From contig MHBW01000017.1 in assembly GCA_001816385.1 (NCBI GenBank), positions 1 through 34,082 on the forward strand: a stretch of 34,082 nucleotides of DNA, written 5' to 3'. Below, piece by piece: positions 1 to 34,082 of this stretch (positions are counted from its first letter, which is position 1; each line of letters begins with the position of its first letter). The notes below the pieces were generated by a model. That model was not told where the DNA came from. It saw only the letters and a program-made list of their open reading frames with translations, and searched no databases. Both the position numbers and the translations under genes were made by a program. This DNA is from Candidatus Blackburnbacteria bacterium RIFCSPHIGHO2_01_FULL_43_15b. GTDB lineage: Bacteria > Patescibacteriota > Microgenomatia > UBA8517 > UBA10165.

Positions 1-97
1 TATCATTACCATACCATAGGCCACACATAGGCTTGGGAATGAGACCGCCACTTAGAAGATAGAGTGTCGGATATTTACGGAAACATACCGGAACGGT

Positions 98-127
98 TTG
101 ACATGTTCTTGCCATATGAGCCATAGT
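98..127 (+). promoter_or_regulatory. Candidate sigma-70-type promoter of the comM-like gene
   Basis: TTGACA (98-103) and CATAGT (122-127) are separated by 18 nt. The ATG at 134 is only 6 nt past the -10 element, so the transcript would start at or next to the start codon. The -35 is perfect and the -10 is one base off a good TATAGT. The first 97 bases of the window show no gene I can support. Confidence 0.5.
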
Positions 128-133
128 GAGTAG

Positions 134-1669
134 ATGCTGGCTAAGGTTTTTAGCGGGACGACGGTTGGTTTAAACGGTGTTTTGGTCGATGTGGAAGTAG
201 ATATCCCCTCCCAAGGTTTGCCTGCCTTTACCATTGTGGGTTTGGGTGATAAAGCAGTTGACGAAGCCAAAGAACGGGTACGGGCGGCGATTAAAAATTC
301 GGGGGCTGACCTTCCCCCAAAAAGAATTACAGTAAATTTAGCTCCCGCAGATTTGCACAAAGAAGGCCCCGCTTTTGATTTGCCTATGGCTGTGGGGATT
401 TTGCTTGCCTCCGAGCAACTTCCCAAGGTTGGCACTTCCGAATGCCTTTTTATAGGAGAACTTTCACTCGATGGTTCTTTAAGGCACACGTCCGGAGTTT
501 TGCCAACAGCACTTTTGGCCAGAGAAAAGAAGTTAAAAAACGTCTTCTTGCCCAAAAGCAATGCCCAGGAAGCTGCTATTATTCGCGGCATAAAAGTTTA
601 TCCGGTTGAGAATTTGCTTCAACTTTTCCGCCATTTATCTGGAACAGAGTACATTGAAGCTATCCCTGTCACAAAGTTTTCGTCTCTTGCGGGAGTTGGG
701 ACAGCAGAATTTGATTTTTCAGAAGTGCAAGGCCAAGAATCAGCCAAACGCGCTTTGGAAATTGCAGCGGCTGGAGGGCACAATATTTTGATGAAGGGCA
801 TCCCCGGTTCGGGCAAAACCATGCTGGCCCGCGCTTTTCCTGGAATCTTGCCTGAACTAACTGAGGGCGAAGCTTTGGAGGTAACCAAGATTTATTCTAT
901 TACAGGAAATTTATCTGAGGGGCAATCTGTTGTGCGCACAAGACCTTTCAGAAGTCCACACCACACAATTTCCCGAAACGGCTTAATTGGCGGCGGTACA
1001 AAACCCATGCCGGGGGAAATTTCGCTAGCGCACAGAGGAGCTCTGTTTTTGGATGAGTTTGCAGAATTTCCCCGCCACGTCTTAGAGGCTTTAAGGCAGC
1101 CTTTGGAAGATGGGATCGTTACAATTTCGCGCGCCGCCGGCTCTGTTTCATATCCGGCCGAATTTGCCCTTATTGCCGCTGTTAATCCCTGTCCGTGCGG
1201 GTACTATGGTTCAGATGTTAAGCAGTGTAAATGCCTGCCCGGGGCAATTTCCCGATATCAGAAACGCATTTCGGGTCCAATTCTAGACAGAATTGATTTG
1301 CATATTGATGTTTCTCAGGTTAAAGCCGAAAAACTTATTGCAGCCGGAGTGAATGCGGAAAATTCCAAAACTATTCAAAAAAGGGTGCAGAACGCGCGCA
1401 ATGTTCAGTTAAAGAGGTTTAATGGTTTGAAGACTAAGAATAATGCGGAAATGAGCACGAAGCTGGCAAGAGAATATTGCAAACTGACTCCGGATGAAGA
1501 GAAACTGATGCGTCAGGCCATAAGCTCTCTTGGTTTGTCGGCCCGTTCTTACTATAAAGTTTTAAAGGTTGCCCGAACGATTGCAGATCTGGGACAAGAA
1601 GCGGATATTCAATCGAAACATCTTTCCGAAGCGCTTCAGTTTCGCCCCCGCGAAGAACACCTACTATAG
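134..1669 (+). CDS. comM: ComM/YifB-family Mg-chelatase-like AAA+ ATPase
   Basis: 511 residues, the usual length of the YifB/ComM family. The N-terminal half (about 1-180) is the Lon-substrate-domain-like ChlI fold; the AAA+ core follows. Walker A GIPGSGKT is at residues 222-229 and the Walker B-like ALFLDE at 303-308. A cysteine cluster NPCPCGYYG...CKC lies near residue 352, and the arginine-rich C-terminal Mg-chelatase domain carries LGLSARSYYKVLKVART. ComM homologues are hexameric helicases that promote branch migration during integration of transformed DNA. That fits natural DNA uptake, but no competence gene is visible here. The ATG at 134 follows a candidate promoter with almost no leader and no Shine-Dalgarno sequence. 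Family assignment is secure; the role in this organism is inferred. Confidence 0.93.
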   Translation: MLAKVFSGTTVGLNGVLVDVEVDIPSQGLPAFTIVGLGDKAVDEAKERVRAAIKNSGADLPPKRITVNLAPADLHKEGPAFDLPMAVGILLASEQLPKVGTSECLFIGELSLDGSLRHTSGVLPTALLAREKKLKNVFLPKSNAQEAAIIRGIKVYPVENLLQLFRHLSGTEYIEAIPVTKFSSLAGVGTAEFDFSEVQGQESAKRALEIAAAGGHNILMKGIPGSGKTMLARAFPGILPELTEGEALEVTKIYSITGNLSEGQSVVRTRPFRSPHHTISRNGLIGGGTKPMPGEISLAHRGALFLDEFAEFPRHVLEALRQPLEDGIVTISRAAGSVSYPAEFALIAAVNPCPCGYYGSDVKQCKCLPGAISRYQKRISGPILDRIDLHIDVSQVKAEKLIAAGVNAENSKTIQKRVQNARNVQLKRFNGLKTKNNAEMSTKLAREYCKLTPDEEKLMRQAISSLGLSARSYYKVLKVARTIADLGQEADIQSKHLSEALQFRPREEHLL

Positions 1670-1692
1670 TTTGGTATACTGCAAGATACAAC

Positions 1693-2169
1693 GTGCATTG
1701 GTTTAGAAGAACTGCAACTATCGCCTTTTGGCCGCTTATCGATAGTATAATGACTGTTTTTTCAAATACTATCCTTCTTCGCTATGGCGTAAAAACGGCA
1801 GTTGTTTCAACAATAGTTCTAATGTTTATCCTGAACTGCGCGCTCTTTTATCTACTCTCGCTTGAGCGTGAATTGCAAAGTTGGATAAATAAACAAAGTA
1901 AAAACATACGAACTTGGCAAAAAAATTTACAAAGATTTAATGTTGGGGAAAGTGCCTTGATACTCATTGTTTATACTCTTTCTGGTCCTGCCATGGCAGG
2001 GGTTCCTCTTCTCTGGGTTTTGGGGATTAAAGGAAAGAAGGCTTATTTTTACATTACAATCGGCGTAACTATAAACTCTATACTTTGGGTGGGAGGAGTT
2101 TACCACGTGTTTTGGATATTGGCTTATGATGCCATTAGCAGTTGGACAGCTTTAAAGAAATTTTTCTAA
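1693..2169 (+). CDS. Small multi-pass membrane protein, possibly small multidrug export family-like
   Basis: 158 residues from a GTG start, with three to four hydrophobic segments (about 38-56, 88-112, 115-138). The stretch GPAMAGVPLLWVLGIKGKKA followed by YFYITIGVTI resembles the conserved C-terminal region of the putative small multidrug export family (PF06695), but I cannot confirm this without a profile search. Start choice is uncertain: GTG at 1693 sits 12 nt after a TATACT hexamer (1675-1680), while an in-frame ATG at 1750 would remove 19 residues of weak character and still keep all membrane segments. It lies 23 nt after comM and 4 nt before dtd, so it is probably co-transcribed with dtd. 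No transport substrate can be named. Confidence 0.7.
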   Translation: MHWFRRTATIAFWPLIDSIMTVFSNTILLRYGVKTAVVSTIVLMFILNCALFYLLSLERELQSWINKQSKNIRTWQKNLQRFNVGESALILIVYTLSGPAMAGVPLLWVLGIKGKKAYFYITIGVTINSILWVGGVYHVFWILAYDAISSWTALKKFF

Positions 2170-2173
2170 AGAT

Positions 2174-2656
2174 ATGCGTTTAGTTATTCAAAGAGTAAAT
2201 TTGGCAAAAGTTTCAACTGGAGGGAAAGTTGTAGGAGAAATTGGGAAAGGACTGTTTCTTCTGGTTGGAGTAGGACGCGAAGACAAAGTGACACAAATAT
2301 CCGCCATGGCGCAAAAGTGTGTCAATTTAAGACTGATGGCGGACAGCGAAGGGAAAATGAATCTATCAGTTAAGGATGCTAAGGCGGAAATGTTAGTAGT
2401 TTCGCAGTTTACGTTATACGCAGACACCTCAAGCGGTCGGCGCCCCTCTTTTGTTCAGGCTGCCACCCCCGAGGTGGCAGAGGAGATTTATCAAAAATTT
2501 GTGAAGTCGCTAGAAAGTGAGGGCATAAAAGTTGAGACTGGAAGGTTTGGGAGTTATATGAATATTGAAGCAGAATTGGATGGCCCTGTAACCATCATTT
2601 TAGACTCTTCACAAAAAGCGGCGGGAAAGCAAGAGTCCCGCGCCGACAAATATTAG
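2174..2656 (+). CDS. dtd: D-aminoacyl-tRNA deacylase (DTD)
   Basis: 160 residues against about 145-150 for the family, the excess being a C-terminal tail of about 15 residues. It hydrolyses D-amino acids (and glycine mischarged on tRNA-Ala) from tRNA, recycling the tRNA in the cytoplasm. Visible signatures are MRLVIQRV at the N terminus, the catalytic SQFTLYADTSSGRRPSF block near residue 76, and the Gly-cisPro motif in ELDGPVTI near residue 137. The usual NDGPVT reads LDGPVT here, so the Asn before the GP motif is replaced while Gly-Pro itself is kept. The start is 4 nt after the preceding stop. The last 48 bp overlap the convergent gene at 2609-3028. Confidence 0.92.
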   Translation: MRLVIQRVNLAKVSTGGKVVGEIGKGLFLLVGVGREDKVTQISAMAQKCVNLRLMADSEGKMNLSVKDAKAEMLVVSQFTLYADTSSGRRPSFVQAATPEVAEEIYQKFVKSLESEGIKVETGRFGSYMNIEAELDGPVTIILDSSQKAAGKQESRADKY

Positions 2657-3028
2657 AAAGGTGGATTGGTTTTTGTCGTATTGTCTTTGCTTTGCGCGAT
2701 CTTCATTAAAGCCATTGACGCAGCGCAGAGTTTGCTGTTGTTGGGCGTCTAACTCTTCTTGCGTGGCGGGGCGAGGGGTTTGTTTACCATCGGGGCTGTA
2801 ATCATAATAAACCTGTGGATAAGAATCACACTCCGATTCTCTTAAGACTAGAGTTGAGTTTTGGGGCAAAAGTATAGTATCAGGGAATACGCCTCTCTCC
2901 GGGTAGGGAACTCCGCGTGTAGAAATATGCAGCATCCTGCCTGCTCCGTAAAGTCCCATCAGGAGCAAAAATATTCCAATAAAGCCAACCCACTGTGACG
3001 CTGAGGGCAAACGAGTTTCTGCAGCCAT
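2609..3028 (-). CDS. Unrecognised membrane protein with two terminal helices
   Basis: 139 residues. A hydrophobic helix lies at about 13-33 (WVGFIGIFLLLMGLYGAG) and another at the extreme C terminus (about 122-136), ending in RRFL. The roughly 85-residue segment between them is polar, holds two cysteines (in SECDS and TLRCV) that could form a disulfide, and would lie on one side of the membrane, probably outside. The gene starts 14 nt after the stop of the endonuclease III gene on the same strand and so looks like its operon partner. Its 3' end overlaps dtd by 48 bp in convergent orientation. I do not recognise the family. The clean transmembrane pattern and operon spacing argue that it is real. 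Confidence 0.65.
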   Translation of the reverse strand: MAAETRLPSASQWVGFIGIFLLLMGLYGAGRMLHISTRGVPYPERGVFPDTILLPQNSTLVLRESECDSYPQVYYDYSPDGKQTPRPATQEELDAQQQQTLRCVNGFNEDRAKQRQYDKNQSTFLIFVGAGLLLSRRFL

Positions 3029-3042
3029 TGATGTATTAAAGG

Positions 3043-3648
3043 CTACTCTACCAATCCATTCTTTGTCAAGAAATCTGCCAAGAGTTTATTGTTTCTATAT
3101 TGTTGACCGATGGAAACCAAATAGGTATTAACGTCAACCCAATACTTTTTTGGCAAGACTTTTGCCAGTTCTGTTTCGGTTTGTTCGGGAGTTTTTGTCT
3201 TTACCCAGCCTAAAAAGTTGATAATTCTGTGGACATGAGTGTCAACCCCAATTGCGGGGATATTAAATTCACGCGCCAAAATAATATTGGCCGTTTTTCG
3301 GCCGACGCCGGGCAGCGATGTCAACTCCTCCAATGTGTGCGGTACTTTTCCTTGGAACCTCTCTGCAATATCTTGGGCGAGTCTTTCCAGGTGTACTGCT
3401 TTGGCTTTATAAAAACTGACAGGCTTTATTAAGTGCTCTATTTCTTCAACTGGCAGGTTTGCAATTTCCTCAGGCGTGGAGGCAACTGTAAACAATTGTC
3501 TGCATCTGGCGGCTGTGGTTTCATCACGGGTCCGCGCAGACAACATAACTGCAACAAGCGCGTGGAAAGGTGTATCTGAAACAGGGACCAGAGGAATCTC
3601 GCGGTAGTTTTCTTTAAAGACTCTAAAATACTTTTCGAACTTGTCCAT
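3043..3648 (-). CDS. nth: Endonuclease III family DNA glycosylase lacking the Fe-S cluster
   Basis: 201 residues. The helix-hairpin-helix LPGVGRKTAN (residues 112-121) carries the catalytic lysine K118, and VDTHVHRI carries the catalytic aspartate D136. SARTRDETT (37-45) is the first helix motif, in the form seen in thermophile-like Nth proteins. The enzyme removes oxidised pyrimidines and nicks at abasic sites in base excision repair. The protein ends about ten residues after SIGQQYRNNK, so the four-cysteine [4Fe-4S] loop (C-X6-C-X2-C-X5-C) of typical Nth is absent; the only cysteine is C49. The reading frame ends in a normal stop and the last residues do not look frameshifted. Both catalytic residues are present, so it is probably an active cluster-less member. 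Confidence 0.9.
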   Translation of the reverse strand: MDKFEKYFRVFKENYREIPLVPVSDTPFHALVAVMLSARTRDETTAARCRQLFTVASTPEEIANLPVEEIEHLIKPVSFYKAKAVHLERLAQDIAERFQGKVPHTLEELTSLPGVGRKTANIILAREFNIPAIGVDTHVHRIINFLGWVKTKTPEQTETELAKVLPKKYWVDVNTYLVSIGQQYRNNKLLADFLTKNGLVE

Positions 3649-3748
3649 CAGCGTAAATCTGTTCTAAATCGGTGACAATCTCTCTACCGACCACAAGCAC
3701 CCCATATAGATATGGAGTACTTAAGTGGTGTTCAGAAACAAACGATCG

Positions 3749-3889
3749 TTAACGTTTGCCGATCTTGAACATTGTTGTGCCACAAACTTCACAAACTGCC
3801 TTTGTTGCTGGTTTGCCGTTCTTCATTGTGACTTCTTGATGATTCTTTCCTTCGCGCGATGCGCGACATTTTACACAATACATTGCCAT
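3749..3889 (-). CDS. 46-residue zinc-ribbon protein, DUF5679-like
   Basis: Short gene reading MAMYCVKCRASREGK..., with KNGKPATKAVCEVCGTTMFK in the second half and ending KIGKR. Two CxxC pairs (C5/C8 and C33/C36) form a treble-clef or zinc-ribbon-like metal site. The pattern YCVKCR - EVTMKNGKPA - C-x-V-C-G-T - F-x-I-G-K matches the small DUF5679 proteins I know from Patescibacteria; function is unknown. It lies between the genes at 4032 and 3043 on the same strand. No strong Shine-Dalgarno sequence is directly upstream; a perfect one lies about 85 nt further upstream (3974-3983). The two ATG codons at the start (3889 and 3883) are alternatives differing by two residues. Confidence 0.8.
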   Translation of the reverse strand: MAMYCVKCRASREGKNHQEVTMKNGKPATKAVCEVCGTTMFKIGKR

Positions 3890-3896
3890 GTTGGTT

Positions 3897-3928
3897 AGTG
3901 ATTGGTGATTAGTGATTGGTGATTAGTG
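3897..3928. repeat. Short tandem repeat, 14-bp unit, about 2.3 copies
   Basis: The unit AGTGATTGGTGATT occurs at 3897-3910 and 3911-3924 exactly and starts a third time (AGTG). It sits immediately upstream of the 46-residue zinc-ribbon gene. Related ATCACC/ATCACT words continue to about 3966. It may alter leader length by slippage. Confidence 0.75.
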
Positions 3929-3983
3929 TTGATCCACCCATCACCATTCGCCCTTCACTTATCACTCTTTATTCACCTCCTTT
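3909..3983 (-). promoter_or_regulatory. Perfect Shine-Dalgarno sequence followed by an 18-codon ORF
   Basis: On the minus strand AAAGGAGGTG (complement of 3974-3983) is a full match to the 16S anti-Shine-Dalgarno sequence. A GTG 11 nt beyond the GGAGG core (at 3965) opens an 18-codon frame that ends with TAA at 3911-3909, just before the DUF5679-like gene. It could be a leader peptide or an orphan ribosome-binding site. Only the sequence match is certain; translation is not. Confidence 0.3.
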
Positions 3984-4008
3984 CCCTCTACTGCGCTAGC
4001 AGCAAGGT

Positions 4009-4024
4009 TCTGCGCTTGCGCAGA
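4009..4024 (-). terminator. GC-rich hairpin after the gene at 4032
   Basis: TCTGCGC and GCGCAGA form a compact stem 8 nt beyond the stop codon of the minus-strand gene at 4032-4334. There is no U-tract on the minus strand, so an intrinsic terminator is only a possibility; mRNA end protection is another. Confidence 0.35.
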
Positions 4025-4031
4025 TTCTTGT

Positions 4032-4334
4032 TTAGAGGGCAGATTCCGAGCGAACCCAGTATATCACCATCTCGAGGCTAAAAATCAAGGCGGCAAGAAC
4101 AAGACTTTTTGCCAGGTCTTTTACCAGGAAAGGTGTCTTTGCCAAACTACTCGAATTATCGGTATTTTTTAAAATTTTAGCCTTGTTTTGAATGTTTTGA
4201 ATGTTTTGTAGGTTAAAACTGAATTCCCTATTGACAACTTCCCCAGGCTTAGAAGTTATGGTATTGTTGGAGAGGATGCTCTGTCCGCGTTTTTGAGAAG
4301 CTCGCATCTTTTGTTTTCGAGTTTTTCGAGGCAT
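4032..4334 (-). CDS. Small basic protein with C-terminal membrane anchor, unrecognised
   Basis: 100 residues from the ATG at 4334 (MPRKTRKQKMRAS...). An in-frame ATG five codons upstream lies in the AT-rich promoter region, so the shorter start is preferred. The N terminus is strongly basic (MPRKTRKQKMRASQKR), the middle is Asn/Gln-rich (NLQNIQNIQNK), and one hydrophobic helix near the C terminus (about 79-96, SLVLAALIFSLEMVIYWV) suggests a tail-anchored protein with its basic part in the cytoplasm. It is divergent from the GT-B-like gene at 4368. A TATAGA hexamer (4346-4341) lies 6 nt before the ATG. The family is unknown to me. Confidence 0.6.
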   Translation of the reverse strand: MPRKTRKQKMRASQKRGQSILSNNTITSKPGEVVNREFSFNLQNIQNIQNKAKILKNTDNSSSLAKTPFLVKDLAKSLVLAALIFSLEMVIYWVRSESAL

Positions 4335-4340
4335 TTGTAA

Positions 4341-4367
4341 TCTATACAATATATATACAAGCTGATC
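4341..4367. promoter_or_regulatory. Divergent AT-rich promoter region
   Basis: The 33-bp gap between divergent starts at 4334 and 4368 holds -10-like hexamers on both strands: TATACA (4354-4359, plus) 8 nt before the ATG at 4368, and TATAGA (4346-4341, minus) 6 nt before the ATG at 4334. On the minus strand TTGACA is present at 4374-4369, but its spacing to TATAGA is 22 nt. No Shine-Dalgarno sequence is seen for either gene. Confidence 0.4.
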
Positions 4368-5690
4368 ATGTCAACTTTTAAAAAGTTCATTCCGCCCGAT
4401 CCACGCTTAGATTTGCCTCAAACGTTGCAGGTAGACCAGGAAGCATTAGCAAAAGTTAAAGTGCCGATAGCAACTACCTCAGCCAGTTTCAAAAGTGATA
4501 TCGCTCGGGTTTATGGGGAAAAGTCAAAAGATAAAGGCCGCGATATTGTTTTTTCCCGTGGGCATTTTTCTATGAGCATTGCGCTTTTTAGGCAAGCGCA
4601 TGAGATGAATTTAACATCCTGGCTTGTGGACCCTGTTAATTATGTGACTGCAAAAGATTGGGGCAAGCTAAAAAGCGTGGTGTTTGCAGGGCATGTTGCA
4701 GCGCGCTTTCCCATTGTTAAGAAAATTAAAGATATGGCAGATACTTTAATTCGTGGCAAGCTTCCTTTAGCTGAAGCTATAAAAATTCCTCTTCTTTACG
4801 CTACAAGCAATACTACACAGCCAATAATTTCAGTACATTACGAAATCGGAAATATTTTAGTCCGAGAAGGGCGCAGGGTTCTTCAGGTCCTCACTGACCC
4901 ACATGTAAGACCACAATATTTATTGGAAGCAAGTCGGGAAAACATAAGTTTTGTTGTTTTTAATCAAGATACAAAAGCAGAATTTCTGGCAAAAGCAAAA
5001 GAAGCAAACTTAGAAGTAGACGAGAACAGAGTAATTGTGTCAGGGCCTCCTGTTGATCCGCGAATTGTTCGTGCCCGCAAAGGTAAAAAATTAAACTGGA
5101 TAGGCAAACGCCCTTTAAGACTGGCTGTAACTACGGGGGGCTTGGGGCAAAATCAGGATGAAATTTGTAAGTTACTGGAGAATATCTGTCCTCTGGTTAA
5201 AACCAGGCAAGTACAGGTTATTTTATATGCAAGTACATTACCAGACTTCCGCCAAATGTATGAAAATATCTTGGTCAAACACGAAATAAGCTGGGCCGAC
5301 AAGCTTAAGGACAAGACGGCCTCAGCGCGGATTATATATAGTCCAAGTATTGTTGAGGCCAACCAAAGTTTAATTGAACACGGTTTTAGCTGGGCTGATG
5401 GGTTTGTCACAAAACCATCCGGAGATATGGCATATGACGCCGCAGCGGCGGGTTGCTTTATTTTGTCTTTGGAGCCCTGGGGTGATTGGGAGGTTAATGT
5501 GCAAAAGATTTTTACCGACTTAGCAATTTTAAAACAAGCAGAACCGGAAAATTTTGCTGGTCAAATCAGAGAGCTACTTGCCAGTGGCTGGATTAGGCAG
5601 GCGATAAACAACGCTTTAAGAATAGATAAACTTTATCTAACTGGGTCTAAAAATATTATTAAACTTCAACAGAAGCTAGCTCATACTTAA
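4368..5690 (+). CDS. Putative GT-B-fold glycosyltransferase-like protein (MurG/MGDG-synthase-like)
   Basis: 440 residues, soluble, with no signal peptide. Features suggest the GT-B fold of the GT28 group. An N-terminal Rossmann-like part has IISVHYEIGN (near 158) and VLTDPHVRPQYL (near 178), like the segment of monogalactosyldiacylglycerol synthases that binds the acceptor. A glycine-rich turn LAVTTGGLGQNQ is near 252. The C-terminal block FVTKPSGDMAYDAAAAGC (near 345), followed by LSLEPWGDWE, is the usual nucleotide-sugar-binding region with KPSG in place of KPGG. If correct, it would transfer a sugar from a nucleotide donor to a lipid or cell-wall acceptor at the inner membrane face. A UDP-GlcNAc 2-epimerase-like GT-B protein is an alternative. 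The substrate cannot be read from the sequence. Confidence 0.6.
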   Translation: MSTFKKFIPPDPRLDLPQTLQVDQEALAKVKVPIATTSASFKSDIARVYGEKSKDKGRDIVFSRGHFSMSIALFRQAHEMNLTSWLVDPVNYVTAKDWGKLKSVVFAGHVAARFPIVKKIKDMADTLIRGKLPLAEAIKIPLLYATSNTTQPIISVHYEIGNILVREGRRVLQVLTDPHVRPQYLLEASRENISFVVFNQDTKAEFLAKAKEANLEVDENRVIVSGPPVDPRIVRARKGKKLNWIGKRPLRLAVTTGGLGQNQDEICKLLENICPLVKTRQVQVILYASTLPDFRQMYENILVKHEISWADKLKDKTASARIIYSPSIVEANQSLIEHGFSWADGFVTKPSGDMAYDAAAAGCFILSLEPWGDWEVNVQKIFTDLAILKQAEPENFAGQIRELLASGWIRQAINNALRIDKLYLTGSKNIIKLQQKLAHT

Positions 5691-5702
5691 TGCATACGGG
5701 GC

Positions 5703-5732
5703 TTGACGATTTTAGGGGAACTTGGGTAAAAT
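5703..5732 (+). promoter_or_regulatory. Candidate promoter of the DUF4446 gene
   Basis: TTGACG (5703-5708), an 18-nt spacer, then TAAAAT (5727-5732). The ATG at 5745 follows 12 nt later, giving a leader of about 5 nt and no Shine-Dalgarno sequence. This probably drives the genes from 5745 through secF. Confidence 0.6.
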
Positions 5733-5744
5733 GGATGAGGTCAA

Positions 5745-6203
5745 ATGTTACTCGCTCCTTATGTGTTAGTACTTATGGGAGCAGGTGTGCTTATCTGGAT
5801 TATCGGAGTTACCGTTTGGTTGTATAAGGCACACTCTCATTACACTAAATTAGTTGGCACGACTGGGAAGAAAGATTTAAGGCTCATACTTGAATCTTTA
5901 ATAAACAGGTCAGATAAAACGAGAAGCGAGATACAGAAGGTTCAAGAAGAGCTATCACGCATAACTGCCGAAAAAAGTAACTGTTTGCAAAAGATTGGAC
6001 TGGTAAGGTTTAATCCTTACTCGGATACGGGAGGCAACCAATCGTTTGCTCTGGCTTGCTTAAACGAATTCGATTCAGGGTTTTTAATTTTAAGCTTGCA
6101 TGCCAGAGAAGGAACACGTATTTACATTAAGAGTATAATGCGAGGAAAATCAACACATAATTTGTCTGATGAAGAAAAACAAGCAATAGAAGAGGCACGC
6201 TAA
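5745..6203 (+). CDS. DUF4446 family membrane-anchored protein
   Basis: 152 residues. One N-terminal membrane helix (about 6-27) is followed by a coiled-coil-like segment (about 45-80, SDKTRSEIQKVQEELSRI) and the family core LQKIGLVRFNPYSDTGGNQ, then SFALACL and ILSLHAREGTRIY. This core is characteristic of DUF4446 (PF14584), found in Firmicutes and Patescibacteria. Function is unknown; the topology places the core in the cytoplasm. It is first in a plus-strand run with the DUF3048 gene 12 nt downstream. Confidence 0.85.
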   Translation: MLLAPYVLVLMGAGVLIWIIGVTVWLYKAHSHYTKLVGTTGKKDLRLILESLINRSDKTRSEIQKVQEELSRITAEKSNCLQKIGLVRFNPYSDTGGNQSFALACLNEFDSGFLILSLHAREGTRIYIKSIMRGKSTHNLSDEEKQAIEEAR

Positions 6204-6215
6204 ACTACCGTTTAA

Positions 6216-7370
6216 ATGCAAAATACGAAAGTTAAACTAATTGCAGGACTCTTAGGATTGTATTTGGTGGCTGTTGGCATTTCTTATGCAGTCTTCTCTT
6301 ATATTATAAAACCAGCCAAAAAGAGTGTCACTCCTCAAAACGTTGCCCAAACCCGTTCCAAAATTGACCCATCCGCGCCAAAAGATCAGGAATGCCCGAT
6401 TAGTGGTGAAAAATTTACCCAAGCAGAGCGGGATATTTGGGAAAAGAGAAGGCCTTTAATGATTATGATTGAAAACCACCAGGAAGCACGTCCCCAATCG
6501 GGTTTGAGTTCAGCAGATGTAGTTTATGAAGCCATTGCCGAAGGCGGCATCTCCCGCTTTATGGGCGTTTTCTATTGTGGAGTGGCTTCTGAAGAAGTGC
6601 AAGTTGGTCCTGTTCGCTCAGCAAGAACTTACTTTTTGGATTGGGCATCTGAATATGGCGATCATCCGCTTTATGCTCACGTAGGTGGAGCAAATAAACC
6701 TGGACCAGCTGATGCTTTGGGACAGATTAATAACTACGGGTGGTTTTTGTATAACGATCTAAACCAATTTTCAATGGGGTTCCCAACTTATTGGCGTGAT
6801 TATGAAAGATTAGGGCGTACAGTTGCCACAGAGCACACGATGTACTCCACAACTGACAAGCTTCTGGCTGTTGCGGCAGATCGGGGACTGTTGGCTCAGG
6901 ACAAAAATGGAACTGACTGGAATAAAGGTTACACTGCCTGGAAATTTACTGACGGTCAGTCTTCTACTTCTCCAACTGCGGCAAAAATTTCTTTTTCTTT
7001 CTGGGAGGGGTACCAAGACTATAACGTGAGTTGGATTTATGACACCGCAACAAACACCTACAAGCGCGAAAACGGCTCTCAACCACACATGGATTTAGAC
7101 AACAATCAACAATTATCTGCTTCTAACGTAGTGATTCAGTTCACTCCTCTTAAAGGGCCAATTGATGAGTTAAAACATATGCTTTATAAAACTATAGGTA
7201 CGGGGCGCGCCTTAGTTTTCCAAAATGGAAATGTTACCCAAGCTTCCTGGAGCAAGAAGTCACGCACCGACAGGACGATCTTTCTTGATAAGGCTGGCAA
7301 GCAGATAACTTTTGTGCGTGGACCAATTTGGATAGAAGAGGTTGATCCCATAACCAAAGTTACGTATTAA
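6216..7370 (+). CDS. DUF3048 domain protein (YerB-like), membrane-anchored
   Basis: 384 residues. An N-terminal helix (about 8-31) anchors the protein or is a signal; there is no lipobox. A short linker with CPISGEKF (near 60) precedes DUF3048, recognised by RRPLMIMIENHQEARPQSGL, SADVVYEAIAEGGISR, VGPVRSARTYFLDWA and YAHVGGA. The second, C-terminal DUF3048 part covers NKGYTAWKF onward, including an ending WIEEVDP. Family members such as B. subtilis YerB are surface proteins of unknown activity, probably acting on the envelope. It is the middle gene of a tight plus-strand cluster leading to secD-secF, which suits an exported protein but does not prove a link. Confidence 0.88.
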   Translation: MQNTKVKLIAGLLGLYLVAVGISYAVFSYIIKPAKKSVTPQNVAQTRSKIDPSAPKDQECPISGEKFTQAERDIWEKRRPLMIMIENHQEARPQSGLSSADVVYEAIAEGGISRFMGVFYCGVASEEVQVGPVRSARTYFLDWASEYGDHPLYAHVGGANKPGPADALGQINNYGWFLYNDLNQFSMGFPTYWRDYERLGRTVATEHTMYSTTDKLLAVAADRGLLAQDKNGTDWNKGYTAWKFTDGQSSTSPTAAKISFSFWEGYQDYNVSWIYDTATNTYKRENGSQPHMDLDNNQQLSASNVVIQFTPLKGPIDELKHMLYKTIGTGRALVFQNGNVTQASWSKKSRTDRTIFLDKAGKQITFVRGPIWIEEVDPITKVTY

Positions 7371-7397
7371 CCTGCCCCCTGCCAGCTTAAGAGTACA

Positions 7398-7982
7398 ATG
7401 GCTGCATTGCGAGATTTTATAGTTTCAAAAGTTAGAGTAAAAATAATAAAAACCCTCTTGGAAAATCCCAAGGAAATGTACTATGTTCGAGATTTAGTCA
7501 GAAGAACTGGAGAAGAGATTAACTCTGTTCGTCGGGAACTTTCTCGGATGGAGGAATTAAGCATGGTCAAAAAAGAAGCAAGAGGCAACAGGCTTTACTA
7601 TTGGTTTAGGACAGACTACTCTTTTTACTCTGAGCTTTTAAGTTTGGTCGCTAAAACAACAGGCTTGGGATATCGCATTCGCAAGAATAAGGGTAAAATC
7701 GGCAGGCTTTCCTTTGTGGTTTTCTCGGGTGAGTTTGTGCGCAGAAGACCGAAGATTAGTAGTGACCAGGTTGATATTCTCGTTGTGGGAGACGTAGTGT
7801 TGCCTGAACTTGCAGGTCTTGTTCGGCAAGAAGAGTCGGTTCGCAGTCAGGAAATTAACTACACGCCAATGACTAAAGATGAATTTGAATTTAGGAAAAG
7901 GCGTCGGGATCCTTTTGTTTTGGGTATTTTGGCCTCTTCCCGTTTCATGATCCTTGGAGATGAACAGGAGTTTGTAAGTTAG
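7398..7982 (+). CDS. Winged-helix transcriptional regulator with nucleotidyltransferase-like C-terminal part
   Basis: 194 residues. Residues 1-80 form an ArsR-type winged helix (VRVKIIKTLLENP - MYYVRDLVRRTG - INSVRRELSRMEELSMV - RLYYWF). Residues 85-185 include SSDQVDILVVGDV, resembling the DxD strand of minimal nucleotidyltransferases, as in the HTH-plus-NTase proteins common in archaea and CPR bacteria. That suggests a DNA-binding regulator, not a toxin. Start uncertainty: a -10-like TACAAT (7394-7399) overlaps the ATG at 7398, so if used, translation could begin at the TTG at codon 4. It ends 3 nt before the secD ATG and may autoregulate or act on secDF; both are guesses. Confidence 0.75.
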   Translation: MAALRDFIVSKVRVKIIKTLLENPKEMYYVRDLVRRTGEEINSVRRELSRMEELSMVKKEARGNRLYYWFRTDYSFYSELLSLVAKTTGLGYRIRKNKGKIGRLSFVVFSGEFVRRRPKISSDQVDILVVGDVVLPELAGLVRQEESVRSQEINYTPMTKDEFEFRKRRRDPFVLGILASSRFMILGDEQEFVS

Positions 7983-7985
7983 ACC

Positions 7986-9341
7986 ATGAGACAGTGGAAA
8001 AAATTGCTAATAATTTTGGTGATCGTTTTAGGCAGTTTGTATGTGTCTCTTCCTCCAACACTGCCTGTTAAATTTTCTTACCAAAACTTCAAAATTGACC
8101 AGACATTTAACCGTCCCCCTCTTAAGATTAACCTGGGTAACTATTTTTCTTTTCAACGCGATCTGAACATAAAGCTGGGGTTGGATTTAGCAGGCGGCAG
8201 TCATTTAGTTTTCGAAGCTGATACTGTAAAAATTGGGGACAGCGACAAAAAAGCTGCGGTGGATGCGGCCCGAGATGCAATTGAGCGAAGAATAAATCTT
8301 TTTGGTGTGGCAGAAAGTACAGTGCAAACTTCGCTTGTTGGTGACTCTTATAGAATTAACGTTGATTTGCCAGGCGTAAAAGATACACAAGGCGCGGTGT
8401 CTTTAATTGGTCAAACCGCACAGTTGGATTTTAGAGAGCTTTTGCCGATTCCCAAAGAAGCAACTGATACTCCGCAATTTGTAACTTACCAAAATACCCG
8501 CTCGACGGGTTTTACAGGAAGTGACTTTAAAAAAGCCAGAAGCGACTTTGACTCCCAATCTGGTAAACCAGTAGTATCTTTTGAAACAAAGCCGGAATCG
8601 GCTAAAAAATTTGCAGATATTACCACTCGTCTTCAAGGAAAGCCATTGGCTATTTTTTTGGACCAAATACCAATTTCAACCCCAACAGTTTCTAATCCGA
8701 TTACGGACGGGAGAGGAATTATCACCGGACAATTTACTTTAGAACAAACTAAAAGTTTGGCTAATCTATTAAATTCCGGCGCACTTCCTGTGCCAATTCG
8801 TTTAATAGAACAACGGACTATTGAGGCGAGTTTGGGAGCTGAATCTGTTCAGGCGAGTATTTTTGCAGGGTTGGTTGGTTTGACGATGGTGGTGTTATTC
8901 ATGATTTTATATTACGGAAGATTGGGTGTTATTGCCAGCGTGGCGTTATTGATATATGGAATAATCAGCTTGGGAATTTATAAATTAATTCCTATCGTTT
9001 TGACTTTGCCTGGTGTTGCAGGATTTATTTTATCTGTAGGGATGGCGGTAGACGCTAACATCTTAATTTTTGAGAGACTTAAGGAAGAGCTGGCTGTTGG
9101 AAAGCCATGGAGGGATAGTATGGAGACAGCTTTCGGTAGGGCTTGGGATTCTATACGGGACGCTAACATTGCAACTCTTTTAACTTCCTTTATTTTATTT
9201 AATCCTTTAGATTTGTCCTTTTTGCATACCTCCGGACCTGTGAGAGGGTTTGCCGCTACTCTCTTCTTGGGTGTAGTAATAAGCTTATTTACAGGAATTT
9301 TTGTGACAAGAACACTGCTTCGCGTGTTCGCTAGAAAATAG
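7986..9341 (+). CDS. secD: Protein translocase subunit SecD
   Basis: 451 residues, at the short end for SecD. TM1 is at about 8-22. LGLDLAGGSHLVFE (near 64) is the P1 signature, and DAARDAIERRINLFGVAEST is the conserved start of the periplasmic domain. The C-terminal five-helix RND-type bundle includes GMAVDANILIFERLKEE (M353-D356-A357-N358), which holds the essential aspartate of the proton pathway. SecD-SecF uses the proton motive force to finish SecYEG-driven export. The start is 3 nt after the upstream regulator gene and the stop is 4 nt before secF, so the pair is clearly an operon. The stop codon is TAG. Confidence 0.96.
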   Translation: MRQWKKLLIILVIVLGSLYVSLPPTLPVKFSYQNFKIDQTFNRPPLKINLGNYFSFQRDLNIKLGLDLAGGSHLVFEADTVKIGDSDKKAAVDAARDAIERRINLFGVAESTVQTSLVGDSYRINVDLPGVKDTQGAVSLIGQTAQLDFRELLPIPKEATDTPQFVTYQNTRSTGFTGSDFKKARSDFDSQSGKPVVSFETKPESAKKFADITTRLQGKPLAIFLDQIPISTPTVSNPITDGRGIITGQFTLEQTKSLANLLNSGALPVPIRLIEQRTIEASLGAESVQASIFAGLVGLTMVVLFMILYYGRLGVIASVALLIYGIISLGIYKLIPIVLTLPGVAGFILSVGMAVDANILIFERLKEELAVGKPWRDSMETAFGRAWDSIRDANIATLLTSFILFNPLDLSFLHTSGPVRGFAATLFLGVVISLFTGIFVTRTLLRVFARK

Positions 9342-9345
9342 CGCT

Positions 9346-10212
9346 ATGTGGATGAAATTTAGACCAGTTTATTTTTTGCTTTCAGGTACTGCTCTTGTTT
9401 TCTCTGTTTTTGCGCTTTCAAGTTGGGGACTAAAGCAATCAATTGATTTTACCGGGGGGAGTGTTGTCGAATACTCTTTGGGAGCTCAGACGACGAGCGA
9501 CCGCCTAAAAGAAGTTATAACTTCAAAACAATATCCTCTCAATGGTGAAAGGATAATTTCCTCTAAAGAAGTTGAATTGCGCTTCCCGGCGGACTTTGAT
9601 CAAGCAAAAGCGCAAGAAATTGCCAGCGAGCTAGGAGAAGATACCAAGGTTTTGAGATTTGAAAGCGTAGGTCCAATTCTTTCTGCCGAGATCCTCAAAA
9701 AAACATATGTGGCTTTGGGAATTGCTTCGGTTGGTATTCTTTTGTGGGTGGCATGGCAGTTTAAAAGTTTGCAATTTGGAGTATGTGCGATTTTAGCGAC
9801 GCTTCATGACACGACAATTTTGCTGGGGACATTTGCTGCCTTAGGCCATTTCCAGGGGATTGAGGTAGATATCTTATTTGTTACGGCCATATTAACTGTC
9901 CTTTCTTTTTCTGTACACGACACCATTGTCGTTTATGATCGAATTAGGGAAACAAGAAGAAAACAGGGTCGCGATTTGCCGCTTAGTTTGATTGCTGACA
10001 AAGCCTTATCGCAAACGATGGTCCGTTCCTTTAACAATTCTTTGACAATTATTTTTATGTTAACCGCCCTTTACTTAATGGGCGGAACGACGATTAAGTG
10101 GTTTGTTTTTGCCCTGCTTGTGGGGACAATATCGGGCACATACTCCTCGCCTTTTGTGGCCGTCCCGCTATTGGTTACCTGGGATGAGTTGAAAAGAAAA
10201 ATCAAGCGCTAA
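9346..10212 (+). CDS. secF: Protein translocase subunit SecF
   Basis: 288 residues, six predicted helices. SIDFTGGSVVEYSL (near 29) is the SecF counterpart of the SecD P1 motif. SFSVHDTIVVYDRIRETRRK (around V190-H191-D192) is the conserved TM4 motif with the charged residue needed for proton coupling. NNSLTIIFMLTALYLMGG and FALLVGTISGTYSSPFVAVP complete the bundle. It partners SecD encoded directly upstream. No intrinsic terminator is obvious after its stop; the next 150 bp are AT-rich, with a small stem-loop around CTAGTT/AACTAG (10277-10300) and a dispersed palindromic repeat. Confidence 0.96.
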   Translation: MWMKFRPVYFLLSGTALVFSVFALSSWGLKQSIDFTGGSVVEYSLGAQTTSDRLKEVITSKQYPLNGERIISSKEVELRFPADFDQAKAQEIASELGEDTKVLRFESVGPILSAEILKKTYVALGIASVGILLWVAWQFKSLQFGVCAILATLHDTTILLGTFAALGHFQGIEVDILFVTAILTVLSFSVHDTIVVYDRIRETRRKQGRDLPLSLIADKALSQTMVRSFNNSLTIIFMLTALYLMGGTTIKWFVFALLVGTISGTYSSPFVAVPLLVTWDELKRKIKR

Positions 10213-10333
10213 GTTTTTCTTTCTCACATTGTTTTGGTGTATAAATCTTTTCTGGCGTTGTATCAAACTATAAGTATCTAGTTGTTTCAACTAAAACTAG
10301 TAATAAAAAAGTAAGTATGGAAGATATAAGTAG

Positions 10334-10357
10334 ATTCCCACCTACGCGGGAATGACA
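10334..10357. repeat. Palindromic dispersed repeat, ATTCCC-N8-GGGAAT type
   Basis: ATTCCC, eight bases, then GGGAAT, followed by GACA. The ATTCCC-N8-GGGAAT form is the same as the short dRS3-type repeat described in Neisseria, and similar elements occur in many bacteria. Two related palindromes ending in TGACA occur at 10551-10581 and 29134-29158. Confidence 0.75.
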
Positions 10358-10359
10358 TG

Positions 10360-10506
10360 CTAATTAAGCATGAAGCGAATTATTTTAAGTGGTGTATGGC
10401 TATCGACTGGTTGATTGTAGTATCGCCGATAGGTTTCATGCATGCCTTCGTCACTTTTAAACTGCCCATGGCCTTCTTTATCTTGTGGAGTTAACTTACC
10501 CAACAT
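10360..10506 (-). CDS. Possible 48-residue protein of unknown function
   Basis: Open frame MLGKLTPQDKEGHGQF... containing KSDEGMHETYRRYYNQP and ending RFMLN. Composition is protein-like and hydrophilic. The frame is open further upstream, through a dispersed repeat and into cca, but that part looks like translated repeat (CHPEEWNDEGS). No Shine-Dalgarno sequence and no recognised domain. It could be the degraded tail of a larger gene. Confidence 0.25.
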   Translation of the reverse strand: MLGKLTPQDKEGHGQFKSDEGMHETYRRYYNQPVDSHTPLKIIRFMLN

Positions 10507-10550
10507 AGTCACGAATTCCGCCGTACGCGCTCTGGCAGTGGACAACAAAG

Positions 10551-10581
10551 ATCCTTCGTCGTTCCACTCCTCAGGATGACA
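10551..10581. repeat. Palindromic dispersed repeat, ATCCT...AGGATGACA type
   Basis: ATCCTTCGTCG...CTCAGGATGACA: short arms ATCCT/AGGAT around a pyrimidine-rich centre, with the same TGACA end as 10334-10357 and 29134-29158. When read as protein on the minus strand it gives the typical repeat peptide CHPEEWNDEGS, a warning against calling a gene across it. Confidence 0.7.
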
Positions 10582-10666
10582 GGAAGTGCAAAACTCGTGA
10601 TTGTTTCTTTGGCCGAAGTTGATTACTGCACTAGTTATACTAGATTTGGTGCAAACGGCAGTGTCT

Positions 10667-12037
10667 TCATCCGATTTCCTTAATTCTAGAAAGTAAATAT
10701 TCTCTTTCATTTTTCGTTTGATCTTCCTCGACTTCTTCAAAAAGCTTTTGTAAAATTTCTCCAACTTTGGGACCGGAGGGGATTTTTAAAATTTCCATAA
10801 CGTCCCGCCCGTCAACTTTCAAATCTTTAACGGAGAACGGTTGGTGCTGGACTTCTTCTAAGCGCTTTTTAAACTTTTCCAGTCTCCAGGAAGTTTCCTG
10901 CACCCCTCCCCCCAAGCGGTCTCCAACACGGAGGTCTAACATGTCCTGCAAATTTTCTACGCCTACATTTTTTATGAATCGCCTTAAAGCTGAATCGGTT
11001 TGTTGGTCATCAACGCTAAATTGATGCCAGCGAACTAAAACCCAAAGCTTGTCTTTTTGCCTTTTTGAGAGCCGTAGCCGGTCGGCAATTTCTTTAACGA
11101 GTCGCGAGCCAATTATTTCGTGATTATAAAAAGTTACTATTCCCTTTGGGGTAAGCTTGCGCGTTTGGACTTTACCGATGTCGTGAAGCAATGTTGCCAG
11201 GCGCACTAACGGGTCTTTGGAAGGACAATTCTTTAAAGCGTTTAAGCAATGGGTGTAAACATCGAAAACGTGATGCCTTTGGGGACTTTTTTGCCCGACT
11301 CCAATCCCTGCTACCAATTCCGGAAGGATATAGTCTAACAAACCGGCGGCGTGAAGCATCATAGTTCCCTGGTCGGGAAAGTCGGATTTGAGGATTTTAA
11401 ATAACTCGTCTCTGATTCTTTCCCAGGAAACGTGTTTGATACTATCAGAGTGCATTTTAATTGCTTGGAAGGTATTGTCCTCAATAGTAAAACCAAGTTC
11501 TGCGGCAATTCTTATTGCCCGCATCATCCTTAACGCGTCTTCACTGAATCTGTCGGCAGGATTACCAACCGCACGGATCAACTTTTTCTTTAAATCTTCC
11601 TGCCCGCAAAACGGATCGATAACTTTTTTACTGGCAGGAAGAGCCATAGCGTTGATAGTAAAATCGCGCCGCGACAGATCTTCTTCTAAGTCCTTGCCCC
11701 AGGCAACTTTGTCTGGTCTTCTTTTGTCAGAATAACCGTGTTCTGTCCTAAATGTTGTAATTTCATAAGGCTTATACGAAGTTGAAGACAAATTCTGATT
11801 TGTTTTATCTTCTCCTTCTTTTGTTATTCCCACAGTCCCGAATTGATTGTTGTAGAATCCGTCAGGGAATAATCGCAAAATTTGTTCGGGTGTCGCATCC
11901 GTGGCAAAATCCCAGTCATTAGTCTTTCTATTAAGCATTAAATCCCTCACGACGCCTCCGACAATGTAGATTTGGTAACCAGATCTTTCAAAGGTGTGCA
12001 AGATTTTTTTGACAAACGGGGGGAAATCAATTTGCAT
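10667..12037 (-). CDS. cca: CCA tRNA nucleotidyltransferase / poly(A) polymerase family, with HD domain
   Basis: 456 residues from ATG at 12037. The class II nucleotidyltransferase head has IVGGVVRDLML (G27-G28...R31-D32) and the metal-binding DWD (41-43), then FGTVGIT and the RRDFTINAMA motif. The RNA-binding helices contain EDALRMMRAIRIAAELGF. An HD domain follows (LLHDIGK and NHEIIGS). The enzyme builds or repairs the 3' CCA of tRNAs; the tRNA-Gln at 29016 already encodes CCA, so repair may be one role. A 34-residue upstream extension in the same frame has no homology-like pattern and crosses into recJ, so I reject it. A TACAAT hexamer lies 6 nt before the chosen ATG. Confidence 0.93.
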   Translation of the reverse strand: MQIDFPPFVKKILHTFERSGYQIYIVGGVVRDLMLNRKTNDWDFATDATPEQILRLFPDGFYNNQFGTVGITKEGEDKTNQNLSSTSYKPYEITTFRTEHGYSDKRRPDKVAWGKDLEEDLSRRDFTINAMALPASKKVIDPFCGQEDLKKKLIRAVGNPADRFSEDALRMMRAIRIAAELGFTIEDNTFQAIKMHSDSIKHVSWERIRDELFKILKSDFPDQGTMMLHAAGLLDYILPELVAGIGVGQKSPQRHHVFDVYTHCLNALKNCPSKDPLVRLATLLHDIGKVQTRKLTPKGIVTFYNHEIIGSRLVKEIADRLRLSKRQKDKLWVLVRWHQFSVDDQQTDSALRRFIKNVGVENLQDMLDLRVGDRLGGGVQETSWRLEKFKKRLEEVQHQPFSVKDLKVDGRDVMEILKIPSGPKVGEILQKLFEEVEEDQTKNEREYLLSRIKEIG

Positions 12038-12043
12038 GGTATT

Positions 12044-12049
12044 ATTGTA
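12044..12049 (-). promoter_or_regulatory. -10 element of cca
   Basis: TACAAT on the minus strand (12049-12044), 6 nt before the cca ATG at 12037; transcription would start at the A of the ATG. It lies in the 19-bp gap between divergent cca and recJ, so its -35 region falls inside the recJ coding sequence. No good -35 hexamer is seen. Confidence 0.5.
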
Positions 12050-12056
12050 ACTTAAG

Positions 12057-13733
12057 ATGACACAAAACAGAAAGCACAAAGCACAAAGTATTGATGAAAT
12101 AATTAAAATTCTCTTGGAAAATCGTGGAATAAAAACCAAGGAACAAAAGAAAGAGTTCTTCAGCCCTCCAGACCCAAACAGATTGATCCCAAAAGAGGTG
12201 GGAATAGACTTTCTCCAATTGGAGAAAGCGGTAGAGCGGATAGAAAAAGCAATTAAAAAAAAGGAAAAAATAATAGTTTACGGCGATTATGATGTTGACG
12301 GGGTTTGTGCATCTGCAATTTTATGGGAAACTTTGCGCTCTTTAGGGGCAAATACTATTCCTTATATACCCAGCCGTTTTACCGAAGGATATGGTTTAAA
12401 TATTGAAAGTATTAAAAAGTTGAAAGAGGGAGATTCTAATATAAGTTTAATTGTTACGGTTGATAACGGAATTGTTGCTCACGAGAAAGTCGATTTTGCC
12501 AAGAGTTTGGGCGTTGACGTGATTATCACTGATCACCACATTCCTGGCGCGACCTTACCCAATGCTTACGCCATAGTTCACACAACTCAAATGTCAGGAG
12601 CGGCAGTAGCGTGGTTTTTGGCAAAGTCATTGGTGGAAGAAGTGACGGGTCATGTCCTGGGCTCGTCCCACCCGTCGCAATCTTTAAATGATCACCTTGG
12701 ACTGGCCGCTTTGGGGACTGTAGCCGATGTGTTGCCGTTAGTTGGACACAATAGGTCTATTGTTGTATATGGCTTGCGAGCTTTGCGAAAAACTTCCCGT
12801 ATTGGAATTCGGGCTTTGTGTAAAGAAGCAGGCATAGAACAAAACGACATCGACACTTTCCATATTGGTTTTGTTATTGCTCCACGGATGAACGCGATGG
12901 GGCGTCTAGAACACGCCATGGACAGCCTTCGGCTTTTGTGTACCAATGATAAAGAAAAAGCAACGACCTTGGCTTATAACTTAGGCAAAACCAACAAAAC
13001 CCGCCAGGAAAAGACAGAAAGTATTTTTGAACATATCCAGGAAAATTTTGAAAGTATTTGGAACCAAAAACTCCCAGGGATTTTGTTGGCAGCCCACGAA
13101 ACTTATGAGGAAGGAGTTGTGGGAATTGTTGCTGGCAGACTGGTTGAAAAGTATTACCGCCCGTCAATTGTTGTTTGCAAAGGTGAAGAAATATCTAAAG
13201 CTTCAGCCAGGTCAATTAATGGCATTGATATTATCCAGGTGATTCGCGAAGTTGGAGATGGAATATTGCTAAATGTAGGAGGGCACCCGATGGCGGCGGG
13301 CTTTAGTCTTTTGACAGCAAAATTAGGGGACTTCGGCAAAAAACTTTCTCTCTATTCTTCTAAATTTACGGATCACGACTTTGTTAAAGAAACAAGAGTT
13401 GACTGCGAGATAGATTTTTCTTTGTTAACTAACACGCTTTGCAAAAAACTTCTAGAATTCGCTCCTTTTGGGTTTGGGAACCCGACGCCGATTTTTATTA
13501 CTCGCAATGTACAAATTGATGATGTTCGATTAATGGGCAAAGATAAAAACCATTTAAAACTTTTGTTAACTCAAGAGGGGTTTGGAACTATGAACGCAGT
13601 TGGTTTTAGAATGGGCGAGTTGTATTCTTCTTTATCTCCCGACTTGTCAGTGGACGTAGTCTATTCTTTAGAAGAAAACATTTGGAATAACCACAAATCT
13701 CTCCAGCTCAAACTTAAAAACATCTGCATTTAG
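12057..13733 (+). CDS. recJ: Single-stranded-DNA-specific exonuclease RecJ
   Basis: 558 residues, near the 577 of E. coli. DHH-family motifs in order: YGDYDVDGVCA (G76-D77-Y78-D79-V80-D81) metal ligands, VTVDNGI, ITDHHIPG (D159-H160-H161), GLAALGTVADVLPL, IAPRMNAMGRLEHA, then the DHHA1 domain with GGHPMAAGFSL (G408-G409-H410-P411) and the C-terminal OB-like domain from about 450 (FAPFGFGNPTPIF). RecJ degrades 5'-ended single strands in RecF-type recombination, mismatch repair and base excision repair. It diverges from cca. The first ten residues (MTQNRKHKAQ) are poorly conserved, and no better internal start is present before the YGDYDVDG block. The stop is TAG. Confidence 0.95.
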   Translation: MTQNRKHKAQSIDEIIKILLENRGIKTKEQKKEFFSPPDPNRLIPKEVGIDFLQLEKAVERIEKAIKKKEKIIVYGDYDVDGVCASAILWETLRSLGANTIPYIPSRFTEGYGLNIESIKKLKEGDSNISLIVTVDNGIVAHEKVDFAKSLGVDVIITDHHIPGATLPNAYAIVHTTQMSGAAVAWFLAKSLVEEVTGHVLGSSHPSQSLNDHLGLAALGTVADVLPLVGHNRSIVVYGLRALRKTSRIGIRALCKEAGIEQNDIDTFHIGFVIAPRMNAMGRLEHAMDSLRLLCTNDKEKATTLAYNLGKTNKTRQEKTESIFEHIQENFESIWNQKLPGILLAAHETYEEGVVGIVAGRLVEKYYRPSIVVCKGEEISKASARSINGIDIIQVIREVGDGILLNVGGHPMAAGFSLLTAKLGDFGKKLSLYSSKFTDHDFVKETRVDCEIDFSLLTNTLCKKLLEFAPFGFGNPTPIFITRNVQIDDVRLMGKDKNHLKLLLTQEGFGTMNAVGFRMGELYSSLSPDLSVDVVYSLEENIWNNHKSLQLKLKNICI

Positions 13734-13739
13734 AGGCTG

Positions 13740-13769
13740 TTGTGTTTCAACTTGAACTTGAAGTACAAT
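13740..13769 (+). promoter_or_regulatory. Candidate aspS promoter
   Basis: TTGTGT (13740-13745), 18-nt spacer, TACAAT (13764-13769), then 9 nt to the ATG at 13779. The predicted leader is 0-3 nt. The element lies within what would be a 13-codon upstream extension of aspS, which argues for the shorter protein. Confidence 0.55.
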
Positions 13770-13778
13770 GGTCACCAT

Positions 13779-15092
13779 ATGCCGCGGATTCTTTCGTCAG
13801 ATTTACAAAAACATATAAACGAAGAAGTTGCGGTTTCAGGCTGGCTTCATAAAAGAAGGGAGTTGGGGGGAATGACTTTTTTGGTTCTTCGTGACAGACG
13901 AGGCTTAATCCAAATTTTAGATGAAAAATCGAAGGAAGTTGAGAAACTGGATGGTTTGCAAAATGGGACTATTTTGGCCGTAAAAGGTACAGTCGTTGAA
14001 GACGAGCGGGCGCCCGGAGGAGTTGAAATCCATGAGCCGGAAGTCACTGTGGATGTGCCGGTAAAGTTCGTCATGCCGATCGAGATTGATAAACCTTTAG
14101 ACCACAAGCCGGATAATTTGGATGTGCTTTTTGAAAACCGCGTCGTAGGTTTAAGAAACCTTCAAGAAGCGGCGATTTTTAAAGTTCAGGATGCGGTTAA
14201 ACAGGCTGTGCGGGAATATCTGCAGGGCTTGGATTTTGTGGAGTTTAACAGCCCAAAACTTTTGCCCGGATCCACAGAAGGCGGAGCGGAAGTTTTTAAG
14301 CTGAATTATTTTGGCCGGGAGGCGACGCTGGCCCAATCTGCACAGTTTTACAAACAAATTATGGTAGGAGTATTTGAGAGGGCTTTTGAGATCAACCCCA
14401 CCTACAGAGCGGAGTTAAGTGCCACCACGCGACATATGACCGAGTTTATTCATATTGATGCCGAGATGGGATTTATTGAGTTTGAAGATTTGCTCGAACT
14501 TATGGGTGGCTTATTAAACTATGCTGTCAACCGGGTTTGGGAGACTTCGGCTCCCGATTTGGAAAAGTGGAAGGCCACAAAACCGGTAGTGCCAGCCAAA
14601 GTTCCTGCGATTCCGATGTCAGAGATTCATGAAAAATACACTCACGAAACCGGACAAAGTACGATCGGAGAAAAAGATTTAAGGCCTGACGAGGAGAGGT
14701 GGATTTGTGAGTATGCAGCAGAAAACTTAAGATCCGAGGCAGTCTTTGTGGTTGACTGGCCGGTCTCTGAGATGAAATTTTACCATCGCGTGAGTAAAGA
14801 GCATCCCGAGTTTGCAGAGAGATGCGACCTTCTTTTTAGAGGTGTTGAAATTGCCACAGGCAGCATGCGCGAAAATAGATATGAGGTTTTGTTAGAACAA
14901 CTGAAGACCAAAGTCAAAGGAAATCCGGAGCACCCAGGCTTTAAATATTATTTGGAAGCATTTAAGTACGGCATGCCGCCACATGGTGGCTTTGGTTTGG
15001 GACTTGAGAGGTTGACTCAAAAGATTATTGGCCTTAATAATGTAAAAGAAGCAACGCTTTTCCCTCGAGACATCAATAGACTTGCACCCTAA
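13779..15092 (+). CDS. aspS: Aspartyl-tRNA synthetase, archaeal-type
   Basis: 437 residues from the ATG at 13779. An N-terminal OB-fold anticodon-binding domain (about 1-105; VSGWLHKRRELGGMTFLVLR) precedes a class IIb catalytic core: FNSPKLLPGSTEGGAEVF, motif 2 YRAELSATTRHMTEFIHIDA, motif 3 GFGLGLERLTQKIIGLNNV and LFPRD at the end. The absence of the GAD insertion and the ERLTQKIIGLNNVKEA form place it with the short archaeal/eukaryotic-type AspRS, not the roughly 590-residue bacterial enzyme. Such enzymes may be non-discriminating and charge tRNA-Asn with Asp where a GatCAB amidotransferase is present. No gat gene is in this window. The start was chosen by homology and by the promoter. Confidence 0.93.
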   Translation: MPRILSSDLQKHINEEVAVSGWLHKRRELGGMTFLVLRDRRGLIQILDEKSKEVEKLDGLQNGTILAVKGTVVEDERAPGGVEIHEPEVTVDVPVKFVMPIEIDKPLDHKPDNLDVLFENRVVGLRNLQEAAIFKVQDAVKQAVREYLQGLDFVEFNSPKLLPGSTEGGAEVFKLNYFGREATLAQSAQFYKQIMVGVFERAFEINPTYRAELSATTRHMTEFIHIDAEMGFIEFEDLLELMGGLLNYAVNRVWETSAPDLEKWKATKPVVPAKVPAIPMSEIHEKYTHETGQSTIGEKDLRPDEERWICEYAAENLRSEAVFVVDWPVSEMKFYHRVSKEHPEFAERCDLLFRGVEIATGSMRENRYEVLLEQLKTKVKGNPEHPGFKYYLEAFKYGMPPHGGFGLGLERLTQKIIGLNNVKEATLFPRDINRLAP

Positions 15093-15095
15093 CAA

Positions 15096-16043
15096 ATGCC
15101 CAAAAAACCTGAGAAATCAAAAACCAGCCCTTTTGACAGCACACGGTTTTTGCTCCTGATGCTTTTTGTTTTGGTTATGTTTATAAGTTGGAGTATATTT
15201 TTTGCTCCGCAAAAAGTTACTAGCGTTCCTGTGAATATAGTTCCGGAGAAGCCAGTAGTTACAGTTGAGGTTAAAAATCCTGTGCCGCAATTGAAAAGTC
15301 CGACGGCATCTGCTTCTGCCATAACAGCTCAATCTTACTACGCAATAGACGTCAAAACTGGCACTCAGCTTTTGGCTAAAAGAGAAGAAGAACCGCAACT
15401 GCCTGCCTCAACGACCAAAATGGCGACAGCTCTTGTTGCTATGTCCTATTACAAACCAGATGATGTGCTGACAGTAGGACAGATAACAACCGGAGGGCAC
15501 AAGATGGGTTTGGTATATGGTGAACAAATAAGCGTAAAAGATCTTCTATATGGGTTGTTAGTCTTTTCTGGTAACGATGCAGCAGAAGTGTTAGCACAAA
15601 ATTATCCAGGAGGAAGGGGGGGATTTGTCGCCGCCATGAATAACTTAGTCAAAAAGTTAAGGTTAGCTAGCACACATTTTACCAACCCGGCAGGATTTGA
15701 TGAGTATTTACATTTCTCTTCCTCTCTCGATTTGGTCACGATTGCAATGTATGGCATGGATAATCCGCTTTTTGCTCAAATTGTTGGGACGAAAAATTAT
15801 CGAATAACAAGCGCAGACGGCAAGATTATGCACAGAGTTGAAAATACAAATCGGTTGATTGATAAAATGCCGGGGATCTTGGGAGTAAAAACTGGTTGGA
15901 CGGAAAATTCTGGGCAAGATTTGGTGACTTTATACGAACGCGATGAACATCGGGTTATGCTTGCCGTTTTGGGCTCTACAGACCGCTTCGGCGAAACTCA
16001 AACTCTTCTTAATTGGATTTTTGACAACTACGAGTGGAGATAA
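15096..16043 (+). CDS. D-alanyl-D-alanine carboxypeptidase (PBP5-like, peptidase S11)
   Basis: 315 residues. An N-terminal membrane helix (about 12-32) is followed by a Val/Pro-rich linker and the serine peptidase domain. The three active-site motifs are intact: STTK (S105-K108, nucleophile and base), SGN (158-160) and KTG (265-267, in GVKTGWTENSGQ). NYPGGRGGFVAAMNNLVKKL and FTNPAGFD are further S11 signatures. It trims the terminal D-Ala of peptidoglycan stem peptides outside the membrane. The C-terminal beta domain and amphipathic anchor of E. coli PBP5 are missing, and the N-terminal helix probably replaces the anchor. It starts 3 nt after aspS without a Shine-Dalgarno sequence, so it is likely co-transcribed. 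With the L,D-transpeptidase at 29713 it shows that this cell builds peptidoglycan. Confidence 0.93.
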   Translation: MPKKPEKSKTSPFDSTRFLLLMLFVLVMFISWSIFFAPQKVTSVPVNIVPEKPVVTVEVKNPVPQLKSPTASASAITAQSYYAIDVKTGTQLLAKREEEPQLPASTTKMATALVAMSYYKPDDVLTVGQITTGGHKMGLVYGEQISVKDLLYGLLVFSGNDAAEVLAQNYPGGRGGFVAAMNNLVKKLRLASTHFTNPAGFDEYLHFSSSLDLVTIAMYGMDNPLFAQIVGTKNYRITSADGKIMHRVENTNRLIDKMPGILGVKTGWTENSGQDLVTLYERDEHRVMLAVLGSTDRFGETQTLLNWIFDNYEWR

Positions 16044-16046
16044 CTT

Positions 16047-16250
16047 ATGTTAAGTTTTGAACTTAATGACAACCAACTCGATAGAATCTCTGAGTTTCTG
16101 GGAAATTTCTCCATACTTATTTTGGCTACTCTGGTAATACCAAATGTATTTGGGGTTGATACACACAACTTTAATAATTTGATGTCTGGCACGGTTGTGT
16201 ATGGATTAACGTTGTTGGCGAGTGTTATTATATTGAGAAGCCATGACTGA
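16047..16250 (+). CDS. 67-residue two-helix membrane protein, unrecognised
   Basis: MLSFELNDNQLDRISEFLG is followed by two hydrophobic segments (about 20-36 and 47-62) and a short HD tail. It starts 3 nt after the carboxypeptidase gene, and its stop overlaps the start of the next small gene (16243), the pattern of translationally coupled genes. The amphipathic N-terminal helix would lie along the cytoplasmic face. No function can be named; tight coupling to a peptidoglycan enzyme suggests an envelope role. Confidence 0.7.
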   Translation: MLSFELNDNQLDRISEFLGNFSILILATLVIPNVFGVDTHNFNNLMSGTVVYGLTLLASVIILRSHD

Positions 16251-16359
16251 CTTACAAACCTTTTATTTAATTTCCGCGATCATGGTGTTGGCTATCTCTA
16301 TTTTGGTAACTCCGACCCTCTGGAAGCGCTCCGGAAAAAACAAAAAGAAGAAAAGGTAG
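16243..16359 (+). CDS. 38-residue single-helix membrane protein
   Basis: Begins MTDLQTFYLI, has one membrane helix (about 7-26) and ends in a lysine-rich tail (KRSGKNKKKKR). The ATG lies inside the last codons of the previous gene (8-bp overlap), a typical coupling arrangement. The C-terminal basic tail suggests an Nout-Cin orientation. The overlap and the clean helix-plus-basic-tail design support a real gene; function unknown. Confidence 0.55.
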   Translation: MTDLQTFYLISAIMVLAISILVTPTLWKRSGKNKKKKR

Positions 16360-16371
16360 AACTTTTGTAGG

Positions 16372-17424
16372 CTACTGTGTGCCGTACCATTGGTCGGTGA
16401 CTGCAGGGACGATAGCGCGGAAACCGTTGTCGCCATCAAAAACTACAACCGGCTCTAAAAACTGCTGCACTTTTCCGGAGTCATAGTACCCTAGGTAAAC
16501 TCGGCGAACGACGACCTGGTTTGATGAAGCTGGCGCAGAAATTATTTGGCCTTTGCCTCCCTGCAATTCATCCCAGGCAGTTTTGGCAGTTTTTATCGGG
16601 TAAGTAGATTTTTGGCTTTCGTTAACTGCAAAATAATGGTATTCCCCGGCGATGATTTGTTTAGGTGTTGAATCAGATCCGCTAACTAGAAACCAGACAT
16701 TGCTTCTATCAATTCTTGGCGTAATAATCGGCAAATCATCATAATTTCGCCTCCAAAGATTTACTCTAATAAAGTTAGCGTCTGATAAGGAACTGACAGT
16801 TTGTAAAGCATCAGGAGCAGTTTTTAGATATTCAAAAGTTTGCTTGCCCTGATCAAGGTCAGATGCTAAAAGAGACGCACGGTTTAAGAAGGATCGTGTT
16901 GCGGCCAAGGTACCCTCATTTGATTTTGGATGAAGGCTTAAAAGGCTTGAGTCCTGTGCGAGGTTATAGCTTAAGGAAAGGGTTTTATTAACTATATTTA
17001 TATCTAAAGTTTCGGGAACTTCCGGATGAGTATACCTGTAGATAACTTCTGTAAGTGACGTTCCCGGAGTTGAAAAATTTAAACTCCTGGCAACTCTGTT
17101 GGCGTCATCAAGATTTAAAAAGGAGGATTGTGGAGTGGGCATAAAGAAAACATTTATCTGCACTGGGAAATTGGGAAGGTCTCCTGTGGGAGTTTGCAAT
17201 GTGTAAGTTAGAGTGGGGAGAGCCGGCTTTAGGTCAAAAACCAGTGCAGGTAATTTATTAAATCGAACCTCAGGAGGGGGCGGAGGAGCAGGAAAAACTC
17301 TTCTGTAAATTTTGTAGCCTACTGCCCAGGTGATGTTAAGAGTAATTAAAGCGACAATAAAAATCAGGCCAAATTTTATTGCTCGCCTTGTTTGAAAAGC
17401 AGTTTCGGTTAGGGACATAATCAT
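16372..17424 (-). CDS. Membrane-anchored extracytoplasmic protein, unrecognised
   Basis: 350 residues. A single N-terminal helix (about 18-38) is followed by a proline run (PAPPPPPE) and a large, mostly beta-rich soluble region rich in Ser/Thr/Asn. Near the C terminus, TAWDELQGGKGQI (near 287) with VVVRRVYLGYYDS and PVVVFDGDNGFRAIVPAV resembles a repeat-like domain of exported proteins that I have seen mainly in Patescibacteria and some Firmicutes, of unknown activity. A second ATG at 17418 gives the same protein less two residues. It is divergent from gltX; a TATACT hexamer (17445-17440) lies 15 nt before its start. Confidence 0.75.
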   Translation of the reverse strand: MIMSLTETAFQTRRAIKFGLIFIVALITLNITWAVGYKIYRRVFPAPPPPPEVRFNKLPALVFDLKPALPTLTYTLQTPTGDLPNFPVQINVFFMPTPQSSFLNLDDANRVARSLNFSTPGTSLTEVIYRYTHPEVPETLDINIVNKTLSLSYNLAQDSSLLSLHPKSNEGTLAATRSFLNRASLLASDLDQGKQTFEYLKTAPDALQTVSSLSDANFIRVNLWRRNYDDLPIITPRIDRSNVWFLVSGSDSTPKQIIAGEYHYFAVNESQKSTYPIKTAKTAWDELQGGKGQIISAPASSNQVVVRRVYLGYYDSGKVQQFLEPVVVFDGDNGFRAIVPAVTDQWYGTQ

Positions 17425-17459
17425 TATTTTGATATTTTTAGTATAAGCTCAGATCGTGG

Positions 17460-17465
17460 TAGAAT
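17460..17465 (+). promoter_or_regulatory. -10 element of gltX
   Basis: TAGAAT, 8 nt before the ATG at 17474. The upstream -35 position reads TTTAGT or TTTTAG, which is weak. The hexamer lies inside a 6-codon GTG-started extension of the reading frame, so that extension is probably not translated. Confidence 0.45.
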
Positions 17466-17473
17466 CAATCTTA

Positions 17474-18766
17474 ATGGCCAAACAAGTTCGAGTCAGAATT
17501 GCCCCGTCGCCAACAGGCTTTGCGCATGTGGGAAATGCATACGCAGCCCTTTTTAATTATGCTTTTGTTAAGAAAAACAACGGTACTTTCGTTTTAAGAC
17601 TTGAAGACACAGACCGGAAACGGCATGTTGAGGAAGCAGAGGAAGTATTATACGCAGGGCTTTCCTGGTTGGGCTTTTCTTGGGACGAAGGGCCAGATAA
17701 AGGTGGGCCATATGCCCCATACAGGCAATCAGAACGACTGGAGCGTTACAAGGAGAGGGTGGGGCAACTTATCAAAGATGGTTTAGCTTACGAAGACGAG
17801 GGAGCTGTGCGCTTTAAAAACCCAGGTCAGGAGGTTTCGTGGAATGATTTAATTCATGGCGAAATAAAATTCCCGGGCGATCAGATTACAGATTTTGTAA
17901 TTCTCAAATCTGACGGTTTTCCCACCTACAATTTTGCTGTAGTTATTGACGATATTGATATGGAAATTTCGCACGTCATTCGTGGCGAAGAACATATATC
18001 CAATACTCCACGCCAACTGGCACTTTATAAAGCGTTTGGGGTTACTCCTCCCCAATTTTCTCATTATTCAACTTTGAGAAACTCGGAACACAAAAAACTT
18101 TCCAAACGCAGAGATCCAGTTGATTTGCGCCTTTACAGAGAACAAGGATACTTGCCTGAAGCACTGGTTAATTTTCTGTGCCTTTTAGGCTGGTCGCATC
18201 CGGAAGGTAAAGAGGTTTTTGGTTTGGAAGAGTTTATCGAAAAGTTTACCCTTGAGAGAGTGCGCAAGGCGGGGCCGATTTTTGATACTAAAAAATTAGA
18301 TTGGTTAAACGGATTATATATTCGCCAAATGGATAATGTTGCGCTGGCTTCAACTCTTAATAAATTTATTTCAGCAGATACTTCAGCACAATTTTTACTT
18401 CAGGTAGTTCCTATAATTAAGGAAAGGATTAATAAACTTTCTGACGTTGAAAATCTTTTAAGGTTTTTCTGGGAAAAACCGCAAATTGGACGGGAGATGT
18501 TTGAGAATGAAAAATCTGTAGAATTTATTTCTTTTGCTTTGGAAGCGTTAAGGGGAACAGAAAATTGGACTTTGGAATCCGTGAACGAAGCCCTTGCGCA
18601 AAGGGTTAAAAACAAGGGCTATAAAACAGGCGAGTTTTTTATGTGTTTGCGGCTGGCCGTAACCGGTCAAAAAATTACGCCTCCTTTAAACGAATCAATG
18701 GTAATATTAGGTAAAGAGGAAGTTTTGGTAAGACTCGAAACAGCTCAAAAAGTTTTTCTAACATAA
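17474..18766 (+). CDS. gltX: Glutamyl-tRNA synthetase
   Basis: 430 residues from ATG at 17474, somewhat short for bacterial GluRS (about 470). The class I catalytic domain starts RVRIAPSPTGFAHVGNAYAA; the HIGH-equivalent is HVGN (H18-N21) and KLSKR (K208-R212) is the KMSKS equivalent. DTDRKRHVEEAEE, VIRGEEHISNTPRQLALY and LLGWSHPEG are typical. The all-helical anticodon-binding domain is shortened and ends near AQKVFLT. It attaches Glu to tRNA-Glu; it may also charge tRNA-Gln if the transamidation route is used, which this window cannot settle although it does hold a tRNA-Gln gene. The next gene follows after 4 nt. Confidence 0.95.
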   Translation: MAKQVRVRIAPSPTGFAHVGNAYAALFNYAFVKKNNGTFVLRLEDTDRKRHVEEAEEVLYAGLSWLGFSWDEGPDKGGPYAPYRQSERLERYKERVGQLIKDGLAYEDEGAVRFKNPGQEVSWNDLIHGEIKFPGDQITDFVILKSDGFPTYNFAVVIDDIDMEISHVIRGEEHISNTPRQLALYKAFGVTPPQFSHYSTLRNSEHKKLSKRRDPVDLRLYREQGYLPEALVNFLCLLGWSHPEGKEVFGLEEFIEKFTLERVRKAGPIFDTKKLDWLNGLYIRQMDNVALASTLNKFISADTSAQFLLQVVPIIKERINKLSDVENLLRFFWEKPQIGREMFENEKSVEFISFALEALRGTENWTLESVNEALAQRVKNKGYKTGEFFMCLRLAVTGQKITPPLNESMVILGKEEVLVRLETAQKVFLT

Positions 18767-18770
18767 AAAT

Positions 18771-19760
18771 ATGGATGACACTGCCCAAACCAGAAAAGCT
18801 CAAATAAGAAGTAAGCTTAAGCTTCGGCATTTAGCGGCAAAATCTTCATTTGCTCAAAAACATCCTCACGCAAAGTCTTTCTTTGATAATTCCGGAATTG
18901 ACCTTGGGAAAATTAGACAGCATTCTACAAAATTGTTGACGGCTGGGGCTATCTCTGGTGCTTTGCTTTTGCCAGCGGTAAGCCATTTCACTCCGCTTCC
19001 TCCAACTTCCACCACGATACATCGTGAGCCAAAAAACACTAACAACCTCATGGTGCCTCTTTCTATTTCGGGAGTAGTTACGAGCACAGGACCAATTTCT
19101 TCCTTCCTTCCGCGGCAATTTTTGGTTGGTAGACTTGCTCAGGTCTTACCTCCAATAGTTGACCGATTTTCACCGCATATTTCATACGAAGCAGAGAAAA
19201 TAGCTGCCCAAATAGTAAGTCGCGCAACAGGTATCCCTGCAAAAGCAAGTCTTGAAGGAGAGCGGTTAAACACTACGTATGGGTACATAGGTATAGAGCA
19301 GCATTTAGCCAGGTATCCTGGCGATTCAATTGCCAAACACGGTTTGCCCAAAGAAGGTATGGCGCCAGGCTTAGGGGGATTTGGGTATTTCAATATGGCG
19401 TCTGTTTTAACCCAAGATGCCATAACGCGAGAAAAATATTATGTGGTTTCTCAACTGATGTATTTGCCGGATTGGGGTAAAAGGACAAGATACTTGGCAA
19501 ATTGGTATAAGTGGAGAAAGATGATTGTAGTCAATCCCGATAATGGGAATGCGGTTGTCGGGGATTTGGGGGACGCCGGGCCGGCGGCCTGGACTGGAAA
19601 ACAGTTTGGTGGAAGTCCGGAGGTTATGGACGCGCTGGGTGGTCATAGGTATACAAAAGGTCGAGTGCTATTTTTCTTTGTTGATGATGCGGAAAACAAA
19701 ATTCCTCTGGGCCCTGTAAAATATGATGAAATCTCTAGCAATATAATGCAAGCAATTTAA
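18771..19760 (+). CDS. Membrane-anchored protein, possible cell-wall-associated beta-barrel domain
   Basis: 329 residues. The basic N-terminal cytoplasmic part (1-55) contains RSKLKLRHLAAKSSFAQKHP; a membrane segment lies at about 56-73 (LLTAGAISGALLLPAVS), with a Ser/Thr/Pro linker after it. The C-terminal 160 residues hold GYIGIEQHLARYPGD and WRKMIVVNPDNGNAVVGDLG, then DAGPAAWTGKQFGGSPEVMD and ALGGHRYTKGRVLFFFVDD. The MIVVNPDNGNAVVGDLGDAGPA pattern is reminiscent of double-psi beta-barrel domains of RlpA- or 3D-type cell-wall proteins (RVTNxxNGKxVxVxxxDxGP); this is a resemblance, not a confirmed match. It follows gltX by 4 nt. Confidence 0.65.
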   Translation: MDDTAQTRKAQIRSKLKLRHLAAKSSFAQKHPHAKSFFDNSGIDLGKIRQHSTKLLTAGAISGALLLPAVSHFTPLPPTSTTIHREPKNTNNLMVPLSISGVVTSTGPISSFLPRQFLVGRLAQVLPPIVDRFSPHISYEAEKIAAQIVSRATGIPAKASLEGERLNTTYGYIGIEQHLARYPGDSIAKHGLPKEGMAPGLGGFGYFNMASVLTQDAITREKYYVVSQLMYLPDWGKRTRYLANWYKWRKMIVVNPDNGNAVVGDLGDAGPAAWTGKQFGGSPEVMDALGGHRYTKGRVLFFFVDDAENKIPLGPVKYDEISSNIMQAI

Positions 19761-19831
19761 ACGATGAGTAAATTATTCTATATGAGCGAAGCGAATTGAG
19801 GAGAATTTAAACGATGAGTAAATTATTCTAT
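19754..19831 (+). repeat. Direct repeat duplicating a gene's translation start, copies 50 bp apart
   Basis: A 28-bp sequence occurs at 19754-19781 and again, identical, at 19804-19831. It covers AATTTAAACG, the ATG and the codons for MSKLFY. The first copy overlaps the stop of the preceding gene and opens a 12-codon frame; the second is the real start of the gene at 19814. A 50-bp tandem duplication with loss of the end of the second unit explains the layout. Confidence 0.85.
19764..19799 (+). other. 11-residue upstream mini-ORF created by the duplication
   Basis: ATG at 19764 followed by SKLFYMSEAN and TGA at 19797-19799. Its first six residues equal those of the gene at 19814. The stop precedes GAGGAG (19798-19803), the Shine-Dalgarno sequence of the downstream gene, so a ribosome ending here could reinitiate at 19814. 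Confidence 0.4.
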
Positions 19832-20188
19832 GACCATCTCATTATTCTAGAGGAAGTTGAAATCGAGTTGGGGAAACTCGAGTTAGACCGTGACGAAAAA
19901 AGAGAACTTGAGGAATTGATAGAAGAAACTTTGCACCACAGAGTTTTAGACCGCGTGTTATCCGAATTGCCGAGAGTGCATCACGAAGAATTTTTGCAGA
20001 GATTTGCTGAGACTCCGCACGATCCCTGCCTTATCGGATACCTAAACAAAAAGATAGAGCAAAGCGTTGAAGAACATATTCAAGATGAAGTGAAGAAAAT
20101 GAAAAAGGAGATAATGGCGGATATTCAGGCAGGGGCAAAAGAGCACAAAGGCCAGGGCAAGAAAAAACGAGCTAGGCTACTTACTTAA
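19814..20188 (+). CDS. Charged helical protein, DUF5663-like
   Basis: 124 residues, very rich in Glu/Lys/Leu and predicted almost entirely helical. The pattern ELDRDEKRELEELIEETLHH followed by RVLDRVLSELP and EEFLQRFAETP looks like the small helical proteins annotated DUF5663 in Patescibacteria; I hold this loosely. The C terminus is basic and disordered (KEHKGQGKKKRARLL). The start is fixed by GAGGAG 10 nt upstream, one of the few clear Shine-Dalgarno sequences in the window, and the start region is duplicated. The last 12 bp overlap the convergent DUF378 gene. Confidence 0.75.
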   Translation: MSKLFYDHLIILEEVEIELGKLELDRDEKRELEELIEETLHHRVLDRVLSELPRVHHEEFLQRFAETPHDPCLIGYLNKKIEQSVEEHIQDEVKKMKKEIMADIQAGAKEHKGQGKKKRARLLT

Positions 20189-20389
20189 ACGAGACCAAAC
20201 AAGCCAGACAGCAGAGGCTCCAACAAGAATATATATTAAATCTGAAAACCCTCGCCATGAAGCAAATACCAGTTGCACCAGATTCCAGTTTCCCGCTCCA
20301 AGAAAGTTTCCCAAACCAATAAGTCCCCAGTTGATACCTCCAATAACAAGTGCCCACCAGGCAAGGATATCTACTGTTTTGACCTTAAT
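20177..20389 (-). CDS. DUF378 family membrane protein, apparent ATT start
   Basis: 70 residues reading (M)KVKTVDILAWWALVIGG..., with INWGLIGLGNFLGAGNWNL and SDLIYILVGASAVWLVW. Two membrane helices with the GGINWGLIGL motif match DUF378 (PF04070), small membrane proteins of unknown function. The frame has three stops (TGA TAA TAA) directly before ATT AAG GTC AAA. No ATG, GTG or TTG occurs at the proper N terminus, and ATT is the only plausible initiator. It is preceded by AGGGGGTGAT on the coding strand, which matches the ideal AGGAGGTGAT at nine of ten bases with good spacing. Alternatives are an assembly error or a mutated start. It ends within the 3' end of the convergent gene at 19814. Confidence 0.7.
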   Translation of the reverse strand: MKVKTVDILAWWALVIGGINWGLIGLGNFLGAGNWNLVQLVFASWRGFSDLIYILVGASAVWLVWSRLSK

Positions 20390-20398
20390 TTATTATCA

Positions 20399-20443
20399 CC
20401 CCCTCTTGTGGTCATTTTTCCAAAGCGGCAATACCCATGTCAA
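20399..20443 (-). promoter_or_regulatory. Promoter and strong Shine-Dalgarno sequence of the DUF378 gene
   Basis: TTGACA (20443-20438), 18-nt spacer and a weak AAAAAT (20419-20414) precede the AGGGGGTG ribosome-binding site (about 20404-20397). The predicted leader is about 18-20 nt, unlike the leaderless pattern of most neighbours. Confidence 0.4.
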
Positions 20444-20495
20444 TGCGTAAAACTATATCAAACAGGGTTGACACATTTTCGTCGAGAATTTTTGG

Positions 20496-20501
20496 TAAAA
20501 T
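20496..20501 (+). promoter_or_regulatory. -10 element of the DUF4258 gene
   Basis: TAAAAT 11 nt before the ATG at 20513. A perfect TTGACA lies at 20468-20473, but the spacing is 22 nt, too long for a standard promoter, so its use is doubtful. Confidence 0.35.
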
Positions 20502-20512
20502 AGAGTAGATAT

Positions 20513-20854
20513 ATGGATCGGAAATACGGTGGGGTTATTTGGACAAACCATGCAATGCAGCGTCTTGAGGAGCGAGGAATTAATCCAAGTGAGGCTTTAG
20601 CAACTTGGAGAAATCCTGATCAGTCTCGCCTAGCCACTGCTCGCAACTCCTGGATATATTACAAAACTTTTGGAAATGAAAAAATTGAGGTAGTTGCTTC
20701 AAAAAACGAGGAAGATGAGGCGGTTATACTTTCAGTTTGGTCAAGGCCTGTATACTCACAAACCGGCTACCGCGGACGTTCCTCGTCTGGGATTTGGGAT
20801 CGCATGTTAGAAGGAATGCTCAACGCGCTTTTCGGTTGGCTTAGAAAGTCCTAA
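20513..20854 (+). CDS. DUF4258 domain protein
   Basis: 113 residues. WTNHAMQRLEERGINPSEA (near 10) is the DUF4258 (PF14076) signature, a His-x3-Arg-x2-Glu-Arg-Gly helix. A small beta sheet follows (SWIYYKTFGNEKIEVVASKN, then AVILSVWSRP). The fold has been compared with RelE/MqsR-like small proteins, and some members sit next to antitoxin genes; here no antitoxin partner is adjacent, so a toxin role is not supported. The C terminus ends in an amphipathic helix (MLEGMLNALFGWLRKS) that could touch the membrane. There is no Shine-Dalgarno sequence. It stands alone between convergent and divergent minus-strand genes. Confidence 0.8.
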   Translation: MDRKYGGVIWTNHAMQRLEERGINPSEALATWRNPDQSRLATARNSWIYYKTFGNEKIEVVASKNEEDEAVILSVWSRPVYSQTGYRGRSSSGIWDRMLEGMLNALFGWLRKS

Positions 20855-20920
20855 TGCTCTCTCCTGCGCGCAGCTCTGTTTACAGCTGCTGTTAGACCTT
20901 ATTTTTCTTGTGATTTGGGA

Positions 20921-21346
20921 TCATCTTACATCAGACAGGTCAATTTTGCTATCCTTCAAAAAGAAGCATTCCCAATATAATTTAACGTAGGAAAGAATTC
21001 CTCGAATGAAACCTTTTTGAAATCTTCTGCCCGAGAAAACAACGACCAATTGAGGCAAATATTTTATTCTGCCCACTTTAGCTACCCGCTTGCCCAGTTC
21101 CACGTCCTCCATCGCGTTAAGATGTGCGTTAAAACCGCCTGATTTTTGGTAAGCGTCTTTTGTTATCCCAAAGTTGAATCCGTATAGCCAATAATGTCCA
21201 AATAATATTCTATACAGGTACATTGCTGAAAGCTGGTAGGCGTTAAATATATTGTTATCCAACCATGAGCAATCTGAGATTATAGACGGCCCCGATACGG
21301 CAACATATTTTTTGAATCCAGCTGGCGAGTAATAGTTTCGACCCAT
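20921..21346 (-). CDS. Glycosyltransferase family 2, C-terminal part (frameshifted)
   Basis: The useful part runs from about 21314 to 20921 and continues the GT2 domain begun in another frame upstream: KYVAVSGPSII, GFNFGITKDAYQKSGGF and the acceptor-side motif AMEDVELGKRVAKVGRI, where the ED is the usual catalytic-base region. The first residues of this open frame (MGRNYYSPAGFK) are not GT2-like and are simply the wrong frame of the upstream half. The C terminus (IRGILSYVKLYWECFF) is amphipathic. The two halves rejoin at a run of six A on the coding strand (21313-21308). Confidence 0.7.
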   Translation of the reverse strand: MGRNYYSPAGFKKYVAVSGPSIISDCSWLDNNIFNAYQLSAMYLYRILFGHYWLYGFNFGITKDAYQKSGGFNAHLNAMEDVELGKRVAKVGRIKYLPQLVVVFSGRRFQKGFIRGILSYVKLYWECFFLKDSKIDLSDVR

Positions 21347-21627
21347 GTGGGAGGAACGGTGGTGTCCGCATCTGTTGAAAGAAGATATTGACCGCGCGCT
21401 TTTAAAAATCCAGTTGCGCGAGCCTTGCCTCTGCCTTTTCTTTTTTCAAGAACAATTGTTAAATTGAGCTTTTTAGCATATTGCTGTGCGATGGCAGAAG
21501 TTTGATCAGTTGAATTATTATCAACCAAAACAACTTCAAAATTGGCATCTGTCTGCTCAACCAAAGAATCAAGACAAGTTCCGATTAGCTTCTCTTCGTT
21601 ATAGGCGGGGATGATTACCGAGACCAT
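21280..21627 (-). CDS. Glycosyltransferase family 2, N-terminal part (frameshifted)
   Basis: Starts at ATG 21627 (MVSVIIPAYNEEKLIGTCLD), the classical GT2 opening, with VVLVDNNSTDQTSAIA and the nucleotide-sugar/metal motif STDADTTVPP (DxD). It reads out of frame after LDSK and stops 12 codons later. The in-frame ATG 11 codons upstream is less likely because a TACAAT hexamer lies between the two starts. Together with 20921-21314 it would give a normal GT2 protein of about 235 residues that transfers a sugar to a lipid or polysaccharide acceptor. Whether this is a sequencing error, a pseudogene or -1 frameshifting at A-AAA-AAT is open. Confidence 0.75.
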   Translation of the reverse strand: MVSVIIPAYNEEKLIGTCLDSLVEQTDANFEVVLVDNNSTDQTSAIAQQYAKKLNLTIVLEKRKGRGKARATGFLKARGQYLLSTDADTTVPPTWVETITRQLDSKNMLPYRGRL

Positions 21628-21636
21628 AGCTTCAAG

Positions 21637-21665
21637 ATTGTAACGTTTGGGGGTCTGCAAAACAA
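21637..21665 (-). promoter_or_regulatory. Promoter of the GT2 gene
   Basis: TTGTTT (21665-21660), 17-nt spacer, TACAAT (21642-21637), then 9 nt to the ATG at 21627. An intact promoter in front of the frameshifted gene argues that the locus may still be expressed. Confidence 0.5.
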
Positions 21666-21719
21666 CTTGTGTATTTGTTACCTATCTTTTGTGGGTTTGT
21701 AACTTAATGGAGATAAAAT

Positions 21720-21932
21720 TTACCAAGGATTTCTCATTGGCATTTCTTTCGTGGTCTCGTCTAAAAAGGGACTAAAAATTACTTCACGGGTAATGTCAGG
21801 GTATCCACTTCTTGGGTGGACAACTATGATTCTCGAGCGGTCGTTTAAAATAACTTTTTGCATACTCTTGGATGGTAGCTGGCCAAAGTAAGGATTGCAA
21901 AAGACTGGTGGAAGAATGGAGAAAGAAGTCAC
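21720..21932 (-). CDS. Small protein of unknown function downstream of the MazG-like gene
   Basis: 70 residues from a GTG codon placed 3 nt after the stop of the MazG-like gene. The sequence VTSFSILPPVFCNPYF..., with NDRSRIIVVHPRSGYPDI and ending KEMPMRNPW, has a protein-like mix of residues and no repeats. The spacing indicates translational coupling. I recognise no domain. Confidence 0.4.
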   Translation of the reverse strand: MTSFSILPPVFCNPYFGQLPSKSMQKVILNDRSRIIVVHPRSGYPDITREVIFSPFLDETTKEMPMRNPW

Positions 21933-21935
21933 TTT

Positions 21936-22328
21936 TTATTTAACTTTGGGGTACCTGTCTGGCTGGGAACGGTAGTAATCTGCCCATTCGGAATCGTCTG
22001 GAACCTCGACTGTTTCTATATATGTTCTGTCGCTAAAGGCTCCTGCCTTTTGAGCTTTTTGGGCCCTTAGTTTTTCAAGTTGTTCGGGAGTAATGCCGGC
22101 TATCTCACATAAAAGATTAACTAATTCTTGAATATCAGCCAGTTCTTCTGGAATCTCTTCTTGGGAAGCTTGGTTTAATTCTCTTGCCTCTTCTAAAAGT
22201 TTTGTCCGTGCGGCATCTAACATTTCTGTGGGGGATAAGGTTCTGGAGTTAGCAGTTCCACCATTGCCAACGATTTTGTCCACGATTCCATCTCTGACCA
22301 ACTTATCAAATCTAAACTCTGCCATCAT
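21936..22328 (-). CDS. MazG-like nucleoside triphosphate pyrophosphohydrolase
   Basis: 130 residues (128 from the second ATG at 22325). FRFDKLVRDGIVDKI opens the protein as in the small MazG-like/phosphoribosyl-ATP pyrophosphohydrolase-related proteins (COG4997). KLLEEARELNQA and EEIPEELADIQELVNLLCEIAG provide the E-x3-E...E-x2-D metal-binding helices of the all-alpha NTP pyrophosphatase fold. Such proteins hydrolyse non-canonical or excess NTPs to NMP and pyrophosphate. A TACAAT hexamer (22343-22338) is 9 nt before the first ATG. The substrate is not predictable. Confidence 0.82.
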   Translation of the reverse strand: MMAEFRFDKLVRDGIVDKIVGNGGTANSRTLSPTEMLDAARTKLLEEARELNQASQEEIPEELADIQELVNLLCEIAGITPEQLEKLRAQKAQKAGAFSDRTYIETVEVPDDSEWADYYRSQPDRYPKVK

Positions 22329-22337
22329 GTTGGGGTA

Positions 22338-22343
22338 ATTGTA
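22338..22343 (-). promoter_or_regulatory. -10 element of the MazG-like gene
   Basis: TACAAT on the minus strand, 9 nt before the ATG at 22328. It lies only about 33 nt beyond the stop of the truncated gene at 22376, so the MazG-like gene has its own promoter. The -35 position is weak. Confidence 0.45.
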
Positions 22344-22375
22344 CTACATGAGAAAGAGGAGGTCTTATTCAAATT

Positions 22376-22855
22376 CTAGATAAAGCGGGAGGTGATCGGA
22401 GACTGCTTAAGCCTTTCGGAAGTGTCGTTTTTACCTTCTCTCTGCCATACGCCATGGAAGTGGCAAATTGTATATTCTTTCCCTTTGTTTATAACTCTTG
22501 CCCACTGCAATATTCTAGTCAAAACCCTACCGTCAGCTTGTGCAATGTTTTCCCATCGATGGATAAAAAGCCACCCTTCTTTCCCAACATGGACGTTATT
22601 GCTTATAAACATTGCAACTCCTTCTTCGTTTTCTTGCTCCGGATAAAAAATGCCCTGATGGTTGGGAAGTACATTTTCTATTTGGTGGAAAATATCCATT
22701 CTCGCTTTCTTAAATACGGGTCGGTTAGTATGTCCATTATTGAATACTTCTTGAAAACAAAAGATATCTGTTGAAGAGTTATTTTTTAGAAAAGTGATTA
22801 GTGAAGAGTATTCTATCCCGCCTTGAATATTTAAGTTTATCAGTGAAAGTGCCAT
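22376..22855 (-). CDS. Endonuclease/exonuclease/phosphatase-family protein, C-terminally truncated
   Basis: 159 residues. The N terminus MALSLINLNIQGG (with the metal-binding Asn) and DIFCFQEVFN (with the catalytic Glu near 35) identify the EEP/DNase I-like fold; GVAMFISNNV and CHFHGVWQREGKNDTSERLK are the next strands. A full EEP domain is about 230-260 residues and ends in GDFN and SDH motifs; both are missing. After ERLKQSPITSRFI a TAG stops the frame, and only about 30 bp remain before the next gene's promoter, so the missing third is not present in another frame. It is probably an inactive remnant. Confidence 0.75.
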   Translation of the reverse strand: MALSLINLNIQGGIEYSSLITFLKNNSSTDIFCFQEVFNNGHTNRPVFKKARMDIFHQIENVLPNHQGIFYPEQENEEGVAMFISNNVHVGKEGWLFIHRWENIAQADGRVLTRILQWARVINKGKEYTICHFHGVWQREGKNDTSERLKQSPITSRFI

Positions 22856-22872
22856 AGTTGTGGCTAGCTGTA

Positions 22873-23082
22873 CTACTTATCCGCGAGGAGTTTTTTGGCT
22901 TTTTCAAAATCCTTCTTTGAGACTTTTATTTGTGCTCCAAAAGAATAAGCTGGAAATTGATGTACACCCCCGGCATCATCCGCTTCTATTTCTGCAGTTA
23001 TCCCGTTTACTTCTAGAAATCCTTTGGCAATTTCAGCTTCCAATCGAGCAGGATAGCTAGTTACAGCGACAAGCTCTGTCAT
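22873..23082 (-). CDS. DUF2007 domain protein (putative signal-transducing protein)
   Basis: 69 residues: MTELVAVTSYPARLEAEIAK opens as DUF2007 (PF09413) does, with GFLEVNGITAEIEADDAGG and FGAQIKVSKKDFEKAKKLL. It is an ACT-like small alpha/beta fold often annotated as a putative prokaryotic signal-transducing protein; no activity is known. A TATACT hexamer ends 6 nt before the ATG, implying a leaderless transcript. It is a complete gene, separate from the truncated gene that follows it. Confidence 0.85.
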   Translation of the reverse strand: MTELVAVTSYPARLEAEIAKGFLEVNGITAEIEADDAGGVHQFPAYSFGAQIKVSKKDFEKAKKLLADK

Positions 23083-23088
23083 ATGTGT

Positions 23089-23094
23089 AGTATA
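23089..23094 (-). promoter_or_regulatory. -10 element of the DUF2007 gene
   Basis: TATACT (23094-23089) with exactly 6 nt to the ATG at 23082, the same geometry as the CapA gene. No clear -35. Confidence 0.5.
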
Positions 23095-23122
23095 CCAAAC
23101 ACCAAAATGGAATAGTTAGATG

Positions 23123-23740
23123 CTATTGTTGTTCCCAAGGGACAACCTTTAACTGTGGCCAGGTCTTAAGCCAGCGCGCAGATTTTTCTTCATATATTTC
23201 TCTTGAAACTAGGACTTTATTGGGTTTGGCTATCATTCCGAATAAATCATGCAAACCATATGGAGCAAAGACTGATAGATTGTTTGGAGAAACTGCTCTT
23301 ACGCCGATGGCTGTGGCAGTAGTTGGCCAAGTTGAAATTGCTTCCTCGCAAGAAGAAAAAGGTTCTATTTTCTTGCCAAACTTTTTTTCGTACCACATGT
23401 GGACTCGTGCCTGATTTTTTATTTCTACTTCGTGAGGAAAGTTTTTAAAAATTTCCTTAGCCTTTTGAATATATTTATCCTCGCCTTCGTAAGAAACATC
23501 TTTGTCGTCAAAATAAACTAAGTCAAAATCTTTTATTCCGTATCCAGGTTCTTCTTTATCGGAGAGAGAATTCCACACAGTTTGTGATATACAGCCCGCA
23601 CCTAAGTACCAATTGGGCAATTCCAGACTTGGAATAAGGCGGAGAGCTTCTGAAATAAGTTCAGATTCATAAAGAATGCGACAGAGATTATTTATTTGTT
23701 CTTCTAGAGGTTTGTTAAGGTAAAGGTTGTTATTGGGCAT
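23123..23740 (-). CDS. Nucleotidyltransferase-family protein (DUF925/PF06042-like)
   Basis: 205 residues from ATG at 23740, 4 nt after the CapA stop. LPNWYLGAGCISQTVWNSL is the nucleotidyltransferase-like G-[GS]-x helix start, and IKDFDLVYFDDKDVSYEGED supplies the D-x-D. VHMWYEKKFGKKI and EEAISTWPTTATAIGVR, then APYGLHDLFGMI, are conserved in this family (compare E. coli YiaA-region and Bacillus YxcE-like proteins). Substrates are unknown. A frame extension 21 codons upstream overlaps capA and has no similarity, so it is rejected. It is probably co-transcribed with the CapA gene. Confidence 0.82.
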   Translation of the reverse strand: MPNNNLYLNKPLEEQINNLCRILYESELISEALRLIPSLELPNWYLGAGCISQTVWNSLSDKEEPGYGIKDFDLVYFDDKDVSYEGEDKYIQKAKEIFKNFPHEVEIKNQARVHMWYEKKFGKKIEPFSSCEEAISTWPTTATAIGVRAVSPNNLSVFAPYGLHDLFGMIAKPNKVLVSREIYEEKSARWLKTWPQLKVVPWEQQ

Positions 23741-23744
23741 GGGC

Positions 23745-24671
23745 TTATGGTTTGGTCCACTCGGGTTGGATGAAGGAGGCCATATAGATAGGTAGCTTTT
23801 CAATATTGGCTAGACTACCGTTTTTGTAAGTTAAGCGAATGGCTAAACCTTTCTTGGTTTCTTCACTCCAGGCTTGATCAAAAACAAAATTACCCAAAGA
23901 ATAAAAAACTGGTTTGCCGCCGACTGTATCTATATCCTGCACCCAATGGGGATGCGCGCCGACAACAACATCTGCTCCCGCGTTTACAAATTCCTTAGCA
24001 ATTTGTTTTTGCTGAGCGTTTGGGTGAGATTTATATTCAACTCCCCAATGGACCATAACAAATAAAATATCAACATTCCTTTTTGAATTTTTAATCAATT
24101 CGTAGTCTGAAGGTTTTGGTTGGTAGTCAACATAATCAAAACCCAAAAAGCCCAACTTTTTTCCGTTGATTCCTTTAATAGCCAGGTTATCTGCGCCAAC
24201 ATAATCAATCCCTGCGTCTTTTAAGTGCTTTTTTGTTTGAGCAATTCCTTCCTGCCCGTAATTTGCAGAATGGTTGTTGGCAATACTGACCACATCAACT
24301 CCAGCAAAGCTTAAACCCGCAACCATTTTTGGGTCGGCGCAGAATTTAAAGCCGCTATCGCTTCTGGGGCAATTGGCAACAATCGGATTTTCCAAATTTC
24401 CAAAAACAACATCGGCTCTTTGTAAAGTGCCAGCCACTTTTTCAAAAGGATAATTGGGATTATTTTTAGAAAGGCTTGTGGCCATAACGCTTCTCCCAAG
24501 CATGATGTCTCCTGTCAATAAAATAGTTGTGTCGTTGTTGCCAATACTTAAGCTAGTTGTTTTGAAAAGAGGAAATTTTTTAGGTATTGATGTGGCTTGG
24601 GGCTTAAAAGTAAAAACTGTGATTCCAATAAGTGAAGTTGTTATTGTAAAAACAAAGAGCCACTTCTTCAT
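23745..24671 (-). CDS. CapA family protein (PGA_cap metallophosphatase fold)
   Basis: 308 residues. An N-terminal signal-anchor helix (about 4-21) is followed by the CapA domain: ILLTGDIMLGRSV (near 51), VVFGNLENPI, FAGVDVVSIANNHSANYGQE (NNH metal site) and ILFVMVHWGVEYKSHPNAQQ, then VVVGAHPHWVQDID and KPVFYSLGNFVFDQ. These are the calcineurin-like metal-binding motifs of PF09587. Bacillus CapA takes part in poly-gamma-glutamate export and anchoring, but stand-alone CapA proteins are common in bacteria without a capBC locus, and none is seen here. Location is outside the membrane. A TATACT hexamer lies 6 nt before the ATG. Confidence 0.9.
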   Translation of the reverse strand: MKKWLFVFTITTSLIGITVFTFKPQATSIPKKFPLFKTTSLSIGNNDTTILLTGDIMLGRSVMATSLSKNNPNYPFEKVAGTLQRADVVFGNLENPIVANCPRSDSGFKFCADPKMVAGLSFAGVDVVSIANNHSANYGQEGIAQTKKHLKDAGIDYVGADNLAIKGINGKKLGFLGFDYVDYQPKPSDYELIKNSKRNVDILFVMVHWGVEYKSHPNAQQKQIAKEFVNAGADVVVGAHPHWVQDIDTVGGKPVFYSLGNFVFDQAWSEETKKGLAIRLTYKNGSLANIEKLPIYMASFIQPEWTKP

Positions 24672-24677
24672 GTCTCA

Positions 24678-24683
24678 AGTATA
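24678..24683 (-). promoter_or_regulatory. -10 element of the CapA gene
   Basis: TATACT (24683-24678), 6 nt before the ATG at 24671. No clear -35 hexamer. Confidence 0.5.
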
Positions 24684-24739
24684 TCAATATTAGTGTCGCT
24701 GGCTCGAGTGTATGGGAATCTTGACCAGACCACGATAAT

Positions 24740-25108
24740 CTAAATAATTTTTTTCAGTAGTATCTGCCTTTGCACTTGAACGTTTCTAGAGTTTGTAGAG
24801 AGGTCAAGATCAATATTAACGCCAGACACGATACCTAGTCTTAATCGTATTGTGTAAACGATATTGTCTATTACTGTAACTCTGAAGGGCACTACGTTAC
24901 TTTTATTGAAAATACGTTTTGTTATGCTTTCAATTTCTTCACAGGTCAGTTTTGTGTCTATATCTACATGAATATGCGGCAACCAACAGGGAAGCCATTT
25001 GTCGCTTGTGTCCGTAACTGGAAGAAGTTCTATCAGTGGATCGTTCCAGTAGTCAGTATTACCAATAAAGTACCACTTTGCTTGGTCATTTGAATTTTCC
25101 TCATACAA
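24740..25108 (-). CDS. Unrecognised protein, second half of a frame split by TAG
   Basis: 122 residues from a TTG codon. WYFIGNTDYWNDPLIELLPV and WLPCWLPHIHVDIDTKLTCE, then RVTVIDNIVYTIRLRLG, look like an ordered alpha/beta domain. The frame is the same as that of the 80-codon ORF at 25112-25354, separated only by TAG and one CAT codon, so the two may be one gene of about 204 residues interrupted by a nonsense codon. No Shine-Dalgarno sequence precedes the TTG. No family is recognised. Confidence 0.5.
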   Translation of the reverse strand: MYEENSNDQAKWYFIGNTDYWNDPLIELLPVTDTSDKWLPCWLPHIHVDIDTKLTCEEIESITKRIFNKSNVVPFRVTVIDNIVYTIRLRLGIVSGVNIDLDLSTNSRNVQVQRQILLKKII

Positions 25109-25111
25109 ATG

Positions 25112-25354
25112 CTAGTTGCTGTCAGGCACGCTATTTGTTAGTGTTTGTCTTTCTTGTGTTTGAGAATCTGTTTTGTAGCAAAAACCAATGTGATTGAGGC
25201 TTACTACTGCATCCCTTTGTGATAAGTCTTGAATAAGAGTCTCAATAGGTTCAAAGCTAACAAAGTCGTCTTTTACAAATGATTCTAGTTGTCTATTTAA
25301 AGAGAGTAACTTGAATATTTCCTTTAGCTTATCTGCCACTTTGCCTGCTTCCAC
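25112..25354 (-). CDS. Unrecognised protein, first half of a frame split by TAG
   Basis: 80 residues: MEAGKVADKLKEIFKLLSLN..., with SFEPIETLIQDLSQRD and VVSLNHIGFCYKTDSQ. The last part (VVSLNHIGFCYKT) resembles the start of a beta strand pair of vicinal-oxygen-chelate-like folds and continues sensibly into the following frame. The TAG at 25114-25112 follows SVPDSN. TAG is used as a normal stop elsewhere (secD, recJ), so recoding is unlikely. The 5' end lies about 50 bp from the left end of the cassette region. Confidence 0.5.
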   Translation of the reverse strand: MEAGKVADKLKEIFKLLSLNRQLESFVKDDFVSFEPIETLIQDLSQRDAVVSLNHIGFCYKTDSQTQERQTLTNSVPDSN

Positions 25355-25381
25355 AAAGTAAATATATCACTTTAATTGCAG

Positions 25382-25404
25382 ATAATCCTGAGTGTAGTCG
25401 AAGG
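25382..25404. repeat. Dispersed palindromic repeat copy abutting the cassette
   Basis: AATCCTGAGTGTAGTCGAAG followed by GG: a copy of the ATCCT...CGAAGG palindrome family (compare 10551-10581 in the opposite direction). Its CGAAGG end runs directly into the first base of the 92-bp inverted repeat, as if the cassette had joined here. Confidence 0.6.
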
Positions 25405-25495
25405 GCTGGCCGTTTATCGAAAATGTCGAACTTCAATGTGTTAGCTCGGCCTTCGGCCTCGCTATGCTCCAGCGCGGCGCCCCCACCCGCCGCGC
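25404..25495 (+). repeat. 92-bp inverted repeat, cassette A, left copy
   Basis: Perfect reverse complement of 27231-27322. It begins GGCTGGCCGTTTATCG and ends with a GC-rich hairpin GCGCGGCG-CCCCCACC-CGCCGCGC (25472-25495); a second small stem GGCC-TTC-GGCC is in the middle (25448-25458). It is visibly more GC-rich than the flanking genes. Confidence 0.95.
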
Positions 25496-25500
25496 CTCCG

Positions 25501-25540
25501 CTATTTTTTGCGCGCGCGATTTTGGCTTGCTTCGCAAGCC
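25501..25540 (-). terminator. Downstream module of cassette A: hairpin plus 24-bp CG-alternating element
   Basis: On the minus strand, GGCTTGC-GAA-GCAAGCC (25540-25524) comes 2 nt after the stop codon of the cassette gene and is followed by AAAATCGCGCGCGC and AAAAAATAG. The 24-bp stretch 25501-25524 is an exact inverted copy of 28835-28858 in cassette B, where a hairpin of different sequence precedes it. A hairpin placed straight after a stop suggests termination or mRNA end formation, though a U-tract is lacking. Confidence 0.6.
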
Positions 25541-25542
25541 AT

Positions 25543-26979
25543 TTATTTGATTATTTCTGAATCTTTAGGAAGTTCTGATTCTGGCATTCCCTTTACTACA
25601 TTGTAAGTTTTATAGACTGCTGGAGTGTAAACGAACTCAAAATTGTCAGGCAAATTCAGCTCCTTAAAAACTTCCTCCTTAGTTTTTTCTGCCCACAACT
25701 TTTTACAATCACTAGGAGGAGTGTCTAAGTAAGTTTCCTTTACCAAGTCCACTGCATATTTTATTGATTCTGAGTCAGTAAAACAGACTGCTTCGTCTGT
25801 TCTGGTAGCAGAATAGTAGTTGTAGGACTTTGCGGAGGATAAATCCTCTTTCAATTTTGAGCCTATTTGAATCTCTCTAGCTTGACCTTGATTCAAATCA
25901 TAAATATAAACTTTTGTATTTCCAAACATTAACACCTTGCCTATGCCGTCAACCATAAAATACCCCTTCATTTTTTCAGGTAAATCACTGGCATTTATTA
26001 AAGTAACAGTTGAGCCCTCATTACTTAGTGATGAGGCTGCTAACATTTCTGTCTCAAAATGTTGTTGATTGTTAATCCCCTTAGGGATGTTTCTGACATT
26101 TAAGATCATTCTTCCTTGATCGTCTATACCAATAAATTCTTCTTTCCGACTGGAGTCTCTGTCATTTGAGGCACTAGTCATTCTTTCGAGTGGGGTAACT
26201 GTTAAGGAAGCTGGATTAAAAAGCGAGTATGTGCACCCTTCATAACATGAACTACTGACATAGGTATTCCCATATTTTGTTATCTCGTTTCCGATAGGAG
26301 ATGCTAGTTTAGTAACCCGAGATGATCTTTGCGGAGGTAAATCTAATTTATACCCAAGTGAAGCTCCAAATGCACCGCCAACACCAAAATAATAAGTATT
26401 ACCTACAACTTGGCTAGTTGTATACCAAATTTCACCCCATGTGGGTTTTTCGAGCGATATATCAAAAGTCTCACCCGTGTCTATATTATAAACACGAACA
26501 GTTCTTATTTGAGATTGAAGTGTATAGTGTTCGGAAGCTGGGCTACCTAGAAAAGCTCCTCCACTTTTTTCGACATAATTCTCTATATTTATCCCTAGCA
26601 AATAATTATTCCATCTGACCACAGTGGGACTAGGCAAATCTTTTTCCGAAAACTTAAGCCCCGTTGGAAAGTTAGGACTTTTACTATTATCAATTATTTC
26701 CCAATAGTTGGCCTCGCTATCAGTAAAAACTTTAGCATCAACCTTCTTTTCGTTTGGGTTTTTAGGAGTAGGTAATGTTTCAGCAGTTTTAATATCGCCA
26801 CAAATACTCTTTCTCGTATATTTGACGCCATCTTTGACGAAGGTAGGCGCACACCTTTGATATGCAAAATAAAAACCTAGCACTGCCAAAGCTAAATACG
26901 GTAAAACTATAAAAAATATTTTAAATCTACTCAGTTTTCCAAATAATTCCACAAAATGAAGTCGTAATGATGTAAGCAT
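25543..26979 (-). CDS. Membrane-anchored extracytoplasmic protein of unknown function, cassette A cargo
   Basis: 478 residues from ATG at 26979. Residues about 16-38 (FKIFFIVLPYLALAVLGFYF) form an N-terminal anchor, followed by a cysteine-containing segment (QRCAPTFVKDGVKY...SICGD) and a large Ser/Asn/Tyr-rich region that looks beta-rich, with repeated segments such as GKVLMFGNTKVYIYDLNQGQ and SIKYAVDLVKETYL, reminiscent of beta-propeller blades. SSSCYEGCTYSLF could form a disulfide. A further 31 upstream codons are open but contain the promoter. It is the only gene between the 92-bp inverted repeats, so it is cargo, not a transposase. An extracytoplasmic sensor or adhesion role is a guess. 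Confidence 0.75.
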   Translation of the reverse strand: MLTSLRLHFVELFGKLSRFKIFFIVLPYLALAVLGFYFAYQRCAPTFVKDGVKYTRKSICGDIKTAETLPTPKNPNEKKVDAKVFTDSEANYWEIIDNSKSPNFPTGLKFSEKDLPSPTVVRWNNYLLGINIENYVEKSGGAFLGSPASEHYTLQSQIRTVRVYNIDTGETFDISLEKPTWGEIWYTTSQVVGNTYYFGVGGAFGASLGYKLDLPPQRSSRVTKLASPIGNEITKYGNTYVSSSCYEGCTYSLFNPASLTVTPLERMTSASNDRDSSRKEEFIGIDDQGRMILNVRNIPKGINNQQHFETEMLAASSLSNEGSTVTLINASDLPEKMKGYFMVDGIGKVLMFGNTKVYIYDLNQGQAREIQIGSKLKEDLSSAKSYNYYSATRTDEAVCFTDSESIKYAVDLVKETYLDTPPSDCKKLWAEKTKEEVFKELNLPDNFEFVYTPAVYKTYNVVKGMPESELPKDSEIIK

Positions 26980-26989
26980 ACTTATTATG

Positions 26990-26998
26990 ATTATAGCA
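26990..26998 (-). promoter_or_regulatory. Extended -10 promoter of the cassette A gene
   Basis: TGC-TATAAT on the minus strand (TATAAT at 26995-26990), a consensus extended -10, 10 nt before the ATG at 26979. No convincing -35, as expected for extended -10 promoters. Predicted leader about 3 nt. Confidence 0.55.
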
Positions 26999-27062
26999 GA
27001 TTTTGAAAGATCTAGTACGCAGAAGGTCATTGCATTTACTGATGACAATTGGTATATTTTTC

Positions 27063-27150
27063 TTGTACTCAACTTGTTCGGATTGCTTTTTTAATGGCCG
27101 CTTTGGACAATTTGGAGCAATCCGAGTTGAGTACAACCAGAGCGGCCATT
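27063..27150. repeat. Interleaved inverted repeats with pseudoknot topology
   Basis: Three complementary pairs occur in order A-B-C-B'-A'-C'. A TTGTACTCAACT (27063-27074) pairs with 27125-27136; B TCGGATTGC (27078-27086) pairs with 27117-27125; C AATGGCCGCT (27093-27102), in the A/B loop, pairs with AGCGGCCATT (27141-27150) outside it. This is the arrangement of an H-type pseudoknot if transcribed, or a folded single-strand substrate. It lies upstream of the cassette A promoter. Confidence 0.7.
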
Positions 27151-27157
27151 TAAGTTA

Positions 27158-27190
27158 AAAAGTTCTTTAAAATTTTTGCGTTTTTCTTTT
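27158..27190 (-). repeat. Upstream module of cassette A
   Basis: On the minus strand AAAAGAAAAACGCAAAAATT followed directly by TTAAAGAACTTTT. The same two blocks in the same order occur upstream of the recombinase in cassette B (27433-27452 and 27491-27503), where 38 nt separate them. The position relative to the gene is the same: between the inverted repeat and the start. Confidence 0.75.
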
Positions 27191-27207
27191 AGTCGCTTTC
27201 AGCGACT
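27191..27207. terminator. Stem-loop AGTCGC-TTTCA-GCGACT in cassette A
   Basis: A perfect 6-bp stem followed on the plus strand by TTTT, and preceded by TTTT, so it could act as a weak terminator in either direction. It would insulate the cassette gene from transcription entering through the inverted repeat. Confidence 0.4.
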
Positions 27208-27230
27208 TTTACGAGTCGACAGTTTCGGAA

Positions 27231-27322
27231 GCGCGGCGGGTGGGGGCGCCGCGCTGGAGCATAGCGAGGCCGAAGGCCGAGCTAACACATTGAAGTTCGA
27301 CATTTTCGATAAACGGCCAGCC
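27231..27322 (-). repeat. 92-bp inverted repeat, cassette A, right copy
   Basis: Exact reverse complement of 25404-25495. The last 5 bp (CAGCC) are shared with the first bases of the 105-bp repeat of cassette B, so the two cassettes are joined without a spacer. Confidence 0.95.
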
Positions 27323-27422
27323 AGTAAGAATTAGAAGGAGGTTGGGAGGTAGCGCTTTCCGCGCCCGCCTCCACGGAAAGCGCGTCAAATCCGCCTTTTT
27401 TGAAACTTGCTGACAGCCGCCG
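27318..27422 (-). repeat. 105-bp inverted repeat, cassette B, left copy
   Basis: Exact reverse complement of 28917-29021. It starts CAGCCAGTAAGAATTAG; the first CAGCCA equals the 3' end of the tRNA-Gln gene, now lacking the rest of the tRNA. It contains a 10-bp GC-rich hairpin, GCGCTTTCCG...CGGAAAGCGC with a 12-nt loop. Confidence 0.95.
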
Positions 27423-27432
27423 GAAAAAGAAG

Positions 27433-27503
27433 AAAGAAAAAACGCAAAAATTGGGTTTCTTGGAAAGAAACCTTGCTCGCTACCGTTCGCTTAAAGAACT
27501 TTT
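27433..27503 (+). repeat. Upstream module of cassette B with internal hairpin
   Basis: AAAGAAAAAACGCAAAAATT (27433-27452) and TTAAAGAACTTTT (27491-27503) are the two blocks shared with cassette A. Between them 38 nt include the hairpin GGTTTCTT-GGA-AAGAAACC (27454-27472). The recombinase ATG follows 18 nt later. No consensus promoter or Shine-Dalgarno sequence is evident in that gap. Confidence 0.7.
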
Positions 27504-27521
27504 AGAAGATAAGATAAAAAC

Positions 27522-29078
27522 ATGATCAAATATATTGCGTATTGCAGAAAATCAACTGACGAGCCAGATAGACAAATTTTGTCTATTGAGGCGCAAGTTG
27601 CAGAACTCGAAGAACACTCCGCAAAAGAAAATTTGAAAATCGTTTCTTTTATTACTGAGAGTAAAACCGCAAAGGAACCCGGGAGGGAAAAATTTGCAGA
27701 AGTATTAAAAGAAATTGAGGACGGAAAAGCTGATGGAATTTTATCGTGGCATCCAGACCGTTTGGCTCGTAATTCTATTGACGGCGGAAAGATTATCTAT
27801 TTATTGGACATCGGAAAGTTGCTTGACCTGAAATTTCCGTCTTTTTGGTTTGAAAATACACCGCAAGGCAAGTTTATGTTAGGGATGGCCTTTAATCAGT
27901 CTAAGTATTATGTTGATAATCTTTCTGAGAATGTAAAAAGAGGAAACAGACAGAAACTCCGCCGAGGCGAATGGCCAAATCAAGCACAGTTTGGTTACCT
28001 AAACATTAACAAGAAAATAGAAGTTGATAAGAAACGGGCCAAGTATGTGCAAAAAGCTTTCCAGCTTTTTGCTACCGGCGGCTATGGTTATGCTGATATC
28101 CGCAAATTTTTCAACCAAAATAAAATTTACAACAAGTCCGGTCATGAACTCCACCTTGATAAAGTCAAAAGAATTTTGACCGATCCGTTTTACTACGGAG
28201 TGATGAGATTTTGCGGCGAACTCTACGAAGGAAAACATGAACCTTTAATCTCCAAGAAACTTTTTGATAAATGCCAAGAAGTTGTGAAACTCAAAAGCAG
28301 GAAAGTCAAAAATAATAAACATTTATTTGATTTTCTTGGTTTGGTGAAGTGCGGCGAATGCGGCGGCGCAATCACTGCCGAAAAACATACCAAGTACTAC
28401 AAACGGACAAATAGAAAAGCTGAGTATATCTACTATCGCTGCTCTAAAAAAATGGGTACCTGCTCGCAAAAATATATTGATAAGGTAGAAATTGAAAAGC
28501 AATTAAGGGAAAATGTTTTGCGAGCATCTTTGCCGCCGCACGCCGCCAAAAAGTTTCTGGAGTGGGCTGATAAAGACGCAAACCAAGAAAAAGAAAAATC
28601 ATCCGGTATTGTTTTAACCTATCAACTCCAACTCAAGGAAACGGAGGAAAAGACAGATCGTTTGCTTGAGGGCTACTTGGACAAAGTTATTTCTCCCGAA
28701 GATTACCAAAAGAAAAAGAACGAATTAGTCGAAACAAAATCACTTCTTAACTCCAAAATTAAGGACATTCCAACAAACGGTGTTGAGTGGCTCGAACCTT
28801 TCCAGGAATTCGTAAATAGTGCGCTTTCGGCGCACAAAATCGCGCGCGCAAAAAATAGTTGCCATGATTTAGCAATCATGGCAAAAACTGTCGGCTCGAA
28901 CTTCTTTTTAATGAATCGGCGGCTGTCAGCAAGTTTCAAAAAAGGCGGATTTGACGCGCTTTCCGTGGAGGCGGGCGCGGAAAGCGCTACCTCCCAACCT
29001 CCTTCTAATTCTTACTGGCTGCGGGACTTGGATTCGAACCAAGATACCATCCTCCAGAGGGATGTGGCCTACCGTTAG
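27522..29078 (+). CDS. Large serine recombinase (resolvase/integrase family)
   Basis: 518 residues. The resolvase N-terminal domain opens MIKYIAYCRKSTDE with catalytic S11, and LSWHPDRLARNSIDGGKI carries the conserved arginines. The Recombinase domain (about 150-260) starts GYLNINKKIEVDKKRAKYVQ. A zinc ribbon has C277, C280, C307 and C314. A coiled-coil segment (about 355-420, QLQLKETEEKTDRLLEGYLD) follows. Such enzymes cut at a 2-nt core through a 5'-phosphoserine link and integrate, excise or invert DNA. The last 53 codons (from 466) are encoded by the 105-bp inverted repeat and then by the antisense of tRNA-Gln, ending LRDLDSNQDTILQRDVAYR. Excision or inversion would therefore change the protein's C terminus. 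It is the only recombinase in the cassette pair. Confidence 0.93.
   Translation: MIKYIAYCRKSTDEPDRQILSIEAQVAELEEHSAKENLKIVSFITESKTAKEPGREKFAEVLKEIEDGKADGILSWHPDRLARNSIDGGKIIYLLDIGKLLDLKFPSFWFENTPQGKFMLGMAFNQSKYYVDNLSENVKRGNRQKLRRGEWPNQAQFGYLNINKKIEVDKKRAKYVQKAFQLFATGGYGYADIRKFFNQNKIYNKSGHELHLDKVKRILTDPFYYGVMRFCGELYEGKHEPLISKKLFDKCQEVVKLKSRKVKNNKHLFDFLGLVKCGECGGAITAEKHTKYYKRTNRKAEYIYYRCSKKMGTCSQKYIDKVEIEKQLRENVLRASLPPHAAKKFLEWADKDANQEKEKSSGIVLTYQLQLKETEEKTDRLLEGYLDKVISPEDYQKKKNELVETKSLLNSKIKDIPTNGVEWLEPFQEFVNSALSAHKIARAKNSCHDLAIMAKTVGSNFFLMNRRLSASFKKGGFDALSVEAGAESATSQPPSNSYWLRDLDSNQDTILQRDVAYR
28819..28884 (+). repeat. Downstream module of cassette B: two hairpins around the 24-bp element
   Basis: Hairpin GTGCGC-TTTCG-GCGCAC (28819-28835), then the 24-bp element 28835-28858 (exact inverted copy of 25501-25524), then a perfect 11-bp stem TTGCCATGATT-TAGC-AATCATGGCAA (28859-28884). 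Unlike cassette A, where it follows the stop codon, here the module lies inside the recombinase reading frame (residues about 433-454). Confidence 0.75.
28917..29021 (+). repeat. 105-bp inverted repeat, cassette B, right copy, ending in the tRNA CCA end
   Basis: Exact reverse complement of 27318-27422. The outer six bases TGGCTG are the complement of the tRNA-Gln 3' end (CAGCCA). The repeat is also coding for recombinase residues 466-500. The hairpin GCGCTTTCCG...CGGAAAGCGC is at 28956-28987. Confidence 0.95.
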
Positions 29079-29089
29079 CCGATCCCGCA
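29016..29089 (-). tRNA. tRNA-Gln (anticodon CUG)
   Basis: 74 nt with encoded CCA. The acceptor stem TGCGGGA pairs with TCCCGCA, giving the U1-A72 pair and G73 typical of bacterial tRNA-Gln. The D arm is GGCTAACGGTAGGCC. The anticodon stem CATCC/GGATG has loop CTCTGGA, so the anticodon is CUG. The T arm is CTTGG-TTCGAAT-CCAAG. Every stem is fully paired. A TAAAAT hexamer (29106-29101) lies 11 nt before the 5' end. The CCA end is the boundary of the 105-bp repeat, so the element inserted at the 3' end and left the tRNA intact. Confidence 0.95.
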
Positions 29090-29133
29090 TCGATATTCAT
29101 ATTTTATCATGCAGAGGCTCGCACATGCGAGAG

Positions 29134-29158
29134 ATTCCTCGCGAAGCTCGGAATGACA
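29134..29158. repeat. Palindromic dispersed repeat, ATTCC...GGAATGACA type
   Basis: ATTCC (29134-29138) and GGAAT (29150-29154) around TCGCGAAGCTC, followed by GACA. A second small palindrome CTCGCA-CA-TGCGAG (29118-29131) precedes it. Same TGACA end as at 10334 and 10551. It lies upstream of the tRNA-Gln promoter. Confidence 0.65.
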
Positions 29159-29167
29159 TGGAGTTCT

Positions 29168-29563
29168 TTAGGAATTCTTTTTAAACTTGGAGAGTTTGAA
29201 GCCTCCGATCCCTATACTCGCGAAGGCTGGGATTGCTAAAAATAGAGGGAATCCTGTTTCCGGCAACGCTTGTCCGCCTTTAGTTGTTGCTGGTCCCGTT
29301 GCAACTTCTACAGGAGTTGGTGTTGCTCCTGCCGGCAAAGTTACAGATGCATTGGGCTCGACGGGGGTAGGCGTGCCTTGGACATTTAACGAAAGGTTGC
29401 TATCGTTAATTCCAGTAGTTGTTGGTTTTGGAGTTCTATTGGCTAGTATTCTGTAACCTACAAACAACGCCAAAAGGACAAGGATGGCACCAAGTACTGG
29501 AGGCCCATAAGTAGGCCAGTAATAAACTACTCTTTCTCTTATTTTTTGGAATCTCTCTTCCAT
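29168..29563 (-). CDS. LPXTG-type cell-surface protein
   Basis: 131 residues. A membrane helix near the N terminus (about 21-41) is followed by a Thr/Pro/Val-rich low-complexity spacer (GTPTPVEPNASVTLPAGA, then TPTPVEVATG) and a C-terminal sorting-like signal: LPETG at 100-104, a hydrophobic stretch (107-122) and a basic tail KLSKFKKNS. This is the layout of sortase substrates in Gram-positive bacteria. The N-terminal helix lacks an obvious signal-peptidase site, so the protein may span the membrane twice. No sortase is in the window. Two overlapping TATAAT hexamers (29604-29594) lie about 30 nt upstream. Confidence 0.75.
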   Translation of the reverse strand: MEERFQKIRERVVYYWPTYGPPVLGAILVLLALFVGYRILANRTPKPTTTGINDSNLSLNVQGTPTPVEPNASVTLPAGATPTPVEVATGPATTKGGQALPETGFPLFLAIPAFASIGIGGFKLSKFKKNS

Positions 29564-29674
29564 GTGTTGTCGTGGGGCAGACTAAGGAGCAGGATTATAT
29601 TATAACGTATTATATACCATCTTTAGAAGATTGCAATAGGTAGGCTAAGTAGTAATTTACTAGGGGTTTGTGAG

Positions 29675-29704
29675 TTGCAAATGGGCCTAAAGATTAGGTA
29701 CTAT
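29675..29704 (+). promoter_or_regulatory. Candidate promoter of the L,D-transpeptidase gene
   Basis: TTGCAA (29675-29680), 18-nt spacer, TACTAT (29699-29704), then 8 nt to the GTG start at 29713. Predicted leader 0-2 nt. Confidence 0.55.
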
Positions 29705-29712
29705 GAATTAAA

Positions 29713-30411
29713 GTGAACAGACTTGCCGCTGGTAAGGTTTTTACGCGGTTTCCTTGGTTTTTACCTCCTTTATTAATTTTTGCGGCGTTCTTTGTTCTTT
29801 TTAATACCACAGCTTATAAATCTAACCCCATCGTCTCTGGATGTGGATTTTCAGACCTTTCTGGCAATTTTGTACAGGGACAGCCAGCCTACTTTGAGGG
29901 CAATAAAATTGCTGTTCCGACAAATGTCCAGGATAATACTACCAAGTTGGCCCAGGTTCTAGGGGATCAAGCGGGGGCAAAAAAGTGGATTGAAGTTAAC
30001 TTAACAGACCAAAAGCTTATTGCTCGCGAAGGGGACAAAGTTTATTTGGAAACTAAGGTTTCTTCCGGACTTCCCTGGACGCCGACTCCGGAGGGCGAAT
30101 TTACAATTTGGGGCAAATTCCGTTATGTCAAAATGGAGGGCGGGTCGGGGAAATATTACTACTATTTGCCCAACGTCCCTTATGTTATGTTCTTTGAAAG
30201 TGCCGATGTTCCAAGCAGGAGTGGGTACGGCCTTCATGGAACGTATTGGCACAACGACTTTGGCAAACCACACAGCCACGGTTGCGTAAACTTGCCCACA
30301 AATGTTGCCAAAGAACTCTTTTCCTGGACTGGCCCGATTTTGCCCGAGAACAAAGGTACCGTTTGGGCAAGTAGTGATAATCCGGGGACTAGAGTCGTTA
30401 TACATAAGTAG
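29713..30411 (+). CDS. L,D-transpeptidase (YkuD domain), membrane-anchored
   Basis: 232 residues from GTG. The N-terminal membrane helix spans about 15-32. The YkuD domain covers about 92-230: WIEVNLTDQKLIAREGDKV begins the fold, SSGLPWTPTPEGEFTIWGKF is typical, and the active site is GLHGTYWHN (H175) plus HSHGCVNLP (S188-H189-G190-C191), with C191 the nucleophile. It makes 3-3 cross-links in peptidoglycan or links proteins to it, outside the membrane. The alternative ATG at 29703 is out of frame and stops at once, so GTG is the start. With the D,D-carboxypeptidase at 15096 the cell has both the tetrapeptide-producing and the tetrapeptide-using enzyme. Confidence 0.92.
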   Translation: MNRLAAGKVFTRFPWFLPPLLIFAAFFVLFNTTAYKSNPIVSGCGFSDLSGNFVQGQPAYFEGNKIAVPTNVQDNTTKLAQVLGDQAGAKKWIEVNLTDQKLIAREGDKVYLETKVSSGLPWTPTPEGEFTIWGKFRYVKMEGGSGKYYYYLPNVPYVMFFESADVPSRSGYGLHGTYWHNDFGKPHSHGCVNLPTNVAKELFSWTGPILPENKGTVWASSDNPGTRVVIHK

Positions 30412-30479
30412 CTTCCTTGTGCATGGTATACTTTAGGTGTAGGGTCAGGGTTGGCCTCACAAAAATTGAAAAACATTGG

Positions 30480-30508
30480 TTGACAAGTAGCAGTCGCTAT
30501 GCTAGACT
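30480..30508 (+). promoter_or_regulatory. lon promoter
   Basis: TTGACA (30480-30485), 17-nt spacer, extended -10 TGC-TAGACT (TAGACT at 30503-30508). This is the best complete sigma-70-type promoter in the window. It leaves a leader of about 16-18 nt before the ATG at 30532, without a Shine-Dalgarno sequence. A second hexamer TATACT (30427-30432) lies further upstream. No CIRCE or HrcA site is seen. Confidence 0.65.
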
Positions 30509-30531
30509 GCTAACTAAATTAATCTCCAGAT

Positions 30532-32991
30532 ATGGCTAATGAATTTGACACACAACAAACAAACACATATACACTTCCAGTAGTAGCACTGCGCGGTTCG
30601 GTCGTTTTCCCCCGCACTGAAGGCATCCTCACCTTCGGTCGCCCAAAAACAAAAGCGGCAGTTCAGGCTGCCTATTCCGGAGATAGGCTCCTGGCTATTT
30701 TTACCCAAAAGGATGCGCGAATTTCCGATCCCACGCCAGACGATTTATACGAAGTCGGGACTTTAGTTGAAGTTCAGCAGGTTATGCCGGCTGATGAAGA
30801 AATACATGTTTTGGTTGTGGGCAAAGCTCGGATTGGAATCTCAGAAGTTGTGGCGCAAAACCCCTTTGCGGTTTATAAGGTCCATGTCTTTGAAGAAAAT
30901 TTGATTACGACTGCTGAAGAAGAAGCCAGATTCCGACACTTGGTCAACCTGTTTGAAAAAGCCATAAGGCTTGGCAAGCCCGCAGATGTTCAAACCGTCA
31001 TGCGCCTTTTGTCTTCAAAAATTGAAGCGGCAGAGTTGGTTGACCAGATTGCTTACCTTCTCGACATTAAAACTCCTCAGAAACAAGATATTTTAGAAAC
31101 TTTAGATTTATCAAACAGGTTAAAAAAAGTTGAGGATTTGCTGGGTCGGGAAGTTGGCATATTGGAGCTTGAACGCACAATTTCTTCCAAAACTCAGAAA
31201 AGATTTGAAGAACAAATGAAAAAGGCGATGCTTAAAGAACATCAAAAAACAATTCAACAGGAACTTCGAGGTTTGGGAGAGAATGATGGAGGAGACGAGG
31301 ATGTTGATGAGTTGCGCCGTAAAATAAAAGAAGCCGGAATGCCGCGCGATGTGCGCAAAAAAGCAGAAAAAGAGCTCAAACGCTTAATTCAAATGTCCCC
31401 TAACCATCCGGAGAGCGGGTATGTGAGAAATTATCTTGATTGGCTGATTGAAATGCCCTGGAGCATTAAGTCTCCAAATGATATTTCACTAAAACAGGCA
31501 GCCGCAATTTTGGATGAAGATCATTATGCTTTGAAAAAGACCAAGGAGCGTATTTTAGAGTTTTTGGCTGTCATGAAACTTAAGGGCGAGTCCCAAAAAA
31601 GACAGAATGTTTCTTCTGGCGATGAGGCAGAAACCGAAAATGAAACTATGGAGGGTACGCCCACAATCCTTTGCTTTATCGGACCTCCGGGAGTAGGTAA
31701 GACTTCAATTGGTCGTTCAATTGCCCGCGCGTTAGGCAGGAAGTTTGTCCGAATTTCTTTGGGGGGTATACGTGATGAGGCAGAGATAAGAGGACACAGA
31801 CGAACTTATGTTGGTGCGTTACCTGGAAGAATTATTCAAGGCATTAAAAATGCCGGAACTAAAAATCCAGTCTTTATGCTTGATGAGATCGATAAACTTG
31901 GTAATGACTTCCGAGGAGATCCATCTTCTGCCTTGTTGGAAGTTTTGGATCCTGAACAAAACAGAGAGTTTTCTGATCACTATCTGGAAGTGCCGTTTGA
32001 TTTGTCAGAAGTCATGTTTATTTGTACCGGAAACATTTTAGATACTATTCCCCCGGCGTTAAGAGACAGAATGGAGATAATCCGTTTTGTAGGCTACACC
32101 GAAGACGAAAAGTACAATATTGCCAAAGGTTATCTGTGGCCAAAACAGCTTAAAAATCATGGCCTGTCTGAGGGTATCCAGATATCTTCTTCTGCTTTGC
32201 GCGAAATTATTAGTAGATATACACGCGAAGCAGGGGTGCGCAGTTTGGAGAGAAATCTAGCAACGGTTGCCAGAAAACTGGCCCGGGGTATTGCGGAAGG
32301 TAAAAAGGCTATCAGGCAAATCGCCAAGGAAGATTTGCGCAAACTTCTTGGTCCGGCACAGTTTACCTCCCTATTGGCTGAGAAAAAAGATGAGGTTGGA
32401 ATTTCTACCGGTTTGGCAGTTACTCCTGTTGGAGGAGAAATAATTTTTGTAGAAACTGCTCTAATGCCGGGGAAAGGTAAACTTACTTTAACCGGCCAGC
32501 TGGGAGAGGTTATGCGGGAGTCGGCGATGGCCGCTTTCTCTTACGCGCGAAGCCACTCATCTGCTTTGGGTATAAGCAATCAGATTTCCAAAGCAACTGA
32601 TGTTCATATCCACGTTCCAGAGGGCGCAGTACCTAAAGACGGCCCGTCGGCGGGAGTGGCGATGGCGACATCTCTTATCTCAGCCTTAACAGGCACAAAA
32701 ACCAAGCGTGATGTAGCTATGACGGGAGAAATTACTCTGCGGGGGCGGGTTATGGAAATAGGTGGAGTCAAAGATAAAGTGATTGCGGCACACCGCGCAG
32801 GAATAAAGACTATTGTTTTGCCCCAAGACAATCAAAAAGATATGGATGATGTGCCTGATAAGGTGAAGAAAGATATAAAATTTGTTTTTGCCTCACATCT
32901 TGATCAGGTGTTGGAAGTAGCAATCCCCGATTTTAATCGCAGGCTCCGCCGGTTACCTGTGGTTGCTCCCTCAACCTTTGTTGCAAGCTGA
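30532..32991 (+). CDS. lon: ATP-dependent protease Lon (LonA type)
   Basis: 819 residues. The N-terminal substrate-binding domain opens LPVVALRGSVVFPRTEGIL. A coiled region (about 215-280) precedes the AAA+ module with Walker A GPPGVGKT (384-391) and Walker B PVFMLDEIDKLG. The C-terminal serine-lysine protease has catalytic S706 in KDGPSAG and K749 in GGVKDKVIAAHRAG; their spacing of 43 residues equals that of E. coli Lon. It degrades damaged and short-lived regulatory proteins in the cytoplasm as a hexamer. A segment rich in Glu/Gln (about 362-378, RQNVSSGDEAETENETME) is inserted just before Walker A. Confidence 0.97.
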   Translation: MANEFDTQQTNTYTLPVVALRGSVVFPRTEGILTFGRPKTKAAVQAAYSGDRLLAIFTQKDARISDPTPDDLYEVGTLVEVQQVMPADEEIHVLVVGKARIGISEVVAQNPFAVYKVHVFEENLITTAEEEARFRHLVNLFEKAIRLGKPADVQTVMRLLSSKIEAAELVDQIAYLLDIKTPQKQDILETLDLSNRLKKVEDLLGREVGILELERTISSKTQKRFEEQMKKAMLKEHQKTIQQELRGLGENDGGDEDVDELRRKIKEAGMPRDVRKKAEKELKRLIQMSPNHPESGYVRNYLDWLIEMPWSIKSPNDISLKQAAAILDEDHYALKKTKERILEFLAVMKLKGESQKRQNVSSGDEAETENETMEGTPTILCFIGPPGVGKTSIGRSIARALGRKFVRISLGGIRDEAEIRGHRRTYVGALPGRIIQGIKNAGTKNPVFMLDEIDKLGNDFRGDPSSALLEVLDPEQNREFSDHYLEVPFDLSEVMFICTGNILDTIPPALRDRMEIIRFVGYTEDEKYNIAKGYLWPKQLKNHGLSEGIQISSSALREIISRYTREAGVRSLERNLATVARKLARGIAEGKKAIRQIAKEDLRKLLGPAQFTSLLAEKKDEVGISTGLAVTPVGGEIIFVETALMPGKGKLTLTGQLGEVMRESAMAAFSYARSHSSALGISNQISKATDVHIHVPEGAVPKDGPSAGVAMATSLISALTGTKTKRDVAMTGEITLRGRVMEIGGVKDKVIAAHRAGIKTIVLPQDNQKDMDDVPDKVKKDIKFVFASHLDQVLEVAIPDFNRRLRRLPVVAPSTFVAS

Positions 32992-33218
32992 ATTTGACAT
33001 TGCCCTCTATTTAAAGTTGCAAAGGAGTATGCCTGCAAAGCATAAAAGAAATCTGAATTTCTCTTCAACTACGTATGAAATTCGCTAATATACAAACTAG
33101 CACGGGGCTTTTTATTGTCAAAAATTACATTGCTACACCTGGCATGCCAACTTGGCGATAATAGCAATGAGATATTGGCTGACACGCTTGTAATCCAGAA
33201 ACAGACCTAATATAAGAG

Positions 33219-33224
33219 TATAAT
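33219..33224 (+). promoter_or_regulatory. -10 element of the gene at 33232
   Basis: Consensus TATAAT with 7 nt to the ATG at 33232, which predicts a leaderless mRNA. No good -35 at standard spacing. The remaining 32992-33218 interval shows no gene, only a short TGGCATGCCA palindrome (33138-33147). Confidence 0.5.
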
Positions 33225-33231
33225 TGTCTAT

Positions 33232-33867
33232 ATGGACGCGAATAACTCCGCAAGAGACGAGCTTTTTAAATCAAAAAACCACGGGCCATATTTTATTAAA
33301 ATTTTTCTGACATCCCAGAATGAAGATGGCAAAGTATCAGTTGTTCGAATTTTCCGAGCCGCAGACCATCAGGCAATAGTTTTTTCTGATAAGGTATTCC
33401 CAGCAGAGACTCTCAAGGATGCGTTACGGCGATTTATAGATGAAAATTTTGGTGAATATAAAATCTTGGACTATTGGGTTGGGGAAAATGTCGAAGATGC
33501 AAATGATAGAAATGGTAAACAGCTCGCACGGTATATAGTACATTGCAAAATTCTAGTAAAAGGAGAATTGGAGACGAAAGATGCCAGATTTGTAGTTGAA
33601 CTCCCAGGTATTGACGAATCTATCGGCGACACACCAGAATTAAGGAAAGAATTAAATGAGTATCTGGGAATATTTAAAGCAACGATAAAAGGAGATCGAG
33701 ACGCGAGGGTGGTTATCTATTTGATAGATCATGGAACAGGCGAACAAGACTTCGCATATGTAGAATTTCATATAGAGGAACGTGATTTTAGTCGGTGCTT
33801 GGGAGTTTGCGACACTGAAGGTCGTTCAGTTCAGAAGTTTCTGGAGGATGAATATGGTAAACCCTAA
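33232..33867 (+). CDS. Unrecognised soluble protein
   Basis: 211 residues, acidic, no signal peptide or membrane helix. It appears to be an alpha/beta protein made of two similar halves: YFIKIFLTSQNEDGKVSVVR and later FKATIKGDRDARVVIYLIDH, each followed by a short strand and an aromatic-rich helix (ADHQAIVFSDKVFPAETLKD; FAYVEFHIEERDFSRCLGVC). An internal duplication is possible, but identity is low. Three cysteines (CKIL, RCLGVC). Codon use looks like that of the neighbours. I do not know the family. Confidence 0.7.
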   Translation: MDANNSARDELFKSKNHGPYFIKIFLTSQNEDGKVSVVRIFRAADHQAIVFSDKVFPAETLKDALRRFIDENFGEYKILDYWVGENVEDANDRNGKQLARYIVHCKILVKGELETKDARFVVELPGIDESIGDTPELRKELNEYLGIFKATIKGDRDARVVIYLIDHGTGEQDFAYVEFHIEERDFSRCLGVCDTEGRSVQKFLEDEYGKP

Positions 33868-33958
33868 AAAAATTTATCAACAGTTCTGGGGTTACTAATT
33901 GTAGAAGATCCGGTGGGAAACTTCGTCTACTTTGTTTTCTTTGTCGTATTGAACCTGG

Positions 33959-34081
33959 CTAGACTTTAATGCCTAACTCTTTAATAAGTTTTTCTCTGGT
34001 CTTGATATGTTGTTCTACCAACTCTGGGACTGTTTCTCCCCCGCAAACTAGTACTGCGTAAGTTCTAATTCGAATCGCAAC
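33959..34081 (-). CDS. 3' end of an unrecognised gene, cut by the window edge
   Basis: An open frame of 40 codons running in from the window edge: VAIRIRTYAVLVCGGETVPE, LVEQHIKTREKLIKELGIKV, then TAG. The composition and the amphipathic helix at the end (VEQHIKTREKLIKELG) are protein-like. Too short to assign. It converges with the gene at 33232; the 90 bp between them hold nothing recognisable. Confidence 0.45.
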   Translation of the reverse strand, partial: VAIRIRTYAVLVCGGETVPELVEQHIKTREKLIKELGIKV

Positions 34082-34082
34082 C

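Follow-up and report, generated by a model that had tools for sequence, protein, structure and literature searches.

Genes and features of the locus

The window, a stretch of 34,082 nucleotides of contig MHBW01000017.1 from Candidatus Blackburnbacteria bacterium RIFCSPHIGHO2_01_FULL_43_15b, holds between positions 25404 and 29021 a cargo gene and a gene for a large serine recombinase (hereafter, the integrase), set among two pairs of inverted repeats, the a arms and the b arms, and ending at a tRNA-Gln gene. The integrase contains the Resolvase, Recombinase, and zinc-ribbon domains by which large serine recombinases are defined, all above the Pfam cut-offs. The features, in window coordinates and with attachment-site names that anticipate the interpretation below, are as follows.

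25404-25500, plus strand: putative attL (junction J1), with chromosomal flank X, core GGCTG (25404-25408), and an a arm that diverges from the flank exactly at the core
25501-25524, plus strand: 24-mer, complement of the integrase 3' coding region 28835-28858; a perfect match to its own element, in a position kept in most type 1 relatives
25523-25541, plus strand: hairpin hpC
25543-26979, minus strand: cargo gene, 478 aa, with an N-terminal membrane helix and of no known family
27030-27058, plus strand: predicted promoter TTGCAT-17-TATATT, directed at the inner attP and the integrase; a TTG-17-TAtA-type box with equal spacing lies upstream of R1 in relatives
27056-27151, plus strand: candidate structured leader RNA R1, with stem P1, an inner hairpin, and a 5' arm pairing with the 3' side of the hairpin, supported by covariation
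27171-27225, minus strand: cargo-end patches, comprising the complement of the A-rich module (27171-27185), hpB (27191-27207), and the complement of the GSNFF segment (27212-27225)
27226-27422, minus strand: putative inner attP (J2), intact and inverted, with b arm 27318-27422, core 27318-27322, and a arm 27226-27322; its TCGAAC spacing is P-type, and its arms match those of attL and attR
27438-27503, plus strand: A-rich module (27438-27452) and TTAAAGAACTTTT (27491-27503), ahead of the integrase start
27522-29078, plus strand: large serine recombinase (integrase) with Resolvase, Recombinase, and Zn_ribbon_recom domains
28819-28901, plus strand: within the integrase ORF, hpD (28819-28835), 24-mer (28835-28858), hpA (28859-28884), and GSNFF segment (28885-28901)
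28917-29021, plus strand: putative attR (J3), with b arm, core (29017-29021), and tRNA-Gln 3' end
29016-29089, minus strand: tRNA-Gln(ctg), the target, with its 3' GCCA inside the b arm of the element

An earlier note had described the locus as two cassettes, A and B, each between perfect inverted repeats. For B, its 105-bp repeats are confirmed as the b arms (27318-27422 and 28917-29021), which are 100% complementary; for A, the repeats are real, and the 92 bp and the perfection assigned to them give way to a arms of 97 bp (25404-25500 and 27226-27322) that are complementary at 96 of 97 positions, with one mismatch. The 24-bp module and the A-rich module had both been recognized correctly in the two halves: the former is a perfect inverted pair (25501-25524 and 28835-28858), and the latter stands on either side of the inner junction (27171-27185 and 27438-27452). 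The a-arm and b-arm pairs abut, with 5 bp common to both (27318-27322), and the core GGCTG is common to the outer ends of all arms. Both the second copy of the 24-mer and the right b arm lie within the recombinase ORF, the 3' end of which crosses this arm into the tRNA-Gln gene; the arm itself terminates in the tRNA 3' end.

The cargo protein, with its N-terminal hydrophobic helix, matched no family, and its structure model (pLDDT 36) was uninformative; it is 87% identical to the cargo of locus L054 in a Collierbacteria MAG. A promoter -10 element, TATAAT, stands immediately before the ATG of its gene.

Attachment sites and target tRNA

The left end of the locus has the order X-GGCTG-a, the middle (minus strand) b-GGCTG-a, and the right end b-GGCTG-tRNA. 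Judged from these sequences, the three junctions are attL, an intact attP, and attR, and the arms, whose two pairs the earlier note had taken to be unrelated, are half-sites of one attachment site sharing the core. In a core-aligned alignment of 28 complete elements, X was unconserved, the core and a were conserved, and the tRNA half showed the T-arm. At 40 of 48 loci, the distance between the core and TCGAAC was 4 to 5 bp greater in the a half (attP) than in the tRNA half. A 5-bp shift of the zinc-ribbon (ZD) motif between attP and attB has been established for a serine integrase (PMC3783163); the spacing seen here matches that shift, and the middle site is therefore best regarded as a true attP. 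The locus thus has the two marks of a serine-integrase integrative element, namely an attL and an attR of the kind formed from attP and attB with a short common core and a ZD motif shifted outward by about 5 bp in attP relative to attB. Taken together, these features very probably constitute one 3.6-kb integrative mobile element (25404-29021), in which A is the cargo half and B is the integrase half, an estimate that covers the element with its att sites and excludes the single-strand step considered below; its architecture of two halves and three junctions is strongly supported.

Other classes of mobile element fit less well. That the locus is neither an insertion sequence nor an integron, as the earlier note had argued, holds: the two outer ends, a and b, do not repeat one another, the core common to the junctions is mostly 4 to 6 bp and of the att type, unlike the target-site duplication of an insertion sequence, and the recombinase is of the serine class. 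The further statement that this is no standard integrative element is half right, since attL and attR do lie at a tRNA gene, as in such an element, and the intact inverted inner attP and the complementary halves do set it apart. In SCC elements, a Ccr-type recombinase inserts in rlmH, with direct repeats; here, the NCBIfam Ccr models scored 64 to 97 against cut-offs of 700 to 900, and the target is a tRNA, not rlmH.

The genome G001, from the same family, has a tRNA-Gln gene without the element and with matching genes downstream (for an LPXTG-like protein, an L,D-transpeptidase, and lon), and the sequence after this tRNA is unrelated. No contig was circular, and no right flank matched the a arm. 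Protein and pattern searches of IMG/VR for circular or viral forms returned no relative, and plasmids and phages yielded only distant recombinases with less than 60% identity. No recombination directionality factor was recognized in the window element, which encodes only the integrase and the one cargo protein.

The integrase C-terminus

The integrase is 518 aa long as integrated, with a tail derived from the antisense strand of the tRNA gene, and 511 aa long when b is joined to a, with a tail ending in AVYRKCRTSMC (...YWLAVYRKCRTSMC in the joined form versus ...YWLRDLDSNQDTILQRDVAYR as integrated). A conserved tail, [CIVA]R[TS]x[FM], which resembles KIRTxF, appeared in 40/40 elements when b was read into a and in 0/40 when b was read into the tRNA. 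Because the b-core-a joint alone yields this tail, the integrase C-terminus would be supplied by the distal a arm only after joining, and we infer from this conservation that the element has a joined (circular) form. A search of same-genus genomes with the joined flanks of several elements gave no clean empty site, the species lying far apart in DNA, and the conservation of the tail is therefore the strongest evidence for both the circular form and the borders of the element.

Integration swaps the conserved KIRT-like tail for an antisense-tRNA tail such as DLDSNQD. This exchange is a possible on/off switch and a possible source of odd annotated C-termini. An attP that lies inside a phage gene is likewise known to change the C-terminus of a protein on integration; here, VYRKCRTSMC is replaced by RDLDSNQD..., and the protein altered is the integrase itself.

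Relatives, distribution, and cargo

Related integrases were gathered from 57 genomes of the order and from 80 loci of named species. The b arms bound the integrase in 56/62 relatives with enough flank (median of 100.5 bp, 99.6%), and a arms were also present in 23/29 loci with 8 kb upstream and missing from 6/29; all loci together gave 32 a-arm pairs with a median length of 101.5 bp, the longest, in AP024682.1, having 292 bp at 100%. Inverted repeats of 40 bp or more were absent from ten more distant large serine recombinase loci; several of these loci adjoin tRNAs, and their repeat-less integrases cluster together on the tree. This distribution is far beyond chance. The proposal of the earlier note of a modular mobile family driven by a serine recombinase holds, and the family is seen across Patescibacteria. 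The plan is also present in the complete genomes CP011210.1 (L062 and L111) and AP024682.1 (L117), and the first ten complete elements measured span 3.3 to 9.3 kb. The window integrase is 90 to 92% identical to copies in five Microgenomates lineages (Collier-, Roizman-, Chisholm-, Gottesman-, and Levybacteria), a sign of recent transfer.

At 56/57 loci, covering 14 isotypes, the integrase 3' end adjoins a tRNA gene, which is antisense in every case, an orientation of 56:1. Only at L090 (9753-10001) does the integrase 5' end face the tRNA, by other-strand (or inner-attP) integration, by inversion, or by misassembly across the repeat. Arms within one element are mostly 97 to 100% identical, with exceptions near 91 to 92% (L057 and L059), and arms of different relatives are about 55 to 95% identical; the identity within elements exceeds that between relatives, and both arms therefore change together, in concerted evolution.

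The cargo varies among related elements. It consists of restriction-modification genes with an OLD-like ATPase in L041 (3099-7934), a Shedu protein in L061 (8290-9576), N6/N4 DNA methylases in L104 and L105, ABC transporter-like genes in L046, and putative surface proteins in L073 and L111. The comparison of cargo and arms in related genomes that the earlier note had recommended thus showed arms of the same type enclosing cargo that differs from genome to genome, in support of one element and not of a pair of cassettes.

Several loci depart from the common plan. At L069, L076, L102, and L128, the right end adjoins non-tRNA sequence, and L069 and L102 have GGAAC at P-type distance from the core. 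The complete genome AP024682.1 has two tandem elements at one tRNA-Ser (L117, 9423-15175), one inserted in the attR of the other. The source genome of the window holds a second element on contig C32 (L182, 6526-17420), with 77-bp perfect b arms and away from any tRNA, in a region that also includes a further attL and a broken integrase leading to tRNA-Gly. A relic at tRNA-Gln (L052, 4035-6145) has lost the integrase half, so that b' is fused to b, and retains the inner a arm, leader modules, cargo (short-chain dehydrogenase-like and HAD-like genes), 24-mer, and attL. A few loci lie in bins labeled Verrucomicrobia, Bdellovibrio, Deltaproteobacteria, Omnitrophota, and Marinimicrobia (L125, L126, L128, L129, L103, and L104), which reflects either a wider host range or binning errors.

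Complementary patches and hairpins

Segments of 14 to 37 nt at the cargo ends are mostly perfect reverse complements of the integrase half of the same element. The longest inverted match had a median of 18 to 19 nt, compared with 8 to 9 nt in direct orientation or after shuffling, and matches to an element's own integrase were longer than those to the integrases of other elements (medians of 10 and 13). In type 1 elements, to which the window element belongs, the partner of the left cargo end is the 24-mer in the 3' part of the integrase coding region, and the partners of the right cargo end are the GSNFF codons and the A-rich leader. In type 2 elements, mostly at tRNA-Ser, three abutting patches cover the right cargo end at J2, from about -67 to -1, with one patch directly against the a arm and another matching sequence that lies directly against the b arm. 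When the element is considered as a single strand, the patches fall at the junctions on both ends of a b-core-a/a'-core'-b' duplex, and hairpins of varied stem sequence with almost no mismatches, two of them inside the coding region, occupy fixed places between the patches. Patches were absent or unrecognized in some elements (L041, L044, and L040).

Neither arms (47 versus 53) nor patches (4 versus 5) have a bias of G.T over A.C mismatches; this lack of a G.T excess argues for folding as DNA, not RNA, and an assignment of arms and patches to RNA structures was rejected for want of wobble bias. The A-rich module was also considered as a cargo promoter and rejected, since it flanks the inner attP whichever direction the cargo gene points. 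The patches could in part be protein-binding sites.

The leader RNA R1

R1 is a 96-nt motif with a conserved sigma-70-like promoter, located ahead of the integrase. Its stem P1 and a long pairing, P2, covary, with 13 pairs changed on both sides and a covariation score of 0.496 against 0.134 after shuffling, and stem P1 and the inner hairpin also covary. Stem P1 has 33 G.T and 1 A.C, 24 of the 33 coming from a single invariant U.G column. P2 and the inner hairpin compete for one strand, and R1 may therefore switch. The Rfam search matched only the tRNA, R1 included among the sequences without a match. R1 was found in 23/57 genomes of the order, and it lies directly ahead of distant integrases that lack the double attP (for example, G005:C14, G002:C27, and G033:C7), a position that identifies it as an integrase leader. 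In type 1 elements, the inner attP stands between R1 and the integrase; in L040 (genome G006), R1 is on the integrase side, so that attP is upstream of the promoter. On the strength of its covariation, we propose R1 as a new structured RNA and a candidate regulatory RNA.

Role of the inner attP

Comparison of the elements establishes, at the level of sequence, the att sites, the target tRNA, and a joint under selection, from which we infer that the integrase integrates a joined form. This enzyme, a large serine integrase directed at tRNA genes, would recombine attP (b-core-a) with attB in the 3' terminus of such a gene, and this would yield attL (X-core-a) and attR (b-core-tRNA), with the variable cargo carried along. 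A second complete attP is kept inside the element, inverted, between the integrase and the cargo, and it evolves in concert with the arms of attL and attR.

Our leading reading, advanced tentatively, is that the mobile form is single-stranded and that its inverted copies pair into one double-stranded attP; the weight we give it refers to a general role of the structure and includes simple splinted circularization of incoming strands. Short complementary patches and hairpins would clamp both ends of the paired attP duplex. One-strand exchange of b-core-a with attB, followed by replication, would give X-core-a-cargo-a'-core'-b'-integrase-b-core-tRNA in one fixed orientation, and exchange of the opposite strand would give the rare L090 orientation. 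Competence DNA uptake delivers single strands and would suit the delivery of a single-stranded element. The competence uptake proteins ComEC, DprA, and ComFC are conserved across CPR phyla (PMC10633639). A folded single strand would explain the identity of the arms well beyond the size of an att site, the fixed orientation, and the inverted patches and hairpins. The stricter proposition of true one-strand recombination, in which a large serine integrase joins the folded single-stranded attP to tRNA genes, appears rather unlikely. Large serine integrases cut both strands, and to our knowledge one-strand exchange on folded DNA is a chemistry not known for serine recombinases; cutting both strands of the folded DNA would produce chromosome arms that end in hairpins, which argues against the single-strand step.

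The main rival to the single-strand reading, a serious possibility that we would not call probable, is that the element moves as an ordinary double-stranded circle, with the inner attP acting as an operator or leader that controls the integrase gene and the arms kept alike by RecA gene conversion. The type 1 integrase promoter and leader RNA, which lie across the inner attP from the gene, are consistent with such a role, as is the concerted evolution of the arms. However, two identical attP copies in a circle should give both orientations, and 56:1 was seen; an operator requires about 50 bp, and the arms reach 292 bp; neither the inverted patches nor the hairpins are explained; and in G006 the leader is on the integrase side, with attP upstream of the promoter.

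An inversion system, with the integrase or cargo half flipped between the inverted arms by the recombinase or by host recombination, as phase variation or as copy-number amplification of the yeast 2-micron kind, would account for the flanking of each half by inverted recombination sites and for the integrase 5' end at the tRNA in L090. We nevertheless consider it improbable, given the 56:1 orientation, which leaves inversion by the recombinase, as proposed earlier, unsupported as a frequent event, and the constant orientation of the modules; flipping would also not switch a promoter located within the flipped segment. Serine integrases unaided do not recombine attP with attL or attR, which counts further against this reading.

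That A is a second, non-autonomous cassette mobilized by an independent cassette B, as the earlier note had it, is very improbable, even with two inverted-repeat pairs of different sequence. A is instead the cargo half, its arms being attL and half of the inner attP. Each arm represents one half of a single attP, all complete relatives have the a pair directly adjoining the b pair at the inner attP, no a-flanked cassette copies occur elsewhere in the source genome, and the recombinase-less relic L052 is still on a tRNA with b and a. Assembly artefact, which the MAG-type contigs and inverted repeats near read length might suggest, can be dismissed almost entirely, as the plan recurs with different arm sequences in dozens of organisms, complete genomes included, and the integrase tail is conserved across the joint.

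Relation to known systems

Elements and prophages with large serine integrases (of the A118/LI integrase type, phiC31, and Bxb1) share with the window element the Resolvase, Recombinase, and zinc-ribbon domains, the 5-bp-shifted ZD-type motif in attP and attB, and an attL and attR when integrated. Unlike them, the window-type element targets tRNA 3' ends and keeps a complete inverted attP and complementary patches.

Integron cassettes and CTXphi are precedents for a single-strand route, both with tyrosine recombinases. The cassettes, in which attC folds as a single strand and one strand is exchanged, have variable cargo in common with the elements described here, and their folding is an analogy for our leading reading; the present element differs in having neither the IntI tyrosine integrase nor attC, and in its tRNA target. 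In CTXphi-type filamentous phages, two inverted attP copies pair in the single-stranded genome (PMC4246890). The window element likewise has two inversely oriented attP copies able to pair into one site; CTXphi uses XerC/D, whereas here the enzyme is a serine integrase and the copies are kilobases apart. No phage or rolling-circle genes were seen in the window element. Like the circle of the yeast 2-micron plasmid (FLP), the element consists of two unique halves separated by perfect inverted repeats, and in both, the repeats contain recombination sites and extend into the recombinase gene; unlike that plasmid, the element integrates into tRNA genes and uses a serine enzyme, and plasmid replication or flipping is not evident. 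Literature searches outside subscription journals found no element with such an inverted second attP, and the plan of one element with a double attP is new as far as this literature extends.

Our results put a name to a small mobile element that is widespread among ultrasmall, uncultured bacteria and that takes, as cargo, genes for restriction-modification, Shedu defence, surface proteins, and transporters from one lineage to another. Its integrases, with defined tRNA targets and att sites, are candidate tools for genome engineering. The element raises the questions of why a perfect inverted spare attP is kept and whether serine integrases can act on folded single-stranded DNA; if the single-strand reading is true, a large family of mobile elements in Patescibacteria, and perhaps in some other phyla too, would move as folded single-stranded DNA.
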